A DNA stretch of 64,000 bases from Gordonia jinghuaiqii. Lineage in GTDB: Bacteria > Actinomycetota > Actinomycetes > Mycobacteriales > Mycobacteriaceae. A program made the translations under genes and the position numbers. The stretch lies in assembly GCF_014041935.1 (NCBI RefSeq), contig NZ_CP059491.1, positions 4,464,001 through 4,528,000 of the forward strand. Reading direction: 5' to 3'. The notes below the pieces were generated by a model that saw only the letters and a program-made list of their open reading frames with translations, had not been told where the DNA came from and did no database searches. Shown piece after piece: positions 1 through 64,000 of the stretch (position 1 is the first letter of the stretch; every line of letters begins with the position of its first letter).

Positions 1-330
1 ATGATCATCAGCGGCGGGGTCAACATCTACCCGGCCGAGATCGAAGGCGTGCTGTCGGCGCACCCGGACGTGGCCGACGCCGCGGTGATCGGCGTCCCGG
101 ACCCGGAGTGGGGTGAGCAGGTGAAAGCTCTCGTGGTGCCGGCCGATCCGTCCCGGGAGACCGACTCACTCGACACCGCGCTCATCGCCTGGTGCCGTGA
201 GCGACTCGCGAGCTACAAATGTCCGCGCAGCGTCGAGTTCCGGGACACCCTCCCGCGCACCGAAACCGGAAAACTCCTCAAACGCACTCTCCGCGACGAG
301 TTCTGGACCGCCAGCGGTCGGCACGTCTGA
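1..330 (+). CDS. Acyl-CoA synthetase (AMP-forming), C-terminal part, cut by window start
   Basis: This is the C-terminal domain of an ANL-superfamily acyl-CoA ligase, which adenylates a carboxylic acid and passes it to CoA. The visible 109 residues begin at the ISGG(V/E)NIYP hinge motif (residues 3-10) and run through the VIGVPDPEWGEQ segment to the PRTETGKLLKRTLR motif near residues 85-98, whose lysine is the usual adenylation-step catalytic lysine. The ATG at base 1 is internal, because family members carry about 400 more residues before this point. The gene is followed after 21 bases by a DUF35 protein and an SCP2-type thiolase, so it probably activates the substrate of the cluster. The substrate cannot be read from this fragment. 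Confidence 0.9.
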   Translation: MIISGGVNIYPAEIEGVLSAHPDVADAAVIGVPDPEWGEQVKALVVPADPSRETDSLDTALIAWCRERLASYKCPRSVEFRDTLPRTETGKLLKRTLRDEFWTASGRHV

Positions 331-351
331 CCCCGAAGGGAACAACAACAC

Positions 352-825
352 ATGAGTGACACCACCTCCGTCACCTCACCGCCGGATCCGACGACCGGAC
401 CGGCAACCGGCAACGCCGTACCCATCGTCGACTACCTGGTACTCGGCGACACCCCCCATCTGATCGCCCACGAGTGCACCTCCTGCGCGGCGAGGTATTT
501 CGACCACCGCAACGCATGCGCGTCGTGCTTCGGCACGGACTTCATCGATGTCGACGTGCCGACCACCGGCACCCTGCGGACGTTCACCATCGTCTCCTTC
601 GCCGCGCCGGGCGTACCGGTGCCCTTCGTGGCCGGCGTCGTGGATTGTGGCGGAACCTTTGTGCGCGGCAACGTGATCAACACCGATCCGACACCGGAGA
701 ACGTCACCCTGGGCATGCCCCTGAGACTCGCGACCCACGTGGTCGGCGTCGACGACAACGGCACCGAGGCAATCGGGTTCGGGTTCGAGCCCACTCACAA
801 CGAGAACACGGGGGAATCGGTCTGA
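352..825 (+). CDS. DUF35 (Zn-ribbon plus OB-fold) acyl-CoA-associated protein
   Basis: The protein has 157 residues and carries a zinc ribbon with two pairs of cysteines (HECTSCAARYF and ACASCFGTDF, about residues 41-63), followed by an OB-fold-like segment. This is the DUF35 architecture. DUF35 proteins work as obligate partners of thiolase-like enzymes and MaoC-like hydratases, for example ChsH2 with the aldolase Ltp2 in steroid side-chain degradation. The stop codon overlaps the start of the next gene by one base (TGATG), so it is translationally coupled to the SCP2-type thiolase. The ATG at 352 follows a GAAGGGA ribosome site. It is likely a subunit of a C-C bond cleaving complex; that role is inferred from pairing. 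Confidence 0.85.
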   Translation: MSDTTSVTSPPDPTTGPATGNAVPIVDYLVLGDTPHLIAHECTSCAARYFDHRNACASCFGTDFIDVDVPTTGTLRTFTIVSFAAPGVPVPFVAGVVDCGGTFVRGNVINTDPTPENVTLGMPLRLATHVVGVDDNGTEAIGFGFEPTHNENTGESV

Positions 826-2030
826 TGTCGGAGAACGTCTGGATTCTGGGAATCCACATGACCAAGTTCGGCAAGCACCTCGACCGCGACGTCGTCGACC
901 TGGGGGCCGAGGCGTCCCTGGCGGCGATCGCCGATGCGGGGGTCACGATGTCGGACATCGACGTGCTGACCGCGGGAAACATCATGGCGCCGCCCGGATT
1001 CGGGCAAGCCCTTCAGAAGCAGATCGGCCAGACCGGGATTCCGGTCTACAACGTCAGCAACGCGTGCGCGACCGGAGCCACCGCGTTGCGGACGGCCGTC
1101 ATGGCGATCAAAGCAGGCGAGGCACGCTACGCACTGGCCGTCGGGGTCGAGAAACTGGCCGGCGCCGGACTCCTCGGCTCACGACCGAAGCCGTCGGCGG
1201 CCAACGAGTGGACGCCGCAGGGCCGCTTCGGCGCCGTGACCGGACTCGACGGACGCGTCGGCACCGAGGCGATGCCCGGGGTCTTCGCCCAGGTGGGTAT
1301 GGAGTACCTGCACACCGCCGACTACTCCGGCGTCCCGCTCGACCTGTTCGCCCGCATCGCCGAGAAGAACCATGAGCACTCGACATTGAATCCGCTTGCC
1401 GCATACACCAAGAGCATGTCGGCCGAGCAGATCAAGAACGACGTGATGATCGCGTACCCCAACACACGATCGATGTGTTCGGCCAACTGTGACGGCGCCG
1501 CCGCCGCCGTGCTGGTCAGCGACGCCGAACTCGCGAAGCTGTCGCTCGGGCAGCGTCGTCGTGCGGTGAAGATCTCCGCGTCGGTGCTGACATCCGACCC
1601 CTGGCAAGAGGCCTGCCAGATCCTCCCCGACGTCAACACCCTCACCCGCCGGGCCGCTGAGCAGGCCTACGAGCTGGCCGGGATCGGTCCCTCGGATCTC
1701 GACCTGGTGGAGCTGCACGACTGTTTCGCCACCGCCGAGCTGGTCCACTACGACAATCTCGGGCTCTGCGAACCCGGCGGCGCGGTGGACTTCTTCGAGA
1801 GCGGTGCGACCTGGCGCGACGGGTCCACCCCCGTCAACGTCTCCGGTGGCCTCGAGTCCAAGGGACATCCGATCTCCGCGACCGGTATCGCGAATGTCTG
1901 GGAGATCTGCCATCACCTGCGCGGTGAGGCCGGCGACCGCCAGATCGACGGCGCACGTGTCGGTTTGGCCCACGTCATCGGCCTCGGATCGGCGTGCGGC
2001 ATCCACGTGCTGGAGCGTTCGGCCGCCTGA
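825..2030 (+). CDS. SCP2/Ltp-type thiolase-fold enzyme
   Basis: This 401-residue protein belongs to the lipid-transfer/SCP2 thiolase branch. It has the NACATG nucleophile loop (Cys81), the HDCF motif in the second half, the GHP motif, and a C-terminal GLGSACG segment in place of the classical CIGGG motif. Members paired with DUF35 proteins, such as Ltp2, are retro-aldolases; others are true thiolases. The ATG at 825 overlaps the DUF35 stop, which fixes this start over the longer open frame that runs back to 474. A role as an aldolase releasing acetyl- or propionyl-CoA from a tertiary alcohol CoA ester is plausible but not proven. Classical thiolase activity is the alternative. Confidence 0.88.
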   Translation: MSENVWILGIHMTKFGKHLDRDVVDLGAEASLAAIADAGVTMSDIDVLTAGNIMAPPGFGQALQKQIGQTGIPVYNVSNACATGATALRTAVMAIKAGEARYALAVGVEKLAGAGLLGSRPKPSAANEWTPQGRFGAVTGLDGRVGTEAMPGVFAQVGMEYLHTADYSGVPLDLFARIAEKNHEHSTLNPLAAYTKSMSAEQIKNDVMIAYPNTRSMCSANCDGAAAAVLVSDAELAKLSLGQRRRAVKISASVLTSDPWQEACQILPDVNTLTRRAAEQAYELAGIGPSDLDLVELHDCFATAELVHYDNLGLCEPGGAVDFFESGATWRDGSTPVNVSGGLESKGHPISATGIANVWEICHHLRGEAGDRQIDGARVGLAHVIGLGSACGIHVLERSAA

Positions 2031-2081
2031 GACCCCGATTCTGGTCGAACGGTCACCGACACCGAGCGACGTGATGTCTAA

Positions 2082-2096
2082 TAGTCAAAAGAGTTA
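2082..2096. promoter_or_regulatory. Candidate GntR operator, site A
   Basis: The sequence TAGTCAAAAGAGTTA lies 31 bases upstream of the SDR start at 2128. It aligns with three other sites (6783, 14985, 15947) on the pattern R-Y-N-A-R-A-W-S-AGTTA. This is the most divergent of the four because it lacks the ACT half-site. Assignment to the GntR protein at 15027 is inferred. Confidence 0.45.
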
Positions 2097-2127
2097 ACCC
2101 GTTCACTCGGAGCGCAAGGAGCCACCG

Positions 2128-2979
2128 ATGTCAGCTCGGCTAGCAGGGAAAGTAGCGTTCGTCACCGGCGTCGCACGCGGACAGGGCCGCAGCCACGCGA
2201 TCCGGCTCGCCGAGGAGGGCGCCGACATCATCGGTGTCGACCTACCCCGTCCGGTGGAGAACATGACGTACCCGCTCGCGACCCAAGAAGATCTCGACGA
2301 GACGGTGAGGCTCGTCGAGAAGACCGGGCGCTCGATCGTGGTGCGCACCGCCGATGTCCGCGATCGGCCGGCCCTCGACGAGGCCGTCGCCGCGGGGGTC
2401 GAGGAGTTCGGACACCTCGACGTCGTCGTCGCCAACGCCGGCGTGTGTCCTCTCGGGCAGACACCGCCGAACACGTTCCTCGACGTCGTCGACGTCAACC
2501 TCGTCGGCGTCCTCAACACGTTCAACGCCGCCTACCCGCATCTGCGCGACGGGGCATCGCTGATCGGCATCGGGTCGGTCGCCGGCCTGACGCCCGGCAG
2601 CGTCGACAATCCGGCCACCGGCCCCGGCGGCGCGGGTTACGGCTTCTCCAAACGCGCCATCGCCCAGCTCGTCCACGACTTCGCCATACTCGTGGCGTCT
2701 CGCGGAATCCGCGTCAACGCGGTGCATCCGACGAACGTGGACACCGACATGTTGCAGAACGACGGAATGTACCGGATGTTCCGGCCCGATCTCGAGTCGC
2801 CGGGCAAAGAGGATGCGGCACTGGCCTTCCCGGTGCTCAACGCCATTCCGGTCCCCTGGGTCGATCCCGTCGACGTCAGCAACGCCATCGTCTACCTGGC
2901 CTCGGACGAGTCGCGGTTCGTCACCGGCTCCCAGCTGAAGGTGGACGCGGGTGCGATCGCAAAGGCGTTGCCGCTCTGA
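2128..2979 (+). CDS. Mycofactocin-coupled-type SDR oxidoreductase
   Basis: This short-chain dehydrogenase has 283 residues. It has the Rossmann motif TGVARGQG (residues 13-20), the NAG motif at 103-105, catalytic Ser150, Tyr171 and Lys175, and an extra loop of roughly 25 residues after the second beta strand (about 41-67). That insertion is the hallmark of the SDR subfamily that holds NAD non-exchangeably and needs mycofactocin to be reoxidised. An alcohol or hydroxyacyl substrate is expected. An AAGGA ribosome site precedes the ATG. It is followed by a TesB thioesterase, probably in one transcript. No mycofactocin synthesis genes are in the window, so they would have to lie elsewhere. Confidence 0.85.
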   Translation: MSARLAGKVAFVTGVARGQGRSHAIRLAEEGADIIGVDLPRPVENMTYPLATQEDLDETVRLVEKTGRSIVVRTADVRDRPALDEAVAAGVEEFGHLDVVVANAGVCPLGQTPPNTFLDVVDVNLVGVLNTFNAAYPHLRDGASLIGIGSVAGLTPGSVDNPATGPGGAGYGFSKRAIAQLVHDFAILVASRGIRVNAVHPTNVDTDMLQNDGMYRMFRPDLESPGKEDAALAFPVLNAIPVPWVDPVDVSNAIVYLASDESRFVTGSQLKVDAGAIAKALPL

Positions 2980-3026
2980 TCCGTCGCCGAGGAATGTGAG
3001 GATGCCGGGCGGGAGAACAGGGAGTG

Positions 3027-3902
3027 ATGACGATGCGGAACAACGGTAGGGCGAGCGACATCGTCGTGGGACCCGCCATCGCCCCCGGAGGTGTCGCGGC
3101 GACTGTCGCCGAGGCCTTGTCCCTCGTCGATGCGGGCGACGACGTGTTCGTCGCCGCTCCGGCAAGCGCCGACGATCCGCGCGGGCTCTACGGCGGCCGT
3201 CTGACCGCGCAGGCCCTGCGGGCAGCCGCGCTGACCATCCCCGACGGGCGTCTCGCCCACTCCTTGCACTGTTACTTCCTCGTCCCCGGTGACGCCACCA
3301 AACCCATCACCTTCACCGTCAGTCGCGAACGCGACGGCGGCCGGTACTCGGTGCGGCGCGTCGTGGCACACCAGGACGGCGTCGACATCCTGCATCTGGC
3401 GGCGTCGTTCCAGCGTGACCAGCCCGGTGCCGACTACCAGGCCGAGGACATGCCGGCCACCGAGCCGCCACACGCGCTCACGCCGGTCCCCCAGGACCCG
3501 CGCATGCTCGACCTCGACGTCCGAGTCCCCCACGATGGCGACCTCTATCACCGCTGGCCCACCCGATTGTGGATCCGGATCACCGAACCCCTCGCCGACG
3601 ACCCGAACCTCCGCATCTGCGGCCTGGTGTTCATCTCCGACATGTGCACCGGACTGTCGAAGGCACCGATGGTCAAGCAGGTGGGCATCCTGCCCAGCAT
3701 CGACCACAGCGTGTGGGTCCACCGCCCCGGCGACCCCAACCGGTGGATGCTGATGGACCTCGCACCGGAATCCACGTCGTCCGGCCGGGGTCTGTACACC
3801 GGCCGGATCTACGACGAGGGACAGGTGTTGCTGGCGAATCTGGCCCAGGAGTCCCTGTTCCGGAAGCGCGTCTCCTCACACAACGGGCACCCGCGGCCCT
3901 GA
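3027..3902 (+). CDS. Acyl-CoA thioesterase II (TesB family)
   Basis: This 291-residue double-hotdog thioesterase hydrolyses acyl-CoA to the free acid and CoA. The family signature GGRLTAQALRAA appears near residue 54 and HSLHCYFLVPGD follows, as in TesB. The C-terminal half ends with a second hotdog carrying SIDHSVWVHRP and YTGRIYDEGQVL. An AGGGAG ribosome site directly precedes ATG 3027; a GTG three bases earlier and an ATG at 3033 are alternative starts. It follows the SDR by 47 bases. In catabolic clusters such enzymes relieve CoA trapping when intermediates accumulate. Confidence 0.9.
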   Translation: MTMRNNGRASDIVVGPAIAPGGVAATVAEALSLVDAGDDVFVAAPASADDPRGLYGGRLTAQALRAAALTIPDGRLAHSLHCYFLVPGDATKPITFTVSRERDGGRYSVRRVVAHQDGVDILHLAASFQRDQPGADYQAEDMPATEPPHALTPVPQDPRMLDLDVRVPHDGDLYHRWPTRLWIRITEPLADDPNLRICGLVFISDMCTGLSKAPMVKQVGILPSIDHSVWVHRPGDPNRWMLMDLAPESTSSGRGLYTGRIYDEGQVLLANLAQESLFRKRVSSHNGHPRP

Positions 3903-3919
3903 CGCCGAGGGCACAGAGT

Positions 3920-3956
3920 GAGGGGAGGCGTATCGGAATCCGATACGCCTCCCCTC
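3920..3956. terminator. Bidirectional hairpin terminator
   Basis: A perfect 17-base inverted repeat (arms 3920-3936 and 3940-3956) with a 3-base loop lies between the convergent ends of the TesB gene and the MaoC-type gene. There is no long T-run, as is usual for actinobacterial terminators. Confidence 0.85.
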
Positions 3957-3971
3957 ATTCTGTGGACGGCC

Positions 3972-5213
3972 TCAGCCCTGCGCGGTGATCCGATCCATCT
4001 CGTGGTGGAGGATGCCCTCACGATCGTCTGCCGGCGGCGCGGGGAGTTCGACCGGCGCCGAGCGGGTGGGTAGCAGTACCACCGCCGTGGCGGGTGAGGT
4101 CACGGCACCGCGCTGGTTCTCACAGTGGAGTTCGACGTGGACCTCGGCCCGTCCGTCCACCTGACGCTTGTCGACGACGTGGCCCTTCAACCAGGTGGTG
4201 TCACCCATGTAGTTGAAGCCGCGGTGTTGCACGGACAGCTTCCACAGCCACCCGTCGTCGCCCATCCAATCGGTCAACAGGTGGGTCAGCCACGTCTCGC
4301 GCATGGCGCCGTAGTCATACGACGTCGGGATGCCGAGCTCGCGGGCGCGTTCGGGTTCCCAGTGCAGCCGCTGGACGGTGTCGGGGATGTTCAGCGCATT
4401 CGGCGGGTACAGCCCCGGCGCCTTCTTACGCACCTTGTAGGCGTGCCCGAATGCGCCGTTCGGCGTCAGCTGCATACCCCAGCCGACGTGCCACACGACG
4501 ACGTCGGTGGTGACCAGCGGACCCTTCACCCTGGTCTGCAACTCCTCACCGACCTCGACGTCCTCCCAGTATCGCGGTTGCGCACCGCGAGTCTCCTCGG
4601 CGTCGTAGGCGGCGTCGATCTCGGCGAGCTGCTCCGGCGTGTACGGCGACGGCTCGTGGACTTCCTTCTTCCGCTCCTTCGACGCCGTGCGCTCGGCATT
4701 GATCCACGTCCCACGGCGGATCACGCACGGTTCGCCGCGGGCGTTGTCGTAGATGAAGGCCCGCGTGACGTGGGCCGACCGTCCGCCGAAGCTGCTGGTC
4801 TTCGGAACCACGCCCACCTGGGATCGCAGACAGTTCAGCCGATCCCCCACGGTGAGCGGACGCCACCACTCGAACTCCATCACCGCCTGATAGGACCCCA
4901 GTCCGGCGAACGGATCGCCCCGGAACAACGCCTTGGTCTCCGCATCCGGCTTCGGCGCGGCATCCTCGCCCATCGTGTAGTGAAAGGCCGGCGGCGCGAT
5001 CAATCCGCCCCAGCGGGTGGACGTTCCGTACTCGGGGTCACAGAACAGCGGATTGTCGTCGCCGTAGGCCTGGGCGAAGTGACGGACACCGTCCGGAGTC
5101 ACCTCGTAGTTGTGCGGGGCGTGCGGAATGCGCTCGGGCACGCCGTTACGCAGGCGACTCCGCTCGATGGCCTCGTCGGTGAGCACGCCAAAGGCTCTGT
5201 CGGCCAGGGTCAT
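3972..5213 (-). CDS. MaoC/FAS1-like dehydratase family protein
   Basis: The 413-residue product looks like a two-hotdog acyl dehydratase. The N-terminal part matches FAS1-type dehydratases, with the HFAQAYGDDNPLFCDPEYG segment (about 47-65) and IAPPAFHYTM (about 72-81). A linker with a charged KERKKE stretch leads to a second hotdog beginning near RYWEDVEVGEEL. Such proteins hydrate enoyl-CoA esters in steroid and other ring-compound pathways. The start codon overlaps the stop of the upstream 87-residue gene by four bases (ATGA). It is the last gene of a three-gene minus-strand unit beginning at 6620. The exact substrate is unknown. Confidence 0.8.
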   Translation of the reverse strand: MTLADRAFGVLTDEAIERSRLRNGVPERIPHAPHNYEVTPDGVRHFAQAYGDDNPLFCDPEYGTSTRWGGLIAPPAFHYTMGEDAAPKPDAETKALFRGDPFAGLGSYQAVMEFEWWRPLTVGDRLNCLRSQVGVVPKTSSFGGRSAHVTRAFIYDNARGEPCVIRRGTWINAERTASKERKKEVHEPSPYTPEQLAEIDAAYDAEETRGAQPRYWEDVEVGEELQTRVKGPLVTTDVVVWHVGWGMQLTPNGAFGHAYKVRKKAPGLYPPNALNIPDTVQRLHWEPERARELGIPTSYDYGAMRETWLTHLLTDWMGDDGWLWKLSVQHRGFNYMGDTTWLKGHVVDKRQVDGRAEVHVELHCENQRGAVTSPATAVVLLPTRSAPVELPAPPADDREGILHHEMDRITAQG

Positions 5214-5473
5214 CGATTGTTCCGTTCGGCGGTGAGGGATCGTCGGATCTCGATGAGGCGATTGAGCCGGCGCTCGCCGACCGCCACCGCGTCCGCGTCG
5301 CCGGCACTCCTCGAGGCCTCGACGCGTTTCCGTTCGGCTGCGATCTCGTCGTCGAGAAGCACTCCCGCACCATCGCGTGTGAGCAGGTCCTGATCCGTCC
5401 AGTCCGCCGCGGCGATCTGGTCGACGGGTTCGGGTGGTATCGGGCCCGCATGGTCGCCCACCGGGTCAGCCAT
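5210..5473 (-). CDS. Small hypothetical protein, 87 aa, helical
   Basis: I do not recognise this protein. It has a proline-rich start (about 1-18) and then a long charged helical region, rich in Arg, Glu and Ala, from about residue 38 to the end. It has no cysteine, membrane segment or signal peptide. It overlaps the amidohydrolase stop by eight bases and the MaoC-type start by four bases, so it is surely translated as part of that operon. Proteins of this shape are often small subunits or stabilisers of the neighbouring enzyme, but that is speculation here. Confidence 0.7.
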   Translation of the reverse strand: MADPVGDHAGPIPPEPVDQIAAADWTDQDLLTRDGAGVLLDDEIAAERKRVEASRSAGDADAVAVGERRLNRLIEIRRSLTAERNNR

Positions 5474-6620
5474 CCGTCCGCGGGAACCGGAACAGCTTGC
5501 GGGCGTTGAGTTCCACCATCTTGTGGACCTCGTCGTCGGGGACGTTCCGCATCGCTTCGGCGACCACCTTACGGCTGTTGGGCCAGTTGGAGTCGCTGTG
5601 CGGGTAGTCGCATTCCCAGGTGATGTTGTCGATTCCGACCGCGTGCCGGTTGTCGATACCGTGCTGGTCCTCGATGAAGCATCCGAAGATGTGTTCGCGG
5701 AACAGATCCGACGGCCGGACGGTCTGGTTGATGTTCTGGTAGTAGCGGTGCTTCTCCCAGGTCAGGTCGATGCGCTCGAGCATGTAGGGCACCCAGCCGA
5801 TGCCGCCCTCACTCAGGGCGAACTTGAGCTTCGGATGGTTGTGGAACACCGGCGAGAAGAGCAGGTCGGCGGTGGCGTACATCGAGTTGCAGCCGAACAG
5901 CGCGATCATCACGGCCATCGGCGCCTCCGGTGCGGTGATCGGCGGCTTGCCCGACGTACCGAAGTGGATCGACAGCACCTGACCGGTCTCCTCGCAGGCC
6001 GAGAAGACCCCGTCCCAGTGATCGGTGTGGAACGACGGCAACCCGAGAGGAACCGGATTCTCGACGAACGCGATGGCACGCGAACCCTTTTCCGCGGTGC
6101 GATGGATCTCGGCGATACACAGGTCGGTGTCCCACAACGGCAGGATGACCATCGGGATGTAGCGGTCGGGCGCAGTCGGGCACCATTCGTCGAGAAGGTA
6201 GTCGTTCCAGGCCTGGACGCAGGCGTGGGCGAGTTCTTTGTCCTCCCCCTCGAGGAACACGGTGCCGGCGAAGCGCGGGAAAGACGGGAAGCACAGAGCC
6301 GCGTGGACTCCGTCGACGTCCATGTCCGCGATCCGGGCCTTCGGGTCGTAGCACCCGGGCAGCATGTCGTCGTAGCGCACCGGTTCGGCGCCGTACTCCT
6401 GGGGCTTCTTGCCGGCCACCGCGTTGAGTCCGATGTAGGGATAGATGCGGTCCTCGTAACGCCAGACCTGGGCGGGCGGACGGCCCGGGCGGAGTTCCTT
6501 CTCGATGATGTTGGGCCCGGCCTCGAGAAACTTGGCCGGGAGCCGATCCGTCCACAACTTCGGATGTTCGATCAGATGGTCATCGGTCGAGATCAGCTGC
6601 ATGTGATCCTGTAACGGCAT
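5466..6620 (-). CDS. Amidohydrolase-2 family protein (ACMSD-like)
   Basis: This 384-residue TIM-barrel hydrolase belongs to the amidohydrolase-2 family (PF04909). It begins with the actinobacterial STDDHLIE motif (about 11-18), where a D-x-H replaces the usual HxH. It also has SIHFGTSG in the middle and WECDYPHSDSNWPNS near residue 340, where the Asp is the expected metal or catalytic ligand. Relatives decarboxylate or hydrolyse cyclic carboxylates and beta-diketones. It heads a minus-strand operon with the 87-residue protein and the MaoC-type enzyme, divergent from the gene at 6820. A ring-opening or decarboxylation step in the cluster pathway is plausible. Confidence 0.85.
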   Translation of the reverse strand: MPLQDHMQLISTDDHLIEHPKLWTDRLPAKFLEAGPNIIEKELRPGRPPAQVWRYEDRIYPYIGLNAVAGKKPQEYGAEPVRYDDMLPGCYDPKARIADMDVDGVHAALCFPSFPRFAGTVFLEGEDKELAHACVQAWNDYLLDEWCPTAPDRYIPMVILPLWDTDLCIAEIHRTAEKGSRAIAFVENPVPLGLPSFHTDHWDGVFSACEETGQVLSIHFGTSGKPPITAPEAPMAVMIALFGCNSMYATADLLFSPVFHNHPKLKFALSEGGIGWVPYMLERIDLTWEKHRYYQNINQTVRPSDLFREHIFGCFIEDQHGIDNRHAVGIDNITWECDYPHSDSNWPNSRKVVAEAMRNVPDDEVHKMVELNARKLFRFPRTDG

Positions 6621-6769
6621 TGCATCTCCTCGCTATCGGCCGCCCGGGCGCCGGGGCGCACCGAGGCGGCTCACAGCACTCGAAACCGTGCTGCGCCACA
6701 GAATTCATCGTGGCACGTGGCCACCACGGGACACAAGGGCAACAGCACAATGAGTTATCTGTTTTACGG

Positions 6770-6787
6770 AGTCTCTCAAACGAGACT
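6770..6787. promoter_or_regulatory. Inverted repeat in divergent promoter
   Basis: AGTCTC and GAGACT face each other across a six-base spacer just upstream of operator site B, in the region shared by the amidohydrolase and the 6820 gene. It could be a second regulator site or part of the same operator complex. Confidence 0.35.
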
Positions 6788-6797
6788 AAATCAGTTA
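6783..6797. promoter_or_regulatory. Candidate GntR operator, site B
   Basis: The sequence AGACTAAATCAGTTA contains ACT-N5-AGT and extends into the palindrome AGTTAACT (6793-6800). It lies immediately upstream of the candidate -10 for the GTG at 6820. It matches sites A, C and D. Confidence 0.55.
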
Positions 6798-6801
6798 ACT
6801 C

Positions 6802-6807
6802 TATGCT
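6802..6807 (+). promoter_or_regulatory. Candidate -10 element for a near-leaderless transcript
   Basis: TATGCT fits the actinobacterial TANNNT -10 pattern. It ends 12 bases before the GTG at 6820, and no ribosome site is visible between them, so transcription should begin only a few bases before the start codon. Confidence 0.45.
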
Positions 6808-6819
6808 AGCGTCCGCTCT

Positions 6820-7917
6820 GTGACTGCCGACCACATCGCCAGCGAGATCACCGCCGACACCCCGTTCACGCCCGACGACGACACCTACCACGTGCCGGGC
6901 ACCGACGACCCGTACTGGGTGGAGACCAACTGGTGGTCGTTCAACGTGCCACAACGCCACATCGGCGGCTGGTTGCACGCCCGCTACGACGTCAACCGAC
7001 GAACCGTCACCTGGCGCGTGTTCGTCTGGGACCCGAGCGGCGCCGACCTCGGTCGCATCGCTTACTACCGCAACGCGACCGACAAGCCGATGCCCGAGGA
7101 CCCCGATCTGCGCGACATCACGTTTCCGCACGGCGGATTCTCGGTGAAGATGATCGAACCGCTGACGCGTTACCACATCAGCTACTCCGATCCGGCAAAC
7201 GACTTCTCGATCTCGTTCGAGCACAGAGCCGTTCACCCGCCCCGGCGGTTCACCCCGGGCGAACCGCCCGCGATGTTCAGCCCCCACCTCGACCAACTGG
7301 GACATCAGGTCGGTGAACTGGTCCTGCGCGGAGAGTCGATCCCGATAGACTCCTACTCCATCCGTGACCGCACCTGGGGACCGCGCGGCGGACACCACAT
7401 GCAGAGCAAGAAACCCGAATATCTGCGCGGCGAGTACAAGGTTCTCCATCCCGGCGGACCGCGGTGGCGCGAGATCGAGCGCGAGCGCGGACGCGGACGC
7501 ATCCAGTACATCTTCGGCCACTCCGGTCCCGAGACCGGGTTCCTCGGGTTCATCCGACCGCAGGACGGCGACGCGCAGGGCTGGTCCCCGATGAATCACG
7601 GCTGGCTGCTGCGCGACGGACAGTTCGAGCGCCTCGACAAGACCATGTCGCGCATGCGGAACTTCCGTGACCCGCAGACGGGGTGGAGCTCCCACATGCA
7701 GGTCGACCTCACCGACCTGACGGGGCGTTCGATGACCGCGGAGGGATTCTCGGTGAGCCACATGTGCGAGGGCGGGCTCGGCAGCAACGCACTGATGCGC
7801 TGGGAGTTCGACGGCGAGATCGGCTGGGGCGAGGACCAGGACGGCTGGAAGCGCTCACACTGGGTCAAGATGATGAACGCCCTGCGCGCCACCGGCACCC
7901 ACGAGAAGGAGTCCTGA
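6820..7917 (+). CDS. DUF7064/DUF7065-like protein, probable lipocalin-type fold
   Basis: The 365-residue product resembles uncharacterised proteins that accompany CoA-dependent catabolic clusters in actinobacteria. I can see two repeated beta-rich halves containing many Trp and Tyr residues. The first includes YWVETNWWSFNVP (about 27-39) and the second includes DRTWGPRGGHH (about 186-196), a pattern reminiscent of AttH/hydroxyneurosporene-synthase-like lipocalin folds. There is no signal peptide or membrane segment. It begins with GTG without a ribosome site, next to a -10-like TATGCT. It is followed one base later by a CaiB transferase, so it is probably enzymatic or ligand binding in the same pathway. 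The function is unknown. Confidence 0.75.
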   Translation: MTADHIASEITADTPFTPDDDTYHVPGTDDPYWVETNWWSFNVPQRHIGGWLHARYDVNRRTVTWRVFVWDPSGADLGRIAYYRNATDKPMPEDPDLRDITFPHGGFSVKMIEPLTRYHISYSDPANDFSISFEHRAVHPPRRFTPGEPPAMFSPHLDQLGHQVGELVLRGESIPIDSYSIRDRTWGPRGGHHMQSKKPEYLRGEYKVLHPGGPRWREIERERGRGRIQYIFGHSGPETGFLGFIRPQDGDAQGWSPMNHGWLLRDGQFERLDKTMSRMRNFRDPQTGWSSHMQVDLTDLTGRSMTAEGFSVSHMCEGGLGSNALMRWEFDGEIGWGEDQDGWKRSHWVKMMNALRATGTHEKES

Positions 7918-7918
7918 C

Positions 7919-9145
7919 ATGGCCGAGACCGCGGACACGGCCGGAGCCCCGTTCGACGGCGTCCGCGTCGTCGAGATCGCCGCGTGGACCTTTGTGCCCG
8001 GTGCCGGCGCCATCTTGGCCGACCTCGGCGCCGACGTCATCAAGGTCGAACCCCCGACCGGCGACCCGCAGCGCAACCTGCAGAACGCACTGAACCGCAC
8101 AGAGGGTGCCCCGAACCCGTTCCTCGAGGTCCCCAATCGCGGAAAGCGCAGCATCACACTCGATCTCACCACCGAGGCCGGACACGATCTTCTCCTGCGA
8201 CTGGTCGAGAAGGCCGATGTCGTCCTCACCAGCTACCTACCGAAGCAACGGACCAAGCTCCGCGTCGACGTCGACGACCTCCTCGCGGTCAACCCCCGGC
8301 TGGTCTACATCCGCGGCACCGGCTGGGGCAGCAAGGGCGCGAAGACCGATGTCGGCGGATTCGACGCCGCGGCCGCCTGGTCGGCCGGTGGCACCATGCA
8401 CAAGCTCACCCCGCCCGGCGCCGACCGTCCGACGATGCAACCCGCGGCCTATTACGACCTGCAGGGGTCGAGCGCGATCGCCGGAGCTGTCGGCATGGCG
8501 CTGTTCCGCCGCGAACGCACCGGCAAGGGCGGCGTCGTCGACGTCTCGCTTCTCAACACCGGCATGTGGCCGCTGAGCCCGGATCTGACGGCGGCGCCCT
8601 ACATCGGGGAGATGCCGCGCCAGAACCGGACGGACTCGCCGAACCCGATCGTCAACGCCTACCGCACCAAGGACGACCGGTGGATCAACCTGGTCTGCCT
8701 TCAGGCACAACGCTTCTGGGGCGAACTGTGCGCGCTGATCGATCGCGTCGACCTGATCGTCGACGAGCGATTCGCCGACGACCTCGCCCGCTACACCAAC
8801 CGCGGCGAGTGCATCGCCGAGCTGGACAAAGCCTTTGCCGAACACACCCTCGACGAGTGGCGCCACATCCTGGCCGACTTCTCCGGCGTGTGGGCCGCCG
8901 CCGCGACCGTCGCCGAACTCCACGACGACACACAGGTCCTCGACAACGGATACCTTCCCGAGGTGGCACGCGACGACGGCTCGAGCTTCCGGCTCGTCGC
9001 ACCGCCCTACCACTTCGACGGTGAACCCACGACGCCTCGCGGAACCGCGCCGCGGCTCGGGCAGCACACCGAGGAGATCCTCCTCGAGGCCGGCCTGAGC
9101 ACCGAGCAGATCACCACGCACCGCGAGAGCGGCGCGCTCGGCTGA
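7919..9145 (+). CDS. CaiB/BaiF-type CoA transferase
   Basis: This 408-residue class III CoA transferase moves CoA between carboxylic acids. The N-terminal segment VRVVEIAAWTFVPGAGAILADLGADVIKVE (16-45) is the family signature, and Asp180 in AYYDLQG aligns with the catalytic Asp that forms the acyl anhydride. It follows the 6820 gene by one base with an AAGGAG ribosome site inside the upstream gene. The gene ends nine bases from the convergent enoyl-CoA hydratase. It may activate the pathway substrate in place of, or alongside, the acyl-CoA ligases. Confidence 0.92.
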   Translation: MAETADTAGAPFDGVRVVEIAAWTFVPGAGAILADLGADVIKVEPPTGDPQRNLQNALNRTEGAPNPFLEVPNRGKRSITLDLTTEAGHDLLLRLVEKADVVLTSYLPKQRTKLRVDVDDLLAVNPRLVYIRGTGWGSKGAKTDVGGFDAAAAWSAGGTMHKLTPPGADRPTMQPAAYYDLQGSSAIAGAVGMALFRRERTGKGGVVDVSLLNTGMWPLSPDLTAAPYIGEMPRQNRTDSPNPIVNAYRTKDDRWINLVCLQAQRFWGELCALIDRVDLIVDERFADDLARYTNRGECIAELDKAFAEHTLDEWRHILADFSGVWAAAATVAELHDDTQVLDNGYLPEVARDDGSSFRLVAPPYHFDGEPTTPRGTAPRLGQHTEEILLEAGLSTEQITTHRESGALG

Positions 9146-9153
9146 CGGGCGTG

Positions 9154-9924
9154 TCAGCGTCCGGTCCAGCGGGGCGCGCGTCGTTCGGCGAATGCCGCCG
9201 GACCCTCTTTCGCGTCCTGCGACGCGAACACCGGATCGGTGTACTCGAGCTGTCGTGCGAAGGCCTCGTCGTCGGACCACAATCGCGACTCGGTGGCGAG
9301 CGCCTTGCTCGCGCGTACTGCCAGCGGCGCGTTGACTGCGATGACCGCCGCGAGTTCGCGGGCCACCGACAGGGCCTCACCATCCGGGCAGACCCGGTTG
9401 ATCAACCCGAATCTCTCCAACGCCGCCGCAGACATCGGTTCGCCGGTCAGCAACAGTTCGAGCGCCACCGCCTTCGGGAGCACGCGGGGCACGCGGATGG
9501 CTCCGCCGGCTCGCGCGATCAGGCCGCGTTTGACCTCGGGCAGTCCGAATCTCGCCCCCTCGCCGGCGACCACGAGGTCCGCGGCGAGGACCATCTCGAA
9601 CCCGCCGCCCAGCGCCCAGCCCTCGACAGCGGCGATGAGCGGTTTGCGCGGCGGTGCCTGCACCAGACCGCCGAAGCCGCGACCTTCCACGAGGGGACGT
9701 TCGCCCAGCTGAAAACGCTTGAGATCCATACCCGCACAGAACGTCGTGGGGCCGCCGGTGAAGATCCCGACCGCCAGATCGGGGTCGGCATCGAGCCGGA
9801 TCAGGGCCGCGGCGATCTGTTCGGCGGCGCTCTTGGTCATGGCGTTGCGCTGCTCGGGCCGGTTGAGGGTGATGACCAGGACGCCCGAACGGGTCTCGGT
9901 CAGCACCTCCTGCGGGCCGGTCAT
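9154..9924 (-). CDS. Enoyl-CoA hydratase/isomerase family protein
   Basis: This 256-residue crotonase has the oxyanion-hole segments TFCAGMDLK (about 61-69) and EGWALGGGFEMVLAADLV (about 100-117). It also has the GLPEVKRGL motif, whose Glu corresponds to one of the two catalytic glutamates; the other is Glu109 in GGGFEM. It hydrates or isomerises an enoyl-CoA. The start overlaps the upstream SDR stop by four bases, so it is the final gene of a six-gene minus-strand operon from 14918. The GR-rich end APRWTGR is usual for actinobacterial crotonases. Confidence 0.9.
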   Translation of the reverse strand: MTGPQEVLTETRSGVLVITLNRPEQRNAMTKSAAEQIAAALIRLDADPDLAVGIFTGGPTTFCAGMDLKRFQLGERPLVEGRGFGGLVQAPPRKPLIAAVEGWALGGGFEMVLAADLVVAGEGARFGLPEVKRGLIARAGGAIRVPRVLPKAVALELLLTGEPMSAAALERFGLINRVCPDGEALSVARELAAVIAVNAPLAVRASKALATESRLWSDDEAFARQLEYTDPVFASQDAKEGPAAFAERRAPRWTGR

Positions 9925-10688
9925 CGTGGCGCCATCCGGATCGAACCGTCCAGACGGATCGTCTCTCCGTTGACGTAGGGGTTCCGCAACAACGACAACG
10001 CCATGTCGGCGTAGTCGCCGGGCGCTCCGAGCCGCTTCGGGAACGGCACCGACGCCGCCAGTCCCTCTCGGATATCGGACCGCAGGCGCGCCAGCATCGG
10101 GGTGTCGAAGGTTCCCGGCGCGATCGTGTTGACCCGGATGCCCACCGACGCCAGGTCTCGAGCGGCGACCAGGGTGATGCCGTGGATGGCTGCCTTCGAC
10201 GCCGTGTACGAGGTCTGGCCGATCTGCCCGTCGAAGGCCGCGACCGACGCGGTGAGCACGATCGCGCCGCGCTCGGTGTCCACCGGCTCCGTCGTGGCGA
10301 TCCGCTCCGCGGCGAGACGGAGAACGTTGTAGGTGCCGATCAGGTTGATCTCCAGCACATCCCGGAAGCTCTGCAGAGGTGCCGCCGCTCCCTGGCGGTC
10401 GAGGATGCGCAGCCGGTCACCCCCGCGTCCCGCGCAGTGGACGACACCCCGCAGGGGACCATGCGCGGCCGTGTGGTCCAGGGCCTCGCGCACACTGTCC
10501 TCGTCGGTGATGTCCACCGGTGCGAAAACTGCTGCCTCACCGAGGCGTTCGGACACGGACTCTCCCGCCGAGGACGGCAGATCGACGATGACGACGCGCC
10601 CGCCGGCGTCGACGATCGCGGTCGCCGTGGCCTCGCCGAGCCCCGAGGCGCCGCCGGTGACCAGGAAGGTGTTCCCGCTCAGTCTCAT
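9921..10688 (-). CDS. SDR, HSD10-like 3-hydroxyacyl-CoA dehydrogenase
   Basis: The 255-residue SDR has TGGASGLG (11-18), a catalytic Ser148, Tyr161 and Lys165, and the HSD10-type layout with RGAIVLTASVAAFDGQIGQ before the active-site Tyr. This type oxidises 3-hydroxyacyl-CoA, including 2-methyl-branched substrates, with NAD. The true start is ATG 10688, which overlaps the stop of the acyl-CoA dehydrogenase by one base (TGATG); the open frame continues upstream only as a shadow of that gene. With the hydratase and thiolase around it, this gives a full beta-oxidation spiral. Confidence 0.9.
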   Translation of the reverse strand: MRLSGNTFLVTGGASGLGEATATAIVDAGGRVVIVDLPSSAGESVSERLGEAAVFAPVDITDEDSVREALDHTAAHGPLRGVVHCAGRGGDRLRILDRQGAAAPLQSFRDVLEINLIGTYNVLRLAAERIATTEPVDTERGAIVLTASVAAFDGQIGQTSYTASKAAIHGITLVAARDLASVGIRVNTIAPGTFDTPMLARLRSDIREGLAASVPFPKRLGAPGDYADMALSLLRNPYVNGETIRLDGSIRMAPR

Positions 10689-11863
10689 CAGCTCGTCGCC
10701 CCGTTCTGTGGCACCGGTCCGGCGATGTCGCGGCCGATGATCTCCTTCATGATCTCGGTCGTCCCCCCGACGATCGTCTGTACCCGCGCGTCGGCGTAGG
10801 CCCGCGAGATCGGGTACTCGTCCATGTACCCGTAGCCGCCGTGCATCTGCAGGCAGCCGTTGATGATCCGGTTCTGCAGTTCGGTGGTCCACCATTTGGC
10901 CTTGGCGCCGAGCGTGGCGTCGAACTCTCCGGCGTTCAGCGCGTGGACCCCCTGCTCGAGGAACGCACGGGTGATGTCCACCTCGGTGGTCATCTCGGCA
11001 AGCCGGAACCTGGTGTTCTGGAAGTCGATGACACGCTTGCCGAATGCCTTGCGCTCACGGGTGTAGCCGACCGTCCAGTCGAGGGCCGCCTCGGCGGCGC
11101 TCAGCGCCCGCCAGGCGATGGACAGCCGTTCCAGTGGCAGCTGTGCGGTGAGGTGGGCGAACCCCCGTCCCTCTTCGCCCACCAGATTGGTTGCCGGTAC
11201 CCGGACGTCGGCGAAGGAGATCTCCGCGGTGTCCTGCGCGTGCAATCCCAGTTTGCGTAGCTTGCGGCCGCGCTCGAATCCCGGCACGTCGGTGGGGACG
11301 AGGATCAGCGAGAGCTGCGGCCGTCCTTCCCTGGTTCCGGTCCGGGCCGCGGTCAGCACCACGTCGGAGGAGAACCCGCTGGTGATGAAGGTCTTCGCGC
11401 CGTTGATGACCCAGTCGTCGCCGTCGCGGACCGCGGTCGTCCTCATCCCGCGGAGGTCGCTGCCGATCGCGGGTTCGGACATCGCGATCGAGGTGACCAC
11501 CTCACCCTTCGACATCGCCGGAAGCCAGCGTCGTTTCTGCTCCTCGGTTCCCAGTTCGGTGATGTACGAACCGACGATGTCCTCGTTGATCGACAGTCCC
11601 GAACCCAGTGCCGCCGCGCCGACCCTGGCGAGTTCCTCGTGGACGACGCACCGGAACCGATAGTCGGTGACACCTCCGCCGCCGTACTCCTCGGGGAATC
11701 GGATACCCAGGATGCCCAGCTCCCCTGCGCTTTTCCACACCTCGCGGCCGGTGGACCGGGCCTCCTCCCAGGCGTCGAGGTTCGGGGTCACGTCGCGGGC
11801 GACGAAATCACGCACGACCTCTCGAAAAGCCGCGTGGTCGGACTCGTAGAACGGTGTGGGCAC
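10688..11863 (-). CDS. Acyl-CoA dehydrogenase
   Basis: This 391-residue flavoprotein oxidises an acyl-CoA to the 2-enoyl-CoA. The FAD-binding SIAMSEPAIGSDL and FITSGFSSDV segments and the LQMHGGYGYMDEYPISRAYAD motif are present. At the usual catalytic position (YEGT in many members) the sequence reads IVGGTTEIMK, with Gly366 instead of Glu. The base is therefore probably located elsewhere, as in long-chain and isovaleryl-CoA dehydrogenases. I chose GTG 11863 because GGGAGG lies seven bases upstream; an ATG ten codons earlier has no ribosome site. It is in the 14918-9154 operon. Confidence 0.9.
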   Translation of the reverse strand: MPTPFYESDHAAFREVVRDFVARDVTPNLDAWEEARSTGREVWKSAGELGILGIRFPEEYGGGGVTDYRFRCVVHEELARVGAAALGSGLSINEDIVGSYITELGTEEQKRRWLPAMSKGEVVTSIAMSEPAIGSDLRGMRTTAVRDGDDWVINGAKTFITSGFSSDVVLTAARTGTREGRPQLSLILVPTDVPGFERGRKLRKLGLHAQDTAEISFADVRVPATNLVGEEGRGFAHLTAQLPLERLSIAWRALSAAEAALDWTVGYTRERKAFGKRVIDFQNTRFRLAEMTTEVDITRAFLEQGVHALNAGEFDATLGAKAKWWTTELQNRIINGCLQMHGGYGYMDEYPISRAYADARVQTIVGGTTEIMKEIIGRDIAGPVPQNGATS

Positions 11864-11880
11864 AGCGGTTCCTCCCGAAG

Positions 11881-11922
11881 TTCGGTGACGCAAGTTCGGT
11901 GAAGCCAGTTCGGTGAAGCCAG
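11881..11922. repeat. Three tandem 14-bp repeats
   Basis: The unit TTCGGTGAAGCCAG is present three times; the first copy differs at two positions (TTCGGTGACGCAAG). The array fills the gap between the thiolase stop at 11930 and the acyl-CoA dehydrogenase ribosome site. Confidence 0.85.
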
Positions 11923-11929
11923 GTGTGGG

Positions 11930-13099
11930 TCAGTCGACGAGCTCGTAGAGGGTGGCGTTCGCCGTGCCCCCGCCTTCACAGATCGCCTGCAGGCCGAATC
12001 TGATCCCCTTGTCACGCATGTGGTGGATCAGCCGGGTCGTGAGGATCGCGCCCGACGCGCCGAGAGGGTGACCCACGGCGATGGCGCCGCCGAGCGGGTT
12101 GAGGCGGTCCGGATCGGCGCCGAGCTCCGCCAGCCACGCGAGCGGCACCGGGGCGAAGGCCTCGTTGATCTCGACGGCACCGATGTCGTCGATCGACAGA
12201 CCGGTGCGGGCGAGGAGCTTCTGCGTCGCGGGGATGGGGCCGGTCAGCATCAGCACCGGATCATCTCCCACCACCGATCCCGCGACGATGCGCGCGATGG
12301 GTGTCAGTCCGAGTTCGGCTGCTCGCGCCGAGGTCATGATGACCACCCCGGCGGCACCGTCGGAGATCTGGGAGGCATTGCCCGCGTGGATGACTCCGTC
12401 GTCGCGGAACGACGGTTTCAGAGCGGCCAGCTTCTCCGGCGTCGTTCCTCTGCGGAGCCCTTCGTCGACGCCGAGGGTCCCGTCCGCGGTGTCGACGGGC
12501 ACAACCTGGGTGTCGAAGGCGCCACTGTCGATGGCCGCGGCGGCGAGTTCATGGGAGCGTGAGGCGTACTCGTCGAGCACGAGCCGCGAGAGTCCCCATT
12601 TCTCGGCGATGAGTTCGGCACCGAAGCCCTGATTCAGCTCATCGGTCTGATATCGGTCGAGAACTGTTTGCCCGTAGGGGAATCCCGTCTGCCGTGCGGC
12701 GCCGAGCGGTACCCGCGACATGGTCTCGACTCCGCCGGCGACGACGATCTCATGCGCTCCGGCGATCACCGCGTGCGCGGCGGATTCGATCGCCTGCTGA
12801 CCCGAACCGCACGCCCGGTTGATCGTCGCGGCCGGCACCGAATCCGGCCAGCCGGCGGCGAGCACGGCGAACCGGCCGATGTTGCTGGACTGATCGCCGA
12901 GCTGGGTCACGCATCCCCACAAGACGTCGTCCACCATCTGGGGGTCGATCCCGGTGCGGGACATCAACTCGTTCAACACCACCGCGGACAGATCAGCTGC
13001 GTGCACGCCCGCGAGGGAGCCGTTGCGCTTGCCGATGGGTGTCCGGACCGCCTCGACGATCACCGCGTCGCGCGGAGTACTCGTCTCGCCGTATCTCAC
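11930..13099 (-). CDS. Thiolase (acetyl-CoA C-acyltransferase)
   Basis: This 389-residue classical thiolase cleaves 3-oxoacyl-CoA with CoA. It shows the nucleophile Cys97 in NRACGSGQQ, the GHPLGASGA histidine motif, and a C-terminal ICEGGGTANA with the second catalytic Cys. It starts at GTG 13099, seven bases after an AGGAGA ribosome site. The longer open frame to 13555 is an artefact over the upstream genes. It is part of the minus-strand beta-oxidation operon, 11 bases after a small protein of unknown function. Confidence 0.92.
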   Translation of the reverse strand: MRYGETSTPRDAVIVEAVRTPIGKRNGSLAGVHAADLSAVVLNELMSRTGIDPQMVDDVLWGCVTQLGDQSSNIGRFAVLAAGWPDSVPAATINRACGSGQQAIESAAHAVIAGAHEIVVAGGVETMSRVPLGAARQTGFPYGQTVLDRYQTDELNQGFGAELIAEKWGLSRLVLDEYASRSHELAAAAIDSGAFDTQVVPVDTADGTLGVDEGLRRGTTPEKLAALKPSFRDDGVIHAGNASQISDGAAGVVIMTSARAAELGLTPIARIVAGSVVGDDPVLMLTGPIPATQKLLARTGLSIDDIGAVEINEAFAPVPLAWLAELGADPDRLNPLGGAIAVGHPLGASGAILTTRLIHHMRDKGIRFGLQAICEGGGTANATLYELVD

Positions 13100-13110
13100 G
13101 TCGCGTTCTC

Positions 13111-13419
13111 CTAGTCGCTGGCCGGTAGCGGCTTGGCGTCCTTCAGGACGAGCGGGGTGGTGCCGATGCCCAGCGTGCCCGCACCGGGCTTCGTCACGAG
13201 CACCTCCAGTCCCGGCGCGGCATCGGAGGTGTACCGCTTGCCGAGCTGGGTGCCGGTGTCGAGCCCGGGTGCGATGTCGGCTCCCGACCGTTCGTCCCCG
13301 ACCGGGATCACCGGCTCCCCACCGCAGGTCAGCTCGACTTCCGCGGCCGGCGGGGTGATCACGATGATCTCGGTGTCGCAGACCTGGCTGCGCAGGCGGG
13401 TTCCTGGTTTGAACGTCAT
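13111..13419 (-). CDS. Small conserved hypothetical protein, 102 aa
   Basis: I cannot name this protein. It begins TFKPGTRLRSQVCDTEIIVI and contains two cysteines, one in VCDTE and one in TCGGEPV. Many Pro and Gly residues suggest a compact beta domain. The C-terminal half repeats short turns around LEVLVTKPGAGTLGIG, which reads like the end of a small beta-barrel. The ATG at 13419 is preceded by AGGAG at the right distance. An ATG at 13437 that overlaps the ligase stop (ATGA) is the alternative start. Its location between an acyl-CoA ligase and a thiolase suggests a role with CoA esters, but none can be assigned. Confidence 0.7.
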   Translation of the reverse strand: MTFKPGTRLRSQVCDTEIIVITPPAAEVELTCGGEPVIPVGDERSGADIAPGLDTGTQLGKRYTSDAAPGLEVLVTKPGAGTLGIGTTPLVLKDAKPLPASD

Positions 13420-13433
13420 GACTTCTCCTGTGT

Positions 13434-14918
13434 TCATCTCGAGTACTGCTCCACCAGGCGCCGCCGCAGCACCTTACCGGTGGCGGTCTGGGGCAGCTCG
13501 TCGGCCCAGATGACCTCGTCGGGCGTCCTCGAACCACGCAGCTTGTCCCGAACATGCTGTCGCACCGAGTCTTCGGAGATCTCGGCTCCGGGGTCGCGCA
13601 CGATCACCGCCACCAGCCGCTGGCCCCACTCCTCGTCGGGGAGGCCGATCACCGCGGTCTCGCGCACCGCCGGATGTGTCAGCAACACGTCTTCGATCTC
13701 GGCGGGACCGATGTTCTCCCCGCCCCGGATGATGGTGTCGTCGGCGCGGCCGTCGATGAACAGGTATCCCTCGTCGTCCACCCACGCCTGATCGTTCGTC
13801 GGGAACCAGCCGTCGGCATCCAGGACGGACCCGATTCCGAGGTAGGACCCCGACACCTGTGCGCCGCGCACGAACAGCGAGCCGACTTCGCCTGCGCCGA
13901 GCGGTTTTCCATCCGCGTCGCGGATCTCGATCTCCATACCGGGCACGGGGCGACCGACGCTTTCCAGGCGACGGCGGATGTACGGTTCATCGGAGGCGAT
14001 CGCGGCGGCGTGGTCGTCGGGTCCGAGCAGGGCAAGCGTCGAGCTCGTCTCGGTCAGTCCGTAGGCGTTGCAGAAGCCTGCATCGGGGAAGGCGCGCATG
14101 GCGCGTTCGAGTACGGGCCGCGGCAGGCGTGCACCGCCGTAGGAGATCAGTCGCAACGACGGTGCCTCGGCGATGCCCCCGGCAAGTGTGTCCACGATGC
14201 GTGCCAGCATCGTCGGGACCACCGTCGCCGACGAGATCGATTCGCGTGCAACGATGTCGAGCCATTCGCGGGAGTCGAAATCGGGTAGGTGCACCACACG
14301 GCGGCCGCCGTAGAAGTTGGTGAGCGTGGCCCCCACCGCGGCCACGTGATAGGGCGGAACGGTGATCAGCGCGGCCTCGTCGGGGTCGGCGCCGGCGAAG
14401 TCGACGGTGGCGAACACGTAGGCCTGGAGGTTCTCGTGCCGCAGCGGCACGACCTTGGGCTTCGACGTCGTGCCGCTCGTGTGGAGCAGGACCGCGGGTG
14501 CGTCGTCGGCGACGTCGACGGGCGGCCGCGGCTGCGCCGTCCGCGCCGCGGCGAGGAAATCCTCGAGGTCGAGCACCCGGTCGCGGCCGGCGACGAGATC
14601 GCGATACCGCGCCTCGACGACGATGAGCGGGTGGTCGAAATCGTCGATCAACTCGGCCAGCACCGAGGAGCCGAGCCGGTAGTTGACCGGGACGAACGGC
14701 ACGCCGGCGCAGGCCGCGGCGAAGAACGACTGCGGGTAGCCGGGGCCGTTGCGGCCCAGGTAGATGACCTCCGACGGCGACTGCTCGACGATGACCGAGG
14801 CGCCACCGCGCGCGGTGCGGACGACGTCGGCGTGGGTCAGGCCCGTCGAGGCCTTCCCGAGCGCGACCCGATCGCCCAGTCCGGATTCCACCATGTCGAG
14901 GAGGAGGCCGACTCCCAT
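13434..14918 (-). CDS. Class I adenylate-forming acyl-CoA ligase
   Basis: The roughly 494-residue protein has the P-loop-like LLHTSGTTSKPKVVPL motif (about 145-160), YGLTETSS (about 290), the NDQAWVDDEGYLFIDGRADD core motif, IIRGGENIGPAEIE, and the C-terminal PQTATGKVLRR lysine motif. It activates an acid to its CoA ester in the cytosol. It is the first gene of the minus-strand operon reaching 9154. The start is either ATG 14918 or GTG 14927; neither has a strong ribosome site. Operator site C and a neighbouring imperfect palindrome lie directly upstream, so it is probably controlled by the GntR protein encoded next door. Confidence 0.9.
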   Translation of the reverse strand: MGVGLLLDMVESGLGDRVALGKASTGLTHADVVRTARGGASVIVEQSPSEVIYLGRNGPGYPQSFFAAACAGVPFVPVNYRLGSSVLAELIDDFDHPLIVVEARYRDLVAGRDRVLDLEDFLAAARTAQPRPPVDVADDAPAVLLHTSGTTSKPKVVPLRHENLQAYVFATVDFAGADPDEAALITVPPYHVAAVGATLTNFYGGRRVVHLPDFDSREWLDIVARESISSATVVPTMLARIVDTLAGGIAEAPSLRLISYGGARLPRPVLERAMRAFPDAGFCNAYGLTETSSTLALLGPDDHAAAIASDEPYIRRRLESVGRPVPGMEIEIRDADGKPLGAGEVGSLFVRGAQVSGSYLGIGSVLDADGWFPTNDQAWVDDEGYLFIDGRADDTIIRGGENIGPAEIEDVLLTHPAVRETAVIGLPDEEWGQRLVAVIVRDPGAEISEDSVRQHVRDKLRGSRTPDEVIWADELPQTATGKVLRRRLVEQYSR

Positions 14919-14966
14919 GATTCCCACCCATCCACGTGAGGTTCAGCGCAGCGGCGAGCCACGCAC

Positions 14967-14985
14967 GATTCATCGTAGATGATTC
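14967..14985. promoter_or_regulatory. Imperfect 19-bp palindrome near operator C
   Basis: The sequence GATTCATCGTAGATGATTC is an imperfect dyad (GANTCATC-N3-GATGANTC). Its minus-strand half GAATCATCTA is repeated exactly at 15939-15948 beside operator D. It lies 49 to 67 bases before the ligase start. Confidence 0.5.
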
Positions 14986-14999
14986 AGTGAAATCAGTTA
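14985..14999. promoter_or_regulatory. Candidate GntR operator, site C
   Basis: The sequence CAGTGAAATCAGTTA matches sites A, B and D and abuts the GAATCATCTA half-site. It is in the 108-base gap between the ligase and the GntR gene, the only promoter region for the ligase operon. Confidence 0.5.
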
Positions 15000-15026
15000 C
15001 ACCATTCGGGTGATTGCCCCGGCGGC

Positions 15027-15833
15027 TCAGTTGAAGAGGTCGACCACGGACTCGGTCGCGAACCGCCCCCACAGCATCTTCTTGGCGGCCGAGTTCATGT
15101 GCCGGCGCCAGTGCGCCTCGGCGGCGTCGGCATCGCCGGCGTCGACGAGGGTGACGAGCCTGCGGAACGCCCGGATCGTCTTCTTGAACTGCGTCGCGAC
15201 CTCGTCGGTGTCGGTCGTCCGCGACACCACCCGTGACATGTGGGTCGCGACGACATCGGCGAGGACGCGGCCGATCAGCCCGATCGCCTGGTTGCCCGCA
15301 CGCTCGAGGATGAGATCGTGGAAGCGGAACGCGGTCGTCGACCACTTGTCGAGGTCGGCCGATTCCGCACCGGCGTCGACGAGGACCGCGAGCTCGTCGA
15401 TGACCGCGGTGAGGTCTTTGATGTCGTCCTCGGAGCGGCGCGAGGCGAGCATCCGCACCGCGGCGGGCTCGATCACCATGCGCGCCTCATAGAGGTCGGA
15501 GAGCGTGGTGTTCTGGATCTGGAGGAGAAGTCCGACATAGCGCGCCGCGACCGAGACGTCCGGCGAGACCACCTGGACGCCACCGCGCGAACCGCGTCGG
15601 ACGACGATCAGCGACTCGTTCTCGAGGATGCGGAACGCCTCACGCAGGGTGGGCCGCGAAACGTCGAACCGCTTCCCCAGCACCGTTTCCGGCGGAAGCA
15701 TGTCACCGGGCTTCAGAATCCCCCGCACGATCTGGCCACGGAGTTGTTGCGCGATGAGTTCAGCGGTTTTGGGGACCTGAATCCGCTGGGGCAATCCGTC
15801 CTCGTCGAACGAGTTGTTGGTCAATTCCCACAC
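15027..15833 (-). CDS. FadR-subfamily GntR transcriptional regulator
   Basis: The 268-residue protein has an N-terminal winged helix (about 20-85), with the GntR signature LPPETVLGKRFDVSRPTLREA. A helical FCD domain follows (about 110-260) with the FHDLILERAGN segment, which supplies one of the metal-binding histidines. FadR-type regulators normally repress until a carboxylic acid or acyl-CoA ligand binds the FCD domain. It is divergent from the aldehyde dehydrogenase and tandem to the ligase operon. Related palindromic sites sit in front of four promoters of the cluster, so I infer that it is the local regulator. It starts at GTG 15833 with a GGAAGG close by. Confidence 0.88.
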   Translation of the reverse strand: MWELTNNSFDEDGLPQRIQVPKTAELIAQQLRGQIVRGILKPGDMLPPETVLGKRFDVSRPTLREAFRILENESLIVVRRGSRGGVQVVSPDVSVAARYVGLLLQIQNTTLSDLYEARMVIEPAAVRMLASRRSEDDIKDLTAVIDELAVLVDAGAESADLDKWSTTAFRFHDLILERAGNQAIGLIGRVLADVVATHMSRVVSRTTDTDEVATQFKKTIRAFRRLVTLVDAGDADAAEAHWRRHMNSAAKKMLWGRFATESVVDLFN

Positions 15834-15946
15834 CTTCCGACCGCCCAGTCAGCGAGCTGGTCCAGCCTAGCACCCGGCCGTGTCCGGCCATCGTTTCGCC
15901 GAAACCGACATGAAAATGAACACACCCATTGTACGGTTGAATCATC

Positions 15947-15961
15947 TAACTCATCTAGTGA
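15947..15961. promoter_or_regulatory. Candidate GntR operator, site D
   Basis: Read on the minus strand this is TCACTAGATGAGTTA, with the same ACT-N5-AGTTA layout as site B. An identical copy of the GAATCATCTA half-site seen at 14976 overlaps it (15939-15948). It lies 33 bases before the aldehyde dehydrogenase ATG. Confidence 0.55.
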
Positions 15962-15993
15962 TCGCCGGTCGGCGCAAGGGAGGTACCGACGCG

Positions 15994-17478
15994 ATGTCGG
16001 ATGTACACACGGGGCACATGCGAACCGGACAGCTCTTCATCGACGGCAAGTGGGTCGACGGCCACGGCGATGAGACGATCACCGTGATCAATCCCGCCAC
16101 CGAGACAGTGATCGGGACGGTACCGCAGGCAACGGTCGCCGACGTCGATGATGCTGTCGCCGCGGCACGCACCGCCTTCGACGACGGCCCGTGGCCCCAG
16201 ATGTCGGTACGCGAACGAGGCGTCGTGCTGCGCCGGATGGCGGAGGAGTTCCAACGTCGACGCGCCGAGCTGGTCGACCTCAGCATCGCCGAGGCAGGCT
16301 CCACTCGCGCGCTCGCCGAGTACTTGCAGGTGGGCACACCCATCGACCACTTCCTCGATCTCGTCGACCGGGTACTGCCGTCCTTCGATTTCGAGACACC
16401 GCTGCCCCCGATGGTCGGCAACGGCATCGGCCAGGGCTACGTCGTCCGTGAACCGTTCGGCGTCGCCGCGCTCATCACGCCGTTCAACTTCCCGCTCTTC
16501 CTCAACCTGTGCAAGGTCGCGCCGGCGCTCGCCGCCGGATGCACCGCCGTCCTGAAGTGTTCGCCCTACACGCCCTTCGAGGCGCTGGTCGTCGGCGAGG
16601 TCGCCGAGGCGGCCGGTCTGCCGCCCGGCGTGCTCAACATCATCACCGGCGATGTCGCCGCGGGTGAGGCGCTGACCACCCATCCCGGCGTCGACCTCGT
16701 CAGCTTCACCGGCAGCGACACGGTGGGCGCGAAAGTGTATGGCCAAGGCGCACAGTCGCTGAAGAAGGTGGTGTTGGAACTCGGCGGCAAGTCGGCGAAC
16801 ATCCTGCTCGACGACACCGACCTGGACAAGGTGATGCAGAGCGTGCTCGGGGGCTTCATCACCCACGCCGGACAAGGGTGCGCGCTGATGACGCGCATCC
16901 TCGTCCACGAGTCGCTCCACGACGAGCTCGTCGGTCGCGTCAAGATGGCGCTGGATTATGTCCCCGTGGGCGACCCGGCCGATCCGGCCATCGCGATGGG
17001 GCCGCTGATCCGCGAGGCACAGCGCGCCCGGGTGGAGGAGCTGATCCGCGTCGGCCAGGAAGAAGGCGCCCAGATCGCCTACGGCGGTGGACGGCCCGCC
17101 GGCCTCGACAAGGGATTCTTCGTCGAACCGACACTGTTCGTCGGTGTCGACAACCGGATGAAGATCGCCCAGAGTGAGATCTTCGGCCCCGTCGGAGTGG
17201 TCATCCCCTTCACCGACGACGCCGAGGCCGTCCGGATCGCCAACGACAGCCCGTACGGACTTTCCGGCGGCGTCTGGTCGTCCGACCCCGTACGCGCGCA
17301 TGGCATTGCGCGCAAACTCCGCACCGGCATGGTCGTCGTCAACGGCGGCGGAGGCGGACTGATGCCCGACGGGCCGTTCGGAGGTTACAAACACAGCGGC
17401 ATCGGGCGCGAGTTCGGCGCACACGGGCTGTCAGAGTATCTGCAACACAAGACCATCCAATGGTCGGCGGCACGATGA
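15994..17478 (+). CDS. NAD(P)-dependent aldehyde dehydrogenase
   Basis: This 494-residue aldehyde dehydrogenase oxidises an aldehyde to the acid. The catalytic general base lies in [10 protein letters not shown], the nucleophile Cys in [11 protein letters not shown], and the [12 protein letters not shown] and [15 protein letters not shown] motifs are intact. ATG 15994 follows an AAGGGAGG ribosome site by ten bases; the frame is open further upstream, but that part crosses the operator. The stop overlaps the ferredoxin start by four bases. With the ferredoxin and the AveC-like gene it forms a plus-strand operon divergent from the GntR gene. Confidence 0.93.
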
Positions 17479-17663
17479 AGCTCGTCGTCGATCAGGACGG
17501 GTGCGGTGGCCACGGACGCTGCGTCGCCGTCGCCCCCGACCTGTTCGACCTCGACGACGACGGAGTGAGCTCTCCGATCACCGAGGAGATCGGAACCGAC
17601 CAGCAGGCCGCCGCGGAAGAGGCCATCGCCAATTGTCCGCAGAGCGCGATCCGAATCGTATGA
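17475..17663 (+). CDS. [3Fe-4S]-type single-cluster ferredoxin
   Basis: The 62-residue protein has Cys10, His13 and Cys16 in CGGHGRC and Cys54 followed by Pro55. Replacement of the second cysteine by His is typical of small actinobacterial 3Fe-4S (or His-ligated 4Fe-4S) ferredoxins that feed cytochromes P450. Its acidic DLFDLDDDG stretch is also standard. It is coupled to the aldehyde dehydrogenase by an ATGA overlap. No P450 or ferredoxin reductase is in the window, so its electron acceptor is either encoded elsewhere or is one of the neighbours. Confidence 0.9.
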   Translation: MKLVVDQDGCGGHGRCVAVAPDLFDLDDDGVSSPITEEIGTDQQAAAEEAIANCPQSAIRIV

Positions 17664-17699
17664 GACCGACCACCGGTCATCGGGAGGACTGAGAATCAC

Positions 17700-18743
17700 A
17701 TGTCGAGTTCACTTGGGGAGAAACCCGATTCGGGTTCGGTCGGGCAATCCTCGCCCGATGACACGGGAACGGTCACCGTGGCCAGGGAGTCACCGCCGAT
17801 CGTGTGGCTCGCCCGCCTGGGCGCGGTCTTCGTCGCCGTCCAGGCCTACGTTTTCATCCGCTGGATCTTCTCCGACTCGTTCTCCCCGATCCCGACGGGA
17901 CCCGACGAGGTGCCCACACACACGCTGGTGATCATCCGGGCGTCGGAGGTCATCTGCATCGTCGGCGTGATCGCGTCGATCGTCTGGCTCGTGCATCGCA
18001 CCCGCAAGGACGGGCAGTTCCCCACCCTGGGCGTCTTCATGATGGGCTGGCTGCTCACCTGCTGGCAGGACGTGGGCGTCAACGCCGTGGTTCCGGTGTT
18101 CTCGTACAACTCGGCGTTCCTCAACATGGGCACCTGGGGCGAGTTCGTGCCGGGCTGGGTCAGCAAGGGCCCGGAGACCCCGGCGCCGATCCTCTACGAG
18201 CTGGCCGACTACATGCTGTTCCTGCCGCTGGCCGTCGTCGGCATCGACAAGCTGGTGAAGGCCGCGCGTGCGCGATGGCCGCGACTCAACAAGGCCGGCA
18301 TCATCGTGGCCCTGCTCCTGATCTTCCTGGTCCTGGACACCGCCTCCGAGCAGTTCCTGCAGCGCCAGGGACTGTGGTCGTACCTCCGGGTCAACGACAC
18401 CTGGTCGATCTTCACCGGCACGCTCAACCAGTTCCCCTTGTACGAGGGCATCGTCTTCGGCTCGGTGGTGATGGTGGCGTCGATGTCGATGTATCTGTTC
18501 CGCCGCAAGGGCGACCAGCTGATCACCGACGCCGGCATCGAGCGACTCAAGATCACCCGCGGAGTGGCCGTCGTGCGCGTCCTGGCGTTCTCGGCGGTGA
18601 TGAACGTGATCCTCGCCGTGTTCTTCCTCGGCTTCAACCTGGTGAACATGCACGCCGACGTCGCACCTGCCGAAGCGCCGAGCTACCTGCATCAGAACAT
18701 GTGTGGGCTCGCCGAGAACCCGCCCTGCCCGCATCTCAGGTAG
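17700..18743 (+). CDS. Spirocyclase AveC-like integral membrane protein
   Basis: The 347-residue protein has about seven hydrophobic segments (for example 35-58, 77-98, 109-125, 172-186, 200-212, 245-260, 287-308) after a polar N-terminus. It matches the AveC-like family, whose namesake acts in avermectin spiroketal formation and C22-C23 hydration. Homologues in Mycobacteriales sit in catabolic clusters and are uncharacterised. Conserved-looking polar residues include GWLLTCWQDVGVN and the NQFPLYEG segment. A GGGAGG ribosome site lies 12 bases before ATG. It may act on a hydrophobic cyclic intermediate in the membrane; this is inference. Confidence 0.8.
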   Translation: MSSSLGEKPDSGSVGQSSPDDTGTVTVARESPPIVWLARLGAVFVAVQAYVFIRWIFSDSFSPIPTGPDEVPTHTLVIIRASEVICIVGVIASIVWLVHRTRKDGQFPTLGVFMMGWLLTCWQDVGVNAVVPVFSYNSAFLNMGTWGEFVPGWVSKGPETPAPILYELADYMLFLPLAVVGIDKLVKAARARWPRLNKAGIIVALLLIFLVLDTASEQFLQRQGLWSYLRVNDTWSIFTGTLNQFPLYEGIVFGSVVMVASMSMYLFRRKGDQLITDAGIERLKITRGVAVVRVLAFSAVMNVILAVFFLGFNLVNMHADVAPAEAPSYLHQNMCGLAENPPCPHLR

Positions 18744-18776
18744 CCCGTGACGACCCTGCGGGGCGACGGGAGGCTG

Positions 18777-19616
18777 TCAGGGCTGGTCGCCCGCCGCCAC
18801 CGGCCGGTCCGGATCCGATGACCACTGCGAGAAGGAGCCGGGGAACAGTGTCGCGTCGATGCCCGCGATCGCGAGCGCGGCGATCTGATGGGCCGCGTTG
18901 ATCCCGGACCCGCAGTAGACCACCACATCGCCGGCCTCGGCGTCGACTCCGAGGCCGGCGAAGCGGCGTCGTAGGTCGTCCGCGGTCCGGAACCGTCCGG
19001 TTGCGTCGATGTTGTCCGCGGTCGGTGCACTCACCGCGCCGGGAATGTGACCCGCGCGCGGATCGACCGGCTCGACGTCACCGCGATACCGCTCGGTGGC
19101 ACGCGCGTCGAGGAGATGAGCCGGACCCGAGGCGACGTCGTCGATCGTCGCCACCGGCAGACGATCCGGGGTCAGGGTCACGCGACCCGCACGCGGGGTG
19201 CCGCCGTCGCCCGTCGTCGTCCGCAGTCCCTCGCCGCGCCAGGCCGCGAGTCCGCCGTCGAGCAGGCGGACATCGGCGACCCCGGCCCACCGAAGCAACC
19301 ACCACGCGCGGGCTGCGGCCAGGTTGCCCGAGTCGTCGTAGACCACCACCGGGACGCCGTCGTTGATCCCCCATCGTCGCGCTGCCTCTTGCAGGTCTGC
19401 CGGCGCGGGCAACGGGTGGCGACCACCGACCGGCCCCGACGGAGGCGCGGCGAGTTCGGTGTCGAGGTCGACGTAGACCGCCCCGGGGATATGGCCTTCG
19501 CGATAGGCCGCGCGACCGTCGAAGTCACCGAGCTGCCACCGCACGTCCAGGACCACGGGCGGCGTGCCGAGCAGCATCTCGGCCAGGTCGAGCGGGCTGA
19601 TCAGGACATCGCGCAT
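18777..19616 (-). CDS. Sulfurtransferase with two rhodanese domains
   Basis: This 279-residue protein has an N-terminal structural rhodanese domain (about 10-125, VVLDVRWQLGD, AYREGHIPGAVYVDLD) and a catalytic C-terminal domain (about 155-275). The active-site loop reads YCGSGINAAHQ, whose Cys carries the persulfide. It is a thiosulfate or 3-mercaptopyruvate sulfurtransferase; the loop sequence CGSGI suggests the thiosulfate type less than the mercaptopyruvate type, but I cannot decide. It is monocistronic and divergent from the phosphoesterase at 19713. It is unrelated to the cluster before it. Confidence 0.92.
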   Translation of the reverse strand: MRDVLISPLDLAEMLLGTPPVVLDVRWQLGDFDGRAAYREGHIPGAVYVDLDTELAAPPSGPVGGRHPLPAPADLQEAARRWGINDGVPVVVYDDSGNLAAARAWWLLRWAGVADVRLLDGGLAAWRGEGLRTTTGDGGTPRAGRVTLTPDRLPVATIDDVASGPAHLLDARATERYRGDVEPVDPRAGHIPGAVSAPTADNIDATGRFRTADDLRRRFAGLGVDAEAGDVVVYCGSGINAAHQIAALAIAGIDATLFPGSFSQWSSDPDRPVAAGDQP

Positions 19617-19712
19617 GGCCGCGAGGGTACCAACGACGCCCGATGGAACAATGGGGACCGATCCCGCCCGACCCGGGCGTCGAACGTTTCACAACAATCA
19701 AGGGGTCCCCGC

Positions 19713-20873
19713 GTGGCGCTGTTTCCTGCGGTCGTCTTCGGCCTGCTCACCTTCTGGCTGCATCGCCGGCTGGTCCGCGCGACCGCGCTGGCCCGGCCGT
19801 GGTCGATCGTGGTCGACATCGTCCTGGTGGGGATGTGGGCACTCGCGCTCATCGGGTTCGCGTCCGGACGCGCGCTGGACCCGTCGTGGGCGCGGCCGGT
19901 CGGGACGATCGGCCTGATCTGGCTCGCGACCTTCTTCTACCTGTTCCTCGGCTTGGCGATCATCGGTCTGATCTCGTTCGGTGCGCACCTGATCCGCTGG
20001 GCGCGACGCCGCCTCGGTGGTGTGCAGGACACGCCCCAGCTCGCCGGACGCCGCCTACGACGGATTCGGATCGCCACCTCGACCGTGGTCGTGGTGGCAC
20101 TCGCGGTCACCGGCTACGGAGTGTGGGAGGCCTCGCGCCCGCAGGTGGTCGAGGTCAGCGCCACCCTCGATGATCTACCCGAGCAGTTCGACGGCCTGCG
20201 CATCGCCGTGGTGTCCGACCTCCATGTCGGCCCGGCGCGCGACGCGTCGTTCACCCGCGGCGTCGTCGACAAGATCAATGAGCAGCACCCGGACCTGGTG
20301 GTCCTCGTCGGCGACCTCACCGACGGCACCATCCCGCACGTCCGCGACACCCTCGCACCTCTCGCCGACCTGAAGGCACCGCTGGGCGTCTTCGGGGTCA
20401 GCGGCAACCACGAGTACTACGCCGACGACGGCGGACGGTGGCTCGACGTCTGGGAGGAATACGGGGTGCGCACGCTGAGAAACTCCCGCGTCCCGCTCGA
20501 GCGCAACGGTGCCACCATCGAGCTCGCCGGGGTCTACGACGCCACCGCACCGGAGCCGTACGAGCCGGATCTGCCTGCCGCGCTTGCCGGTTCCTCGCCC
20601 GACGACTTCGTGCTCCTGCTCGCGCATCAGCCCAAGCAAGCCGTCGAAGCGTCCGACCTCGGCGTCGACCTGCAGTTCTCGGGCCACACCCATGGCGGCC
20701 AGCTCTGGCCGATCCGCTATCTCGTCCCGCTGCAACAGCCGTCGGTCATCGGTCTGGACGAGGTCGGCGACACCACGCTGTACACGACCCGCGGCGCCGG
20801 GGCCTGGGGCCCGCCCGTGCGCGTCCTCGCGCCGCCGGAGATCACGATTCTCACGCTCGGCTCCGCCGGCTGA
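19713..20873 (+). CDS. Membrane-anchored metallophosphoesterase (YkuE/YaeI-like)
   Basis: The 386-residue product has four N-terminal hydrophobic helices (about 3-20, 30-50, 62-90, 115-135). A calcineurin-type phosphoesterase domain follows, with motifs VVSDLHVG, VVLVGDLTDG, GNHEYY, LLLAHQP and SGHTHGGQ. These are the metal and phosphate ligands of the family, whose members hydrolyse lipid-linked or UDP-linked phosphoesters. GTG 19713 follows an AAGGGG ribosome site; the frame is open far upstream over the rhodanese gene, but that part is antisense shadow. Confidence 0.9.
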   Translation: MALFPAVVFGLLTFWLHRRLVRATALARPWSIVVDIVLVGMWALALIGFASGRALDPSWARPVGTIGLIWLATFFYLFLGLAIIGLISFGAHLIRWARRRLGGVQDTPQLAGRRLRRIRIATSTVVVVALAVTGYGVWEASRPQVVEVSATLDDLPEQFDGLRIAVVSDLHVGPARDASFTRGVVDKINEQHPDLVVLVGDLTDGTIPHVRDTLAPLADLKAPLGVFGVSGNHEYYADDGGRWLDVWEEYGVRTLRNSRVPLERNGATIELAGVYDATAPEPYEPDLPAALAGSSPDDFVLLLAHQPKQAVEASDLGVDLQFSGHTHGGQLWPIRYLVPLQQPSVIGLDEVGDTTLYTTRGAGAWGPPVRVLAPPEITILTLGSAG

Positions 20874-20894
20874 CACACGACTTCAGCGCACAAA

Positions 20895-20935
20895 ATCCGT
20901 TCGCGCTCACCCTTTTCGAGTGAGCGCGAACGGAT
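20895..20935. terminator. Bidirectional hairpin terminator
   Basis: A perfect 16-base inverted repeat (20895-20910 and 20920-20935) with a nine-base loop lies between the convergent ends of the phosphoesterase and catC. Confidence 0.88.
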
Positions 20936-20983
20936 CGTGTGATCTGCCCCGCCGGCCGAGTGGGCCCGAGGGCCGTATCGAGG

Positions 20984-21264
20984 TCAGGCGTTGACGTCCG
21001 ACGGGTGCGTCGCGAGCGGCGTCACCTTGATGTCCATGTACGGGAACAACGGCAGGCCCGACAGCACGGTGTGCAGCTCATCGTTGGATTCGACGTCGAA
21101 GATCGAGTAATTGGAGTACTCGCCCACGATCCGCCAGATGTGCGGCCACTTGCCGGAGCGCTGGAGGTCCTGCGAGTACGCCTTCTCCCGCGCGACGGTG
21201 TCAGCACGTACATCCGGGTCGAGATCGTCGGGGATGTTGACGTCCATCCGCACGTGGAACAGCA

Positions 21265-21265
<1 letters not shown>
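20984..21265 (-). CDS. catC: Muconolactone delta-isomerase
   Basis: This 93-residue enzyme converts muconolactone to 3-oxoadipate enol-lactone. It has the family start MLFHVRMDVNIP and the ending PLFPYMDIKVTPLATHPSD, and the usual length for CatC. The start overlaps the catA stop by one base (TAATG). It is the last gene of the catR-B-A-C unit, and the next pathway step is encoded by pcaD at 33754. Confidence 0.95.
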
Positions 21266-22191
<926 letters not shown>

Positions 22192-23295
22192 TCAGCTGTC
22201 GGTGCGGTAGCGCTCGAGTTTGTCCGGGTCGATCTCGAAGCCGATGCCCGGTGCGGTCGACCGGTGCAGGTGACCGTCGCGGATCTGCAACGACTCGGTC
22301 AGCAGGTCATCGCTCATGTCGAGGAAGTTCGACAGTTCACCCGCGTAGCGCGAGGTCAGCTCGAAGGCGCTGCCGAAGGCGAGGGCGCAAGCCGTCCCGA
22401 CCTGTCCGTCGATCTGATTGCCCATCACCACCGGCACCCCGAGCCCCTCCGCGAGGTGATGGGTCCGACGCGAGGTGGTGAAACCGGTACGGGCGGTCTT
22501 GATGCTGATCGCGGTCGCGGAGCGACCGAGGATCTCACGCGTCACGTCGGCCGGGGTCGGCACCGACTCGTCGGCGATGAACGGCACGTCGAGCTGCTCG
22601 ACGAGCCACCGGCGGCCGAGCACATCGGCTGCGTCGCAGAGTTCTTCGGCGAACAGCAGGTCGAGGTCGGCCATCTCCCTCATCGCCCGCAGCGATTCTG
22701 CCGCGGTCCAGCCACGGTTGCCGTCGACGTACAGCTCGACCTCGTCGCCGAAACGTTCGCGCAGTGCGCGCACGACCGCGGTGTCGAGGGTGACGGGATG
22801 CCGGCCGACCTTCACCTTGAAGGTGTGGATTCCGTAGGTCTCGACCATCTTCTCGGCTTCGGCGACCATCGCGGCGGGTTCGGCGAAACCGAGCATGTGG
22901 CTCACGCGCATCCGGTCGGTGAAACCGCCGAGCATGTCACCCACCGGGAGTCCCAGGACTTTGCCGAGCGCATCCCAGATCGCCATGTCCACAGCGGATT
23001 TGGCGGCCGGATTGCCGACCGTCTTGGCGAGGCGGGCGGCGACCACCTCACGTTCGAGAAGGGTGAGACCCACGATCGCCGGAGCGAAGATGGTGTTGAT
23101 CACGGCGAGGATGCCGTCTTGCGTCTCCCCGTAGGTGAACGGGCGCGGAGGCGCCTCGGCGACGCCGACCACACCCGCATCGGTGTGCACGCGCACCAGC
23201 ACGTGATTCGCCTCGTACACCTCGCCGGAGGCGAACTTGAGCGGTTTCACGTACGGGATCGCGAATGGAATTGCCTCTACGCGTGTGATTTTCAT
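22192..23295 (-). CDS. catB: Muconate cycloisomerase
   Basis: This 367-residue enolase-superfamily enzyme cyclises cis,cis-muconate to muconolactone. It shows the Lys-x-Lys catalytic motif (Lys160 and Lys162 in TFKVKVG), the metal ligands Asp191 (VDGN), the Glu at 217-218 and Asp242 (ADES), and Lys266 on the opposite face. The ATG overlaps the catR stop by four bases. It belongs to the catR-B-A-C operon. Confidence 0.95.
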   Translation of the reverse strand: MKITRVEAIPFAIPYVKPLKFASGEVYEANHVLVRVHTDAGVVGVAEAPPRPFTYGETQDGILAVINTIFAPAIVGLTLLEREVVAARLAKTVGNPAAKSAVDMAIWDALGKVLGLPVGDMLGGFTDRMRVSHMLGFAEPAAMVAEAEKMVETYGIHTFKVKVGRHPVTLDTAVVRALRERFGDEVELYVDGNRGWTAAESLRAMREMADLDLLFAEELCDAADVLGRRWLVEQLDVPFIADESVPTPADVTREILGRSATAISIKTARTGFTTSRRTHHLAEGLGVPVVMGNQIDGQVGTACALAFGSAFELTSRYAGELSNFLDMSDDLLTESLQIRDGHLHRSTAPGIGFEIDPDKLERYRTDS

Positions 23296-24263
23296 GATCC
23301 ATCTCCAAACTTGGCGCTGAGCGCAGCATCGATCGGGCGGGCCTGAGCGGGGTGGACGGTGCCGGGACGGACGGTGCCGGGGTGGATGGCGAAGGCCGCC
23401 GCGATCACGTCGGCCACCGCACCGATGACGGGGTCTGCGCCTCCGGCGCGCCAGGCCAGGGCGACCTCGACGGTGTCGGCGTCGACGAGATCCCGCACGA
23501 CGAGCCCGTCGAGCGGTAGTGACCGCACCGAGGCCGGGAGCACCGAGACCCCGAGTCCCGCCGCGACGAGGGCCAGCAGCACCGCGGTACCGGACGCCTC
23601 ATGCGCGCGATCCGGCACGAAGCCCGCCGCGCGACAGGCCCTCATCGCGGCCTCGTTGACCGCGGAGTCACGGCTGTCGTACATCACGAACGGCTCGTTG
23701 CGCAGATCGGTGACGGAGACGACCGGCTCGACGGCGAGGCGGTGATCGACCGACACCGCGAGCACCATGGGCTCGACGTCGATGACCCGCATCTCGATGT
23801 CCTCGCCGACTGTCGGCGGACGCAGCACCCCGAGGTCGAGAGTCCCGGTGCGGATGGCCTCACACTGAACCGGCGTGAGCATGTCGGAGGAGATGCGGAG
23901 ATCCACATCCGGCAACTCCCGCTTGACCACCCGCGCGATACGCGGCAGGTGCGAGAAGGCGGCGATGCCGGTGAGGCCGAGACGTACCAGCCCGCTGCGG
24001 CCGGCCGCGATTCGGCGAACCCCGTCCACGGCGTCGTCCACCCCGGCCAGGATCCGTTCGGCCTGAACCCTCAGGTATTCCCCTGCCGGTGTCAGCGACA
24101 CCTGCCGGGTGGTCCGGGTGAACAGCGTGACATCGAGCTCGGATTCGAGCTGGCGGATGGCGTACGACAGCGCGGGCTGCGCGACATGCAGGGACGCCGC
24201 AGCCTGGCCGAAGTGGCATGTGTCGGCCACCGCGGCGAAGTAACGCAAGTGCCGTAGCTCCAT
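23292..24263 (-). CDS. catR: LysR-type regulator of the cat genes
   Basis: The 323-residue LTTR has an N-terminal winged helix (about 1-60, with the recognition region ALSYAIRQLESEL) and a co-inducer domain typical of CatR/BenM-like proteins. It is unusual in being the first gene of the operon it should regulate (ATGA overlap with catB), which makes its expression self-linked. It is divergent from benA across a 227-base gap. The C-terminus carries a short repeated HPGTVRPGTVHP stretch, an insertion-like tail. Muconate or benzoate as inducer is inferred from the family. Confidence 0.85.
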   Translation of the reverse strand: MELRHLRYFAAVADTCHFGQAAASLHVAQPALSYAIRQLESELDVTLFTRTTRQVSLTPAGEYLRVQAERILAGVDDAVDGVRRIAAGRSGLVRLGLTGIAAFSHLPRIARVVKRELPDVDLRISSDMLTPVQCEAIRTGTLDLGVLRPPTVGEDIEMRVIDVEPMVLAVSVDHRLAVEPVVSVTDLRNEPFVMYDSRDSAVNEAAMRACRAAGFVPDRAHEASGTAVLLALVAAGLGVSVLPASVRSLPLDGLVVRDLVDADTVEVALAWRAGGADPVIGAVADVIAAAFAIHPGTVRPGTVHPAQARPIDAALSAKFGDGS

Positions 24264-24490
24264 GACCTGGCCTTATCTGGTACCCGTACGCGATTGGGAC
24301 CCGGCATGTGACCGGGACCACGCCTCTACGGTAAGGCCAGAGATACATACATGACAATGACACAATTTGTACTTATTCATGGATTCTGGTTATCAATGAG
24401 GTACTGGGTCAGGACTGGTGATTTGCCTAGTGTGATCGCCGACACGTGATGCGAGAGTGCAAAGAGCACCCACATCTGGAGGTACAAGAC
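24264..24490. promoter_or_regulatory. Divergent catR / benA control region
   Basis: The 227-base gap is AT-richer than its surroundings. It contains CTGGCCTTA (24267-24275), directly before catR, facing TAAGGCCAG (24332-24340). It also holds the short palindrome ACAATTTGT (24362-24370) and ATCAATGAG, which resembles ATCAATCAG before the LysR gene at 35845. LysR and LuxR-type regulators are both candidates to bind here. Confidence 0.6.
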
Positions 24491-25873
24491 ATGACCGCGT
24501 CCGTAACGGAACACCTGCACCACGTGAACTCTGTCCTCGGCGACGCGGTCGTCGACGACAAGGAATCCGGCGTCTACCGTGCCAACCGAAGGATCTTCAC
24601 CGACGAGGACATCTTCGAGCTGGAGATGAAGCACATCTTCGAGGGCAACTGGATCTACCTGGCCCACGAGAGCCAGCTTCCCGATCCGGGCGACTACTTC
24701 ACCACCTACATCGGCCGGCAGCCGGTGGTCATCACCCGCGACAAGAGCGGCGAGCTGCACTGCCTGATCAATGCCTGCGCCCACCGCGGCGCCATGGTCT
24801 GCCGTCGCAAGACCGACAACCGGATGACCCTCACCTGCCCCTTCCACGGCTGGACGTTCCGCAACGACGGCACCCTCCTGAAGGTCAAGGACCCCGACGG
24901 CGCCGGCTACCCGGACACCTTCGACGTCGACGGCTCGCACAACATGACCAAGGTCGCCCGCTTCGACAGCTACCGCGGTTTTCTGTTCGGCAGCCTGAAC
25001 GACGACGTGACCTCGCTCGAGGACCACCTCGGTGACACCCGCATCGTCATCGACATGCTCGTCGACCAGTCCCCCGATGGCCTCGAAGTGCTGCGCGGAG
25101 CATCGACCTACACCTACGACGGCAACTGGAAGGTCCAGGCGGAGAACGGTGCCGACGGTTATCACGTCACCGCCACGCACTGGAACTATGCGGCCACCAC
25201 GTCGCGGCGTGGCACGGGTGAGTCGAAGAACGACACCAAGGCGCTCGACGCCGGTGGGTGGGGAAAATCAGGCGGCGGCTACTGGTCGTACCCCAATGGC
25301 CATCTGTGCCTGTGGACCTGGGCGGCCAACCCGCAGGACCGGCCCCTCTGGGACAAGATGGACGAGCTGAAGGACAAGTTCGGCGATGCCAAGGGCGAGT
25401 TCATGGTGAAGGGTTCGCGCAACCTCTGCCTGTACCCGAATGTGTATCTGATGGATCAGTTCTCCACGCAGATCCGCCACTTCCGGCCGATCGCGCCGGA
25501 CAAGACCGAGGTGACGATCTACTGCATCGCACCCAAGGGCGAGAGCGATTCGGCTCGCGCACACCGCATCCGTCAGTACGAGGACTTCTTCAACGCCTCC
25601 GGCATGGCCACCCCCGATGATCTGGAGGAGTTCCGCTCCTGCCAGCTCACGTTCCGGGCGCAGGCAGCTCCGTGGAACGACATGAGCCGCGGAGCGCAGC
25701 ACTGGCTGACCGGGCCCGACGACGTCGCCAAGACGCTCGGCATGACCGGCGTCATCTCGGCGGGCGTCAAGAACGAGGACGAGGGCCTGTACCCCGTTCA
25801 GCACGGCTACTGGCTGGAGACCATGCGCGCCGCCGCTGCCGCCGAAGAAGCAGCGATCGCCGACCGGCACTGA
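24491..25873 (+). CDS. benA: Benzoate 1,2-dioxygenase large subunit
   Basis: This 460-residue Rieske oxygenase alpha subunit dihydroxylates benzoate to the cis-diol acid. The Rieske 2Fe-2S ligands are Cys96, His98, Cys116 and His119 (CAHRG and CPFHGW). The mononuclear iron ligands include His225 and His230 (DGYHVTATH). ATG 24491 has GGAGG eight bases upstream; the frame is open 15 codons further back. It begins the benAB(CD) operon, which runs to 29435. Confidence 0.96.
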
Positions 25874-25899
25874 GCCGGATCAGACCCAAAGGGAAGACG

Positions 25900-26466
25900 A
25901 TGACCACCGCAGACACGAATCCCACCACAGACGCACATGCCACGGCGGCGGGCACCGAATCCGGCGCCGGCGGAAAACTGATCACCCAGAACATGATCGA
26001 GCAGTTCCTCTACCGCGAGGCGCGCTACCTCGACGACCGTGAGTTCGAGAAGTGGCTCGAGTGTTATGCCGACGACGTCGTCTACTGGATGCCGTCGTGG
26101 GACGACGCCGACCGTCTCACCGAGGACCCGCAGCGCGAGATCTCGCTCATCTACTACGGCAACAAGGGCGGCCTCGAGGACCGGGTCTTCCGTATCCGGA
26201 CCGAACGGTCCTCGGCGACATCGCTGCCGGAGGCCCGGACGAGTCACAACATCAGCAACGTCGAGGTCATCGAACGTCGCGGGGATCTGGTCGACGTCCG
26301 ATTCAACTGGCACACGATGTATTTCCGCTACAACACCATCGACCCGTACTACGGCACATCGTTCTACACGATCGACTTCTCCGGCGCGCAACCCCTGATC
26401 CGGCGCAAGACGATCGTGCTGAAGAACGACTACATCCACCACGTGGTGGACGTGTATCACTTCTGA
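25900..26466 (+). CDS. benB: Benzoate 1,2-dioxygenase small subunit
   Basis: The 188-residue beta subunit has the ring-hydroxylating dioxygenase beta fold. An N-terminal extension rich in Thr, Ala and Gly (1-25) precedes LITQNMIEQFLYREARYLDDREFEKWL. The C-terminus RRKTIVLKNDYIHHVVDVYHF is typical of BenB/XylY. It lies 26 bases after benA, with a GGGA ribosome site before ATG 25900. Confidence 0.95.
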   Translation: MTTADTNPTTDAHATAAGTESGAGGKLITQNMIEQFLYREARYLDDREFEKWLECYADDVVYWMPSWDDADRLTEDPQREISLIYYGNKGGLEDRVFRIRTERSSATSLPEARTSHNISNVEVIERRGDLVDVRFNWHTMYFRYNTIDPYYGTSFYTIDFSGAQPLIRRKTIVLKNDYIHHVVDVYHF

Positions 26467-26546
26467 CCCCGTGCCCGTCTGACCGTATTTCTGTCCGACC
26501 ATCTGCCCCGGAACCCACCGAGACGATCGACCACGAGGACCCGTCC

Positions 26547-29435
26547 ATGACTGTCATCACCGACGCGGGTGCCGGCACCACCGCCCACACCGACGCGAAC
26601 ACCCACCAGGTGGCGCTGTCCTTCGAGGACGGGGTCACCCGGTTCATCACCTGCCGCGAGGACCAGACCGTCGCCGACGCGTCGTACCGGCAGCGCATCA
26701 ACATCCCGCTCGACTGTCGGGACGGAGCCTGCGGAACCTGTAAGGCGTTCTGCGAGTCGGGCGATTACGACGGCGGCACCTACATCGACGATGCGCTCTC
26801 CGAGGACGAGTCCGCCGAAGGTTATGCACTCCCCTGCTGCATGAAGCCCAAATCGGATCTGGTGCTGCAGATCTCGGCGACCTCGGAGATCGCGAAGACC
26901 CAGGCCTCGAGTTTCACCGGCACCGTCGTCGAACTGGAACGTCTCTCCGAGTCGACGATGCGCCTGGGAATCCGCATCGAGAACCGCGGCCAGTTGGCCT
27001 TCCTGCCAGGGCAGTACGTGAACATCGCGATCCCCGGCACCGACGACGGTTCCGGAGCGCCGGTGAACCGCTCGTATTCGTTCGCCAACGAACCGCACGA
27101 GGATCGGCTGATCTTCCTGATCAAGCTCACTCCGGGCGGAGCGATGTCGACCTACCTGACCGAACGAGCGGTACGCGGTGAGGAGGTCACCTTCACGGGC
27201 CCGCACGGCTCGTTCTTCCTGCGGGAGGCCACGCGTCCGATCCTGTTGCTGGCCGGCGGAACCGGACTGGCCCCGATCCTGTCGATGCTGCGAAAGTTGC
27301 ACGCCGACAAGAGCCCTCGCAGGGCCCACCTGATCTACGGCGTCTCCTCCGACACCGATCTGGTGGCGATAGACGAGATCGAGTACCTCGCCGACCAGCT
27401 GCCCGGATTCACCTGGGACCACTGTGTCTCCGATCCGGCGAGCACCGCGGTCAACAAGGGCTACGTGACGAGCCTGATCGAACCGGCGCACCTCTACGAC
27501 GGCGATGTCGCGATCTACCTGTGCGGCCCGCCGCCGATGGTGGAGGCCGTGCGCAAGCACGTCGCGGAAGCCGGCATCGAGCCCACCGGTTTCTACTACG
27601 AGAAGTTCGCTCTGGCCGCGCAACCCCCGGCGGCCCGGGCCGAGGCCGGCAGCGTCGAGAACACCGAGGTCCTCAGCGAAGAGGCCATCGCCGAGGACAC
27701 CTCCGCGACAGACATCTCCGCCCAGCACACCTCCGGCCAGGCCGCCTCGGTCGTCGTATCGCCCGGGTCGACCCCTGCCGACGCCGACGAGCCCGTCCTC
27801 ATGGCTGCCGACGCCCGTGCGATCGCCGGCCAGACGGTCTTTCCGCCCGCCGACCTCGGCGTGTGGTCGGGTACGCGGACCGCCGCGGCAGAGGACGATT
27901 CACTGGTGCGGATCGCCGGGCAACGCCTGTGGCGCGGTGACATCGGCGAACGGGATCTCGACCCCGACGCCGGTGCTCTCCAGCCCACGGCGTCGCAACC
28001 GTCGGGGCCGGCGCGCTCGATCGCCGGTCAGGAGATCTTCGCTGCGGCGGACATCGCCCAGCTCCACAACCCTGCCCCGGTTGCCGTCGCGGCCGCACAC
28101 GGTGAGGTCACAGGCGGGGAGGTCGCAGACGGGGAGGCTGCCCCCACCGTCGTCGGGTCGCAGGGCTACCAGATCGGCGAGGAGCATCCCGCGATCCACG
28201 AATCCGATGCACTCTTCGAGGCCCGTGCCGCTCTCGAACTCGGCGCTCTGGAACTGACTTTCGGCCGGCTGTCCAGTCAGCAGCTCACCGGTTACCGGTT
28301 GCTCGCCGACGCCACGGTCCCCTACGTGGACGGAGATCGGTTCGTCGACGCGGCCCAGTACACCGAGACCAACGCCGCATTCCACGACTATCTGTTCACC
28401 CTCACCGGCAACGACCACCTCCTCGAGGCGTACAAGGCCCTGGGTGTGAAGGGCCGGATGAGCGAGGTGTTGCGGAACGCCACGTGGTGCCACCCCCTGT
28501 GCGCGCAGGATCACCTCGACATCGTGTCGGCCTTCGAGAGTGGCGACCACGACGCGGCACGCGCCCTGATCTCCGCCCACGCCGACCGGTCCAAGCAGAC
28601 GATGCGTCGGGCGATGGCCGACGAGATGGCTGCGCGCCGTCCGCGTTTCGTCACCCCGGGACGTTTCGCCGGTAAGGTCGTCGTGATCACCGGTGCCGCA
28701 CAGGGTATCGGCGAGCACGCGGCGCGCCGGATCAGTGCGGAGGGCGGCAAGGTCGTTCTCGCCGACCGGTCCGAGCTCGTCGACGAGGTTGCCCGCGATC
28801 TCGAGTTGTCCGGTCCGGGTGCGGTGTCGGCCATCGCCGACCTCGAGACCTATGACGGCGCCGAGTCCGTCGTCCGCCGTGCGGTCGCGTCGTACGGTCG
28901 TGTGGATGTCCTGATCAACAACGTGGGCGGCGCGATCAACTTCAAACCGTTCACCGAGTTCTCCGCGGAGCAGATCCGCGCCGAGATCGACCGCTCGCTG
29001 ATGACCACCTTGTACGCGTGCCGGGCGGTGTTGCCGTCGATGACCCGCAACGGCGGCGGGGTGATCGTCAACGTGTCCTCCGCCGCCACCCGCGGCATCC
29101 ACCGCGTGCCGTATTCGGCGGCGAAGGGGGCCGTCAACGCGATGACCGCCTCTTTGGCCATGGAGTATGCCGACGACGGCATCCGGGTGGTTGCCACCGC
29201 ACCGGGCGGAACCGAGGCACCACCACGCCGGATATCCCGCGGCACTCCCGAGCCGCGCAACGAGACCGAGGCGCAGTGGTTCCAGGCGCACATCGACCAG
29301 ACGGTGTCGTCGTCGCTGATGAACCGGTACGGCACGCTCGACGAGCAGGCCGCCGCCATCTGCTTCCTCGCTTCGGATGAGGCGTCGTACATCACCGGAA
29401 GTGTGCTGCCGGTAGCCGGAGGCGATCAGGGTTAG
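26547..29435 (+). CDS. benCD: BenC-FCD-BenD fusion: benzoate dioxygenase reductase joined to diol dehydrogenase
   Basis: One uninterrupted 962-residue frame encodes three modules. Residues 1-355 are BenC: a 2Fe-2S ferredoxin domain (Cys57, Cys62, Cys65, Cys97), an FAD site (RSYSFAN, 175-181), an NAD site (GGTGLAP, 237-243) and CGPPPM (326-331). Residues about 360-550 are a low-complexity Ala/Thr/Asp/Glu linker with three IAGQ repeats. Residues about 555-690 match the FCD ligand-binding domain of FadR/GntR regulators, with FHDYLFTLTGN (His613), QDHLDIVSAFESGDHDAAR (His656) and His678, but no DNA-binding domain. Residues about 705-962 are BenD, an SDR with TGAAQGIG (715-722), Tyr856 and Lys860, which oxidises the cis-diol to catechol. 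GAGGA precedes ATG 26547. Reduction and diol oxidation exchange the same NAD pool, so fusion could couple them. Confidence 0.93.
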   Translation: MTVITDAGAGTTAHTDANTHQVALSFEDGVTRFITCREDQTVADASYRQRINIPLDCRDGACGTCKAFCESGDYDGGTYIDDALSEDESAEGYALPCCMKPKSDLVLQISATSEIAKTQASSFTGTVVELERLSESTMRLGIRIENRGQLAFLPGQYVNIAIPGTDDGSGAPVNRSYSFANEPHEDRLIFLIKLTPGGAMSTYLTERAVRGEEVTFTGPHGSFFLREATRPILLLAGGTGLAPILSMLRKLHADKSPRRAHLIYGVSSDTDLVAIDEIEYLADQLPGFTWDHCVSDPASTAVNKGYVTSLIEPAHLYDGDVAIYLCGPPPMVEAVRKHVAEAGIEPTGFYYEKFALAAQPPAARAEAGSVENTEVLSEEAIAEDTSATDISAQHTSGQAASVVVSPGSTPADADEPVLMAADARAIAGQTVFPPADLGVWSGTRTAAAEDDSLVRIAGQRLWRGDIGERDLDPDAGALQPTASQPSGPARSIAGQEIFAAADIAQLHNPAPVAVAAAHGEVTGGEVADGEAAPTVVGSQGYQIGEEHPAIHESDALFEARAALELGALELTFGRLSSQQLTGYRLLADATVPYVDGDRFVDAAQYTETNAAFHDYLFTLTGNDHLLEAYKALGVKGRMSEVLRNATWCHPLCAQDHLDIVSAFESGDHDAARALISAHADRSKQTMRRAMADEMAARRPRFVTPGRFAGKVVVITGAAQGIGEHAARRISAEGGKVVLADRSELVDEVARDLELSGPGAVSAIADLETYDGAESVVRRAVASYGRVDVLINNVGGAINFKPFTEFSAEQIRAEIDRSLMTTLYACRAVLPSMTRNGGGVIVNVSSAATRGIHRVPYSAAKGAVNAMTASLAMEYADDGIRVVATAPGGTEAPPRRISRGTPEPRNETEAQWFQAHIDQTVSSSLMNRYGTLDEQAAAICFLASDEASYITGSVLPVAGGDQG

Positions 29436-29531
29436 ACAGCCGGAGGCGATCAGGGTTGGACAGCCGGAGGCGATCAGGGTTGGACAGCCGGAGGCGATCA
29501 GGGTTGGACAGCCGGAGGCGATCAGGGCTGA
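29412..29531. repeat. Five tandem 24-bp repeats starting inside the benCD stop region
   Basis: The unit, beginning AGCCGGAGGCGATCAGGGTT, is repeated at 29412, 29436, 29460, 29484 and 29508. The first copy encodes the last residues and the TAG stop of the fusion gene. Copies 2-4 carry G for the A of the stop, and copy 5 is diverged at its end. The array separates benCD from the LAL regulator. Confidence 0.95.
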
Positions 29532-29556
29532 GCGGACCTGGCCCTAGTATGGAGCG

Positions 29557-32271
29557 ATGATGGTCACCGCCGCGTGTGTCGGCCGCGACCGCGAGATCGA
29601 GGTGTTGTTCTCGCGGCTGCGGTCGGTGGCGAGTGCGGAGTTCCTCGCCGTCACCGGGGATCCGGGCAGCGGAAAGTCCACGCTGCTCGACCATCTGGTC
29701 CGGCGGCGGCTGGCGTCGGCGGAGTCCGGCCCGACGCTGTGGGCGCGGGTGACACCGTGGCAGGCCGAGGTTTCCGGCTCACTGGTCCGGCAACTCGTCC
29801 AGCACGTCGGAGACGCCCGCGAATCGTCCACCGAGGATGACGATCTGGTCGGCATGCTCGACGCCGCGGTGCGATGTGACACGGATGCAACGACACTCGT
29901 GGCGATCGACGACGCCGACCTGGCCGATGAGGAGTCGATCCGGGCGCTGGTCACCCTGACGCGGGACCATCGCGCGAGGCGTCTGCTGATCGTCGTGACG
30001 ACGACGCGCCCCGGCGCGGGGCTCGCCGGACTGACGTTCGACGAGCTGCGACTCGCGGGCGTCGGCCCGGAAGGTACCGCCGACATCGCCGCGCAACGCG
30101 GCATCGTGCTCCACCCCGCCATGCGACAGGAACTGACGCGCCACACCGCGGGCAACCCGCGCGACATCGTGGCACTTCTCGACGAGGTTCCCGCGAGCAC
30201 CTGGGCGCGCAGCGGCACGCAGCTCCCGGCTCCGCGATACATCGTCGAGAACGTACGAATGTCGCTGCCGGAGAGCAGAACCCCGGACCGCGCGCTCATC
30301 GAGGCCCTGGCCATCCTCGACGATGCCGAACCATTGTCCACCGCAGTCGAACTCGCCGGCATCGACGATCCGCTGGATGCGCTCGACGCGGCCCGGCGCA
30401 CCGGTCTGGTGACCGCCGAAGGCGCGCTGACACCTGCCGAGGCACAGCCGCGGATCGTCACCCCGATGGTGCGTGCCGCAGTCCTGGAGGTCTTGGGGAT
30501 GAAGGCCGTGGGTGAGGCGCATCGGCGTGCCGCGGAGGTGGTCGCCGACCCCGCGCGCCGCCTGCACCATCGTGTCGCCGCGACCCCCACCGCAGACGCC
30601 GACCTCGCCGACGCACTCGCGGAGCTGGCCCGTACCCGTGGCGCCGATGGCGCGTGGGCGGAGGCAGCGGGACTCTACCGCCAGTCCGGCAGGCTCACGC
30701 CGGAACCGCTGCAGCGTGACACGCGGGTGACCCTCGCGGTGGATTCGCTTCTGGCCGCGGGCGATTGTGTCGGCGCGGGGGCTCTGGTCCCGACCGTGGA
30801 GAGCCTGCGGGAGACCCCACTGCGAAATGCCACGCTGGCCTACCTCGCCATCCTGCGCGGACGGTCGGCGGAGGCGCAGCTGCGCCTCGACCGCGCGTGG
30901 GGAATCGTGAGCGTCGAACGTGAACCAGAGGTCGCCGCCCTCATCGCCCAACGTCATGTGTTGCACAACCTGGTCCGATGCCAGGGCGCCGAGCTGGTCA
31001 CGTGGGCCGACCGCGCCATGGACATGGCCGAATCCGGGTCGGCGGCGCGCGTGGAGGCCGCGGTCATCCGCGGGCTCGGCCTGGCGTGGTCGGGTCATCC
31101 GGATGCGGCCCGCGCCGAATACGAGTCCGTGTCCGAGCGGATCAGGTTCGGCGCGCAGGCCCAGCGGGCCATCATGGGACGCGGGTGGTTACAGCTCGGG
31201 CTCGACGAGATCGACGCCGCACGAACCAATCTGGAGTCCGCGGTGTCGATGGCGCAACTCGGCGGGTCCACCCGGATCTCGTTGTGGGCGCTGGCCTGGC
31301 TGGCGAGGGTGCAGTTCCTCACCGGCGACTGGGACGAGGCGATGCGCAGCGTCGACGAAGGCCGGCGGCTGGCACGCAGCAGCGGCATCGCCCTGGCCAC
31401 GCCGCTGTTGAATTGGACTGCGAGCCAGATCTTTTCACTTCGGGGAGACTGGGAGGACGCGCACCGCAGCGTGGCGCAGAGCACCACGTCGATCGGCGAT
31501 TACGAGATCATGCGCATCCCCGAACTACTCGCACGAGCCCAACTCGCCGAGGCCGGAGCCGATTACGGCAAGGTGCGACGAATCCTCGGGCCGCTGGAGA
31601 AGATGGCCGAAACCGTTCCCGCGCTGTCCGAACCCGGTTTGTGGCCGTGGGTCGATGCACTCGCGAATGCGCAGGTCATCGAAGGTCAGTACGACGCCGC
31701 GGACAGATTGCTCCGCACCTACGAGGAGCGGGCGGCCGAACGCGGGCACCGGTCGTCGGCTGCCCGGCTGAAGAGTGCACGCGGGCGCCACCTGGGTGCG
31801 ACCGGCGACATTCACGGCGCGCGAAGGACTTTCGAAGAAGGCATCGAGCTGCTGGACGGCCTCGGGATGCGGTACGACCAGGCGCGCGTCAATTTCGCGT
31901 ACGGTCAGACGTTGCGCCGCGCAGGCAAACGCCGTGCCGCCGATGCCGTGATCGGAACCGCGCGCGACCTGTATCTGGCGCTCGGCGCGACCACCTATGT
32001 AGAACGCTGCGACCGTGAACTGAAGGCCGGCGGTCTGGCGAGTTCGCGCATCGATTCACGCTCCGACAATCACGGTTCCGCCAGGGATTCCGGCCCGGAA
32101 CTGACCCCGCAGGAGGAGGCGGTCGCGACGCTCGTCGCCCGCGGACTCGCCAACCGCGAGGTGGCGGCCGAGCTGTTCATCTCGCCGAAGACGGTGCAGT
32201 ATCACCTGACCCGGATCTACGCCAAGCTCGGGTTGCGCTCGCGCGCGGAGCTGGCGGCCTCCCGGCGCTGA
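29557..32271 (+). CDS. benR: LuxR-family LAL regulator, BenR-like
   Basis: The 904-residue protein has a Walker A motif GDPGSGKS (34-41) in an ATPase domain, a long middle region of TPR-like helical repeats (about 330-800) and a C-terminal LuxR winged-helix-type HTH (about 840-900), with LTPQEEAVATLVARGLANREVA. Large ATP-binding LuxR proteins (LAL) act as activators. In Corynebacterium glutamicum a LuxR-type BenR follows the benABCD genes, so the same role is likely here. An alternative ATG is one codon downstream. The name is based on position and family. Confidence 0.8.
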   Translation: MMVTAACVGRDREIEVLFSRLRSVASAEFLAVTGDPGSGKSTLLDHLVRRRLASAESGPTLWARVTPWQAEVSGSLVRQLVQHVGDARESSTEDDDLVGMLDAAVRCDTDATTLVAIDDADLADEESIRALVTLTRDHRARRLLIVVTTTRPGAGLAGLTFDELRLAGVGPEGTADIAAQRGIVLHPAMRQELTRHTAGNPRDIVALLDEVPASTWARSGTQLPAPRYIVENVRMSLPESRTPDRALIEALAILDDAEPLSTAVELAGIDDPLDALDAARRTGLVTAEGALTPAEAQPRIVTPMVRAAVLEVLGMKAVGEAHRRAAEVVADPARRLHHRVAATPTADADLADALAELARTRGADGAWAEAAGLYRQSGRLTPEPLQRDTRVTLAVDSLLAAGDCVGAGALVPTVESLRETPLRNATLAYLAILRGRSAEAQLRLDRAWGIVSVEREPEVAALIAQRHVLHNLVRCQGAELVTWADRAMDMAESGSAARVEAAVIRGLGLAWSGHPDAARAEYESVSERIRFGAQAQRAIMGRGWLQLGLDEIDAARTNLESAVSMAQLGGSTRISLWALAWLARVQFLTGDWDEAMRSVDEGRRLARSSGIALATPLLNWTASQIFSLRGDWEDAHRSVAQSTTSIGDYEIMRIPELLARAQLAEAGADYGKVRRILGPLEKMAETVPALSEPGLWPWVDALANAQVIEGQYDAADRLLRTYEERAAERGHRSSAARLKSARGRHLGATGDIHGARRTFEEGIELLDGLGMRYDQARVNFAYGQTLRRAGKRRAADAVIGTARDLYLALGATTYVERCDRELKAGGLASSRIDSRSDNHGSARDSGPELTPQEEAVATLVARGLANREVAAELFISPKTVQYHLTRIYAKLGLRSRAELAASRR

Positions 32272-32292
32272 GGCGCCGGCGTGGCCACGCCG

Positions 32293-32946
32293 CTACGCCG
32301 GGACCTGCGACTGCCTACGGTCGACCACCGGCGCACCGGTCTTGGCCTCGACGATCCCGAGATCGACGCCGGGCGCGAGTTCGACCGCCTCGTAGCATGT
32401 TCCGGCGGCGTCGAACACGCCCAGGTCGGTGATGATGCGACTCACCACACCGCGTCCGGTCAGGGGCAGGGCGCAGGTCTCGAGCAGCTTCGGCTCGCCC
32501 TTCTTGGTGACGTGCTCCATCAGCACGATGACCTTGCCCGCCCCGTTGACCAGATCCATGGCGCCGCCGATGCCCTTGACCAGGGCGCCGGGGACCATCC
32601 AGTTGGCGAGGTCACCGTTCGTGGCGACCTGCATGCCGCCGAGGACGGCGACGTCGACGTGTCCGCCGCGGATCATCGCAAAGCTGGTGGCGGAGTCGAA
32701 GTACGACGCGCCGGGCAACACCGACACGGTCTGCTTGCCCGCATTGATCAGGTCGGGGTCGACCTCGTCGTCATAGGGGAACGGGCCCACACCGAGGATG
32801 CCGTTCTCGGCGTGCAGGTAGATCCCGGAGTCGTCGGGCATGTGGTCGGGGATCAAGGTCGGCAGGCCGATCCCCAGGTTGACGTAGTCGCCGCGGGTCA
32901 GCTCCTGCGCTGCGCGTGCGGCCATCTCGGTGCGGGTCCAGGTCAT
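32293..32946 (-). CDS. pcaJ: 3-oxoadipate CoA-transferase subunit B
   Basis: This 217-residue beta subunit of the succinyl-CoA:3-oxoadipate CoA-transferase carries the catalytic Glu in [10 protein letters not shown] (about 44-53), and the [11 protein letters not shown] and [14 protein letters not shown] motifs. It transfers CoA from succinyl-CoA to 3-oxoadipate together with the product of the preceding gene. ATG 32946 follows an AGGAGG ribosome site, ten bases after pcaI. The longer open frame is not coding. Confidence 0.93.
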
Positions 32947-32956
32947 GACAGGCCTC

Positions 32957-33757
32957 CTAGGCTGGGTGTGCCGTGCTCGACGCCGACGAAATCGGGCGTT
33001 CGCGGATGGTGCGCTTCTCGATCCCCTTGCGCGCGGCCTGCTCCGGGGTGAGCTCGACGATCCGTTTGACGAAGATGCCGGGCAGGTGGATCTCGTCGGG
33101 TCCGAGTTCACCGACCTCGACGACCTTTTCCGCCTCGACGATGGTGGTCCGGCCTGCCATCGCGGCTGGCGGATTGAAATTGCGTGCGGCGGCGTGGAAT
33201 CGGCAGTTGCCCGCCTTGTCGACCACCGCGGCCCGGATCAGGCCGTAGTCGGTGACGATGGCCTCTTCGAGAACCATCTGTTTCCCGTTGAAGGTGCGTA
33301 CCTCCTTGGGGGCCGACGCCTGCGCGACCGTGCCGTCGGCGTTGTAACGCCATGGCAGGCCGCCCTCTTCGACCAGGGTGCCGACACCGGTGGGCGTGAA
33401 GAACGCACCGATACCGCTCCCGCCGGCACGCAGGCGCTCGGCGAGGGTGCCCTGCGGGGTCAGTTCGACGGTCACCTCACCGGCCAGGAACTGGCGCCCG
33501 AATTCCTTGTTCTCACCGATGTAGGAGGCGATCACCTTGTCGATCCGGCGCGCCTCGAGCAGCAGGCCGAGGCCCGCGCCGTCGACGCCGCAGTTGTTGG
33601 ACACGATCGTCAGGTTCTCGGCGCCCTGTTCGAGCAGTGCGTCGATGAGGAACCCGGGAATGCCCGCCAGACCGAAACCGCCGACCGCGATGCTTGCGCC
33701 GTCGGGGATGTCGGCGACGGCATCCGCGGCCGACGCGGCGATCTTGTCGATACTCAT
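32957..33757 (-). CDS. pcaI: 3-oxoadipate CoA-transferase subunit A
   Basis: The 266-residue alpha subunit has the [20 protein letters not shown]oA-binding glycine segment near residue 28 and [11 protein letters not shown] near 84, both typical of family I CoA transferases. It pairs with pcaJ. The start overlaps the pcaD stop by four bases, so the order pcaF-pcaD-pcaI-pcaJ is one operon on the minus strand. The ending [13 protein letters not shown] is unusually Ser-rich. Confidence 0.93.
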
Positions 33758-34521
33758 TGTTGCTCCAGGTGTTCGATCAGTGCGGGGGTGATGATGTCGG
33801 GCTGCTGGGCGTTGGCGAGGTGAGCCGAGTCCGGGACCTCGAGCAGGCGACCGTCGGCGACGTTGTCGGCGATCTCCCGCAGCTTCGACGGAGGCGTTGC
33901 CGGGTCGTCGGTCCCGGCGATCGCCAGGGTCGGTGCGGCGATCGACCGGAGGTCTCCCCGGAGGTCCATCTCGGCGATGACCTCGCAGCAGGCCGCGTAA
34001 CCCTCGGCCGGGGTGGCGGCGACCATGTCCTCGTGGTACTTCCGCGAACTCTCTTGTGTGGCCAGGTATTCGGGTGTGAACCAGCGCTGGACAACGGCCT
34101 CGGCGACGGCACCGGTGCCGTTCGCGCGCACCGTGGCGGCGCGGTCGAGCCAGGCTTGTCTCGGCGGGAGCTGTGCCCCCGTGCAGAGCACGGCGAGGCG
34201 ACGGACGCGTTCGGGGTTGCGTGCGGCGACCCGCATCATGGTCATGCCGCCCAGGGAAAGACCCACCAGATGCGCTCGTTCGATGTCGAGCCGGTCGAGC
34301 AGTGCGATGACGTCGTCGGCGAGGTCGTCGATCGTGTACGGCCCCTGAGGCACCGGCGACTCGCCGTGGCCGCGGGTGTCATAGCGCACGACGGTGAACC
34401 GTTCCTCGAGCGCGGGGAGCTGCGCATCCCACATGCGGTGCGTCGAACCCAGGGAGTTCGACAGGACCACCGCGGGTCCGTCCGTGCGGCCGGTGACGAG
34501 GGAGTGAACCTGCACGCTCAT
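33754..34521 (-). CDS. pcaD: 3-oxoadipate enol-lactonase
   Basis: This 255-residue alpha/beta hydrolase opens 3-oxoadipate enol-lactone. The nucleophile elbow is GLSLGG (about 87-92), the oxyanion segment LSNSLG (about 20-25), and the catalytic His lies in PDSAHLANAQ near residue 235. It is not fused to a decarboxylase, unlike PcaL of many actinobacteria, because the pathway enters from catechol and needs no 4-carboxymuconolactone step. ATGA overlaps link it to pcaF and pcaI. Confidence 0.93.
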   Translation of the reverse strand: MSVQVHSLVTGRTDGPAVVLSNSLGSTHRMWDAQLPALEERFTVVRYDTRGHGESPVPQGPYTIDDLADDVIALLDRLDIERAHLVGLSLGGMTMMRVAARNPERVRRLAVLCTGAQLPPRQAWLDRAATVRANGTGAVAEAVVQRWFTPEYLATQESSRKYHEDMVAATPAEGYAACCEVIAEMDLRGDLRSIAAPTLAIAGTDDPATPPSKLREIADNVADGRLLEVPDSAHLANAQQPDIITPALIEHLEQQ

Positions 34522-35753
34522 CGGATTGCCTCGAAGATCGCGGCGAGTCCCTGTCCCCCACCGATGCACATGGTCTCGAGCACGTACCGGGCCTCGCGGC
34601 GCCGCGCCTCGTGCGCCGCGGTGGCCAGGATGCGGGCGCCGGTCGCCCCGATGGGGTGGCCGAGGGAGATGCCGGAACCGTTGGGGTTCAACCGTTCATC
34701 GAGCGGGTCGACCTTCCATTCGGCCAGGCAGGCGAGCACCTGTGCGGCGAACGCCTCGTTGAGTTCGATCAGGTCGATCTCGTCGAGGGTGAGGTCCGCT
34801 CGCTCGAGGGCGGCCGCGGTGGCACCGACCGGTCCGATGCCCATCGTCTCCGGGGCACAACCGGTGACGGCCCAGGATCGTAGCGCGAGTAGGGGTTCGA
34901 GCCCACGACGATGCGCCTCGGCACGCGTGGTGACCACGCACATGGCCGCGCCGTCGTTCTGGCCGGAGGCGTTGCCCGCCGTGACGGTCGAGTCGGCGTC
35001 GAACTTCAGCCGGATGGGACGCAGGGCGCCAAGGGATTCGGCGGTGGCGTCGGCGCGCGGGTGTTCGTCGCGGTCGACGACGGTGTCGGGCTTGCCGCGG
35101 CGTCCGGGAATCGTGACCGGGACGAGCTCGTCGTCGAACTTGCCGTTCTCGTGGGCCGCGATGGCCCGCTCATGCGAGCGCGCCGCGTACTCGTCCTGCT
35201 CGGTCCGCGAGATCGTGTACTTCGCCCGCAGGTTCTCGGCGGTCTCGATCATGCCGCCCGGCACGGGATGCGATTCGCCGCCGGCGGTGAGGCGTCCCCG
35301 GTCGAGGCGGTCCATCAGTTCGACGCCGCCCTGCTTGACCCCCGTACGAAGCCCCAGGGCGTAATGCTCGACGGTCGACATCGACTCGGCGCCGCCGGCG
35401 ATGACGAGTCGCGCTCCGCCGGTGGCGACCGCGGACGCGCCGGTCAGGATCGCCTGGAGTCCGGAACCGCACCGGCGGTCGACCTGCATGCCCGGCACAC
35501 CGGTCCCGAGCCCGGCGTCAAGCGCGGCGATCCGGCCGATCGCGGGTGACTCGCCGTTGGCGTAGCCCTGCCCGAGGATGACGTCGTCGACGTCGCCCTC
35601 CCCGAGTCCCGTCCGGCTGGTCAGCTCGCGGAGGAGATCGGTGGCCAGACGCGTGACCGGCACCGAGGACAGCGCCCCACCCATCCGCCCGACGGGTGTG
35701 CGCAGAGGTGAACAGAGAACGATGTCGGTGTCCGCGATACGTGATGAAGCCAT
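34518..35753 (-). CDS. pcaF: 3-oxoadipyl-CoA thiolase
   Basis: The 411-residue thiolase has Cys95 in DRRCGSGLQ, the GHPIGATGA histidine loop and the CIGGGQG second cysteine motif. It splits 3-oxoadipyl-CoA into succinyl-CoA and acetyl-CoA. As the first gene of the pca operon, it is divergent from a LysR regulator. A generic acetyl-CoA acetyltransferase would look similar, so the assignment rests on the operon. Confidence 0.9.
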   Translation of the reverse strand: MASSRIADTDIVLCSPLRTPVGRMGGALSSVPVTRLATDLLRELTSRTGLGEGDVDDVILGQGYANGESPAIGRIAALDAGLGTGVPGMQVDRRCGSGLQAILTGASAVATGGARLVIAGGAESMSTVEHYALGLRTGVKQGGVELMDRLDRGRLTAGGESHPVPGGMIETAENLRAKYTISRTEQDEYAARSHERAIAAHENGKFDDELVPVTIPGRRGKPDTVVDRDEHPRADATAESLGALRPIRLKFDADSTVTAGNASGQNDGAAMCVVTTRAEAHRRGLEPLLALRSWAVTGCAPETMGIGPVGATAAALERADLTLDEIDLIELNEAFAAQVLACLAEWKVDPLDERLNPNGSGISLGHPIGATGARILATAAHEARRREARYVLETMCIGGGQGLAAIFEAIR

Positions 35754-35844
35754 GCGTCCAGCCTAAGTACCAGGACCGATATGGAGAAGTATCCATTTGA
35801 CCACCTTTGAGATGTTCTGAATATCAATCAGTAGGATCGGCTCC
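35754..35844. promoter_or_regulatory. Divergent pcaF / LysR control region
   Basis: The 91-base gap contains GATA-N8-TATC (35778-35793), a dyad of the T-N11-A class expected for LysR regulators. It also contains ATCAATCAG (35823-35831), close to the start of the LysR gene. Confidence 0.55.
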
Positions 35845-36735
35845 ATGGAGCTGCGACATCTGCGCTACTTTCGGGCCGTTGCCGAGGAACTGCACTTCGG
35901 CCGGGCGGCACAACGCCTGCACATGGCGCAGCCGCCGCTGTCTCAGCAGATCCGCCAGCTCGAGGACGAACTGGGCCTCGCTCTCCTCGTCCGATCGACG
36001 CGTCGCGTCGAGCTGACCGCCGCGGGCGAGGACTACCTGCGGCAGACGGTGGCGATCCTCGATTCGGTGGACGCCGCGGGTCGACGGGCACAGCGCATCG
36101 CCGAAGGGCGGCAGGGCAACCTGGCGATCGGCTGCGTCGGTTCCGCGACCTACTCGTTGCTGCCCCGCTTCGTGCGGGCGCTCCGCAACGAGCTACCCGA
36201 CGTGGATGTCAGCGTCCGCGGCGAGATGCTGGCACCCGAGCAGATGGCCGCACTGGTGTCGGGTGACATCGACCTGGCCCTGCTGCGCATGCCGGTCGAG
36301 ACACGGGGTCTGCACGTCGAGTCGATCCGGAAGGATCGACTGATCGTCGCGCTGCCTGCCGACCACCCGCTCACCGAGACGCCCGCGCAACAGGCCGTGG
36401 ACATCGCTCAACTCCGCGGCGAGGACTTCATCGCACACGTGGGCGGCGGGAGGTCCGTCATCAGCGGGGTTCTGGCCGCCGCCTGTGAGCGCGCGGGCTT
36501 CATGCCGCGCATCCGGCACGAGGTCGAGGAGACGTCGACCCTAGTCACGCTCGTCGCGGCCGGGCTCGGCGTCGCGGTCGTGCCGGAGCCGACATCCGCT
36601 CTCGGTGTCGCGGGCGTCGAATACCGGCCGCTGGCCGCGCCGATCGACCACGTCGACCTGGCGGTCGCATTCGCCGTCGCACGGCGCACCCCTCTCATCG
36701 ACCGGGCGGTGGCGGTGCTGCGGACGCTCCCGTGA
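35845..36735 (+). CDS. LysR-type regulator, divergent from pcaF
   Basis: This 296-residue LTTR begins MELRHLRYFRAVAEELHFGR, with the winged helix in residues 1-60 (QPPLSQQIRQLEDEL) and a substrate domain containing GCVGSATYSLLPRF. It resembles the BenM/CatM/PcaQ branch more than other LTTRs and is about 40 percent similar by eye to the catR product at 23292. It probably activates the pca operon in response to a pathway acid such as muconate or 3-oxoadipate. A paralogue relationship with catR is likely. Confidence 0.85.
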   Translation: MELRHLRYFRAVAEELHFGRAAQRLHMAQPPLSQQIRQLEDELGLALLVRSTRRVELTAAGEDYLRQTVAILDSVDAAGRRAQRIAEGRQGNLAIGCVGSATYSLLPRFVRALRNELPDVDVSVRGEMLAPEQMAALVSGDIDLALLRMPVETRGLHVESIRKDRLIVALPADHPLTETPAQQAVDIAQLRGEDFIAHVGGGRSVISGVLAAACERAGFMPRIRHEVEETSTLVTLVAAGLGVAVVPEPTSALGVAGVEYRPLAAPIDHVDLAVAFAVARRTPLIDRAVAVLRTLP

Positions 36736-36740
36736 ACGCC

Positions 36741-36812
36741 GCACACCCACCCCCTTCTCCCAGATCCACCGCCCGCAAAGGGGGTGGAGATGGCGAAAGA
36801 ACGTGGGTGTGC
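36741..36812. terminator. Compound inverted repeat between convergent genes
   Basis: GCACACCCAC (36741-36750) pairs with GTGGGTGTGC (36803-36812), and an inner CCACC/GGTGG hairpin (about 36766-36786) fits inside it. The position between convergent stops suggests a terminator, but the long span makes this weaker than the other hairpins. Confidence 0.45.
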
Positions 36813-36826
36813 CGATGTTTCAGAGA

Positions 36827-37603
36827 TCAGCGGTGCGTGAAGTTCGGGTCCCGCTTCTCGACGAAGGCGGCCATGCCCTCGGTCTGATCGTCGGTGGCGA
36901 AGGTCGAGTAGAACAGGGCGCGCTCGGCGCGGACGCCCTCGGTCAGGCTCGACTCGAAGGCGCGGTTGACGGCGTCCTTGGCCAGCGCGGAAGCGATGAG
37001 CGACTTGGAGGCGATGACCTCGGCGACCTCGATCGCCGTCGCGCGGCAGTCCTCCTTGGGGACGACGCGCGAGACCAGGCCCATGCGCTCGGCCTCGTCG
37101 ACCTTCATGTTGCGCCCGGTGAGAACCATGTCCATCGCCTTGGCCTTGCCGATCGCGCGCGTGAGGCGCTGCGAACCGCCGATACCCGGGATGACGCCGA
37201 GGTTGATCTCGGGCTGGCCGAAGACGGCGTTGTCGCCGGCGATGATGGTGTCGCACAGCATCGCGAGTTCGCAGCCGCCGCCGAGTGCGTAACCGGTGAC
37301 CGCGGCGATGATCGGGGTCCGCGCGCGGGACAGCTCATCCCAGGCCCCGAAGAACTGTTCGGTGATGACGTCGGCGTAGGTCTTCGACGACATCTCCTTG
37401 ATGTCGGCCCCGGCGGCGAAAGCCTTCTCCGAGCCGGCGATCACGATGGCGCCGATTCCGGCATCGACGTCGAATTCCTTGACGGCGCCGACCACTTCGT
37501 TCATCAGCTCGGTGTTCAGCGCGTTGAGGGCCTTCGGCCGGTTCAGCGTGATGATGCCGACGCGGCCACTGGTCTCGACGAGAATGGTCTGGTACTCGGT
37601 CAC
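36827..37603 (-). CDS. echA8: Enoyl-CoA hydratase, EchA8-like
   Basis: The 258-residue crotonase closely follows the short-chain enoyl-CoA hydratase pattern: [12 protein letters not shown] (about 60-71), [13 protein letters not shown] with catalytic Glu111, and [15 protein letters not shown] with catalytic Glu131. It begins at GTG with an AGAGGA ribosome site. The neighbour at 37679 is EchA9-like, the same order as Rv1070c-Rv1071c of Mycobacterium tuberculosis, so this is a conserved core beta-oxidation locus and not part of the benzoate cluster. Confidence 0.9.
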
Positions 37604-37678
37604 GATGTGTCCTCTTTCGGTTCGATTGTTCGCGCGGGTTCCTCGGGCGCGAAAGTGTCTGTACGGGAGGGCGTCGAG

Positions 37679-38752
37679 CTAGTCCTCGAAGGTGAGGTCG
37701 TGCGGGAGCGGGGCGAAGAAAGCATCGACCGCGTCGTCGGAGTAGCTCGCCCACTTGGGGTTCCGGTCCTTGTCGATGACCTGTGCGCGAATACCCTCGG
37801 CCATGTCGGGGTGAAGCAGGCACCGCAGTGAGACGCGGTACTCACGGATCAGGGTGTCCTCGAGAGTCGCATCGCCTGCGGCCTCCCGCAGTGAGCGCAG
37901 TGTGACCGCCAGGGCCGTCGGGCTCTTCGCGGCAATGGTGTCGGCCGCCTTGTCCGAGGCCGGGGTACCGACCGCGCGGCACCGTTCGATGATCTCCGAG
38001 ACCGTGTCGGCGGCAAAGGCCTCGGCGATCCAGTCGCGCCCCTCGGCCAGCTCCGACGCCGGCGCTGCGACCGCGTACTCGGCCACCGCGGCGTCGACCC
38101 CGACGTCCCCGACCGCCGCGATGAAGGCCGACAGCGACTCTGCGGGCACGAAGTGGTCGGCGAGGCCCATCGCGATGGCGTCGGCCCCACGGAGATGTCC
38201 CGCGGTGAGGCCGGCGTAGGTACCGAGCCCGTCGGGGACCCGCGAAAGCAGGTGCGTACCACCGACATCGGGAACGAAGCCGATGCCGACCTCGGGCATC
38301 GCGAGTTTGGTGCGGTCGGTGACGACGCGGACGTCGCCGTGCGCGGACACCCCGACCCCGCCTCCCATCACGATGCCGTCCATGATCGCGACGTACTTCT
38401 TCGGATAGCCGGAGATCGTTGCGTTGAGCCGGTATTCGTCGAACCAGAACTTCGCCGACGGCGACTGCTCGGCGTCGACATCGGTCGAGTCGGCGTTCCC
38501 GCTCAGTGCGGCGGCGTCGCGATGGATGGCGACGATGTCGCCGCCCGCGCACAATCCGCGCTCACCGGCACCGGAGAGGATGACCGCATCGACGGTGTCG
38601 TCGGCGGCCCACGTGTGGAGTCGCTCCGCCATCTCGGTGACCATCTCGTGGTCGATCGCGTTGATGGACTTCGGCCGGTTCAGGATCAGCGATCGTGCCG
38701 TCCCGTTCTCCTCCGTCAAGACAGATGGGACCAGCACCGATGGTTCCGACAC
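37679..38752 (-). CDS. Crotonase-family 3-hydroxyisobutyryl-CoA hydrolase type, EchA9-like
   Basis: This 357-residue protein is of the longer crotonase class that hydrolyses 3-hydroxyisobutyryl-CoA in valine breakdown. It has GLCAGGDIVAIH (about 66-77), DGIVMGGGVGVSAHG (about 124-138) and PEVGIGFVPDVGG (about 152-164). The C-terminal extension with SPTALAVTLR and ASYSDDAVDAFF is characteristic. It lies upstream of the echA8-like gene with a 75-base gap. A role in valine degradation is the usual annotation, and not verified here. Confidence 0.85.
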   Translation of the reverse strand: MSEPSVLVPSVLTEENGTARSLILNRPKSINAIDHEMVTEMAERLHTWAADDTVDAVILSGAGERGLCAGGDIVAIHRDAAALSGNADSTDVDAEQSPSAKFWFDEYRLNATISGYPKKYVAIMDGIVMGGGVGVSAHGDVRVVTDRTKLAMPEVGIGFVPDVGGTHLLSRVPDGLGTYAGLTAGHLRGADAIAMGLADHFVPAESLSAFIAAVGDVGVDAAVAEYAVAAPASELAEGRDWIAEAFAADTVSEIIERCRAVGTPASDKAADTIAAKSPTALAVTLRSLREAAGDATLEDTLIREYRVSLRCLLHPDMAEGIRAQVIDKDRNPKWASYSDDAVDAFFAPLPHDLTFED

Positions 38753-38842
38753 GCCGAACTCCTCTCCACACCGACAGACTTCCTACAGATGGTTGCATAT
38801 CCTAGTAACTCTGGTCCAGCCCTGTGGTCCGACTCAGACATG

Positions 38843-38861
38843 TGAGGTTAGGGTCACCTCA
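38843..38861 (+). promoter_or_regulatory. IdeR/DtxR iron box overlapping the start codon
   Basis: TGAGGTTAGGGTCACCTCA agrees with the 19-bp consensus TTAGGTTAGGCTAACCTAA at 15 positions. Its last base is the A of the ATG at 38861. The enclosed TAGGGT (38849-38854) could be the -10 of a leaderless transcript. Confidence 0.8.
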
Positions 38862-39733
38862 TGGGCTACTCCAGAGCACGCGTCCGGCATGTCTCCGACC
38901 TGACGCCCAACCTGCGTCGCGTCGTCCTCGATGTCACCGACCTTCCCGGCCTCGACCTCCCGGGGGTCGCCGACGAGGCGGTGGGCATCTATTTCCCGCA
39001 CGACTCCGAGCGTTCCACACCGGACATGGAGTGTCGCGAGGGCACCTGGGGCTACTTCGGCACCGACCCCGCACCCGAGGGACGCAACTACTCGATCCGG
39101 GCTGCCGACCACGCCGCAGGCACCGTGGACATCGACTTCGTCATCCACGCCGCCGGACCGGCCACACTGTGGGCCCAGCGCACCGAACCCGGCCACGAGG
39201 TGGTCCTGACGCACGCCCGGAGCTGGCTGGCGCCACCCCCGGACACCGAACGGCTGATCCTGGTCGCCGACCTGGCCGGCCTTCCCGCCCTCGCCCGCAT
39301 CATCGACGAGCTGCCCTCGACCGACGGGGTGACCGCCGTCGTCGAGGTTCCCGCCCCGTCCGAGCTGAACTACCTCCCCGATCGCGACATCGAACTGATC
39401 ACGATCATCGGCGGCAACGCGCGCACCCCGAGTCGCCTCGCGGAGACCGTACGGGAACTGCAGATCCCGACGACCGGCGGTTACTGCTGGTTCGCCGGCG
39501 AGGCCGCAGAGTCACGGGCGGTGCGCAAGCACCTCCGCTCCGAACTCCGATGGGCCCGTGACCACTACGACGTCATCGGCTACTGGCGCCTGGACAGCGA
39601 ACGCTGGACGCGCGCCTACTCCGCACACGGCACCGAGCTGTTCGCCGTCTACCGGCAGGCACTGGCCGACGGCAAGAGCGAGAAGCAGGCCTCCGAGGAA
39701 TTCGACGAGGCGCTCGAGCGCGTCGGACTATAG
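38861..39733 (+). CDS. Siderophore-interacting protein (FAD-dependent ferric-siderophore reductase)
   Basis: The 290-residue protein belongs to the SIP/ViuB family, which releases iron from ferric siderophores using NAD(P)H and FAD. It has the FAD motif RNYSIR (about 75-80), the flavin-loop HAAGPATLWAQ (about 97-107), and a C-terminal WFAGEAAESRAVRKHLR and GYWR segment shared by the family. An iron box spans the bases before and into the start codon, so it should be repressed by IdeR when iron is plentiful. It is monocistronic. Confidence 0.93.
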   Translation: MGYSRARVRHVSDLTPNLRRVVLDVTDLPGLDLPGVADEAVGIYFPHDSERSTPDMECREGTWGYFGTDPAPEGRNYSIRAADHAAGTVDIDFVIHAAGPATLWAQRTEPGHEVVLTHARSWLAPPPDTERLILVADLAGLPALARIIDELPSTDGVTAVVEVPAPSELNYLPDRDIELITIIGGNARTPSRLAETVRELQIPTTGGYCWFAGEAAESRAVRKHLRSELRWARDHYDVIGYWRLDSERWTRAYSAHGTELFAVYRQALADGKSEKQASEEFDEALERVGL

Positions 39734-39745
39734 GCAGTCGTGCCC

Positions 39746-39825
39746 TTCAGTACTGGCGCCCGTCAGTACTGGGCCCCTTCAGTACTGGGCCCCTTCAGTA
39801 CTGGGCCCCTTCAGTACTGGGCGAC
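39746..39825. repeat. Five tandem 16-bp repeats with palindromic core
   Basis: The unit TTCAGTACTGGGCCCC lies at 39746, 39762, 39778, 39794 and 39810. Each holds the 8-base palindrome CAGTACTG. The last copy contains the TGA stop and the final codons of the minus-strand SDR gene; the others fill the gap to the SIP gene. It may also act as a multi-hairpin terminator. Confidence 0.95.
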
Positions 39826-40680
39826 CTGCCCGTCTTTGGGTGCGCGGTACATCTTCCACACCAGCTTCGGGATCCCGCGCACCGGCAGCGGCTTCGGCCA
39901 GTCCCGAGTACGCATCAGGGCCTCGGTCCCGCCGTCGACGGTGATGACCGTGCCGGCCATGAAGTCGGCGGCAGGCGACAGCATGGTCATCACCCACGCG
40001 GCGAGCTGTTCCGGTGTTCCGAACTCGCGCACCGGAACCGGGAAGGACTTCACGCTCTTGGCCTGCGGGCTGTCGAGCTGGGATTGCAGCAGGGGTGTCA
40101 TCACCGGGCCAGGCGCGATCACGTTGATCCGGATGCCCTCGCCCGCCCACTCCGGCTTGGTGCCCTGCCAGCGGGCCCACTGGGTGACCGCGATCTTCGA
40201 CGCCGCGTAGGCGACCGGCGCGGTGACGCCGCGTCGTCGGAGGATCTGCCGAGTAGCACCCGCGGTGTCGCCGTTGATGAGTCGCCGGATCGCACCGCGC
40301 GGCACCAGCGGCGTCACCGTGGTCGAATTGGAGCCGAACACAACCACTTTGGCCTTGTCCGCGGCCGCAAGCGCCGGGCGCCAGGCGGTCAGCAACTGCG
40401 TGACACCGAGGACATTGACCTCGACGATCATCCGCTCGCGCCCCTTGGCCGGTCCCATCCCCGCGGCGAGGACCGCGCCGTCGAGGTGGCCGCCGGACAA
40501 GTTCAGGACCTCCTCGGTCGCGGTACGCCGACCGTGCGTGGTCGACAGATCCGCGACGACATCGGCGTCGCGCAGATCGACGCCGATCACCTTGTGCCCG
40601 GCCGCTTTCAGGGACTCGGCGACTGCCGCGCCCATCCCCGACGCCGACCCGGTCACCACATAAGTACCGCCTGCGTTCAT
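39811..40680 (-). CDS. SDR oxidoreductase, hydroxysteroid-dehydrogenase-like
   Basis: The 289-residue SDR has TGSASGMG (10-17), Tyr158 and Lys162 (YAASK), and the large loop LVPRGAIRRLINGD before the active site, as in 3-alpha-hydroxysteroid dehydrogenase/carbonyl reductases. Its C-terminal tail with WKMYRAPKDGQVAQY extends past the usual SDR end. ATG 40680 overlaps the MarR stop by four bases, so the MarR protein and this enzyme are co-expressed. The true substrate is unknown. Confidence 0.85.
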   Translation of the reverse strand: MNAGGTYVVTGSASGMGAAVAESLKAAGHKVIGVDLRDADVVADLSTTHGRRTATEEVLNLSGGHLDGAVLAAGMGPAKGRERMIVEVNVLGVTQLLTAWRPALAAADKAKVVVFGSNSTTVTPLVPRGAIRRLINGDTAGATRQILRRRGVTAPVAYAASKIAVTQWARWQGTKPEWAGEGIRINVIAPGPVMTPLLQSQLDSPQAKSVKSFPVPVREFGTPEQLAAWVMTMLSPAADFMAGTVITVDGGTEALMRTRDWPKPLPVRGIPKLVWKMYRAPKDGQVAQY

Positions 40681-41168
40681 CCCAACCCCTTCTGTTTTCC
40701 TTCGTGGTCCACACTCGCACCGTGCCGGTGCTGGGTTCGCTCGTACGCATCGTTGAACGCACGGAGTTGGTGGAGAAGCGCCTCCGGGGTGCCTGGCTCG
40801 AGATCGGCGAAGACCTGCTCGAGCCGCTCGGCGCGCAGCAATCCGTCCCGGCGGAACGCCGCGGCGCCCTCTTCGGTGGGACGGATCATCTTCGACAGCG
40901 AGTTCTCGACCTCGAACCGCTCGACGTAGCCGTTCTTGATCGCCGCGTTGACCTGACGGTTGACGGTCGACTGTTCGAGCCCGAGAGCCGCGGTCAGCTC
41001 GCGCAGCGTGCGCGGGCGACCGTCGGAGAGCACCCAGAGGATGGCGAAGGCCGAACGCTCCAGTCCGACCGCCGGATGGACCAGGCCTTTCCGCCGGGAC
41101 ATCCGCAGCAGTTCCTGTGCCAGGTCACGATGCACCGGCGATTGCCACGGCGCATGGTCCTCTGACAT
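40677..41168 (-). CDS. MarR-family transcriptional regulator
   Basis: The 163-residue protein has the MarR winged helix in the middle (about 45-100, LRELTAALGLEQSTVNRQV and FEVENSLSKMIRPTEEG) flanked by dimerisation helices. It is divergent from the DHA2-type MFS gene, the classical arrangement of a pump and its repressor. Three palindromes in the 94-base intergenic region are likely operators. It would sense a small aromatic or drug-like ligand. Confidence 0.9.
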   Translation of the reverse strand: MSEDHAPWQSPVHRDLAQELLRMSRRKGLVHPAVGLERSAFAILWVLSDGRPRTLRELTAALGLEQSTVNRQVNAAIKNGYVERFEVENSLSKMIRPTEEGAAAFRRDGLLRAERLEQVFADLEPGTPEALLHQLRAFNDAYERTQHRHGASVDHEGKQKGLG

Positions 41169-41215
41169 GACTCCTCCATCACTAGACGTGGACCAACCTA
41201 CTGTCCGATTTGCCT

Positions 41216-41243
41216 ATGTACATTACATATGTATGCTGCATAC
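41216..41243. promoter_or_regulatory. Palindrome cluster before the MFS gene
   Basis: ATGTACAT (41216-41223), TACATATGTA (41224-41233) and GTATGCTGCATAC (41231-41243) are adjacent perfect dyads in an AT-rich patch. MarR proteins bind sites of this type. The last ends five bases before the ribosome site AAGGAGG. Confidence 0.7.
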
Positions 41244-41262
41244 CTCTAAGGAGGTCTCGTAT

Positions 41263-42768
41263 ATGAGCCAGGTACACGGTCAGGTGCCGCAGTCGGCAGC
41301 TGTCGCCGCGGCGAAGGCGCCCGCCGGCGCCGTCGTAAGCGTCATCGTCCTCTGCTTCGGCGGCCTCGTCGCCTCGCTGATGCAGACCTTGATCATCCCG
41401 ATCCAGCCCGACCTGCCGCGCCTCCTCGGCACCTCGATCAGCAACGCCTCGTGGGTCATCACCGCCACGCTGCTGGCCGCGGCCGTCGCGATGCCCATCG
41501 CCGGACGCCTCGGTGACATGTTCGGCAAGCAGCGCGTCCTGCTCGCCAGCGCACTCCTGCTCACCCTCGGGTCGCTGATCTGCGCACTGGGAGACTCGCT
41601 GGTCCCCCTGATCGCCGGTCGCGCCGTCCAGGGCCTGGCCATGGGCTTCATCCCGGTCGGCATGAGCCTCATCCGTGAGATCACCCCGCCGAGGATCACC
41701 TCGATGGCGGTCGCCGCGATGAGCGCGACCCTGGGCGTCGGCGGGGCCATCGGCCTGCCGCTGTCGGCATGGATCGTCGAGACCTGGGACTGGCACGCCC
41801 TGTTCTACGTCGCCACCGGCCTGGGCGTGCTCATCGTCGTCGCCGTTCTCGTCCTGCTCCCCCGCGTGAACACCGCCTCCGGCGGACGCGTCGACATCCC
41901 CGGCGCCATCGGGCTGGCCGTGGGCCTCTCGAGCTTCCTCATCGCGGTGTCCAAGGCCAACGACTGGGGCTGGACGTCGGGTCGCACGCTCGGCCTGGCC
42001 ATCGGCGGCCTCGCCGTGCTGGTCCTGTGGGGCGTGTTCGAGCTCCGCCAGAACGACCCCCTGGTCGACCTCCGGACCTCGGCGCGGCCTGCCGTGCTGC
42101 TGACGAACATCGCGGCAGCCGCAATCGGTTTCGGCATGATGGCGCAGGCCATCATCCTGCCGATGCTCCTGCGCCTACCCGAGGCCACCGGATACGGCCT
42201 GGGCCAGTCCATTCTGGCCGCAGGCCTGTGGATGGCGCCCGGCGGCCTGATGATGATGTTCTTCGCGCCGCTGTCGGGTCTGCTGATCAACCGGATCGGC
42301 GCCAAGTTCACCCTCGCCATCGGCGCGACCATCCTCGGCTGCGGATACATGTTCGCGTTCTTCCTCATGGATGCGGCGTGGAAGCTGATGCTGGCCTCGA
42401 TCATCTGCGCCATCGGCGTGGGTGTCGGATACGCCGCCATGCCGACGCTGATCATGGGTTCGGTTCCCCCCGCCGAGGCCGGCGCGGCGGTCGGGCTCAA
42501 CGGGCTGATGCGGTCGCTGGGCACCACCATCGCCTCGGCGGTGATGGCCCTGATCCTGGCAAGCGCCACCATCTCCCTCGGCGGCACCGAGGTGCCCGAC
42601 GAGTCGACCTTCACGTGGTGCTTCCTGATCGCGGCCGCCGCGGCCTTCATCGGTGTCGCGATCACACTCACCATCCCGAGCAGGAGCGGGGCGTCGAATG
42701 TGCCCGAGGAGCAGCCGCTTCCCGCGCGGAGTTCTCAGAGCCCGCTGCGCCGCAACGTGACCCGGTAG
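41263..42768 (+). CDS. MFS transporter, DHA2 (14-TM) drug:proton type
   Basis: The 501-residue membrane protein has fourteen hydrophobic segments. It has the motif A signature GRLGDMFGKQR (about 85-95) after the second segment, the motif C-like GPALGG counterpart GVGGAIGLPLSAWI (about 160-173), and the DHA2 TM insertion. It exports hydrophobic or cationic compounds by proton antiport. ATG 41263 follows AAGGAGG by eight bases. The 3' end overlaps the convergent GntR gene by 34 bases. The C-terminal tail is cytosolic and polar. Confidence 0.92.
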   Translation: MSQVHGQVPQSAAVAAAKAPAGAVVSVIVLCFGGLVASLMQTLIIPIQPDLPRLLGTSISNASWVITATLLAAAVAMPIAGRLGDMFGKQRVLLASALLLTLGSLICALGDSLVPLIAGRAVQGLAMGFIPVGMSLIREITPPRITSMAVAAMSATLGVGGAIGLPLSAWIVETWDWHALFYVATGLGVLIVVAVLVLLPRVNTASGGRVDIPGAIGLAVGLSSFLIAVSKANDWGWTSGRTLGLAIGGLAVLVLWGVFELRQNDPLVDLRTSARPAVLLTNIAAAAIGFGMMAQAIILPMLLRLPEATGYGLGQSILAAGLWMAPGGLMMMFFAPLSGLLINRIGAKFTLAIGATILGCGYMFAFFLMDAAWKLMLASIICAIGVGVGYAAMPTLIMGSVPPAEAGAAVGLNGLMRSLGTTIASAVMALILASATISLGGTEVPDESTFTWCFLIAAAAAFIGVAITLTIPSRSGASNVPEEQPLPARSSQSPLRRNVTR

Positions 42769-43478
42769 GTGTAATGCTCGGGCAGGAAGTAGCTGATCGC
42801 GAGTTCCACTGCACGTCCGCGTGAATCGGTGTAGAGCCGATCGACTCGCAGAACCGCATGCCCCACCGGGCAGCCGAGCCGGGCCGCGGTCTCGGCGTCG
42901 GCCGTGGTGGCCGTGATCGATTGCGCGCATTCGTCGATCGGGTGCGCGAGGTGCGGTTCGAGCAGGCCGATCATCGTGTGGTCGCTGGTCGCGCCCGCCT
43001 TGACCTCGGGGGCGTCGATCACCAGGCGCGCCACCGCCTCCGGCCACGACACCGTGGTGACCACGAAGGGCACACCGTCGTGAAACCGCTGGAACACGAT
43101 GCGATACACGACATCGGTGTCGAGGCGCAATCGGCCGGCGGCCTCGAGATCGACTCTCCGCGAAGGGGATTCGAGCACCTTCATCTCGGTGTCGGTGGAC
43201 AGGTTCATCAGGTCCTCGATGGACCCGAGCTGGCGCAGATACTGGCCGGCGTTGTCGGTGGCGAACGTCCCGCGACCCGGCACCCGATACACCGACCCCT
43301 CGGTCACCAGTTCCAGGAACGCGCGTCGAACCGTCTGCCTGCTGAGCCCGAACTCCTGGGAGAGTTCGGATTCGGTGGGCAGTCGCACACCCCCGGCGTA
43401 CCTGCCCTGGACGATCTGTGACCGCAGTTCGGCGGCCAGCGACTTGTACGCCGGCTCGGACTGCCCTGCCTCACTCAC
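42735..43478 (-). CDS. GntR/HutC-family regulator with UTRA domain
   Basis: The 247-residue regulator has an N-terminal winged helix (about 10-75, YKSLAAELRSQIVQG, LPTESELSQEFGLSRQTVRRA, VYRVPGRGTFAT) and a UTRA ligand domain to the end, with RLYTDSRGRAVELAISYFLPEHYTY typical of HutC regulators. GTG 43478 is preceded by GGAGGG at the right distance; an ATG 19 codons upstream has none. It lies 69 bases upstream of the acyl-CoA dehydrogenase gene end, transcribed the same way. It probably controls the C5-CoA cluster. Confidence 0.85.
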   Translation of the reverse strand: MSEAGQSEPAYKSLAAELRSQIVQGRYAGGVRLPTESELSQEFGLSRQTVRRAFLELVTEGSVYRVPGRGTFATDNAGQYLRQLGSIEDLMNLSTDTEMKVLESPSRRVDLEAAGRLRLDTDVVYRIVFQRFHDGVPFVVTTVSWPEAVARLVIDAPEVKAGATSDHTMIGLLEPHLAHPIDECAQSITATTADAETAARLGCPVGHAVLRVDRLYTDSRGRAVELAISYFLPEHYTYRVTLRRSGL

Positions 43479-43547
43479 CCGCACCCCTCCAGTCACGCCC
43501 GGTCCCGCACCCGCGCCGTAGCTCGCCGGGTGCACCCGCGTGGCGCG

Positions 43548-44699
43548 TCAGATCCCACCGCGCGAGACCAGCTGCGCCGCGATCACGTTGCGCTGGATCT
43601 CGTTGGTCCCCTCACCGACGATCATCAGCGGCGCGTCGCGGAAGTACCGCTCGACGTCGAACTCGGTGGAGTAACCGTAGCCGCCGTGGATGCGGACCGC
43701 GTTGAGGGCGATCTCCATGGCGACCTCCGAGGCGTAGAGCTTGGCCATGCCCGCCTCCATGTCGCAGCGCTCCCCCTTGTCGTACTGCTCGGCGGCGTGC
43801 CAGGTCAGCTGGCGGGCGGCGGTGAGCTTGGTCGCCATGTCGGCGAGGTAGTTGCCGATCGACTGATGCTTCCAGATCGGTTGTCCGAAGGACTCGCGCT
43901 GCTGGGCGTAGGCCAGCGAATCCTCGAGCGCGGCGGTCGCCACGCCCAGCGCCCGGCAGGCGACCTGGATGCGGCCGGTCTCGAGGCCCTTCATCATCTG
44001 ACCGAAGCCCTTGCCCGGGACGGCGCCCAGGATGGCCGACTTGGGCGCGCGGTAGCCGTCGAAGGACAGTTCGCAGGTCTCGACGCCCTTGTAGCCGAGT
44101 TTCGGAAGGTCACGGGAGACGGTGAGGCCCGGGCCGTGCTCGACGAGAACGATCGAGATCCCCTTGTGCCGGGGGGTCGCCGAGGGGTCGGTCTTGCACA
44201 TCAGCGCGATGAGTCCGGAGCGCCGGGCGTTGCTGATCCAGGTCTTGGCGCCGCTGATGACCAGGTCGTCGCCGTCCTCCTTGGCGACGGTCGACATCGC
44301 CTGCAGGTCCGATCCGCCGCCCGGTTCGGTGAGCGCCATGGTCGCCCGCATCTCGCCGGTCGCCATCCGCGGGAGATAGGTCTGCTTCTGCTCCTCGGTG
44401 CCGTACAGCGTCAGCAGCTTGGCGACGACGGTGTGACCGCCCATCGCGCCCGCGAGGCTCATCCAGCCCCGAGCGAGCTCCTGGGTCACGTGCGCATAGC
44501 AGGGCATCGACACCGGCGAGCCGCCGAACTCCTCGGGCACGGCCAGGCCGTAGATCCCGATCTGCTTCATCTGCTCGATCCACTTCTCGGGGTATTCGTT
44601 GGCGTGCTCCACCTCCTGGATCGTGGGCTTGACCTCGCGGTCGACGAACGACCGGACGGTCTCGACGAGAAAGGACTCTTCGGCGGAGAGCGTGCTCAT
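43548..44699 (-). CDS. Acyl-CoA dehydrogenase (C5-CoA cluster)
   Basis: The 383-residue dehydrogenase has ATMALTEPGGGSDLQAM (FAD binding), KTWISNARRSG and the catalytic Glu363 in IVGEGTNEIQRNV. It resembles short/branched-chain enzymes such as those acting on methylsuccinyl-CoA or 2-methylacyl-CoA. ATG 44699 is the correct start; the frame is open as a shadow across the divergent genes. It is divergent from the CitE-like lyase, separated by 121 bases. Confidence 0.92.
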   Translation of the reverse strand: MSTLSAEESFLVETVRSFVDREVKPTIQEVEHANEYPEKWIEQMKQIGIYGLAVPEEFGGSPVSMPCYAHVTQELARGWMSLAGAMGGHTVVAKLLTLYGTEEQKQTYLPRMATGEMRATMALTEPGGGSDLQAMSTVAKEDGDDLVISGAKTWISNARRSGLIALMCKTDPSATPRHKGISIVLVEHGPGLTVSRDLPKLGYKGVETCELSFDGYRAPKSAILGAVPGKGFGQMMKGLETGRIQVACRALGVATAALEDSLAYAQQRESFGQPIWKHQSIGNYLADMATKLTAARQLTWHAAEQYDKGERCDMEAGMAKLYASEVAMEIALNAVRIHGGYGYSTEFDVERYFRDAPLMIVGEGTNEIQRNVIAAQLVSRGGI

Positions 44700-44820
44700 G
44701 AAGGGTTCACCTGCGATCTGCGGAGGTAGCTGATTTGTACGGCCATTTTGTCGGCGGCCGGCACCGCTGTCAAGCTTCCCATCAGAGGTGGAGGTCTGAT
44801 AGAACCGTGGAGGCAGTGAT

Positions 44821-45693
44821 TTGGCCGCACATTTGAAATCGAGACTTGGAGCGATGGTGCAGAGAAGACGAGGCGTTCTGGTGGCTCCGGCCTCCGACGA
44901 CCGCAAGGCACGCAAGGCACTGGCGTCGATCGCCGACGAAGTGGTCCTCGATCTCGAGGACGCGGTCACCCCCGCCAACAAGGATTCGGCGCGCGCCGCC
45001 GCCGCCGACCTGGTCGCCGAGTTCGGCGCCGAACGCGCAGTATCGTTGCGCATCAACGCGATCGACACCCCGTGGGCGCAGGCCGACCTCGCCGCCTGTG
45101 CACAGATGTCCGCCTTGACCTCGGTGGTGCTGCCCAAGGCCGACACCCCCGCCGATCTGCAGTCGGCCGACGCACAACTCGGCGACTCGTCCGCGCGTCT
45201 GCAGGCACTGCTCGAGACCCCGCGGGGCATCCGCGACGCCGGCGCGATCTGCGCCGCAACGGACCGGCTCGATGCGGTGATGATCGGATACGCCGATCTC
45301 GGCGCCTCCCTCGGCCGCGCCTCGGGACTGCCCATGCAGACCTGGCACGTCGTCCAGGAGACCGTCCTGCTCGCCGCCCGCGCGGCCGGCGTCGACGTGA
45401 TCGACGGCCCCCACCTCACGATCGCCGACGACGACGGTTTCCGCGACGCCAAACGGTGGGTACGCGACCTCGGCTTCGACGGGACCTGGGTCATCCATCC
45501 GGCCCAGCTCGCGAGCGCCATCGAGATCTTCACGCCGGACCAGGCCGCGATCGACGACGCACGCCGCGTGCTGGAAGCCCTCGAGAAGGCCGCCGCTGCC
45601 GGTGCCGGTGCCGCCGAACTCGACGGCCGGATGCTCGACGAGGCGCTGGCCGTCTCCGCGCGGCGGATTCTCGCGAAGGGAGCAGCAGAATGA
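44821..45693 (+). CDS. HpcH/HpaI/CitE-family CoA-ester lyase
   Basis: The 290-residue lyase has the LDLEDAVTPANKD metal-binding segment (about 42-54), the RINAIDTPWA loop (about 79-88), VVLPKAD, LLETPRGI and YADLGASLGR, where the acidic residue after the Tyr binds Mg. Members cleave citramalyl-CoA, malyl-CoA or 3-hydroxyacyl-CoA esters into pyruvate or glyoxylate plus an acyl-CoA. TTG 44821 has GGAGG seven bases upstream; ATG 44854 is the alternative. It is the first of three coupled genes ending with a CaiB transferase. Confidence 0.85.
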   Translation: MAAHLKSRLGAMVQRRRGVLVAPASDDRKARKALASIADEVVLDLEDAVTPANKDSARAAAADLVAEFGAERAVSLRINAIDTPWAQADLAACAQMSALTSVVLPKADTPADLQSADAQLGDSSARLQALLETPRGIRDAGAICAATDRLDAVMIGYADLGASLGRASGLPMQTWHVVQETVLLAARAAGVDVIDGPHLTIADDDGFRDAKRWVRDLGFDGTWVIHPAQLASAIEIFTPDQAAIDDARRVLEALEKAAAAGAGAAELDGRMLDEALAVSARRILAKGAAE

Positions 45694-46694
45694 GCGAGCC
45701 CGTCGCGGTCGGCGGCCCGTACTTCGACGAGCTGCGCCACGGACAGGTCTTCGACGACGCACCTTCGGTGACACTGACGTCCGGGCTGGCGGCCTCCCAT
45801 CAGGCGATCCTGGGCGATCGGCTGCGCCTGTCCCTCGACGCGCGCCTCGCGGCTCGCGTTCTCGGCCAGGGCACTCTCGCCCACCCCGGCCTGGTCACCG
45901 ACATCGCGATCGGTCAGTCGACGCTGGCCACGCACCACGTGAAGGCGAACCTCTTCTACCGCGGGCTGCGCTTCCTGAGCTATCCGGCGATCGGCGACAC
46001 GCTCACCACCGTCACCGAGGTGGTCGGATTGCGGGAGAACAAGTCCAAACCGGGTCGCGCTCCGACGGGACTGGCGGCGCTGCACATGATCACCACCGAT
46101 GACAACGGCGCCACCGTCCTCGACTTCTACCGCTGCGCGATGCTGCCTCTCTCGCCCGCCGCGGACCCGGACCGCGTCGTGCATGCCGACGACCTGAGCG
46201 CCATCGGCCCCGGCGACGATGCGCTACCGGCCACTCCGGAGTGGGATCTCGACGCCTACCGGTCCTCGGTTGGCGGGCAACACTTCTCAGAGGAGCTGGC
46301 CGGGCGGGTCTACCGGTCGAGTGCCGACGTCGTGTCCAGCGCCCCCGAACTCGCCCGCCTCTCCCTCAACATCGCCGCCACCCACCACGACGAGCGCGTC
46401 GCGGGCAAGGCCGCGGGCGGTCGGCTCGTCTACGGCGGGCACACCATCGGACTGGCTCTCTCCCAGGCGAATCGGGCGCTACCCAACCTGGTGACCGTTC
46501 TGGGCTGGGACTCCTGCGACCACACCGGGCCGGTCCACGAAGGCGACACCCTCAGTTCCGAGGTCCTCGTCGAGGAGGCCACCCCGCTGGCCACCGGCGG
46601 CGGCGTCCTGCGGCTGCGGTCCAGGGTCGTCGCACACGGCGACGGCGAAGGCCGAGACGTCCTCGACTGGCGCTATCAGGTCCTGATGGCCTGA
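45690..46694 (+). CDS. MaoC-like double-hotdog enoyl-CoA hydratase
   Basis: The 334-residue protein has two hotdog halves: residues about 1-150 contain YFDELRHGQVFDDAP and ITTDDNGATVLDFYRC, and about 175-334 contain LNIAATHHDERVAGKAAGG, GGHTIGLALSQANRA and VHEGDTLSSEVLVEE. It resembles itaconyl/mesaconyl-CoA hydratases paired with CitE-type lyases. The start overlaps the lyase stop by four bases. It would supply the 3-hydroxy-CoA substrate to the lyase. Confidence 0.85.
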   Translation: MSEPVAVGGPYFDELRHGQVFDDAPSVTLTSGLAASHQAILGDRLRLSLDARLAARVLGQGTLAHPGLVTDIAIGQSTLATHHVKANLFYRGLRFLSYPAIGDTLTTVTEVVGLRENKSKPGRAPTGLAALHMITTDDNGATVLDFYRCAMLPLSPAADPDRVVHADDLSAIGPGDDALPATPEWDLDAYRSSVGGQHFSEELAGRVYRSSADVVSSAPELARLSLNIAATHHDERVAGKAAGGRLVYGGHTIGLALSQANRALPNLVTVLGWDSCDHTGPVHEGDTLSSEVLVEEATPLATGGGVLRLRSRVVAHGDGEGRDVLDWRYQVLMA

Positions 46695-46750
46695 TGGCCT
46701 CCCCGCCCGGCCACCGCCCACATGTTGCTTCCGACAAGGAGTTTCCCCGC

Positions 46751-47890
46751 ATGACCACGAACCCCCGCCCGCTCGATGGTCTGCGCATCGTGGAGGTGTC
46801 GAGCTTCGTCGCCTCACCACTGTGCGGCCTGACACTGTCCCAGCTCGGCGCGGAGGTGATCCGCGTCGATCCGATCGGCGGCGCCGCCGACGTCAACCGC
46901 TGGCCGGTCACCGCCGACGGCAACTCGATCTACTGGAGCGGCCTGAACCGCGGCAAGAAGTCGGTGACCGCCGACTTCCGCGATCCCGCGGGCCAGAAGG
47001 TCATCCAGGATCTGGTCACCGGGAGCGGTCCCGGCGGCGGCATCCTGGTCACCAACGCCGGCGGCCGGGCATGGATGAGTCATGAAACGCTGTCCGCCAT
47101 ACGTTCCGACGTGATCACCCTGGAGCTCCTCGGCCGCACCGACGGCACACCCGGCGTGGACTACACCGTCAACGCCGCGCTGGGCTTCCCGTCGATCACC
47201 GGCCCCACCGACTACGCCGGAGTGGTCAACCATGCGCTGCCCGCCTGGGACGTCGCATGCGGTCTGTATGCGGCACTGGCCATCACCGCGGCCGTACGCC
47301 GCCGCGACCAGACCGGCGCGGGCGCACAGATCACGCTTCCGCTCGAGGACACCGCGCTGGCGATCGCCGGGACGCTGGGATACCTCACCGAGCCCCAGCT
47401 CGGCATCGGCAGCCGCCCCGCCACCGGCAATGACGTCTACGGAACGTATGGAACGGATTTCGTCGCCGCCGACGGTGGGCGCTTCATGCTGGTCGCGCTG
47501 ACACCCCGCCATTTCCGCGATCTCGTGGCCATGACCGGGGTCGGCGACGCGGTGGCTGCCGTCGAGCAGGCCCTGGGCGCGGACTTCACCAAAGAGGCGG
47601 ACCGCTACGCCCATCGCGGGGTGCTCACGCCGCTGTTCGCGGCCTGGTTCGCCCGGCACACCTCGGCCGAGATCGAAGCTGCCCTCGAGAAGGCGTCGGT
47701 ACTGTCCGAGCGCTATCGCACCTTCGGCGAGGTCGTCGAATCCGGAGCGCTGCAGAGTAATCCGCTGTTCGCCGAACTCGATCAGCCCGGCATCGGCACG
47801 TACCTCGCCGCCGGACTCCCGGCGATCTTCGACGGGGAGCACTACTTCAGCGGCCCCGCCCCGGAACTCGGCTCGTCTACCGGGTTCTGA
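46751..47890 (+). CDS. CaiB/BaiF-type CoA transferase (C5-CoA cluster)
   Basis: This 379-residue class III CoA transferase has LRIVEVSSFVASPLCG (11-26), GLNRGKKSVTADFRDP (64-79) and the catalytic Asp167 in PAWDVACG. In itaconate degradation a CaiB-type enzyme serves as itaconate CoA-transferase ahead of the hydratase and lyase, which is the same set as here. It starts 56 bases after the MaoC gene. Its last 13 bases run into a region that holds a decayed gene on the other strand. Confidence 0.9.
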   Translation: MTTNPRPLDGLRIVEVSSFVASPLCGLTLSQLGAEVIRVDPIGGAADVNRWPVTADGNSIYWSGLNRGKKSVTADFRDPAGQKVIQDLVTGSGPGGGILVTNAGGRAWMSHETLSAIRSDVITLELLGRTDGTPGVDYTVNAALGFPSITGPTDYAGVVNHALPAWDVACGLYAALAITAAVRRRDQTGAGAQITLPLEDTALAIAGTLGYLTEPQLGIGSRPATGNDVYGTYGTDFVAADGGRFMLVALTPRHFRDLVAMTGVGDAVAAVEQALGADFTKEADRYAHRGVLTPLFAAWFARHTSAEIEAALEKASVLSERYRTFGEVVESGALQSNPLFAELDQPGIGTYLAAGLPAIFDGEHYFSGPAPELGSSTGF

Positions 47891-47939
47891 CCCTTCGAGA
47901 CATTCGCACGCCCGCTCCTCGCCGGAGCGAGGTACGCGG

Positions 47940-48069
47940 GTCGTCCGGATCACCTGTGCGCGAGATGATCCGGACGCGGCGGCCGCCGAACGGCTCCTGC
48001 AGCGGGGTGATGTTGCCACCGGAGGCATGCAGACAATTCGAATCGAAATAGAGCGCCGACCCGGCCGGC
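47940..48069 (-). pseudogene. Remnant of a PhyH/EctD-like 2-oxoglutarate dioxygenase
   Basis: Just after the thioesterase stop, the minus strand translates to LYFDSNCLHASGGNITPL followed by GRRVRIISR. This closely resembles the distal iron-binding His segment of phytanoyl-CoA dioxygenases and especially ectoine hydroxylase (FDSN-MHGSNGNITP). No start, N-terminal part or HxD motif is present, so only a fragment of about 40 residues remains. The perfect GTCCGGATCA hairpin (47943-47952 with 47966-47975) lies in it and may terminate transcription for the CaiB gene. Confidence 0.5.
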
Positions 48070-48858
48070 TCAGATGTGTTGCAACACCACGGTCGCGATC
48101 GACGACGCCTTGCCCGAGGAATTGGCCGAGACCACGCGCACCACCGACAGCGATCGACCACGGTGGCAGATCTCCGAGGTGAATGTGGTCGTGTCGGCGG
48201 CATCGCACGGGCGGACGTAGGTGATGTCGACGCTGGTGGTCCGCAGATCCCCCGTCGCCCCGACCGCGGAGGTGGCCGCGAGCTCCGAGGCACAGACCAG
48301 GATTCCACCGTGCACACTGCCCATGCCGTTCGCCGACAGGACGGTCGGCGCCATCGTGAGTTCGTTCGGCCCGGTCTCGACGAGTCCGAGCTGGTCGCGA
48401 ACAGGTCCGTCCGGCGCATCGAGGACTTCGTGTGTCGCGTGAGCCCCCGGGGTGGTCGGCGCCTCGACGAGATGTGAGCGCTGGATCATCGTCGCGATCG
48501 TACGACCGGAGGGGTCGAACACCGCGCCGGTCGTCATCGCACCCCGCTCGTCGCGTGCGACGAGTTCACCGGTCACCCGCAACGGCGACCCGTCGAGGGG
48601 CGGGTCGGCGACGAAGTCCACGCGGATCCCGAGGGAGACCGGCCAGCGTCCGGCCGGACTCCCGGCGTCGACGATGTATCCGGTGACATCGTCGAGGGCC
48701 ACGGCCAGCGCACCGCGGTTCACCCCGGCCGCCGAGTCGGCGAGCCACGGCCCGCCCTCGGTGCGCGCCTGTCCGCGTTCCGCCGAGATCGAGTGGCCGG
48801 AGATCCGCAGCATCACCTCGGGGCCGCCGATGTGGAAGAGAGAAGAAGTCGTGGTCAT
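48070..48858 (-). CDS. Double-hotdog acyl-CoA thioesterase (PaaI-like)
   Basis: The 262-residue product has two hotdog halves, GVNRGALAVALDDVTGY (about 45-61) and GSVHGGILVCASELAA (about 181-196). The helix-starting Asp/Glu after the Gly-rich turn is the usual catalytic position of PaaI-type thioesterases. It hydrolyses acyl-CoA, perhaps to release CoA from dead-end esters of the neighbouring cluster. A GGAG ribosome site precedes ATG 48858. It is monocistronic. Confidence 0.85.
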   Translation of the reverse strand: MTTTSSLFHIGGPEVMLRISGHSISAERGQARTEGGPWLADSAAGVNRGALAVALDDVTGYIVDAGSPAGRWPVSLGIRVDFVADPPLDGSPLRVTGELVARDERGAMTTGAVFDPSGRTIATMIQRSHLVEAPTTPGAHATHEVLDAPDGPVRDQLGLVETGPNELTMAPTVLSANGMGSVHGGILVCASELAATSAVGATGDLRTTSVDITYVRPCDAADTTTFTSEICHRGRSLSVVRVVSANSSGKASSIATVVLQHI

Positions 48859-48901
48859 GATCTCCAGAGTGCATCGACGCGGTCACGGCGTCGCGCGGGG
48901 G

Positions 48902-50266
48902 TCACCGGTCCTCAGCCCTGCGAACGTCGGCGTACTCGAGGATCACCTCGACGGCGCGCGCCGCACTCTGGCACGCCCCCTCCATGGTGGTTGTCCAATC
49001 GGTTTTGGTCCAATCCCCCGCCAGCGCAAGGCCATCCACCTCGGTGCGCTGGTCGGGTCGGATGCCCGCGGTACCGGGTCGTTGCGCGAAAGTCGATTTC
49101 GGCATGCGGACGACATGGCTGTGGACAACCCGGGCGTCGGCGGCCTGCGGGTAGTACTTCCGCAGCATGTCCATCTGGATGTCGGTGATCTCCTCGTTCG
49201 TCTTGCCGATGAGATCGTAGGACGCCGAGACCGTCGTCGAATAGAAGTGGTTGTCCCGCGGTTCACGACCGTGCATGCGCTGGCGGTCCCACACCTGTTC
49301 GAGCACTCCCTCACCGCCGTACAGGATTTCGCCCCAGTCGGTCATCCCGATGGACCGGTCGAGATAGAGATTCACGCTGACGATGGGTACCGGGGTGAGG
49401 TTGTCGACGGCCTCGTAGATCCGTTCGTGACCCGGGACCTGATCGAGCAGGCCCTTCACGCCCCATACCGGGACCGCGCAGATCACCGCGTCCGCCGAGA
49501 TGGTCTCGCCGTCGGCCAGCCGCACACCGGTGACAGTGCCGTCGTCGACCTCGATCGCCGACACCACCGCCCGGTGCCGCACCTGGACACCGGCGTCGGC
49601 GAAACGCTTCTCGGCACCCTCGATGAACAGGGTGTCGAGGTCGACGGTGGGGTAGCCGATCGAGATCGGCGTCCGTGTCTGTACCGCTCGGCGGGCCCCG
49701 GTCACGAGGAGATCGGCCGGCACCTTGGCCGAGGAGATGTCCGGCTTGTCGCCGGTGAGTCCGATGACGATGCCGTCCCACAACGCGGCGCGCGCCGACT
49801 GCGGCAGACCTATCCGCCGGAACCACTCGTCGGCGGTGATCTCGTCGAGCCATGCCGGCTGACGAAACGCCTGCCGGATCAGCGTGACCTGCGCGCGAGC
49901 GGTGCGGAGCCGGTCCAGGCCGGTGACGCCGGGTAGGTCCCCGACCGCGGCACGAAGCCCGGCCAGACCGCCGAATGCCGACCTGCGGGTGGCGCCGCCG
50001 GGCATCCGGGACGTCATGTGGCCCGGGAATGCGACGTGCTCGCGGGTGCCGACGCTCTCCAGATAGCGCATGAGGTGCTCATACCCGCTCGCGAAGACGT
50101 GTTGCCCGTTGTCGGGCACGTCGTCGACCGCGGGCAACGGCATCGAGATGGTGCGGCCGCCGAGCGAGCCGCGTCGTTCGAGCAGTGTCACCCGCTGCCC
50201 CGCCTCGGCAAGCCATACCGCCGAGGCCAGACCGGCGAGTCCCCCACCCACGACCACGCAATGCAT
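48902..50266 (-). CDS. FAD-dependent oxidoreductase, squalene/phytoene-desaturase-like (HpnE type)
   Basis: The 454-residue flavoprotein begins with the dinucleotide-binding fold VVVGGGLAGLASAVWLAEAG and has GGRTI after the first Rossmann segment. It ends with LALAGDWTKTDWTTTMEGACQSAARAVE, the FAD-binding GDW...MEGA motif shared by HpnE and carotenoid desaturases. It may oxidise a terpenoid hydrocarbon. No phytoene or squalene synthase is next to it. ATG 50266 has no ribosome site, but TATCGT (50272-50277 on the minus strand) is a good -10, so the mRNA is probably leaderless. Confidence 0.85.
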   Translation of the reverse strand: MHCVVVGGGLAGLASAVWLAEAGQRVTLLERRGSLGGRTISMPLPAVDDVPDNGQHVFASGYEHLMRYLESVGTREHVAFPGHMTSRMPGGATRRSAFGGLAGLRAAVGDLPGVTGLDRLRTARAQVTLIRQAFRQPAWLDEITADEWFRRIGLPQSARAALWDGIVIGLTGDKPDISSAKVPADLLVTGARRAVQTRTPISIGYPTVDLDTLFIEGAEKRFADAGVQVRHRAVVSAIEVDDGTVTGVRLADGETISADAVICAVPVWGVKGLLDQVPGHERIYEAVDNLTPVPIVSVNLYLDRSIGMTDWGEILYGGEGVLEQVWDRQRMHGREPRDNHFYSTTVSASYDLIGKTNEEITDIQMDMLRKYYPQAADARVVHSHVVRMPKSTFAQRPGTAGIRPDQRTEVDGLALAGDWTKTDWTTTMEGACQSAARAVEVILEYADVRRAEDR

Positions 50267-50282
50267 GGGGACACGATAGCGG

Positions 50283-51551
50283 TCAGCGCTGACCGCTGCC
50301 GGGGGTTGACCGGGGTCGGGCGTCGCCGACCGCGTCCGCAGCGGGGACCGGGCCGGTGATCTTGACGTTCTTGGCCGCGACGAGAGCCGACAGGGCCTGC
50401 GGCACCAGCACGAGGCCGAGCACCGCCATCGCCAGGGTCCACGAACCGGTGAGGTCATGGATGCCGCCGATGAGGATCGGTCCGGCGGCGGCGGTGAGAT
50501 AGCCGACCGATTGCGCCATCCCGGAGACCTGCGCGGTCTGCCGGGATCCGGAGCTGCGCAGAACCATGAAGAGCAGGGCCAGGCTGATGGAGGCGCCGGG
50601 CCCGGCCATCACGCAGGCCGCCCAGAACCCGGGCCACACATCGGTGGTCACCAGTCCCACGAATCCCGAGGCGCAGACGGCGAGCACCACCAGGGTGACG
50701 AGGCGCTGGTCGGCGAAACGACCGGCGACGATCGGCGCGAGGAGAGACATGATCAGGGCGACGACCTGTGCGGTGGCGAGCACTGCCCCGGCTCGCACCG
50801 GCGTCATCCCGTCGTCGACCAGGTACTGCGGGAGCCAGGCCGCAAAGGTGTAGAAGATCAGCGACTGGGTGCCCATGAACACCGTGATCGCCCAGGCGAT
50901 CGGGTTTCTCAGCAACGACGAGGTGGGGGCGGCCGCCGTCACGCGATGAACCAGCGGGAGCTGTGGCACCCACACCACCACGGCGACCAGCGCGACGAGC
51001 GCCCACGAGGCCAGTGCCAGGCGCCAGTTCCCGCCCAGCGCGTCGCTGATCGGGACGCTCACACCGGAGGCGACCGCCGCGCCTGCGGACAACGTCATCG
51101 AATACAGGCCCGTCATCAGTCCGGACCGGTGGGCGAAGTCCCGTTTGATCAGCGCAGGCAACACCACGTTGCACGTACCGATGGCGACGCCGATGACGGC
51201 CGATCCGACGAACAGCGCCGGCGACGACGGCAACAACCGAACCGCGATCCCGGCGACCAGCACGAGCAGCGCACCGAAGATGACGCGCTCGATGCCGAAC
51301 CGGCTGGCGAGCCGTGGTGCGACGAGCGCCGAGATCCCGAAGAAGAGAACCGGCAACGCGGTCAGCAGGCCTGCTGCCGCGCTGCTGAACCCCAGATCGT
51401 CGGAGATCGCCCCGATCAACGGGCCGACTGCCACCACTGCGGGCCGGAGGTTCGCCGCCACCACCATCACCCCGACCGCGGTGATGACCACACCGGCGCC
51501 GACCCGCTCGTTGCCCGACCGGGTCGGCCGGTTCACCGGAAGTGCATTCAC
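50283..51551 (-). CDS. MFS transporter, CynX/NimT family
   Basis: The 422-residue membrane protein has twelve hydrophobic segments and the CynX-type LRPAVVAVGPLIGAISDDLG (about 35-54). It has LASRFGIERV in place of motif A. Family members transport cyanate or 2-nitroimidazole. The C-terminal tail is polar, ending PRSTPGSGQR. It lies 16 bases upstream of the FAD oxidoreductase and on the same strand, but that gene appears to have its own promoter. Confidence 0.88.
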   Translation of the reverse strand: MNALPVNRPTRSGNERVGAGVVITAVGVMVVAANLRPAVVAVGPLIGAISDDLGFSSAAAGLLTALPVLFFGISALVAPRLASRFGIERVIFGALLVLVAGIAVRLLPSSPALFVGSAVIGVAIGTCNVVLPALIKRDFAHRSGLMTGLYSMTLSAGAAVASGVSVPISDALGGNWRLALASWALVALVAVVVWVPQLPLVHRVTAAAPTSSLLRNPIAWAITVFMGTQSLIFYTFAAWLPQYLVDDGMTPVRAGAVLATAQVVALIMSLLAPIVAGRFADQRLVTLVVLAVCASGFVGLVTTDVWPGFWAACVMAGPGASISLALLFMVLRSSGSRQTAQVSGMAQSVGYLTAAAGPILIGGIHDLTGSWTLAMAVLGLVLVPQALSALVAAKNVKITGPVPAADAVGDARPRSTPGSGQR

Positions 51552-51624
51552 GGTGCGGGAGAGTAGGAGACGAAGGCGGTCGGTGTCCGCGGGGGCGGGG
51601 TGATCCGCTTCGACACGCGATCAC

Positions 51625-52485
51625 TCAACCAGGCAGCGTCTCTCCGCCGATCGGCGCCAGCACCTCTCCGGTGTAGTACGACGACAGTTGCTCCGCGGCG
51701 AAGAACACATACGACGGTGCGATCTCGTCCGGTTGGGCGGCCCGCCCCATGGGCGCCTGGGTTCCGAAATCCTTGACCGCCTCCGCCGGCATCGTCGCCG
51801 GGATGAGCGGTGTCCACACCGGGCCGGGCGCGACACAGTTGACGCGGATCTTCCTCTTCATCAACGACTGCGCCAGCGAGTAGGTCAATGCGAGCACCGC
51901 ACCTTTGGTCGCCGAGTAGTCGATCAGGCTGTCGTTACCGCGCAACCCGTTGATCGACGAGGTGTTGATGATCGCGCCGCCGCCGGTGAGGTGCGGGACC
52001 GCGGCCCGCGTCGTGTGGAAGAAGCTGTCGATGTTGACGTCGAAGGTGCGTCGCCACTGCTCGGGCGTGAGCTCGAGGAAGTCGTCGACGACCTCCTGGT
52101 AGGCCACATTGTTGACGAGGATGTTCAGCGCCCCGAGATCGTCGACGGTCCGCTTGACGATGTCGGTGCAGTGTGCCGGATCGGCGAGATCGCCACGGTA
52201 GGCACGTGCTTGGCGGCCTTCGGCGTCGATCAGCTCGACGGTGTGCCGCGCATCGTTGTCCTCTTCGAGGTAGGCGATCGCGACGTCGGCGCCCTCCTTG
52301 GCGAAGGCGACGGCCACCGCGCGGCCGATCCCGGAATCGCCGCCGGTGATCAGCGCGGTCTTACCGGCCAGCAGATCGCGGCCACGGTAGTCGCGCATCT
52401 CGTCGCGAGGCCGATCCGGCATGTCGGCGGTCTCGCCCGGGTACGGAATGGTCGTCGGCTCGTGCACGGGATTCTCATCGCTCAT
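51625..52485 (-). CDS. SDR oxidoreductase, general-stress YdaD/YhdF-like
   Basis: This 286-residue SDR has a long polar N-terminus (1-38) before TGGDSGIG (47-54), Ser177, Tyr190 and Lys194, and it ends with GGETLPG. These are features of the bacterial general-stress SDRs similar to YdaD and YhxC, some of which are under sigma B control in Bacillus. A SigF-type promoter candidate (GTTT at 52518-52521, GGGCAC at 52496-52501, read on the minus strand) ends ten bases upstream of the ATG. The open frame to 52704 is not coding. Confidence 0.88.
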   Translation of the reverse strand: MSDENPVHEPTTIPYPGETADMPDRPRDEMRDYRGRDLLAGKTALITGGDSGIGRAVAVAFAKEGADVAIAYLEEDNDARHTVELIDAEGRQARAYRGDLADPAHCTDIVKRTVDDLGALNILVNNVAYQEVVDDFLELTPEQWRRTFDVNIDSFFHTTRAAVPHLTGGGAIINTSSINGLRGNDSLIDYSATKGAVLALTYSLAQSLMKRKIRVNCVAPGPVWTPLIPATMPAEAVKDFGTQAPMGRAAQPDEIAPSYVFFAAEQLSSYYTGEVLAPIGGETLPG

Positions 52486-52495
52486 GGGAGGACGG

Positions 52496-52521
52496 GTGCC
52501 CGGGTAGGGGCGCCGGGAAAC
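52496..52521 (-). promoter_or_regulatory. Candidate SigF-type promoter P4
   Basis: Read on the minus strand: GTTT, 16 bases, GGGCAC. It is upstream of the YdaD-like SDR and has the same spacing as three other sites nearby. Confidence 0.5.
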
Positions 52522-52570
52522 ATGAACCGTGCGGCCCGGCCGCCCCGATCGAGACGACCGGGCACGGCGA

Positions 52571-52678
52571 TCAGGGTGCCTCGTCGGGCACCTCTTGGTC
52601 GAGCTTCTCGTCGAGACTCTCGCTCGTTCGGCTACCCGGGTGGTGTCGCCGCCCAACACCCGGGGTGACCTGCGGCAC
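52571..52678 (-). pseudogene. Possible remnant or tiny ORF with a DUF5709-like ending
   Basis: A 35-codon minus-strand frame ends SESLDEKLDQEVPDEAP, which resembles the C-terminus of DUF5709 proteins. The rest of the family is missing and there is no ribosome site. It fills most of the 341-base gap between the SDR and the PAS-ANTAR gene, apart from the SigF-type site and an AT-richer stretch at 52749-52815 that may hold the promoter of the latter. Confidence 0.3.
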
Positions 52679-52826
52679 GGGGCCAGGCCGGGGCGCGTGT
52701 TCACTTTCGTGACGAGCTCGTGGACGGATTACGTCCGGCGCAGGCCGCCAGGTAAACTCCTACTTTGCCCGAGACCGTTGGCATCCTTGTTGATTTCGCG
52801 TTGTTTTCGCAGCTCTAGGGGTGATA

Positions 52827-53474
52827 GTGCCGAACACCGACCATCGCACTGCCGGCGATTCCCGTATTCGCCACGTAGGTAGTTTCCGGTTCCTCTTCGA
52901 CACCGAGCAGTGGGAGTGGTCCGACGAGGTGGCCGAGATGCACGGCTACCGTCCGGGCGAGGTCACCCCGACCACCGAACTGCTCGCAAGCCACAAGCAT
53001 CCCGACGATCGTCATGCCTTCGACGAAATGGTCGCGACGATGCTGAGCCGGCGCACCCCGTTCTCCAGCCGTCATCGCATCATCGACACGTCGGGCCAGG
53101 TGCACCACGTCGCGGTGGTCTCACAGCAGATCCTCGACGATGCGGGTACCCCAGTCGGCGCCGAGGGCTTCTACCTCGACCTGAACGGCTTCGACGAAGA
53201 AGCCGTCAAAGACCGCGTCGACGAGCATGTTGCGAGGTTCCGGGAGCACCAGGGAGTAATCGAACAGGCCAAGGGCATGATCTCGCTCGCCTACGGGGTG
53301 AGTGCCGATCGCGCCTTCGAGGTGATGCGCTGGCGATCACAGACGGCCAACGTCAAGGTCAACGAGCTCGCGCGCAGCATCGTCTCCGGCGTCCACACCC
53401 ACATCGTGCTGCCCGACCCGGTTCGTCAGTCCTTCGACCACCTCCTCTTGAACGCGCACCAGTCCGACAACTGA
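52827..53474 (+). CDS. PAS and ANTAR domain protein (RNA-binding antiterminator)
   Basis: The 215-residue protein has an N-terminal PAS domain (about 18-125, WEWSDEVAEMHGYRPGEV, FSSRHRIIDTSGQVHHV) and a C-terminal ANTAR domain (about 145-200, VIEQAKGMISLAYGVSADRAFEVMRW), which binds paired hairpins in nascent RNA to prevent termination. Actinobacteria carry several such proteins. GTG 52827 has a better-placed AGGGG than GTG 52821. The PAS ligand is unknown. Confidence 0.9.
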   Translation: MPNTDHRTAGDSRIRHVGSFRFLFDTEQWEWSDEVAEMHGYRPGEVTPTTELLASHKHPDDRHAFDEMVATMLSRRTPFSSRHRIIDTSGQVHHVAVVSQQILDDAGTPVGAEGFYLDLNGFDEEAVKDRVDEHVARFREHQGVIEQAKGMISLAYGVSADRAFEVMRWRSQTANVKVNELARSIVSGVHTHIVLPDPVRQSFDHLLLNAHQSDN

Positions 53475-53506
53475 TCTGCGTCCGGCCCTCGCCGGACTCA
53501 CTCCGG

Positions 53507-53532
53507 GTTTCGCCGCCACCGTCACGGGGTAC
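53507..53532 (+). promoter_or_regulatory. Candidate SigF-type promoter P1
   Basis: GTTT, 16 bases, GGGTAC. This is very close to the mycobacterial SigF consensus GTTT-N15-17-GGGTAT. It lies 104 bases before the glycosyltransferase start at 53637. Confidence 0.65.
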
Positions 53533-53636
53533 CCGCGCACGCGAGCACGCGCCGCGTCGTCATGCCCTTCGACGCTGCTGCCGGCCTCGCTTGTACCCGG
53601 TTGAGAAGCAGCCGTTCAGACACGGAGTGAACGGAT

Positions 53637-54866
53637 GTGACAGTGAGCGGACCGATCAGTCAACCCAGCGGTGCGGCAACCCTCGAGGCCGCCGGGACGT
53701 CAGTGGCCGTGCGGCCGGACGCGACCCCACGCCTCGACGTCGTCGGGGCTGGGCGGCGGGTCGGCTCGGGCGTCGCGGCCACCAGTCGTATCCGGGTGGC
53801 CTCGGTCCCGGAGTCGCATGTGTATGTCCGCCACCTGTCACCGCTGAACGGATCGGTGAGCGCACTGGACACGGGACCGGTGTCCGTGGTCCGGTTGCCG
53901 GACCCGGTGCCGGCCGACGGTGCCAAGGTGCCGGGCGGCTGGTGGCCCCCGTTGATGCTGGATCCCGCGTGGATCGCCGAGCACCACAGCGAGTTCGACG
54001 TCTTCCACATACATTTCGGATTCGACGCCGTCGAGCCCGCCGTGATGTCCGATGTGATCGGCGAACTGGATCGCCACGGCAAGCCGCTGGTGTACACACT
54101 CCACGACCTCCGCAACCCCCACCATCCGGAGCCGGGCGCCCACGAGGAGGTACTCGACCTCCTCCTGCCGGCAGCCGCGGAGGTCATCACACTGACGCCC
54201 GGTGCCGCCGAACAGATCTCCCGACGCTGGCAGCGCGACGCGACAGTACTACCGCACCCCCACGTGGTGCCGCCGGGACTGTTCGCACCCCGGGAGCCAC
54301 GTGACGACGAGTTCGTCGTGGGCGTCCACGCCAAGAGCATCCGGGCCAACATGGATCCGTTGCCCGTCATCATGACGCTCCTCGAGGCGGCCGCGGACTA
54401 CCCCGACGTGACCGTCCAGATCAATCTGCACGACGAGGTGTTCATCCCTGGAAATCACTGGTACAACCCGGATTTCGGCACCGCAGCACTCGCACTCTCC
54501 CGCCATCCGTATGCCCGCGTGCTGGTTCATGACTACTACACCGAGGAGCAACTGTGGGACTACATGCGCAGCTTGTCGGTATCGGTACTTCCGTACCGGT
54601 TCGGCACGCACTCGGGATGGCTCGAGGCCTGCCACGATCTGGGCACCCCGGTGATCGCCCCGAGTTGCGGCTTCTACCACCAACAGCAGGACTGCTTCAC
54701 CTTCGAGTTCACCGAGGATCGATTCGACCCGGACTCGCTTGCCCGGGCGCTGGCTGATGCCTATTCCTCCCGTCCGACCGCCGCGCTGTGGCCCGACCGG
54801 CGCGCGCAGCGCGTGTCACTCGCCGAGCGCCACGCTGCCCTCTACACCCGGGCCATGGATGCGTGA
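53637..54866 (+). CDS. GT4-like glycosyltransferase
   Basis: The 409-residue protein looks like a GT-B glycosyltransferase. The N-terminal 50 residues are low complexity. The Rossmann-like N-domain includes FDVFHIHFGFDAVEP (about 120-134) and KPLVYTLHDLRNPH (about 149-162). The C-domain has VLPYRFGTHSGWLEACHDLGTPVIAP (about 320-345), the usual donor-binding region near the EX7E position. The substrate is unknown. GTG 53637 has GGAG nine bases upstream. It starts a three-gene set with a deleted GT4 copy and a GT2 enzyme. Confidence 0.8.
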   Translation: MTVSGPISQPSGAATLEAAGTSVAVRPDATPRLDVVGAGRRVGSGVAATSRIRVASVPESHVYVRHLSPLNGSVSALDTGPVSVVRLPDPVPADGAKVPGGWWPPLMLDPAWIAEHHSEFDVFHIHFGFDAVEPAVMSDVIGELDRHGKPLVYTLHDLRNPHHPEPGAHEEVLDLLLPAAAEVITLTPGAAEQISRRWQRDATVLPHPHVVPPGLFAPREPRDDEFVVGVHAKSIRANMDPLPVIMTLLEAAADYPDVTVQINLHDEVFIPGNHWYNPDFGTAALALSRHPYARVLVHDYYTEEQLWDYMRSLSVSVLPYRFGTHSGWLEACHDLGTPVIAPSCGFYHQQQDCFTFEFTEDRFDPDSLARALADAYSSRPTAALWPDRRAQRVSLAERHAALYTRAMDA

Positions 54867-55242
54867 GTCCCTGCGGATCGCCATCGTCGCATCCAGCCGG
54901 TACCCCATCGCCCAGCCGTTCGCGGCGGCGGCGCGGTCCGACGTCTCGATGCCGCCGCTCACGGTTCTGCAGGAGCACCACGCGTACCTGTCGTTGATGT
55001 TGTCGTTCACCCGCACCCCGGACGACTTCGACGTGATCCACAATCACAGCCTGCACCATCTTCCGGTGGCGATGGGCCCCGCACTCGACACCCCGATGCT
55101 CACCACCCTGCACACCCCGCCCACCCCCTGGCTCGAATCGGCCCTGGCCCTGACCCCGGGGACCAGGTGTGTGGCCGTCAGCCGCCACACCGCCCGGGCG
55201 TGGTCTCATGTGCTCGGCTCGATCCCCGTGGCGCACCGATGA
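54859..55242 (+). pseudogene. GT4 glycosyltransferase with internal deletion and truncated end
   Basis: The frame begins MRESLRIAIVASSRYPIAQP, the N-terminus of mycobacterial-type GT4 enzymes. It then jumps after PFA directly to RSDVSMPPLTVLQEHHAYL, a segment that normally comes after the first Rossmann half. It continues FDVIHNHSLHHLPVAM and stops after WSHVLGSIPV, where a full enzyme has another 200 or so residues. So about 50 residues are lost inside and the donor domain is missing. It overlaps the stop of the upstream gene by eight bases and the next start by four, so it is still read through but cannot be an active enzyme. Confidence 0.75.
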
Positions 55243-56156
55243 CCGGCGATCGCCAGGAGACGGTCGCGGTGATCACCATCGCTTCCGGACGCCATGACCA
55301 TCTCGGTAGGCAGCTCGATGCATTCGACCACTCCACGGTGCGTCCCGATGTGCACATCGTCGTCGCCATGGACGATCCCGGCGTCGAGGAGGTGGCTGCC
55401 GCTCACCGGATACGGGCCGTCCCGTTCCGGTGCGACGAGCCGGGCACACTCCAGTTGGCCGACGCGCGCAACGCGGGTGCGGCCGCCGCCATCGCGGCGG
55501 GTGCCTCGATACTGGTGTTCCTCGACGTCGACTGCATCCCGGAACCGCTGATGCTGGAACGCTATCTGCGGTCGTGCGCGGCCACGGAGGAACTGCGGCT
55601 GCTCTACTGCGGACCGGTGACGTACCTTCCGGCCGACCAGACCGTCTTCGACGCCCGCGAGTTGAACCGGTTCACCGACCCCCACCCGGCCCGACCGTCA
55701 CCAGGGTCGGGACAGACACAGCTGTCCACCGCGATGACGCTGTTCTGGTCGCTCTCGTTCGCCATCAGGGCTGCCGACTGGCTCGAGCTCGGCGGATTCC
55801 ACCCCGGATACCGCGGGTACGGGGGCGAGGACACCGACTTTGCGATGTCCGCGGCGCACAACGGATTTCGGATCGCGTGGGTGGGTGGGGCGCACGCCTA
55901 CCATCAGCATCATCCGGTGTCGGACCCGCCCGTGGAGCATCTGGCCGACATCCTGCGCAACGCACGGGTGTTCCACCGCCGGTGGGGCCGATGGCCAATG
56001 GAGGGATGGCTGAACGCCTTCGCCGACCGGGGACTCGTCGCCTACGATGCTTCCGCCGACGACTGGCTGACCGCCGATGATCAGCGGCGGAACTTCGAGA
56101 ACCGGATCGTCACGGGGCGGGCCTTGTCACCGGCGCCGGATAGCGGTTCGCCGTAG
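55239..56156 (+). CDS. GT2-family glycosyltransferase
   Basis: The 305-residue GT-A enzyme has VAVITIASGRHDHLGRQL (about 8-25), the DXD-like LVFLDVDCIP (about 99-108), ADWLELGGFHPGYRGYGGEDTDF (about 182-204, acceptor and catalytic ED) and a C-terminal HAYHQHHPV His cluster. It transfers a sugar from a nucleotide donor. ATG 55239 overlaps the truncated GT4 gene by four bases. The 3' end overlaps the convergent anti-sigma gene by 76 bases. Confidence 0.88.
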   Translation: MTGDRQETVAVITIASGRHDHLGRQLDAFDHSTVRPDVHIVVAMDDPGVEEVAAAHRIRAVPFRCDEPGTLQLADARNAGAAAAIAAGASILVFLDVDCIPEPLMLERYLRSCAATEELRLLYCGPVTYLPADQTVFDARELNRFTDPHPARPSPGSGQTQLSTAMTLFWSLSFAIRAADWLELGGFHPGYRGYGGEDTDFAMSAAHNGFRIAWVGGAHAYHQHHPVSDPPVEHLADILRNARVFHRRWGRWPMEGWLNAFADRGLVAYDASADDWLTADDQRRNFENRIVTGRALSPAPDSGSP

Positions 56157-56512
56157 GAGATCGTGTGGGTGTCGGTGACCGTCTGCACGATCCGCCACCC
56201 GAAGGTCGACTGGTTCAGTGCCACGCCCTGGACGAGCTCACCCCGGACCTCACCGAGAATCCCGTCGGCGGACAGGTGAAGAGTGATCTCGATCGACGAG
56301 CCGTCGGCCGCCGCGGCGATGATCTGTGAACAGATCTCGTCCACAGCCACCTTCGCGTCGATGACCTCGTCGAGAGACCAGTCATCGATGTAGAGGGCTG
56401 TCTCTACCAGTCCACGCACCAGCGCCAGACGATCGGTTACTGCCGGGACCCGCAACACCGTCGGTGAATCACCGTCGACTGCCAAATCAGAGGTCTCGTC
56501 GGAGTCGGTCAT
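56081..56512 (-). CDS. RsbW-like anti-sigma factor (GHKL ATP-binding protein)
   Basis: This 143-residue protein matches the GHKL kinase domain of anti-sigma factors such as UsfX/RsbW. It has DAKVAVDEICSQIIAAA, the N-box helix with the Mg/ATP-binding Glu. A shortened G1-like GDKARPVTI region closes the protein. It most likely holds SigF (58483). ATG 56512 is preferred over ATG 56569 because a SigF-type promoter ends two bases before 56569 and would start transcription beyond it. It is 1.9 kb from sigF and not in an operon with it. Confidence 0.82.
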   Translation of the reverse strand: MTDSDETSDLAVDGDSPTVLRVPAVTDRLALVRGLVETALYIDDWSLDEVIDAKVAVDEICSQIIAAAADGSSIEITLHLSADGILGEVRGELVQGVALNQSTFGWRIVQTVTDTHTISYGEPLSGAGDKARPVTIRFSKFRR

Positions 56513-56571
56513 CAAATGAGTCTTCTTAATCCGTTGAGTAGTGGAGTGAAAGTTCGCCGGTCTGATCATGA

Positions 56572-56597
56572 GTGCCCCGCGCTTCCGTTGTTCAAAC
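56572..56597 (-). promoter_or_regulatory. Candidate SigF-type promoter P3
   Basis: Minus strand: GTTT (56597-56594), 16 bases, GGGCAC (56577-56572). It is 60 bases upstream of the RsbW-like start and would give SigF control of its own inhibitor. Confidence 0.55.
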
Positions 56598-56725
56598 GCA
56601 CGGCCCGGATCGTGCCGCGCTGATCTTGCCCCCATACACGTGAGGGCAACCGTAGCAGAATCACGCCCCGGCGATCGGAGGCCATGAGATCGACGCCTCC
56701 TTCGTCCCCGCCATCCGAGCACGAC

Positions 56726-56751
56726 GTTTGACCGACGGCTCGTTGCGGTAC
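56726..56751 (+). promoter_or_regulatory. Candidate SigF-type promoter P2
   Basis: GTTT, 16 bases, CGGTAC, 79 bases before the small membrane protein gene at 56831. One position of the -10 is off the consensus. Confidence 0.5.
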
Positions 56752-56830
56752 CCGTCGGGCACATCGAACGGCGTATGTCGGGACGACAACGTCGACCGGA
56801 TACGCAACTGACGCATCAGGGAGTTCACTC

Positions 56831-57286
56831 ATGCCAGATCTGACACCCGACCGCGAGGTGGCCTCACGCGAGGCCATAGCCCGACGCCCGGAACGGAAGT
56901 CACGGGGCCTGAAAGCCCTCGGCCTGCTCGGATTCCTCTGCCTGGGACTGATGTTGGTCGCCGCCGCCACAGCGATCGCCGCCGGCGCCAGCGACCGTGA
57001 CGGCACGGTGTGGCTCGCCGTGGCCGCAGTGGTCTTCGGCCTGCTCGCGGTGGGACTGCTCATCACCAGTCGAGTACTGCTGCGTCAACGCGCAGCCGGT
57101 GACGGCGATCGGGCCCACCAGGATCCGATCCAGCCCGAGACCACCGCCGAGGAGGCCGAGCGCTACGAGGAACGCTTTCACGGCTTCCCGGTGGACCACG
57201 CGGGCAAGCACGAACGCGGGCGTGAGGACGCACGACACGACAGCGGCGGACACGACGACCACGGACACGACGACAGGAAGGCCTGA
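56831..57286 (+). CDS. Small membrane protein with His/Asp-rich tail
   Basis: The 151-residue protein has two hydrophobic helices (about 29-52 and 58-82) with a short loop. A cytosolic C-terminal tail is rich in His, Asp, Gly and Arg, ending HDSGGHDDHGHDDRKA. I do not recognise a named family. The His-rich tail suggests metal binding. An AGGGAG site precedes ATG 56831, and the alcohol dehydrogenase starts two bases after its stop. The unit may be SigF controlled. Confidence 0.75.
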   Translation: MPDLTPDREVASREAIARRPERKSRGLKALGLLGFLCLGLMLVAAATAIAAGASDRDGTVWLAVAAVVFGLLAVGLLITSRVLLRQRAAGDGDRAHQDPIQPETTAEEAERYEERFHGFPVDHAGKHERGREDARHDSGGHDDHGHDDRKA

Positions 57287-57288
57287 AC

Positions 57289-58467
57289 ATGCGCGCAGTG
57301 ACGTGGCAGGGAAAACGACACGTGTCGGTCGACACCGTCCCCGATCCGAAGATCATCGAACCCACCGACGCGATCATCAAGGTGACCTCGACCAATATCT
57401 GCGGCTCGGATCTTCATCTCTATGAAGTACTCGGCCCGTTCATGGATCCCGGTGACATCCTCGGCCACGAGCCGATGGGCATCGTCGAGGAGGTCGGCAC
57501 CGAGACCGGAGATCTCCGCGTGGGCGACCGCGTGGTCATCCCCTTCCAGATCTCCTGCGGGTCTTGCCTTTTCTGCAACGACGGACTCATGACCCAGTGC
57601 GAGACCACGCGGGTCACCGAACAGGGAACCGGCGCAGCACTCTTCGGCTACTCCCAGCTCTACGGTTCGGTGCCCGGCGGACAGGCGGAATACCTGCGCG
57701 TACCGCAGGCGCAGTTCACCCACATCAAAGTGCCCCACGAGAACCCCGACTCGCGATACGTCTACCTGTCGGATGTCCTGCCGACGGCATGGCAGGCCGT
57801 CGCCTACGCCGAGATCCCGCGTGGCGGAACGGTGACCGTGCTCGGCCTCGGACCGATCGGCGACATGGCGGCACGCATCGCGGCGCACCAGGGTGCGCGG
57901 GTGATCGGCGTCGACCGTGTCCCCGAACGTCTGGCGCGCGCCGAGGTCCGCGGAATCGAGACGGTGAACCTCGACGGGGTCGATGACGTCGGCGACGCGA
58001 TCCGTGACCTCACCGGCGGCCTGGGTACCGATTCGGTCATCGACGCCGTCGGCATGGAGGCCCATGGTTCTCCGCTGAACAAGGCGATGCAGAGCGTCGT
58101 CGGTCTTCTCCCGGACGCGATCGCACGTAAGACGATGTCGGAGGTGGGCGTCGACCGTCTCGGCGCGCTGTACTCCGCGATCGACATCGTCAAGCGCGGC
58201 GGAACGATCTCGCTGTCCGGGGTCTACGGCGGCGCAGCTGATCCGATGCCGATGCTCACGATGTTCGACAAGCAGATCCGGCTCCACATGGGTCAGGCGA
58301 ACGTGAAGAGGTGGGTCGAGGACATCATGCCGCTGCTCACCGACGACGATCCCCTCGGCGTCGACACCTTCGCCACGCACGAGCTCCCGCTCGACAAGGC
58401 ACCCGAGGCCTATGAGGCCTTCCAGCGCAAGACCGACGGCACCGTGAAGGTGATTCTGAAACCCTGA
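57289..58467 (+). CDS. Zinc-dependent alcohol dehydrogenase, formaldehyde-dehydrogenase-like
   Basis: This 392-residue medium-chain dehydrogenase has the catalytic zinc ligands Cys38 (NICGSD) and the GHEPMG motif. It has a structural zinc loop with four cysteines (SCGSCLFCNDGLMTQC, about 89-104) and the Rossmann motif LGLGPIGDMAA (about 182-192). It is close to the glutathione-independent formaldehyde dehydrogenase-like group often seen with stress genes. It is coupled to the small membrane protein and ends 15 bases from the convergent sigF gene. Confidence 0.9.
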   Translation: MRAVTWQGKRHVSVDTVPDPKIIEPTDAIIKVTSTNICGSDLHLYEVLGPFMDPGDILGHEPMGIVEEVGTETGDLRVGDRVVIPFQISCGSCLFCNDGLMTQCETTRVTEQGTGAALFGYSQLYGSVPGGQAEYLRVPQAQFTHIKVPHENPDSRYVYLSDVLPTAWQAVAYAEIPRGGTVTVLGLGPIGDMAARIAAHQGARVIGVDRVPERLARAEVRGIETVNLDGVDDVGDAIRDLTGGLGTDSVIDAVGMEAHGSPLNKAMQSVVGLLPDAIARKTMSEVGVDRLGALYSAIDIVKRGGTISLSGVYGGAADPMPMLTMFDKQIRLHMGQANVKRWVEDIMPLLTDDDPLGVDTFATHELPLDKAPEAYEAFQRKTDGTVKVILKP

Positions 58468-58482
58468 GTGCCAGTGGGCGAG

Positions 58483-59283
58483 TCAGGCGTCGGCGGTCTC
58501 TTCGGACTCGTCGACCACGACCTCGGCCCGCAGGTTCTCGAGGATGCGCGTCAGTAATCGGGACACGTGCATCTGCGAGATCCCGACGTGACGTGCGATC
58601 TCACTCTGCGACATCGACTTGAAGAACCGCAGGGTGAGGATCGTGCGTTCACGGTCGGTGAGACGTTCGAGCGCGGGCTGCAGGGTCACGAACTCTTCCA
58701 CGAGTTCCAGACGTTCGTCGTCGTCGCCGAGAGTGTCCGCAAGGGTCCAGCCGTCGGCTGACGCGCTGGTCTCGGCGTCGATGGAACTGGCCGTGTACGC
58801 CGAGCGGGCGACCATCCCTTCGATCACCTCGGCAACGGGAATCCCCAGGTGTTCGGCCAGCTCGCTCGGTCGCGGCGACCTCCCCAGCGACTGCAGCAGT
58901 TCCTCACTCGCCTTGGCGATGTTCAGCGATGCCTCCTGAGCGCGACGAGGCACTCGGATCGACCAGGTGCTGTCGCGGAAGTACCGCTTGACCTCCCCCA
59001 TCACCGTGGGGACCGCGAACGCCAGGAAATTGTTTCCGCGCTCGACGTCGAAACGGTCGATCGCGTGCATCAATCCGATCCGGGCCACCTGGCGAAGATC
59101 GTCGATGGGCTCACCACGCTCGGAGAACCGCCGGGCGACGTGATCGGCGAGCGGTAGGCACCGCTCGATGATCACGTCTCGGAGCTGTGCGCGCCGATCG
59201 TCGTCGGGTTCGTCGTGCATGGATCGCAGAGCGGGTGCCACGTCGCCGTAATCGTCGTGGTCGCCGCGCTCACGTGACGCCAT
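58483..59283 (-). CDS. sigF: RNA polymerase sigma factor SigF (SigB/F/G subfamily)
   Basis: The 266-residue sigma factor has region 2 (about 40-110, LADHVARRFSERGEPIDDLRQVARIGLMHAIDRFD and FAVPTVMGEVKRYFRDSTW), region 3 (about 115-165) and region 4 (about 195-260, LTDRERTILTLRFFKSMSQSEIARHVGISQMHVSRLL). It is the stress and developmental sigma factor of the SigF group, normally controlled by an RsbW-like anti-sigma factor and STAS antagonists, both of which are in the window. The start is ATG 59283 or GTG 59292. The anti-sigma gene is separated from it by two other genes. Confidence 0.92.
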   Translation of the reverse strand: MASRERGDHDDYGDVAPALRSMHDEPDDDRRAQLRDVIIERCLPLADHVARRFSERGEPIDDLRQVARIGLMHAIDRFDVERGNNFLAFAVPTVMGEVKRYFRDSTWSIRVPRRAQEASLNIAKASEELLQSLGRSPRPSELAEHLGIPVAEVIEGMVARSAYTASSIDAETSASADGWTLADTLGDDDERLELVEEFVTLQPALERLTDRERTILTLRFFKSMSQSEIARHVGISQMHVSRLLTRILENLRAEVVVDESEETADA

Positions 59284-59711
59284 TCTCACCACCAGACATT
59301 TACAATCTCGATGAAGACCGATGCGCAGATTTTCGCAGCATCAGTATCGATCGATGCAGGCACGCGTCTGAACATGCATCGTGCTCAAGCCAACCACGCT
59401 CGACGCGAGACGTCCAGCCGGTCCCCCGGTGCCGCATGGCGGCGTCGACCCTGTACACAGCGCCGGTGGTGGGCCCCCTCTTGTGAGCCGAGGCAAGGAC
59501 CCGTAGGGTGATGAACGCGGTTCAAGGTAGAAGCTGCATCAGAAGCGGTAGGGCGCCCAGGGCTCCTCTGCTATCCAGCACCCACACGGCCAATCTCCCG
59601 TCGCGGACGATCGTGAACTTGGGGTACCGGCCGATACGGCCCGGCGCCAAAGCTTTTGGTCTCTCGCCGACCAACAGGCCGGCCAATACACTTCACCGAA
59701 TCGAGAACATC
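59284..59711. other. 428-base gap between sigF and the STAS gene
   Basis: This divergent region carries no convincing gene; the open frame from 59508 in front of the STAS protein lacks a domain and a ribosome site. No GTTT-N16-GGGTAT-like site was found here. It must hold the promoters of sigF and of the STAS gene. Confidence 0.6.
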
Positions 59712-60158
59712 ATGAGTCTCTCCTCGTCGACCTCGTTCCGCTCAGCCTTCGACGCCGCAGCCGTTTCCGCCTCCGATGCCCATGCGCATCAGCTCGTGTC
59801 GCCGAAATCCTATTGCGTGCAGGGCTTTTCGGGAAGCGTCGATCGCGATTCGGCAGCCGATTTCGCGGCCGCTCTGGACCGGGTCATCAGCGGTACCGTC
59901 GACGGCATCGTCCTCGACTTCTCCAAGATCAGCTTTTTCGGCACCGTCGGACTCGTTCTGCTCCGGTCGTTCATCGACGACGCGGGCAAGCGCGCGATCC
60001 CCGTGGTACTCGTCGGCGGTCGCAGCATCACCCGGCCCCTGGAGCTGTGCGGAATGGCACGCTTTGTTCGAACATATGCGGCGATCGAAGATGCCGAACG
60101 CGCGCTCACCGAGGACGGCGTCGGGCCAAGTACCGTCGAACTCGCCGACGCCGACTAA
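59712..60158 (+). CDS. STAS-domain anti-anti-sigma factor
   Basis: The 148-residue protein has a STAS domain (about 40-140). The helix-1 segment normally holding the phosphorylated serine (DSSGL type) reads SFFGTVGLVLL, so the site is Thr or is lost. That is a change from the canonical RsbV/SpoIIAA pattern. It may bind the RsbW-like protein and free SigF, or be a constitutive partner. ATG 59712 is chosen because the domain follows it closely. Confidence 0.8.
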   Translation: MSLSSSTSFRSAFDAAAVSASDAHAHQLVSPKSYCVQGFSGSVDRDSAADFAAALDRVISGTVDGIVLDFSKISFFGTVGLVLLRSFIDDAGKRAIPVVLVGGRSITRPLELCGMARFVRTYAAIEDAERALTEDGVGPSTVELADAD

Positions 60159-60179
60159 GAGCTCTCGGGACGCTCGGAG

Positions 60180-60875
60180 TCACCTGCTCGTGGTGATCTT
60201 ACGGGCGATCTCGACAAGCTTGGTGTTCGAGTCCTGCGAGAGCCTCTTCATGAGGTCGAACGCTCCGATGGCGTCGATCCCGAACCGTTCCATCAGCATC
60301 CCCTTGGCCTGGCCGATCACGTCACGATTGGCCAGCGCACTGTGGAACTGCTGGTCTTTTCTCATCGAGTTCCACGCCAACGCGGCATGCGTGGCGAACA
60401 CGACGCCGATGTCCTCGGCTTCGAGATCGAAGGCGTGCGGTTTGTCCGCGAAGAGGTTGAGCGCGCCGATCGCGCCCTGGCTGGTGAACATCTGGATGGA
60501 CAGCGTCGACCGCGTCGAGGTCTCTGCGAGTGCCCGAGCACGGTAGGCCGGCCACCGGGTCTCGCTCTCCAAGTCATCGATGCGCACGATCCGGTCATGA
60601 AGCGCGGCCGAGATACACGGGCCCTCGAGAACCTCGGACTGGATCTGATCGTGCAGCAGTGCGAGCGGATCGGTGGAGGCAAACGACTCGATGGATCTGC
60701 GGTTGCTCGCCACCGTCAGACTGGCATGCTCGGCGCCGGGGATGTCCATGACCGCTGCCTGCACGACTGCGGACGCGATCTGCCGGTCGTCGGCACCCTG
60801 ACCGTTGTGCAGTTCACGCGCGAGTTCTGCGATACGCAGGTGCACATCGCCCTCGTCCTCGACCGGTGAGTTCAT
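60180..60875 (-). CDS. GAF and ANTAR domain protein
   Basis: The 231-residue protein has an N-terminal GAF sensor domain (about 30-165) and an ANTAR RNA-binding domain (about 175-225, FHSALANRDVIGQAKGMLMERFGIDAIGAFDLMKRLS). It is the second ANTAR protein of the window and has a different sensor. ATG 60875 follows a GAGGAG site by about six bases. A weak GTTC-N16-GGGTGG lies upstream. Confidence 0.9.
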   Translation of the reverse strand: MNSPVEDEGDVHLRIAELARELHNGQGADDRQIASAVVQAAVMDIPGAEHASLTVASNRRSIESFASTDPLALLHDQIQSEVLEGPCISAALHDRIVRIDDLESETRWPAYRARALAETSTRSTLSIQMFTSQGAIGALNLFADKPHAFDLEAEDIGVVFATHAALAWNSMRKDQQFHSALANRDVIGQAKGMLMERFGIDAIGAFDLMKRLSQDSNTKLVEIARKITTSR

Positions 60876-61070
60876 CCTCACTCCTCTCGTGTCCGCGCTT
60901 TCCGCACCACCCGGTGCCGGCTCGGCCCGAACCCCACCGTAACCCCTCCTCGCCGACTGTACGGCCGAGTCGATTGATGCCGACCGGGCCGACCCGGCCT
61001 GGAGCCGTGCGCACGCATCTGCCCGTCCGGCTCGTCTCCACCATCGCGCGATCTGCTCGGGACGGCGGTG
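60876..61070. other. 195-base gap
   Basis: I see no gene here. It contains the promoter of the GAF-ANTAR gene and the end of the CaiB gene's transcript; no clear hairpin stands out. Confidence 0.5.
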
Positions 61071-62210
61071 TCAGACCGGGCCGGTCGCCACGTGTTCATC
61101 GAGCAGGGGCGGTGCCGACCGGTAGGTCGGCGGGGTCGCGCTGAACAGGATCGGGTTGGCCACCTGCCTGACCGGCGCCTCGCGGTTCGGGTCGTCGATC
61201 GTGACGACCGGGTCGAGCCCCAGCCGCTCGGCGAGCGCGATGGCATCGGCGATGTCGTTGAGCGGACCGCACGGCACCCGTTTGGCGGTCAGTGCGTCGA
61301 ACCAGTGGTCAGCGGTATCCGCGGCCAGGGCTTCGTTCAGAATGCGTACCAGCTCTTCACGATTGGCCACCCGAGCACTGTTGGTCGCGTACTTCGCGTC
61401 GGCGGCGAGTCCGGGCCGGCCGAGCACCTCGCACAGCGCGGTGAACTGCCGGTCGTTGCCCACCGCCAGCACGAACGGCCGGTCGGAGGTGCTGAACACC
61501 TCATAAGGTGCGATGCTCGGATGCCGATTGCCCATCGCCGTCGGCACGACTCCGGCGGCGACATATCCCGACGACTGGTTGGCGAGCGCGGAGATCAACG
61601 ACGACAGCAGGTTGACCTCGACACGCTGCCCCTCGCCCGTCCGGTCGCGGTGCCGAAGCGCCGACAGAATGCCCACGGCCGCATGCAATCCGGTGATCAC
61701 GTCGACCACCGCGACACCGACTTTCGTCGGGGTGTGCGGATCGGGCCCGGTGATGCTCATCAGTCCGCCGACCGCCTGGATCAGCAGGTCGTAGCCGGGT
61801 AGCTGATTGTTGCCGCCGAAGCCGGTCACCGAACAGTAGACGAGGCCGGGGTTGAGTGCGGCGACGTCGTCGTAGCCGAGTCCGAGACGGTCCATCGTGC
61901 CGGGCATGAAGTTCTCGACCACCACGTCGGCGCGGTCGACGAGCCGGCGGGCGGCCTCGAGACCGACCGGATCGGACAGGTCGATCGCCACCGACCGCTT
62001 GTTGCGGTTGACCGAGAGGAAGTACGACGACGCCTCGCCGACCCACGGCGGTCCCCACGACCGGGTGTCGTCACCGACACCCGGCCGCTCGATCTTGACC
62101 ACCTCGGCGCCGAGATCGGCGAGCAGCATCGTCGCGTAGGGCCCGGCGAGCACCCGTCCGAAGTCCGCGATGACGAGTCCGTCGAGGGCACCGCTGCAGG
62201 GAGGAGTCAC
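61071..62210 (-). CDS. CaiB/BaiF-type CoA transferase, probable glutarate CoA transferase
   Basis: This 379-residue class III transferase has LVIADFGRVLAGPYATMLLA and DLGAEVVKIERPG at the start, the LSVNRNKRSVAIDLSDP segment (65-81) and the catalytic Asp170 in AVVDVITGL. GTG 62210 overlaps the stop of the upstream gcdH-like gene by four bases (GTGA), so both are made together. In humans and bacteria a CaiB enzyme (SUGCT) makes glutaryl-CoA for GcdH, which fits this pair well. Confidence 0.88.
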   Translation of the reverse strand: MTPPCSGALDGLVIADFGRVLAGPYATMLLADLGAEVVKIERPGVGDDTRSWGPPWVGEASSYFLSVNRNKRSVAIDLSDPVGLEAARRLVDRADVVVENFMPGTMDRLGLGYDDVAALNPGLVYCSVTGFGGNNQLPGYDLLIQAVGGLMSITGPDPHTPTKVGVAVVDVITGLHAAVGILSALRHRDRTGEGQRVEVNLLSSLISALANQSSGYVAAGVVPTAMGNRHPSIAPYEVFSTSDRPFVLAVGNDRQFTALCEVLGRPGLAADAKYATNSARVANREELVRILNEALAADTADHWFDALTAKRVPCGPLNDIADAIALAERLGLDPVVTIDDPNREAPVRQVANPILFSATPPTYRSAPPLLDEHVATGPV

Positions 62211-63394
62211 CGAAAGGCTGCCTGGCCGGTCAGCGCGCGACCGATCGTGAGCTGGTGAACCTCGGAGGTGCCCTCGTAGGTGAGGACCGACTCCAGGTTG
62301 TTGGCGTGCCGGATGACCGGGTACTCGAGGGTGATGCCTGCGGCGCCGAGGATGGTCCGGCATTCGCGGGCGATCTTGATGGCTTCGCGCGTGTTGTTGA
62401 GCTTGCCGGTGCTCACCTGTTCGGGGGTGATCTCCCCGCGATCCTTCAGACGGCCGAGGTGGTAGGCGAGCAGATGCCCCTTGCCGACCTCGAGCGCCAT
62501 GTCGGCGATCTTGGTCTGGGTGATCTGGTAGCCGGCGAGCGGTTTGTCGAAGACCTCGCGGGTCCGGGCGTAGTCGATGGCGACCTCGAGGCAGTCGCGG
62601 GCCGCGCCGATGGCCCCGAAGATGATGCCGAAACGAGCCTCGCCGAGTGCGGTCAGCGGGCCGCGCAACCCCTGCGCCTTCGGCAGCATCGCCGACTCGG
62701 GCAGACGCACGTTGTCCAGGACCAGTTCGGAGGTGACCGAGGCGCGCAGCGACATCTTCTTGTGGATCTCCGGCGCGGAGAATCCCGGAGTGTCGGTGGG
62801 GACCACGAAGCCGCGGATGCCTGCGGGGCTGTCGGCGAGGTCGGTTTGAGCCCACACGACCGCGACGTCGGCGATCGATCCGTTGGTTATCCACATCTTG
62901 GTGCCGTTGAGCAGCCAGTCACCGCCGTCGCGCTTGGCGTTGGTGCGCATCCCCGACGGATTGGACCCGAAGTCGGGCTCGGTCAGGCCGAAGCATCCGA
63001 TCGCCTCACCTGCGGCCATCCGCGGCAACCACTCGTTCTTCTGCTCCTCCGAGCCCCAGTGGTGGATGGAGAACATCGCCAGCGATCCCTGCACGGACAC
63101 GAGACTGCGGATGCCGGAGTCCACCGCCTCGAGCTCGAGGCAGGCCAGGCCGTACGCGGTCGCGCTCATACCCGGGCAGCCGTAGCCCTCCAGATGCATA
63201 CCCAGCGCGCCGAGGCTGCCGAGTTCCTTGGCGATCTCGCGGGCGGGCAGTTTCGCGTCCTCGAACCAGTCGGCGATGTGCGGCCGCAGTCGCGAGGTCG
63301 CGAAGTCCCGCACGGTGTCGCGGATGGCGATCTCGTCGGGATCGAGCAGCGAGTCGAGTGCGAAGAGCTGCGGCAGGGTACTGGGGCGAGACAT
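62207..63394 (-). CDS. gcdH: Glutaryl-CoA dehydrogenase-like acyl-CoA dehydrogenase
   Basis: The 395-residue flavoenzyme has the GcdH-like N-terminus DPDEIAIRDTVRDFATSRLRP, CFGLTEPDFGSNPSGM (FAD), MWITNGSIAD and the catalytic Tyr373-Glu374 in YEGTSEVHQLTIGRALTG. The EPDFGSNP segment is typical of glutaryl-CoA dehydrogenases, which also decarboxylate to crotonyl-CoA. ATG 63394 follows GGAGG. It is divergent from a LacI regulator across 227 bases with twin LacI-type operators. Confidence 0.88.
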   Translation of the reverse strand: MSRPSTLPQLFALDSLLDPDEIAIRDTVRDFATSRLRPHIADWFEDAKLPAREIAKELGSLGALGMHLEGYGCPGMSATAYGLACLELEAVDSGIRSLVSVQGSLAMFSIHHWGSEEQKNEWLPRMAAGEAIGCFGLTEPDFGSNPSGMRTNAKRDGGDWLLNGTKMWITNGSIADVAVVWAQTDLADSPAGIRGFVVPTDTPGFSAPEIHKKMSLRASVTSELVLDNVRLPESAMLPKAQGLRGPLTALGEARFGIIFGAIGAARDCLEVAIDYARTREVFDKPLAGYQITQTKIADMALEVGKGHLLAYHLGRLKDRGEITPEQVSTGKLNNTREAIKIARECRTILGAAGITLEYPVIRHANNLESVLTYEGTSEVHQLTIGRALTGQAAFR

Positions 63395-63474
63395 CAAGAC
63401 CTCCGGGGCGTCGGGCGCGTAACCAGGTCGAGCACGATCGAGAGCGCTTCCTCGAACGGGGCACGAACCGTTGT

Positions 63475-63498
63475 GAGAACGTTTGCGAGAACGTTTGC
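63475..63498. promoter_or_regulatory. Tandem LacI-type operator, two 12-bp copies
   Basis: GAGAACGTTTGC occurs twice head to tail (63475-63486 and 63487-63498), each with the AACGTT centre of LacI-family operators. They lie in the gcdH/LacI divergent region, about 80 bases before the gcdH start. Confidence 0.75.
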
Positions 63499-63621
63499 AT
63501 GGACTAAGGTAGGTGCTCCGACGCCGGACGTCAATGCGCGGGGACAACCCGCGGCAGGGACAGCCGGGGCACCCATGACCACGGCACTGACAACCGGGGC
63601 GAGACAAGCGAGGGGAACAGC

Positions 63622-64000
63622 GTGGCCGATGGGCAGCGCACGCCGACGCTGAAGGAGATCGCGCAGCGCGCCGGTGTCCACGTGTCGACGGCATCACGGG
63701 TGCTCCGCCAGGCCGAGCCCGCCGACGGATGGTCGGAGTCGGCACTGCGCGTCCGCGAGGTCGCCGACGAGCTCGGCTACCAGCGCAACTTCTGGGCGGC
63801 CAGCCTGCGCACCCGCAAGACCACCACGCTCGGCGTCGTGATGACGCGTCTCACCGACGGGGTGGTCGCCACGACCTACCAGGGCATCGAACAGGAGGCC
63901 ACCCGTGCCGGGTACTCCGTGCTGTTGTCGAGCCCGCCCGATGACCCAGAGGCACAACGCCGGGCCATCGAGCTGCTCGTCGGCCGTCAGGTCGACGGCC
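63622..64000 (+). CDS. LacI-family regulator, N-terminal part, cut by window end
   Basis: The frame starting GTG 63622 is open to the window end (126 codons visible). It shows the LacI HTH TLKEIAQRAGVHVSTASRVLR (about 9-29), the hinge-like LGYQRNFWAASLRT (about 57-70) and the start of the periplasmic-binding-like core, TTLGVVMTRLTDGV. GAGGGGA precedes it. It is probably the regulator of the gcdH-CaiB operon and binds the twin operator sites. The ligand domain is not complete, so the effector is unknown. Confidence 0.9.
   Translation, partial: MADGQRTPTLKEIAQRAGVHVSTASRVLRQAEPADGWSESALRVREVADELGYQRNFWAASLRTRKTTTLGVVMTRLTDGVVATTYQGIEQEATRAGYSVLLSSPPDDPEAQRRAIELLVGRQVDG

Follow-up and report, generated by a model that had tools for sequence, protein, structure and literature searches.

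A BenC-FCD-BenD fusion protein of Gordonia jinghuaiqii as a candidate substrate-gated benzoate dioxygenase reductase

The window, a stretch of 64,000 nucleotides of Gordonia jinghuaiqii DNA, carries one gene that encodes a benzoate dioxygenase reductase (BenC), an FCD domain of the type present in FadR-type regulators, and a diol dehydrogenase (BenD). We propose, with a probability of roughly 0.55, that in this protein an effector-sensing FCD domain gates the reductase, the enzyme for the following step of the pathway being attached downstream. The sequence evidence for this proposal comes from the architecture, the intact catalytic residues, a conserved site and strong selection in the FCD domain, the lack of an HTH family match, and kinship with FCD domains attached to flavin reductases. 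From these observations we make predictions about the ligand and metal of the FCD domain, the gating of the reductase, the order in which the architecture evolved and what may be gained from tethering BenD.

Results

Organization of the ben locus and the fusion gene

The fusion gene follows benA and benB and is itself followed by a gene for a LuxR-type ATPase regulator. The features are listed below.

24491..25873, + strand: benA, benzoate 1,2-dioxygenase large subunit (TIGR03229, 806.5 bits against a cut-off of 780.95)
25900..26466, + strand: benB, benzoate 1,2-dioxygenase small subunit (TIGR03232, 270.6 bits against a cut-off of 225.55)
26547..29435, + strand: benC-FCD-benD fusion gene (962 residues, single open frame)
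26604..27611, + strand: BenC reductase part, residues 20-355 (NF040810, 474.8 bits against a cut-off of 430, E 1.4e-142)
27612..28181, + strand: low-complexity linker, residues 356-545 (dN/dS 0.35-0.60; mostly low pLDDT)
27816..27833, + strand: linker motif copy 1, RAIAGQ, residues 424-429
27909..27923, + strand: linker motif copy 2, RIAGQ, residues 455-459
28014..28031, + strand: linker motif copy 3, RSIAGQ, residues 490-495
28164..28190, + strand: GYQIGEEHP, residues 540-548 (G540, Y541, I543, G544, H547 and P548 identical in 21 aligned rows)
28212..28586, + strand: FCD domain, residues 556-680 (PF07729, E 4.3e-15, over cut-off; FCD fold; N609, H613, H656, H678)
28662..29432, + strand: BenD diol dehydrogenase part, residues 706-962 (NF040811, 411.6 bits against a cut-off of 380, E 1.2e-123)
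29557..32271, + strand: LuxR-type ATPase regulator, probably benR (GerE and AAA_16 domains)

The likely starts of benA and benB were placed at the ATG of MTASV and of MTTADT, respectively. The genes for catechol 1,2-dioxygenase, a LysR regulator and a muconate cycloisomerase-like enzyme, which at 214 bits falls below its cut-off (335), are divergent from the ben genes.

In the ORF reading of the window, 962 codons run without interruption on the + strand, and the single polypeptide claimed in the first-pass annotation is borne out by its recurrence in other genomes (see below). The annotation had also called both enzymes complete, and this description holds: the BenC part passes the curated NF040810 cut-off with its 2Fe-2S, FAD and NAD motifs intact, and the BenD part passes that of NF040811. 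Residues were compared in an alignment of 62 BenC relatives, comprising 54 full-length rows and 8 rows that lack the BenD part. C57, C62, C65 and C97, which we take to form the 2Fe-2S site, together with R175-S178 and G237-G240, presumably the FAD and NAD motifs, are invariant in 62/62 rows. T715, G716, G720, G722, S844, S845, Y856 and K860 are invariant in 54/54 full-length rows, and we assume that S844/S845, Y856 and K860 are the SDR catalytic residues of BenD. Among the cofactor and catalytic residues checked in these 62- and 54-row sets, the sole exception is a single G-to-A change at position 327.

The middle domain belongs to PF07729, given that it passes the profile cut-off and that a structure model and a structure search confirm the FCD fold, so the checks by profile and structure prediction that had been suggested for this segment gave the expected answer. 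Sequence comparison of the domain with solved structures returned weak matches to DhdR only (E 0.05 and 0.59). The domain had been described as lacking a DNA-binding part and, consistent with this, neither GntR nor any other HTH family is present among the 8 Pfam matches to the 962-residue protein at E <= 0.01. Judged by eye, the GYQIGEEHP segment may be what remains of the final wing strand of a GntR HTH. The full-length structure model has a mean pLDDT of 74.5 and a pTM of 0.45, values at which the arrangement of the domains is unreadable.

The end of the gene coincides with a tandem array at 29414-29527 (24 bp unit, 4.8 copies, 98% matches) that is copied from the final benD codons. The stop codon of benD itself is TAG at the place where three copies have TGG; the final copy closes with TGA. 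Within the genome, the unit was located with up to 3 mismatches at 5 places, all of them in this array.

Distribution of the three architectures

BenC exceeded the curated cut-off in 30 of the 298 genomes in the order sample, and 27 of these, counting the genome of the window, encode BenC-FCD-BenD as one ORF. A BenC-FCD protein with BenD as a separate ORF is present in G289, and BenC over cut-off with FCD absent is present in G281 and G207, which are close relatives (genus code g2); a separate BenD lies behind BenC in G207, in another frame (L185). In the phylum sample of 296 genomes, BenC was over cut-off in three: the own genome and G067 have the three-part form, and G305 has BenC-FCD plus a separate BenD. 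A search of the genome collection yielded 214 stretches coding for a relative, and the best 80 of these 214, meaning the nearest by score, are three-part in 80/80 cases and carry benA and benB; since they were picked by score, this count is uninformative on distant forms. Among the sources of the 80 loci are Gordonia, Mycobacterium sensu lato, Williamsia, Aldersonia, Antrihabitans, Rhodococcus, Amycolatopsis, Saccharopolyspora, Pseudonocardia, Prauserella, Geodermatophilus and Nocardioides, and 75 of them hold a relative of the LuxR-type regulator, in some cases cut short. The BenC of Corynebacterium glutamicum, used as a control in the BenC profile search, was over cut-off.

The fusion cannot be a sequencing error because it recurs in 27/30 order genomes and in the best 80 of 214 loci, and the hidden stop codon or frameshift that the first-pass annotation had named as a refutation is not supported by these data. 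The annotation's remark that BenC and BenD are normally separate has to be restricted, the fusion being usual in this order (27/30 genomes with BenC over cut-off).

More distant forms were obtained with the FCD part at the end of the G305 protein as query: 66 of its 69 matches are BenC-FCD proteins or pieces of them, mostly 518-556 residues long, that lack a BenD domain, the other 3 being flavin reductase-FCD proteins. Named sources of the BenC-FCD matches are Pseudarthrobacter, Kocuria, Citricoccus, Micrococcus, Nesterenkonia, Brevibacterium and a Micrococcales bacterium; BenD as a separate ORF is established for two BenC-FCD genomes, G289 and G305. As a separate observation, seven genomes of genus code g2 hold, in open frames of 854-937 residues, a BenC-like reductase that scores below the BenC cut-off (L100 and L101, in G052 and G007, and five more places). 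The C-terminal part of those in G052 and G007, read by eye, resembles a FAD-dependent oxygenase or reductase.

A conserved ligand-type site in the FCD domain

We take N609, H613, H656 and H678 to be the metal/ligand positions of FCD regulators, which follow the pattern (D or N)-x3-H, H, H. These four residues are present in 62/62 BenC relatives, including the 8 without a BenD part. Of the 22 FCD regulators of the own genome, 6 have D at the first position, 5 have N and 11 another residue, and because of those 5 of 22 with N, asparagine at 609 was ruled out as a hallmark of the reductase-linked domains. A further candidate metal motif, C648/H649/C652, was discarded, as it is confined to three-part fusions and absent from the BenC-FCD rows; nor is it kept in all three-part fusions (e.g., TWCDPR, TWVHPR). 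Two of the four site ligands are lost in L034, one of five flavin reductase-FCD proteins.

Selection was estimated in ten pairs, each joining the window protein to one relative, so that the pairs share the window protein and are not independent. In 10/10 pairs dN/dS is lowest in the FCD domain among the three domains (0.046-0.116), with values of 0.110-0.243 for BenC, 0.064-0.221 for BenD and 0.35-0.60 for the linker. An invariant site combined with such low dN/dS is not the pattern of a passive spacer. Given the kept site, the fold and the constraint, the FCD domain is likely to be functional, and it may well bind an aromatic carboxylate.

Relatives of the FCD domain on flavin reductases

Searches with the FCD segment find, beside BenC proteins, the C-terminal FCD domains of longer proteins. 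At four loci (L187, L188, L189 and L190) the protein contains Flavin_Reduct, a GntR HTH and FCD, each over cut-off in 4/4 cases, and a flavin monooxygenase gene is present within 4 kb in 4/4. This gene adjoins the reductase at L189 (HpaB) and L187 (luciferase-like) and is 3.3-3.7 kb away at L190 (luciferase-like) and L188 (HpaB). One may guess that these four proteins are enzyme and repressor at once. The domain search returned no HTH match for the flavin reductase-FCD proteins P0187 and P0189, and among 54 regulator-size matches a GntR domain is listed for P0239 only (35% identity).

A tree of 61 FCD rows, 22 of them other FCD proteins of the own genome, splits the FCD domains of BenC and flavin reductases, together with P0239, from those 22 proteins (99/100), although the regulators are long-branched and the bootstrap had not settled. 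BenC FCDs are nested inside the reductase-FCD group (91/80); among them a group of metagenome fragments branches first, followed by the Micrococcales and the rest (100/91) and then by G289 with the three-part fusions (98/92); the three-part fusions form a single group (100/100). The flavin reductase FCDs that share the branch with BenC (L034, L035 and L037 among them, L190 having been left out of the tree) are not one group, and support for their inner branches is modest (82/18 to 96/79). A single FCD lineage is thus attached to NADH-type oxygenase reductases of two unrelated kinds. Rooted on the regulators, the tree would imply that a repressor was fused to a flavin reductase, that BenC then acquired its FCD domain while the HTH was lost, and that BenD was added last. 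We infer the direction of the resulting series, from flavin reductase-HTH-FCD to BenC-FCD with a separate BenD and then to BenC-FCD-BenD, from this rooting. The first partner of the FCD domain would be the BenC reductase, with BenD joining later. The existence of BenC-FCD without BenD, and of related FCDs behind flavin reductases without BenD, indicates that the FCD domain is foremost a partner of reductases.

In a BenC tree of 45 rows, BenC-FCD and three-part forms are separate (97/98), and the BenC-alone proteins of G281 and G207 fall inside the three-part group, which suggests secondary loss of FCD. The alternative that BenC alone is the ancestral form was set aside because of this nesting, although an AU test did not reject another placement of these genomes (p 0.115). 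The FCD domain is dispensable in G281 and G207, as BenC is over cut-off without it there.

IAGQ repeats in the linker

The linker is modelled mostly with low confidence, with short hairpin-like spots at the motifs (block pLDDT about 42-63). Linkers could be delimited in 113 of 120 proteins, the other 7 resisting the cut, and contain 186 copies of IAGQ; 200 shuffles give 0.5 copies on average and never more than 3, and the proteins are related, so that the copies are not independent events. One to three copies are present in 92/113 linkers and none in 21/113, and up to three copies are kept per chain while the remaining linker drifts. Most three-part relatives keep the motif. A wider pattern, (I/V)(A/G)GQ, has no match in 12/80 loci, and IAGQ is absent from the linkers of seven Micrococcales BenC-FCD proteins and of L033 and L036.

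Stop-free frames over the fusion in the 80 loci contain 140 copies of (I/V)AGQ in 0.107 million residues, 119 of which could be placed and are all in the linker (21 were unplaceable by the boundary rule); the remaining frames contain 77 in 1.23 million residues, counted in all six frames and wrongly including the fusion of L156 itself. R-x-IAGQ, with R as CGN, occurs at 8 places in the own genome, 2 of them in this linker, as compared with 2 in a backward control. At L095 (G281) and at L097 and L185 (G207), BenC ends in one IAGQ copy, ARCIAGQLVF, with the FCD domain gone, probably an FCD loss in which the motif was kept. That the repeats serve as a docking element is a guess.

Discussion

The occurrence of one FCD lineage on two unrelated kinds of oxygenase-linked reductase suggests substrate control of electron use. 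A precedent for such control is AbHpaC, the reductase (C1) of 4-hydroxyphenylacetate hydroxylase from Acinetobacter baumannii, in which, according to passages of PMC10816480, the C-terminal MarR domain binds 4-hydroxyphenylacetate, thereby relieving self-inhibition and making flavin reduction 30-fold faster or more. That review describes stimulation by substrate as uncommon among such enzymes, and an account of the FAD-dependent HpaC states that it is not regulated by substrate (PMC6165268, in the passage on this enzyme). On the basis of the FCD lineage and the AbHpaC precedent, which is an analogy only because the AbHpaC domain is MarR and not FCD, we propose that benzoate or the diol switches on BenC through the FCD domain. 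Benzoate, or the diol acid, would bind the FCD domain, probably via a metal that N609, H613, H656 and H678 coordinate, and binding would lift a restraint on the reductase part. NADH would then be oxidised, and electrons passed to BenAB, only when substrate is present, and the diol released by BenAB would be oxidised by the tethered BenD, which returns NADH. The fused BenD may help to return NADH or to clear the diol, and this role would be an addition to the gate given that BenC-FCD exists alone. What weighs against this proposal is that proteobacterial BenC reductases, to our knowledge, work without an FCD domain, that the domain is dispensable in G281 and G207, and that the site is partly lost in L034 while its N is shared with 5 of 22 own-genome regulators. 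A more far-reaching version, which we regard as doubtful, is that a repressor fused whole to oxygenase reductases became, minus its DNA-binding part, an allosteric substrate switch; in the three-part form the FCD domain between the two enzymes would set both NADH use by BenC and its return by BenD, with the IAGQ repeats docking the chain to a partner such as BenAB or to themselves.

The BenC and BenD steps are consecutive, the one using NADH and the other forming it, and the first-pass annotation saw in this cycling the reason for the fusion. Under this explanation BenC and BenD are kept together for NADH return or for transfer of an unstable diol, the FCD domain being passive, and retention of the fusion in 27/30 order genomes with BenC and in the best 80 of 214 loci is as expected. 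BenC-FCD occurs, however, without a fused BenD (66/69 matches to the G305 end), related FCDs are present behind flavin reductases, and the most constrained domain, with its invariant ligand-type site, is unlike a passive spacer. Moreover, NADH diffuses freely, and the diol comes off BenAB, a separate protein. Coupling of NADH alone leaves the FCD domain unexplained; it is probably not the main reason for the fusion, and we consider this explanation quite unlikely.

We give slightly more weight to a structural role, which we nonetheless think improbable, in which the FCD domain is a dimerisation module that sets the BenC/BenD oligomer and its ligand site is kept for metal-based stability. FCD domains of regulators dimerise and their metal sites can be structural, and the metal-type site is invariant in 62/62 rows. 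The low dN/dS across the whole FCD domain and the presence of its lineage on reductases of another Pfam family might be held against this role, but both are compatible with it too. The FadR-type fold, and the GntR HTH retained by four flavin reductase relatives, could also mean that the fusion, as the descendant of a GntR repressor, controls ben expression itself. We regard this as highly improbable, as the 962 residues contain no HTH family at E <= 0.01 and the fusion is followed by a LuxR-type regulator gene with relatives in 75/80 loci.

If the FCD domain does gate BenC, as we prefer to think, a common soil pathway would have a post-translational on-switch made from the sensor half of a repressor. 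Reductase-FCD proteins would then make up a class of their own, with the nearby oxygenase as a guide to the ligand of each, and the fusion would offer a natural design for electron supply only in the presence of substrate, as well as a multifunctional enzyme built stepwise. The point worth testing is the repressor-derived sensor on an oxygenase reductase, a feature shared with flavin reductases.

Comparison with known systems

The fusion has already been published by name, and what is new here is the origin of its FCD domain, namely its kinship with the FCD domains of flavin reductases. Relevant passages of PMC6362181 state that benC and benD of Gordonia alkanivorans YC-RL2 are fused with an FCD domain, and describe the same benABCD order as in the window, with LysR and LuxR regulator genes nearby; there the domain is described as C-terminal, and nothing is said of its function, its distribution, its origin or a linker motif. 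In the corresponding parts of two other reports, BenC of Rhodococcus sp. TG-1 is named an FCD domain-containing protein and benD has its own gene (PMC11858498), and benC of R. ruber carries a double-function label (PMC6498646). BenC and BenD are not treated in the relevant passages of PMC10333787 and PMC10215345, and we found no account in the open-licence papers searched of what an FCD domain does in BenC proteins.

BenC-FCD proteins of about 524 residues (Micrococcales, G289 and G305) share with the window protein the reductase, the FCD domain and the N/H/H/H site, which all eight BenC-FCD rows among the 62 aligned relatives possess, as do L033 and L036. They differ in that BenD is separate (G289, G305) and that the linker is short and devoid of IAGQ (seven Micrococcales proteins, L033 and L036). 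The flavin reductase-GntR-FCD proteins L034, L035, L037 and L190, which have a gene for an HpaB-type or luciferase-like monooxygenase in their vicinity, likewise have a C-terminal FCD domain on a reductase, but the reductase is of another family, the HTH is present and there is no BenD. FadR-type GntR regulators (DhdR, VanR, NanR and TM0439) share the FCD fold, and the ligand-site residues of the window domain are as in the FCD regulators of its own genome; these regulators, however, bind DNA through an HTH, for which no match was found in the window protein. A functional parallel may be AbHpaC, in which, as in the window protein, a regulator-like C-terminal domain is attached to an oxygenase reductase (PMC10816480, in part), although the domain is of the MarR type rather than FCD, the reductase is a flavin reductase and no dehydrogenase is attached. 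With a regulator-derived FCD domain placed C-terminal to BenC, the window protein has the arrangement of an effector-gated reductase, and by analogy it may work like AbHpaC, yet it is no member of the AbHpaC family.
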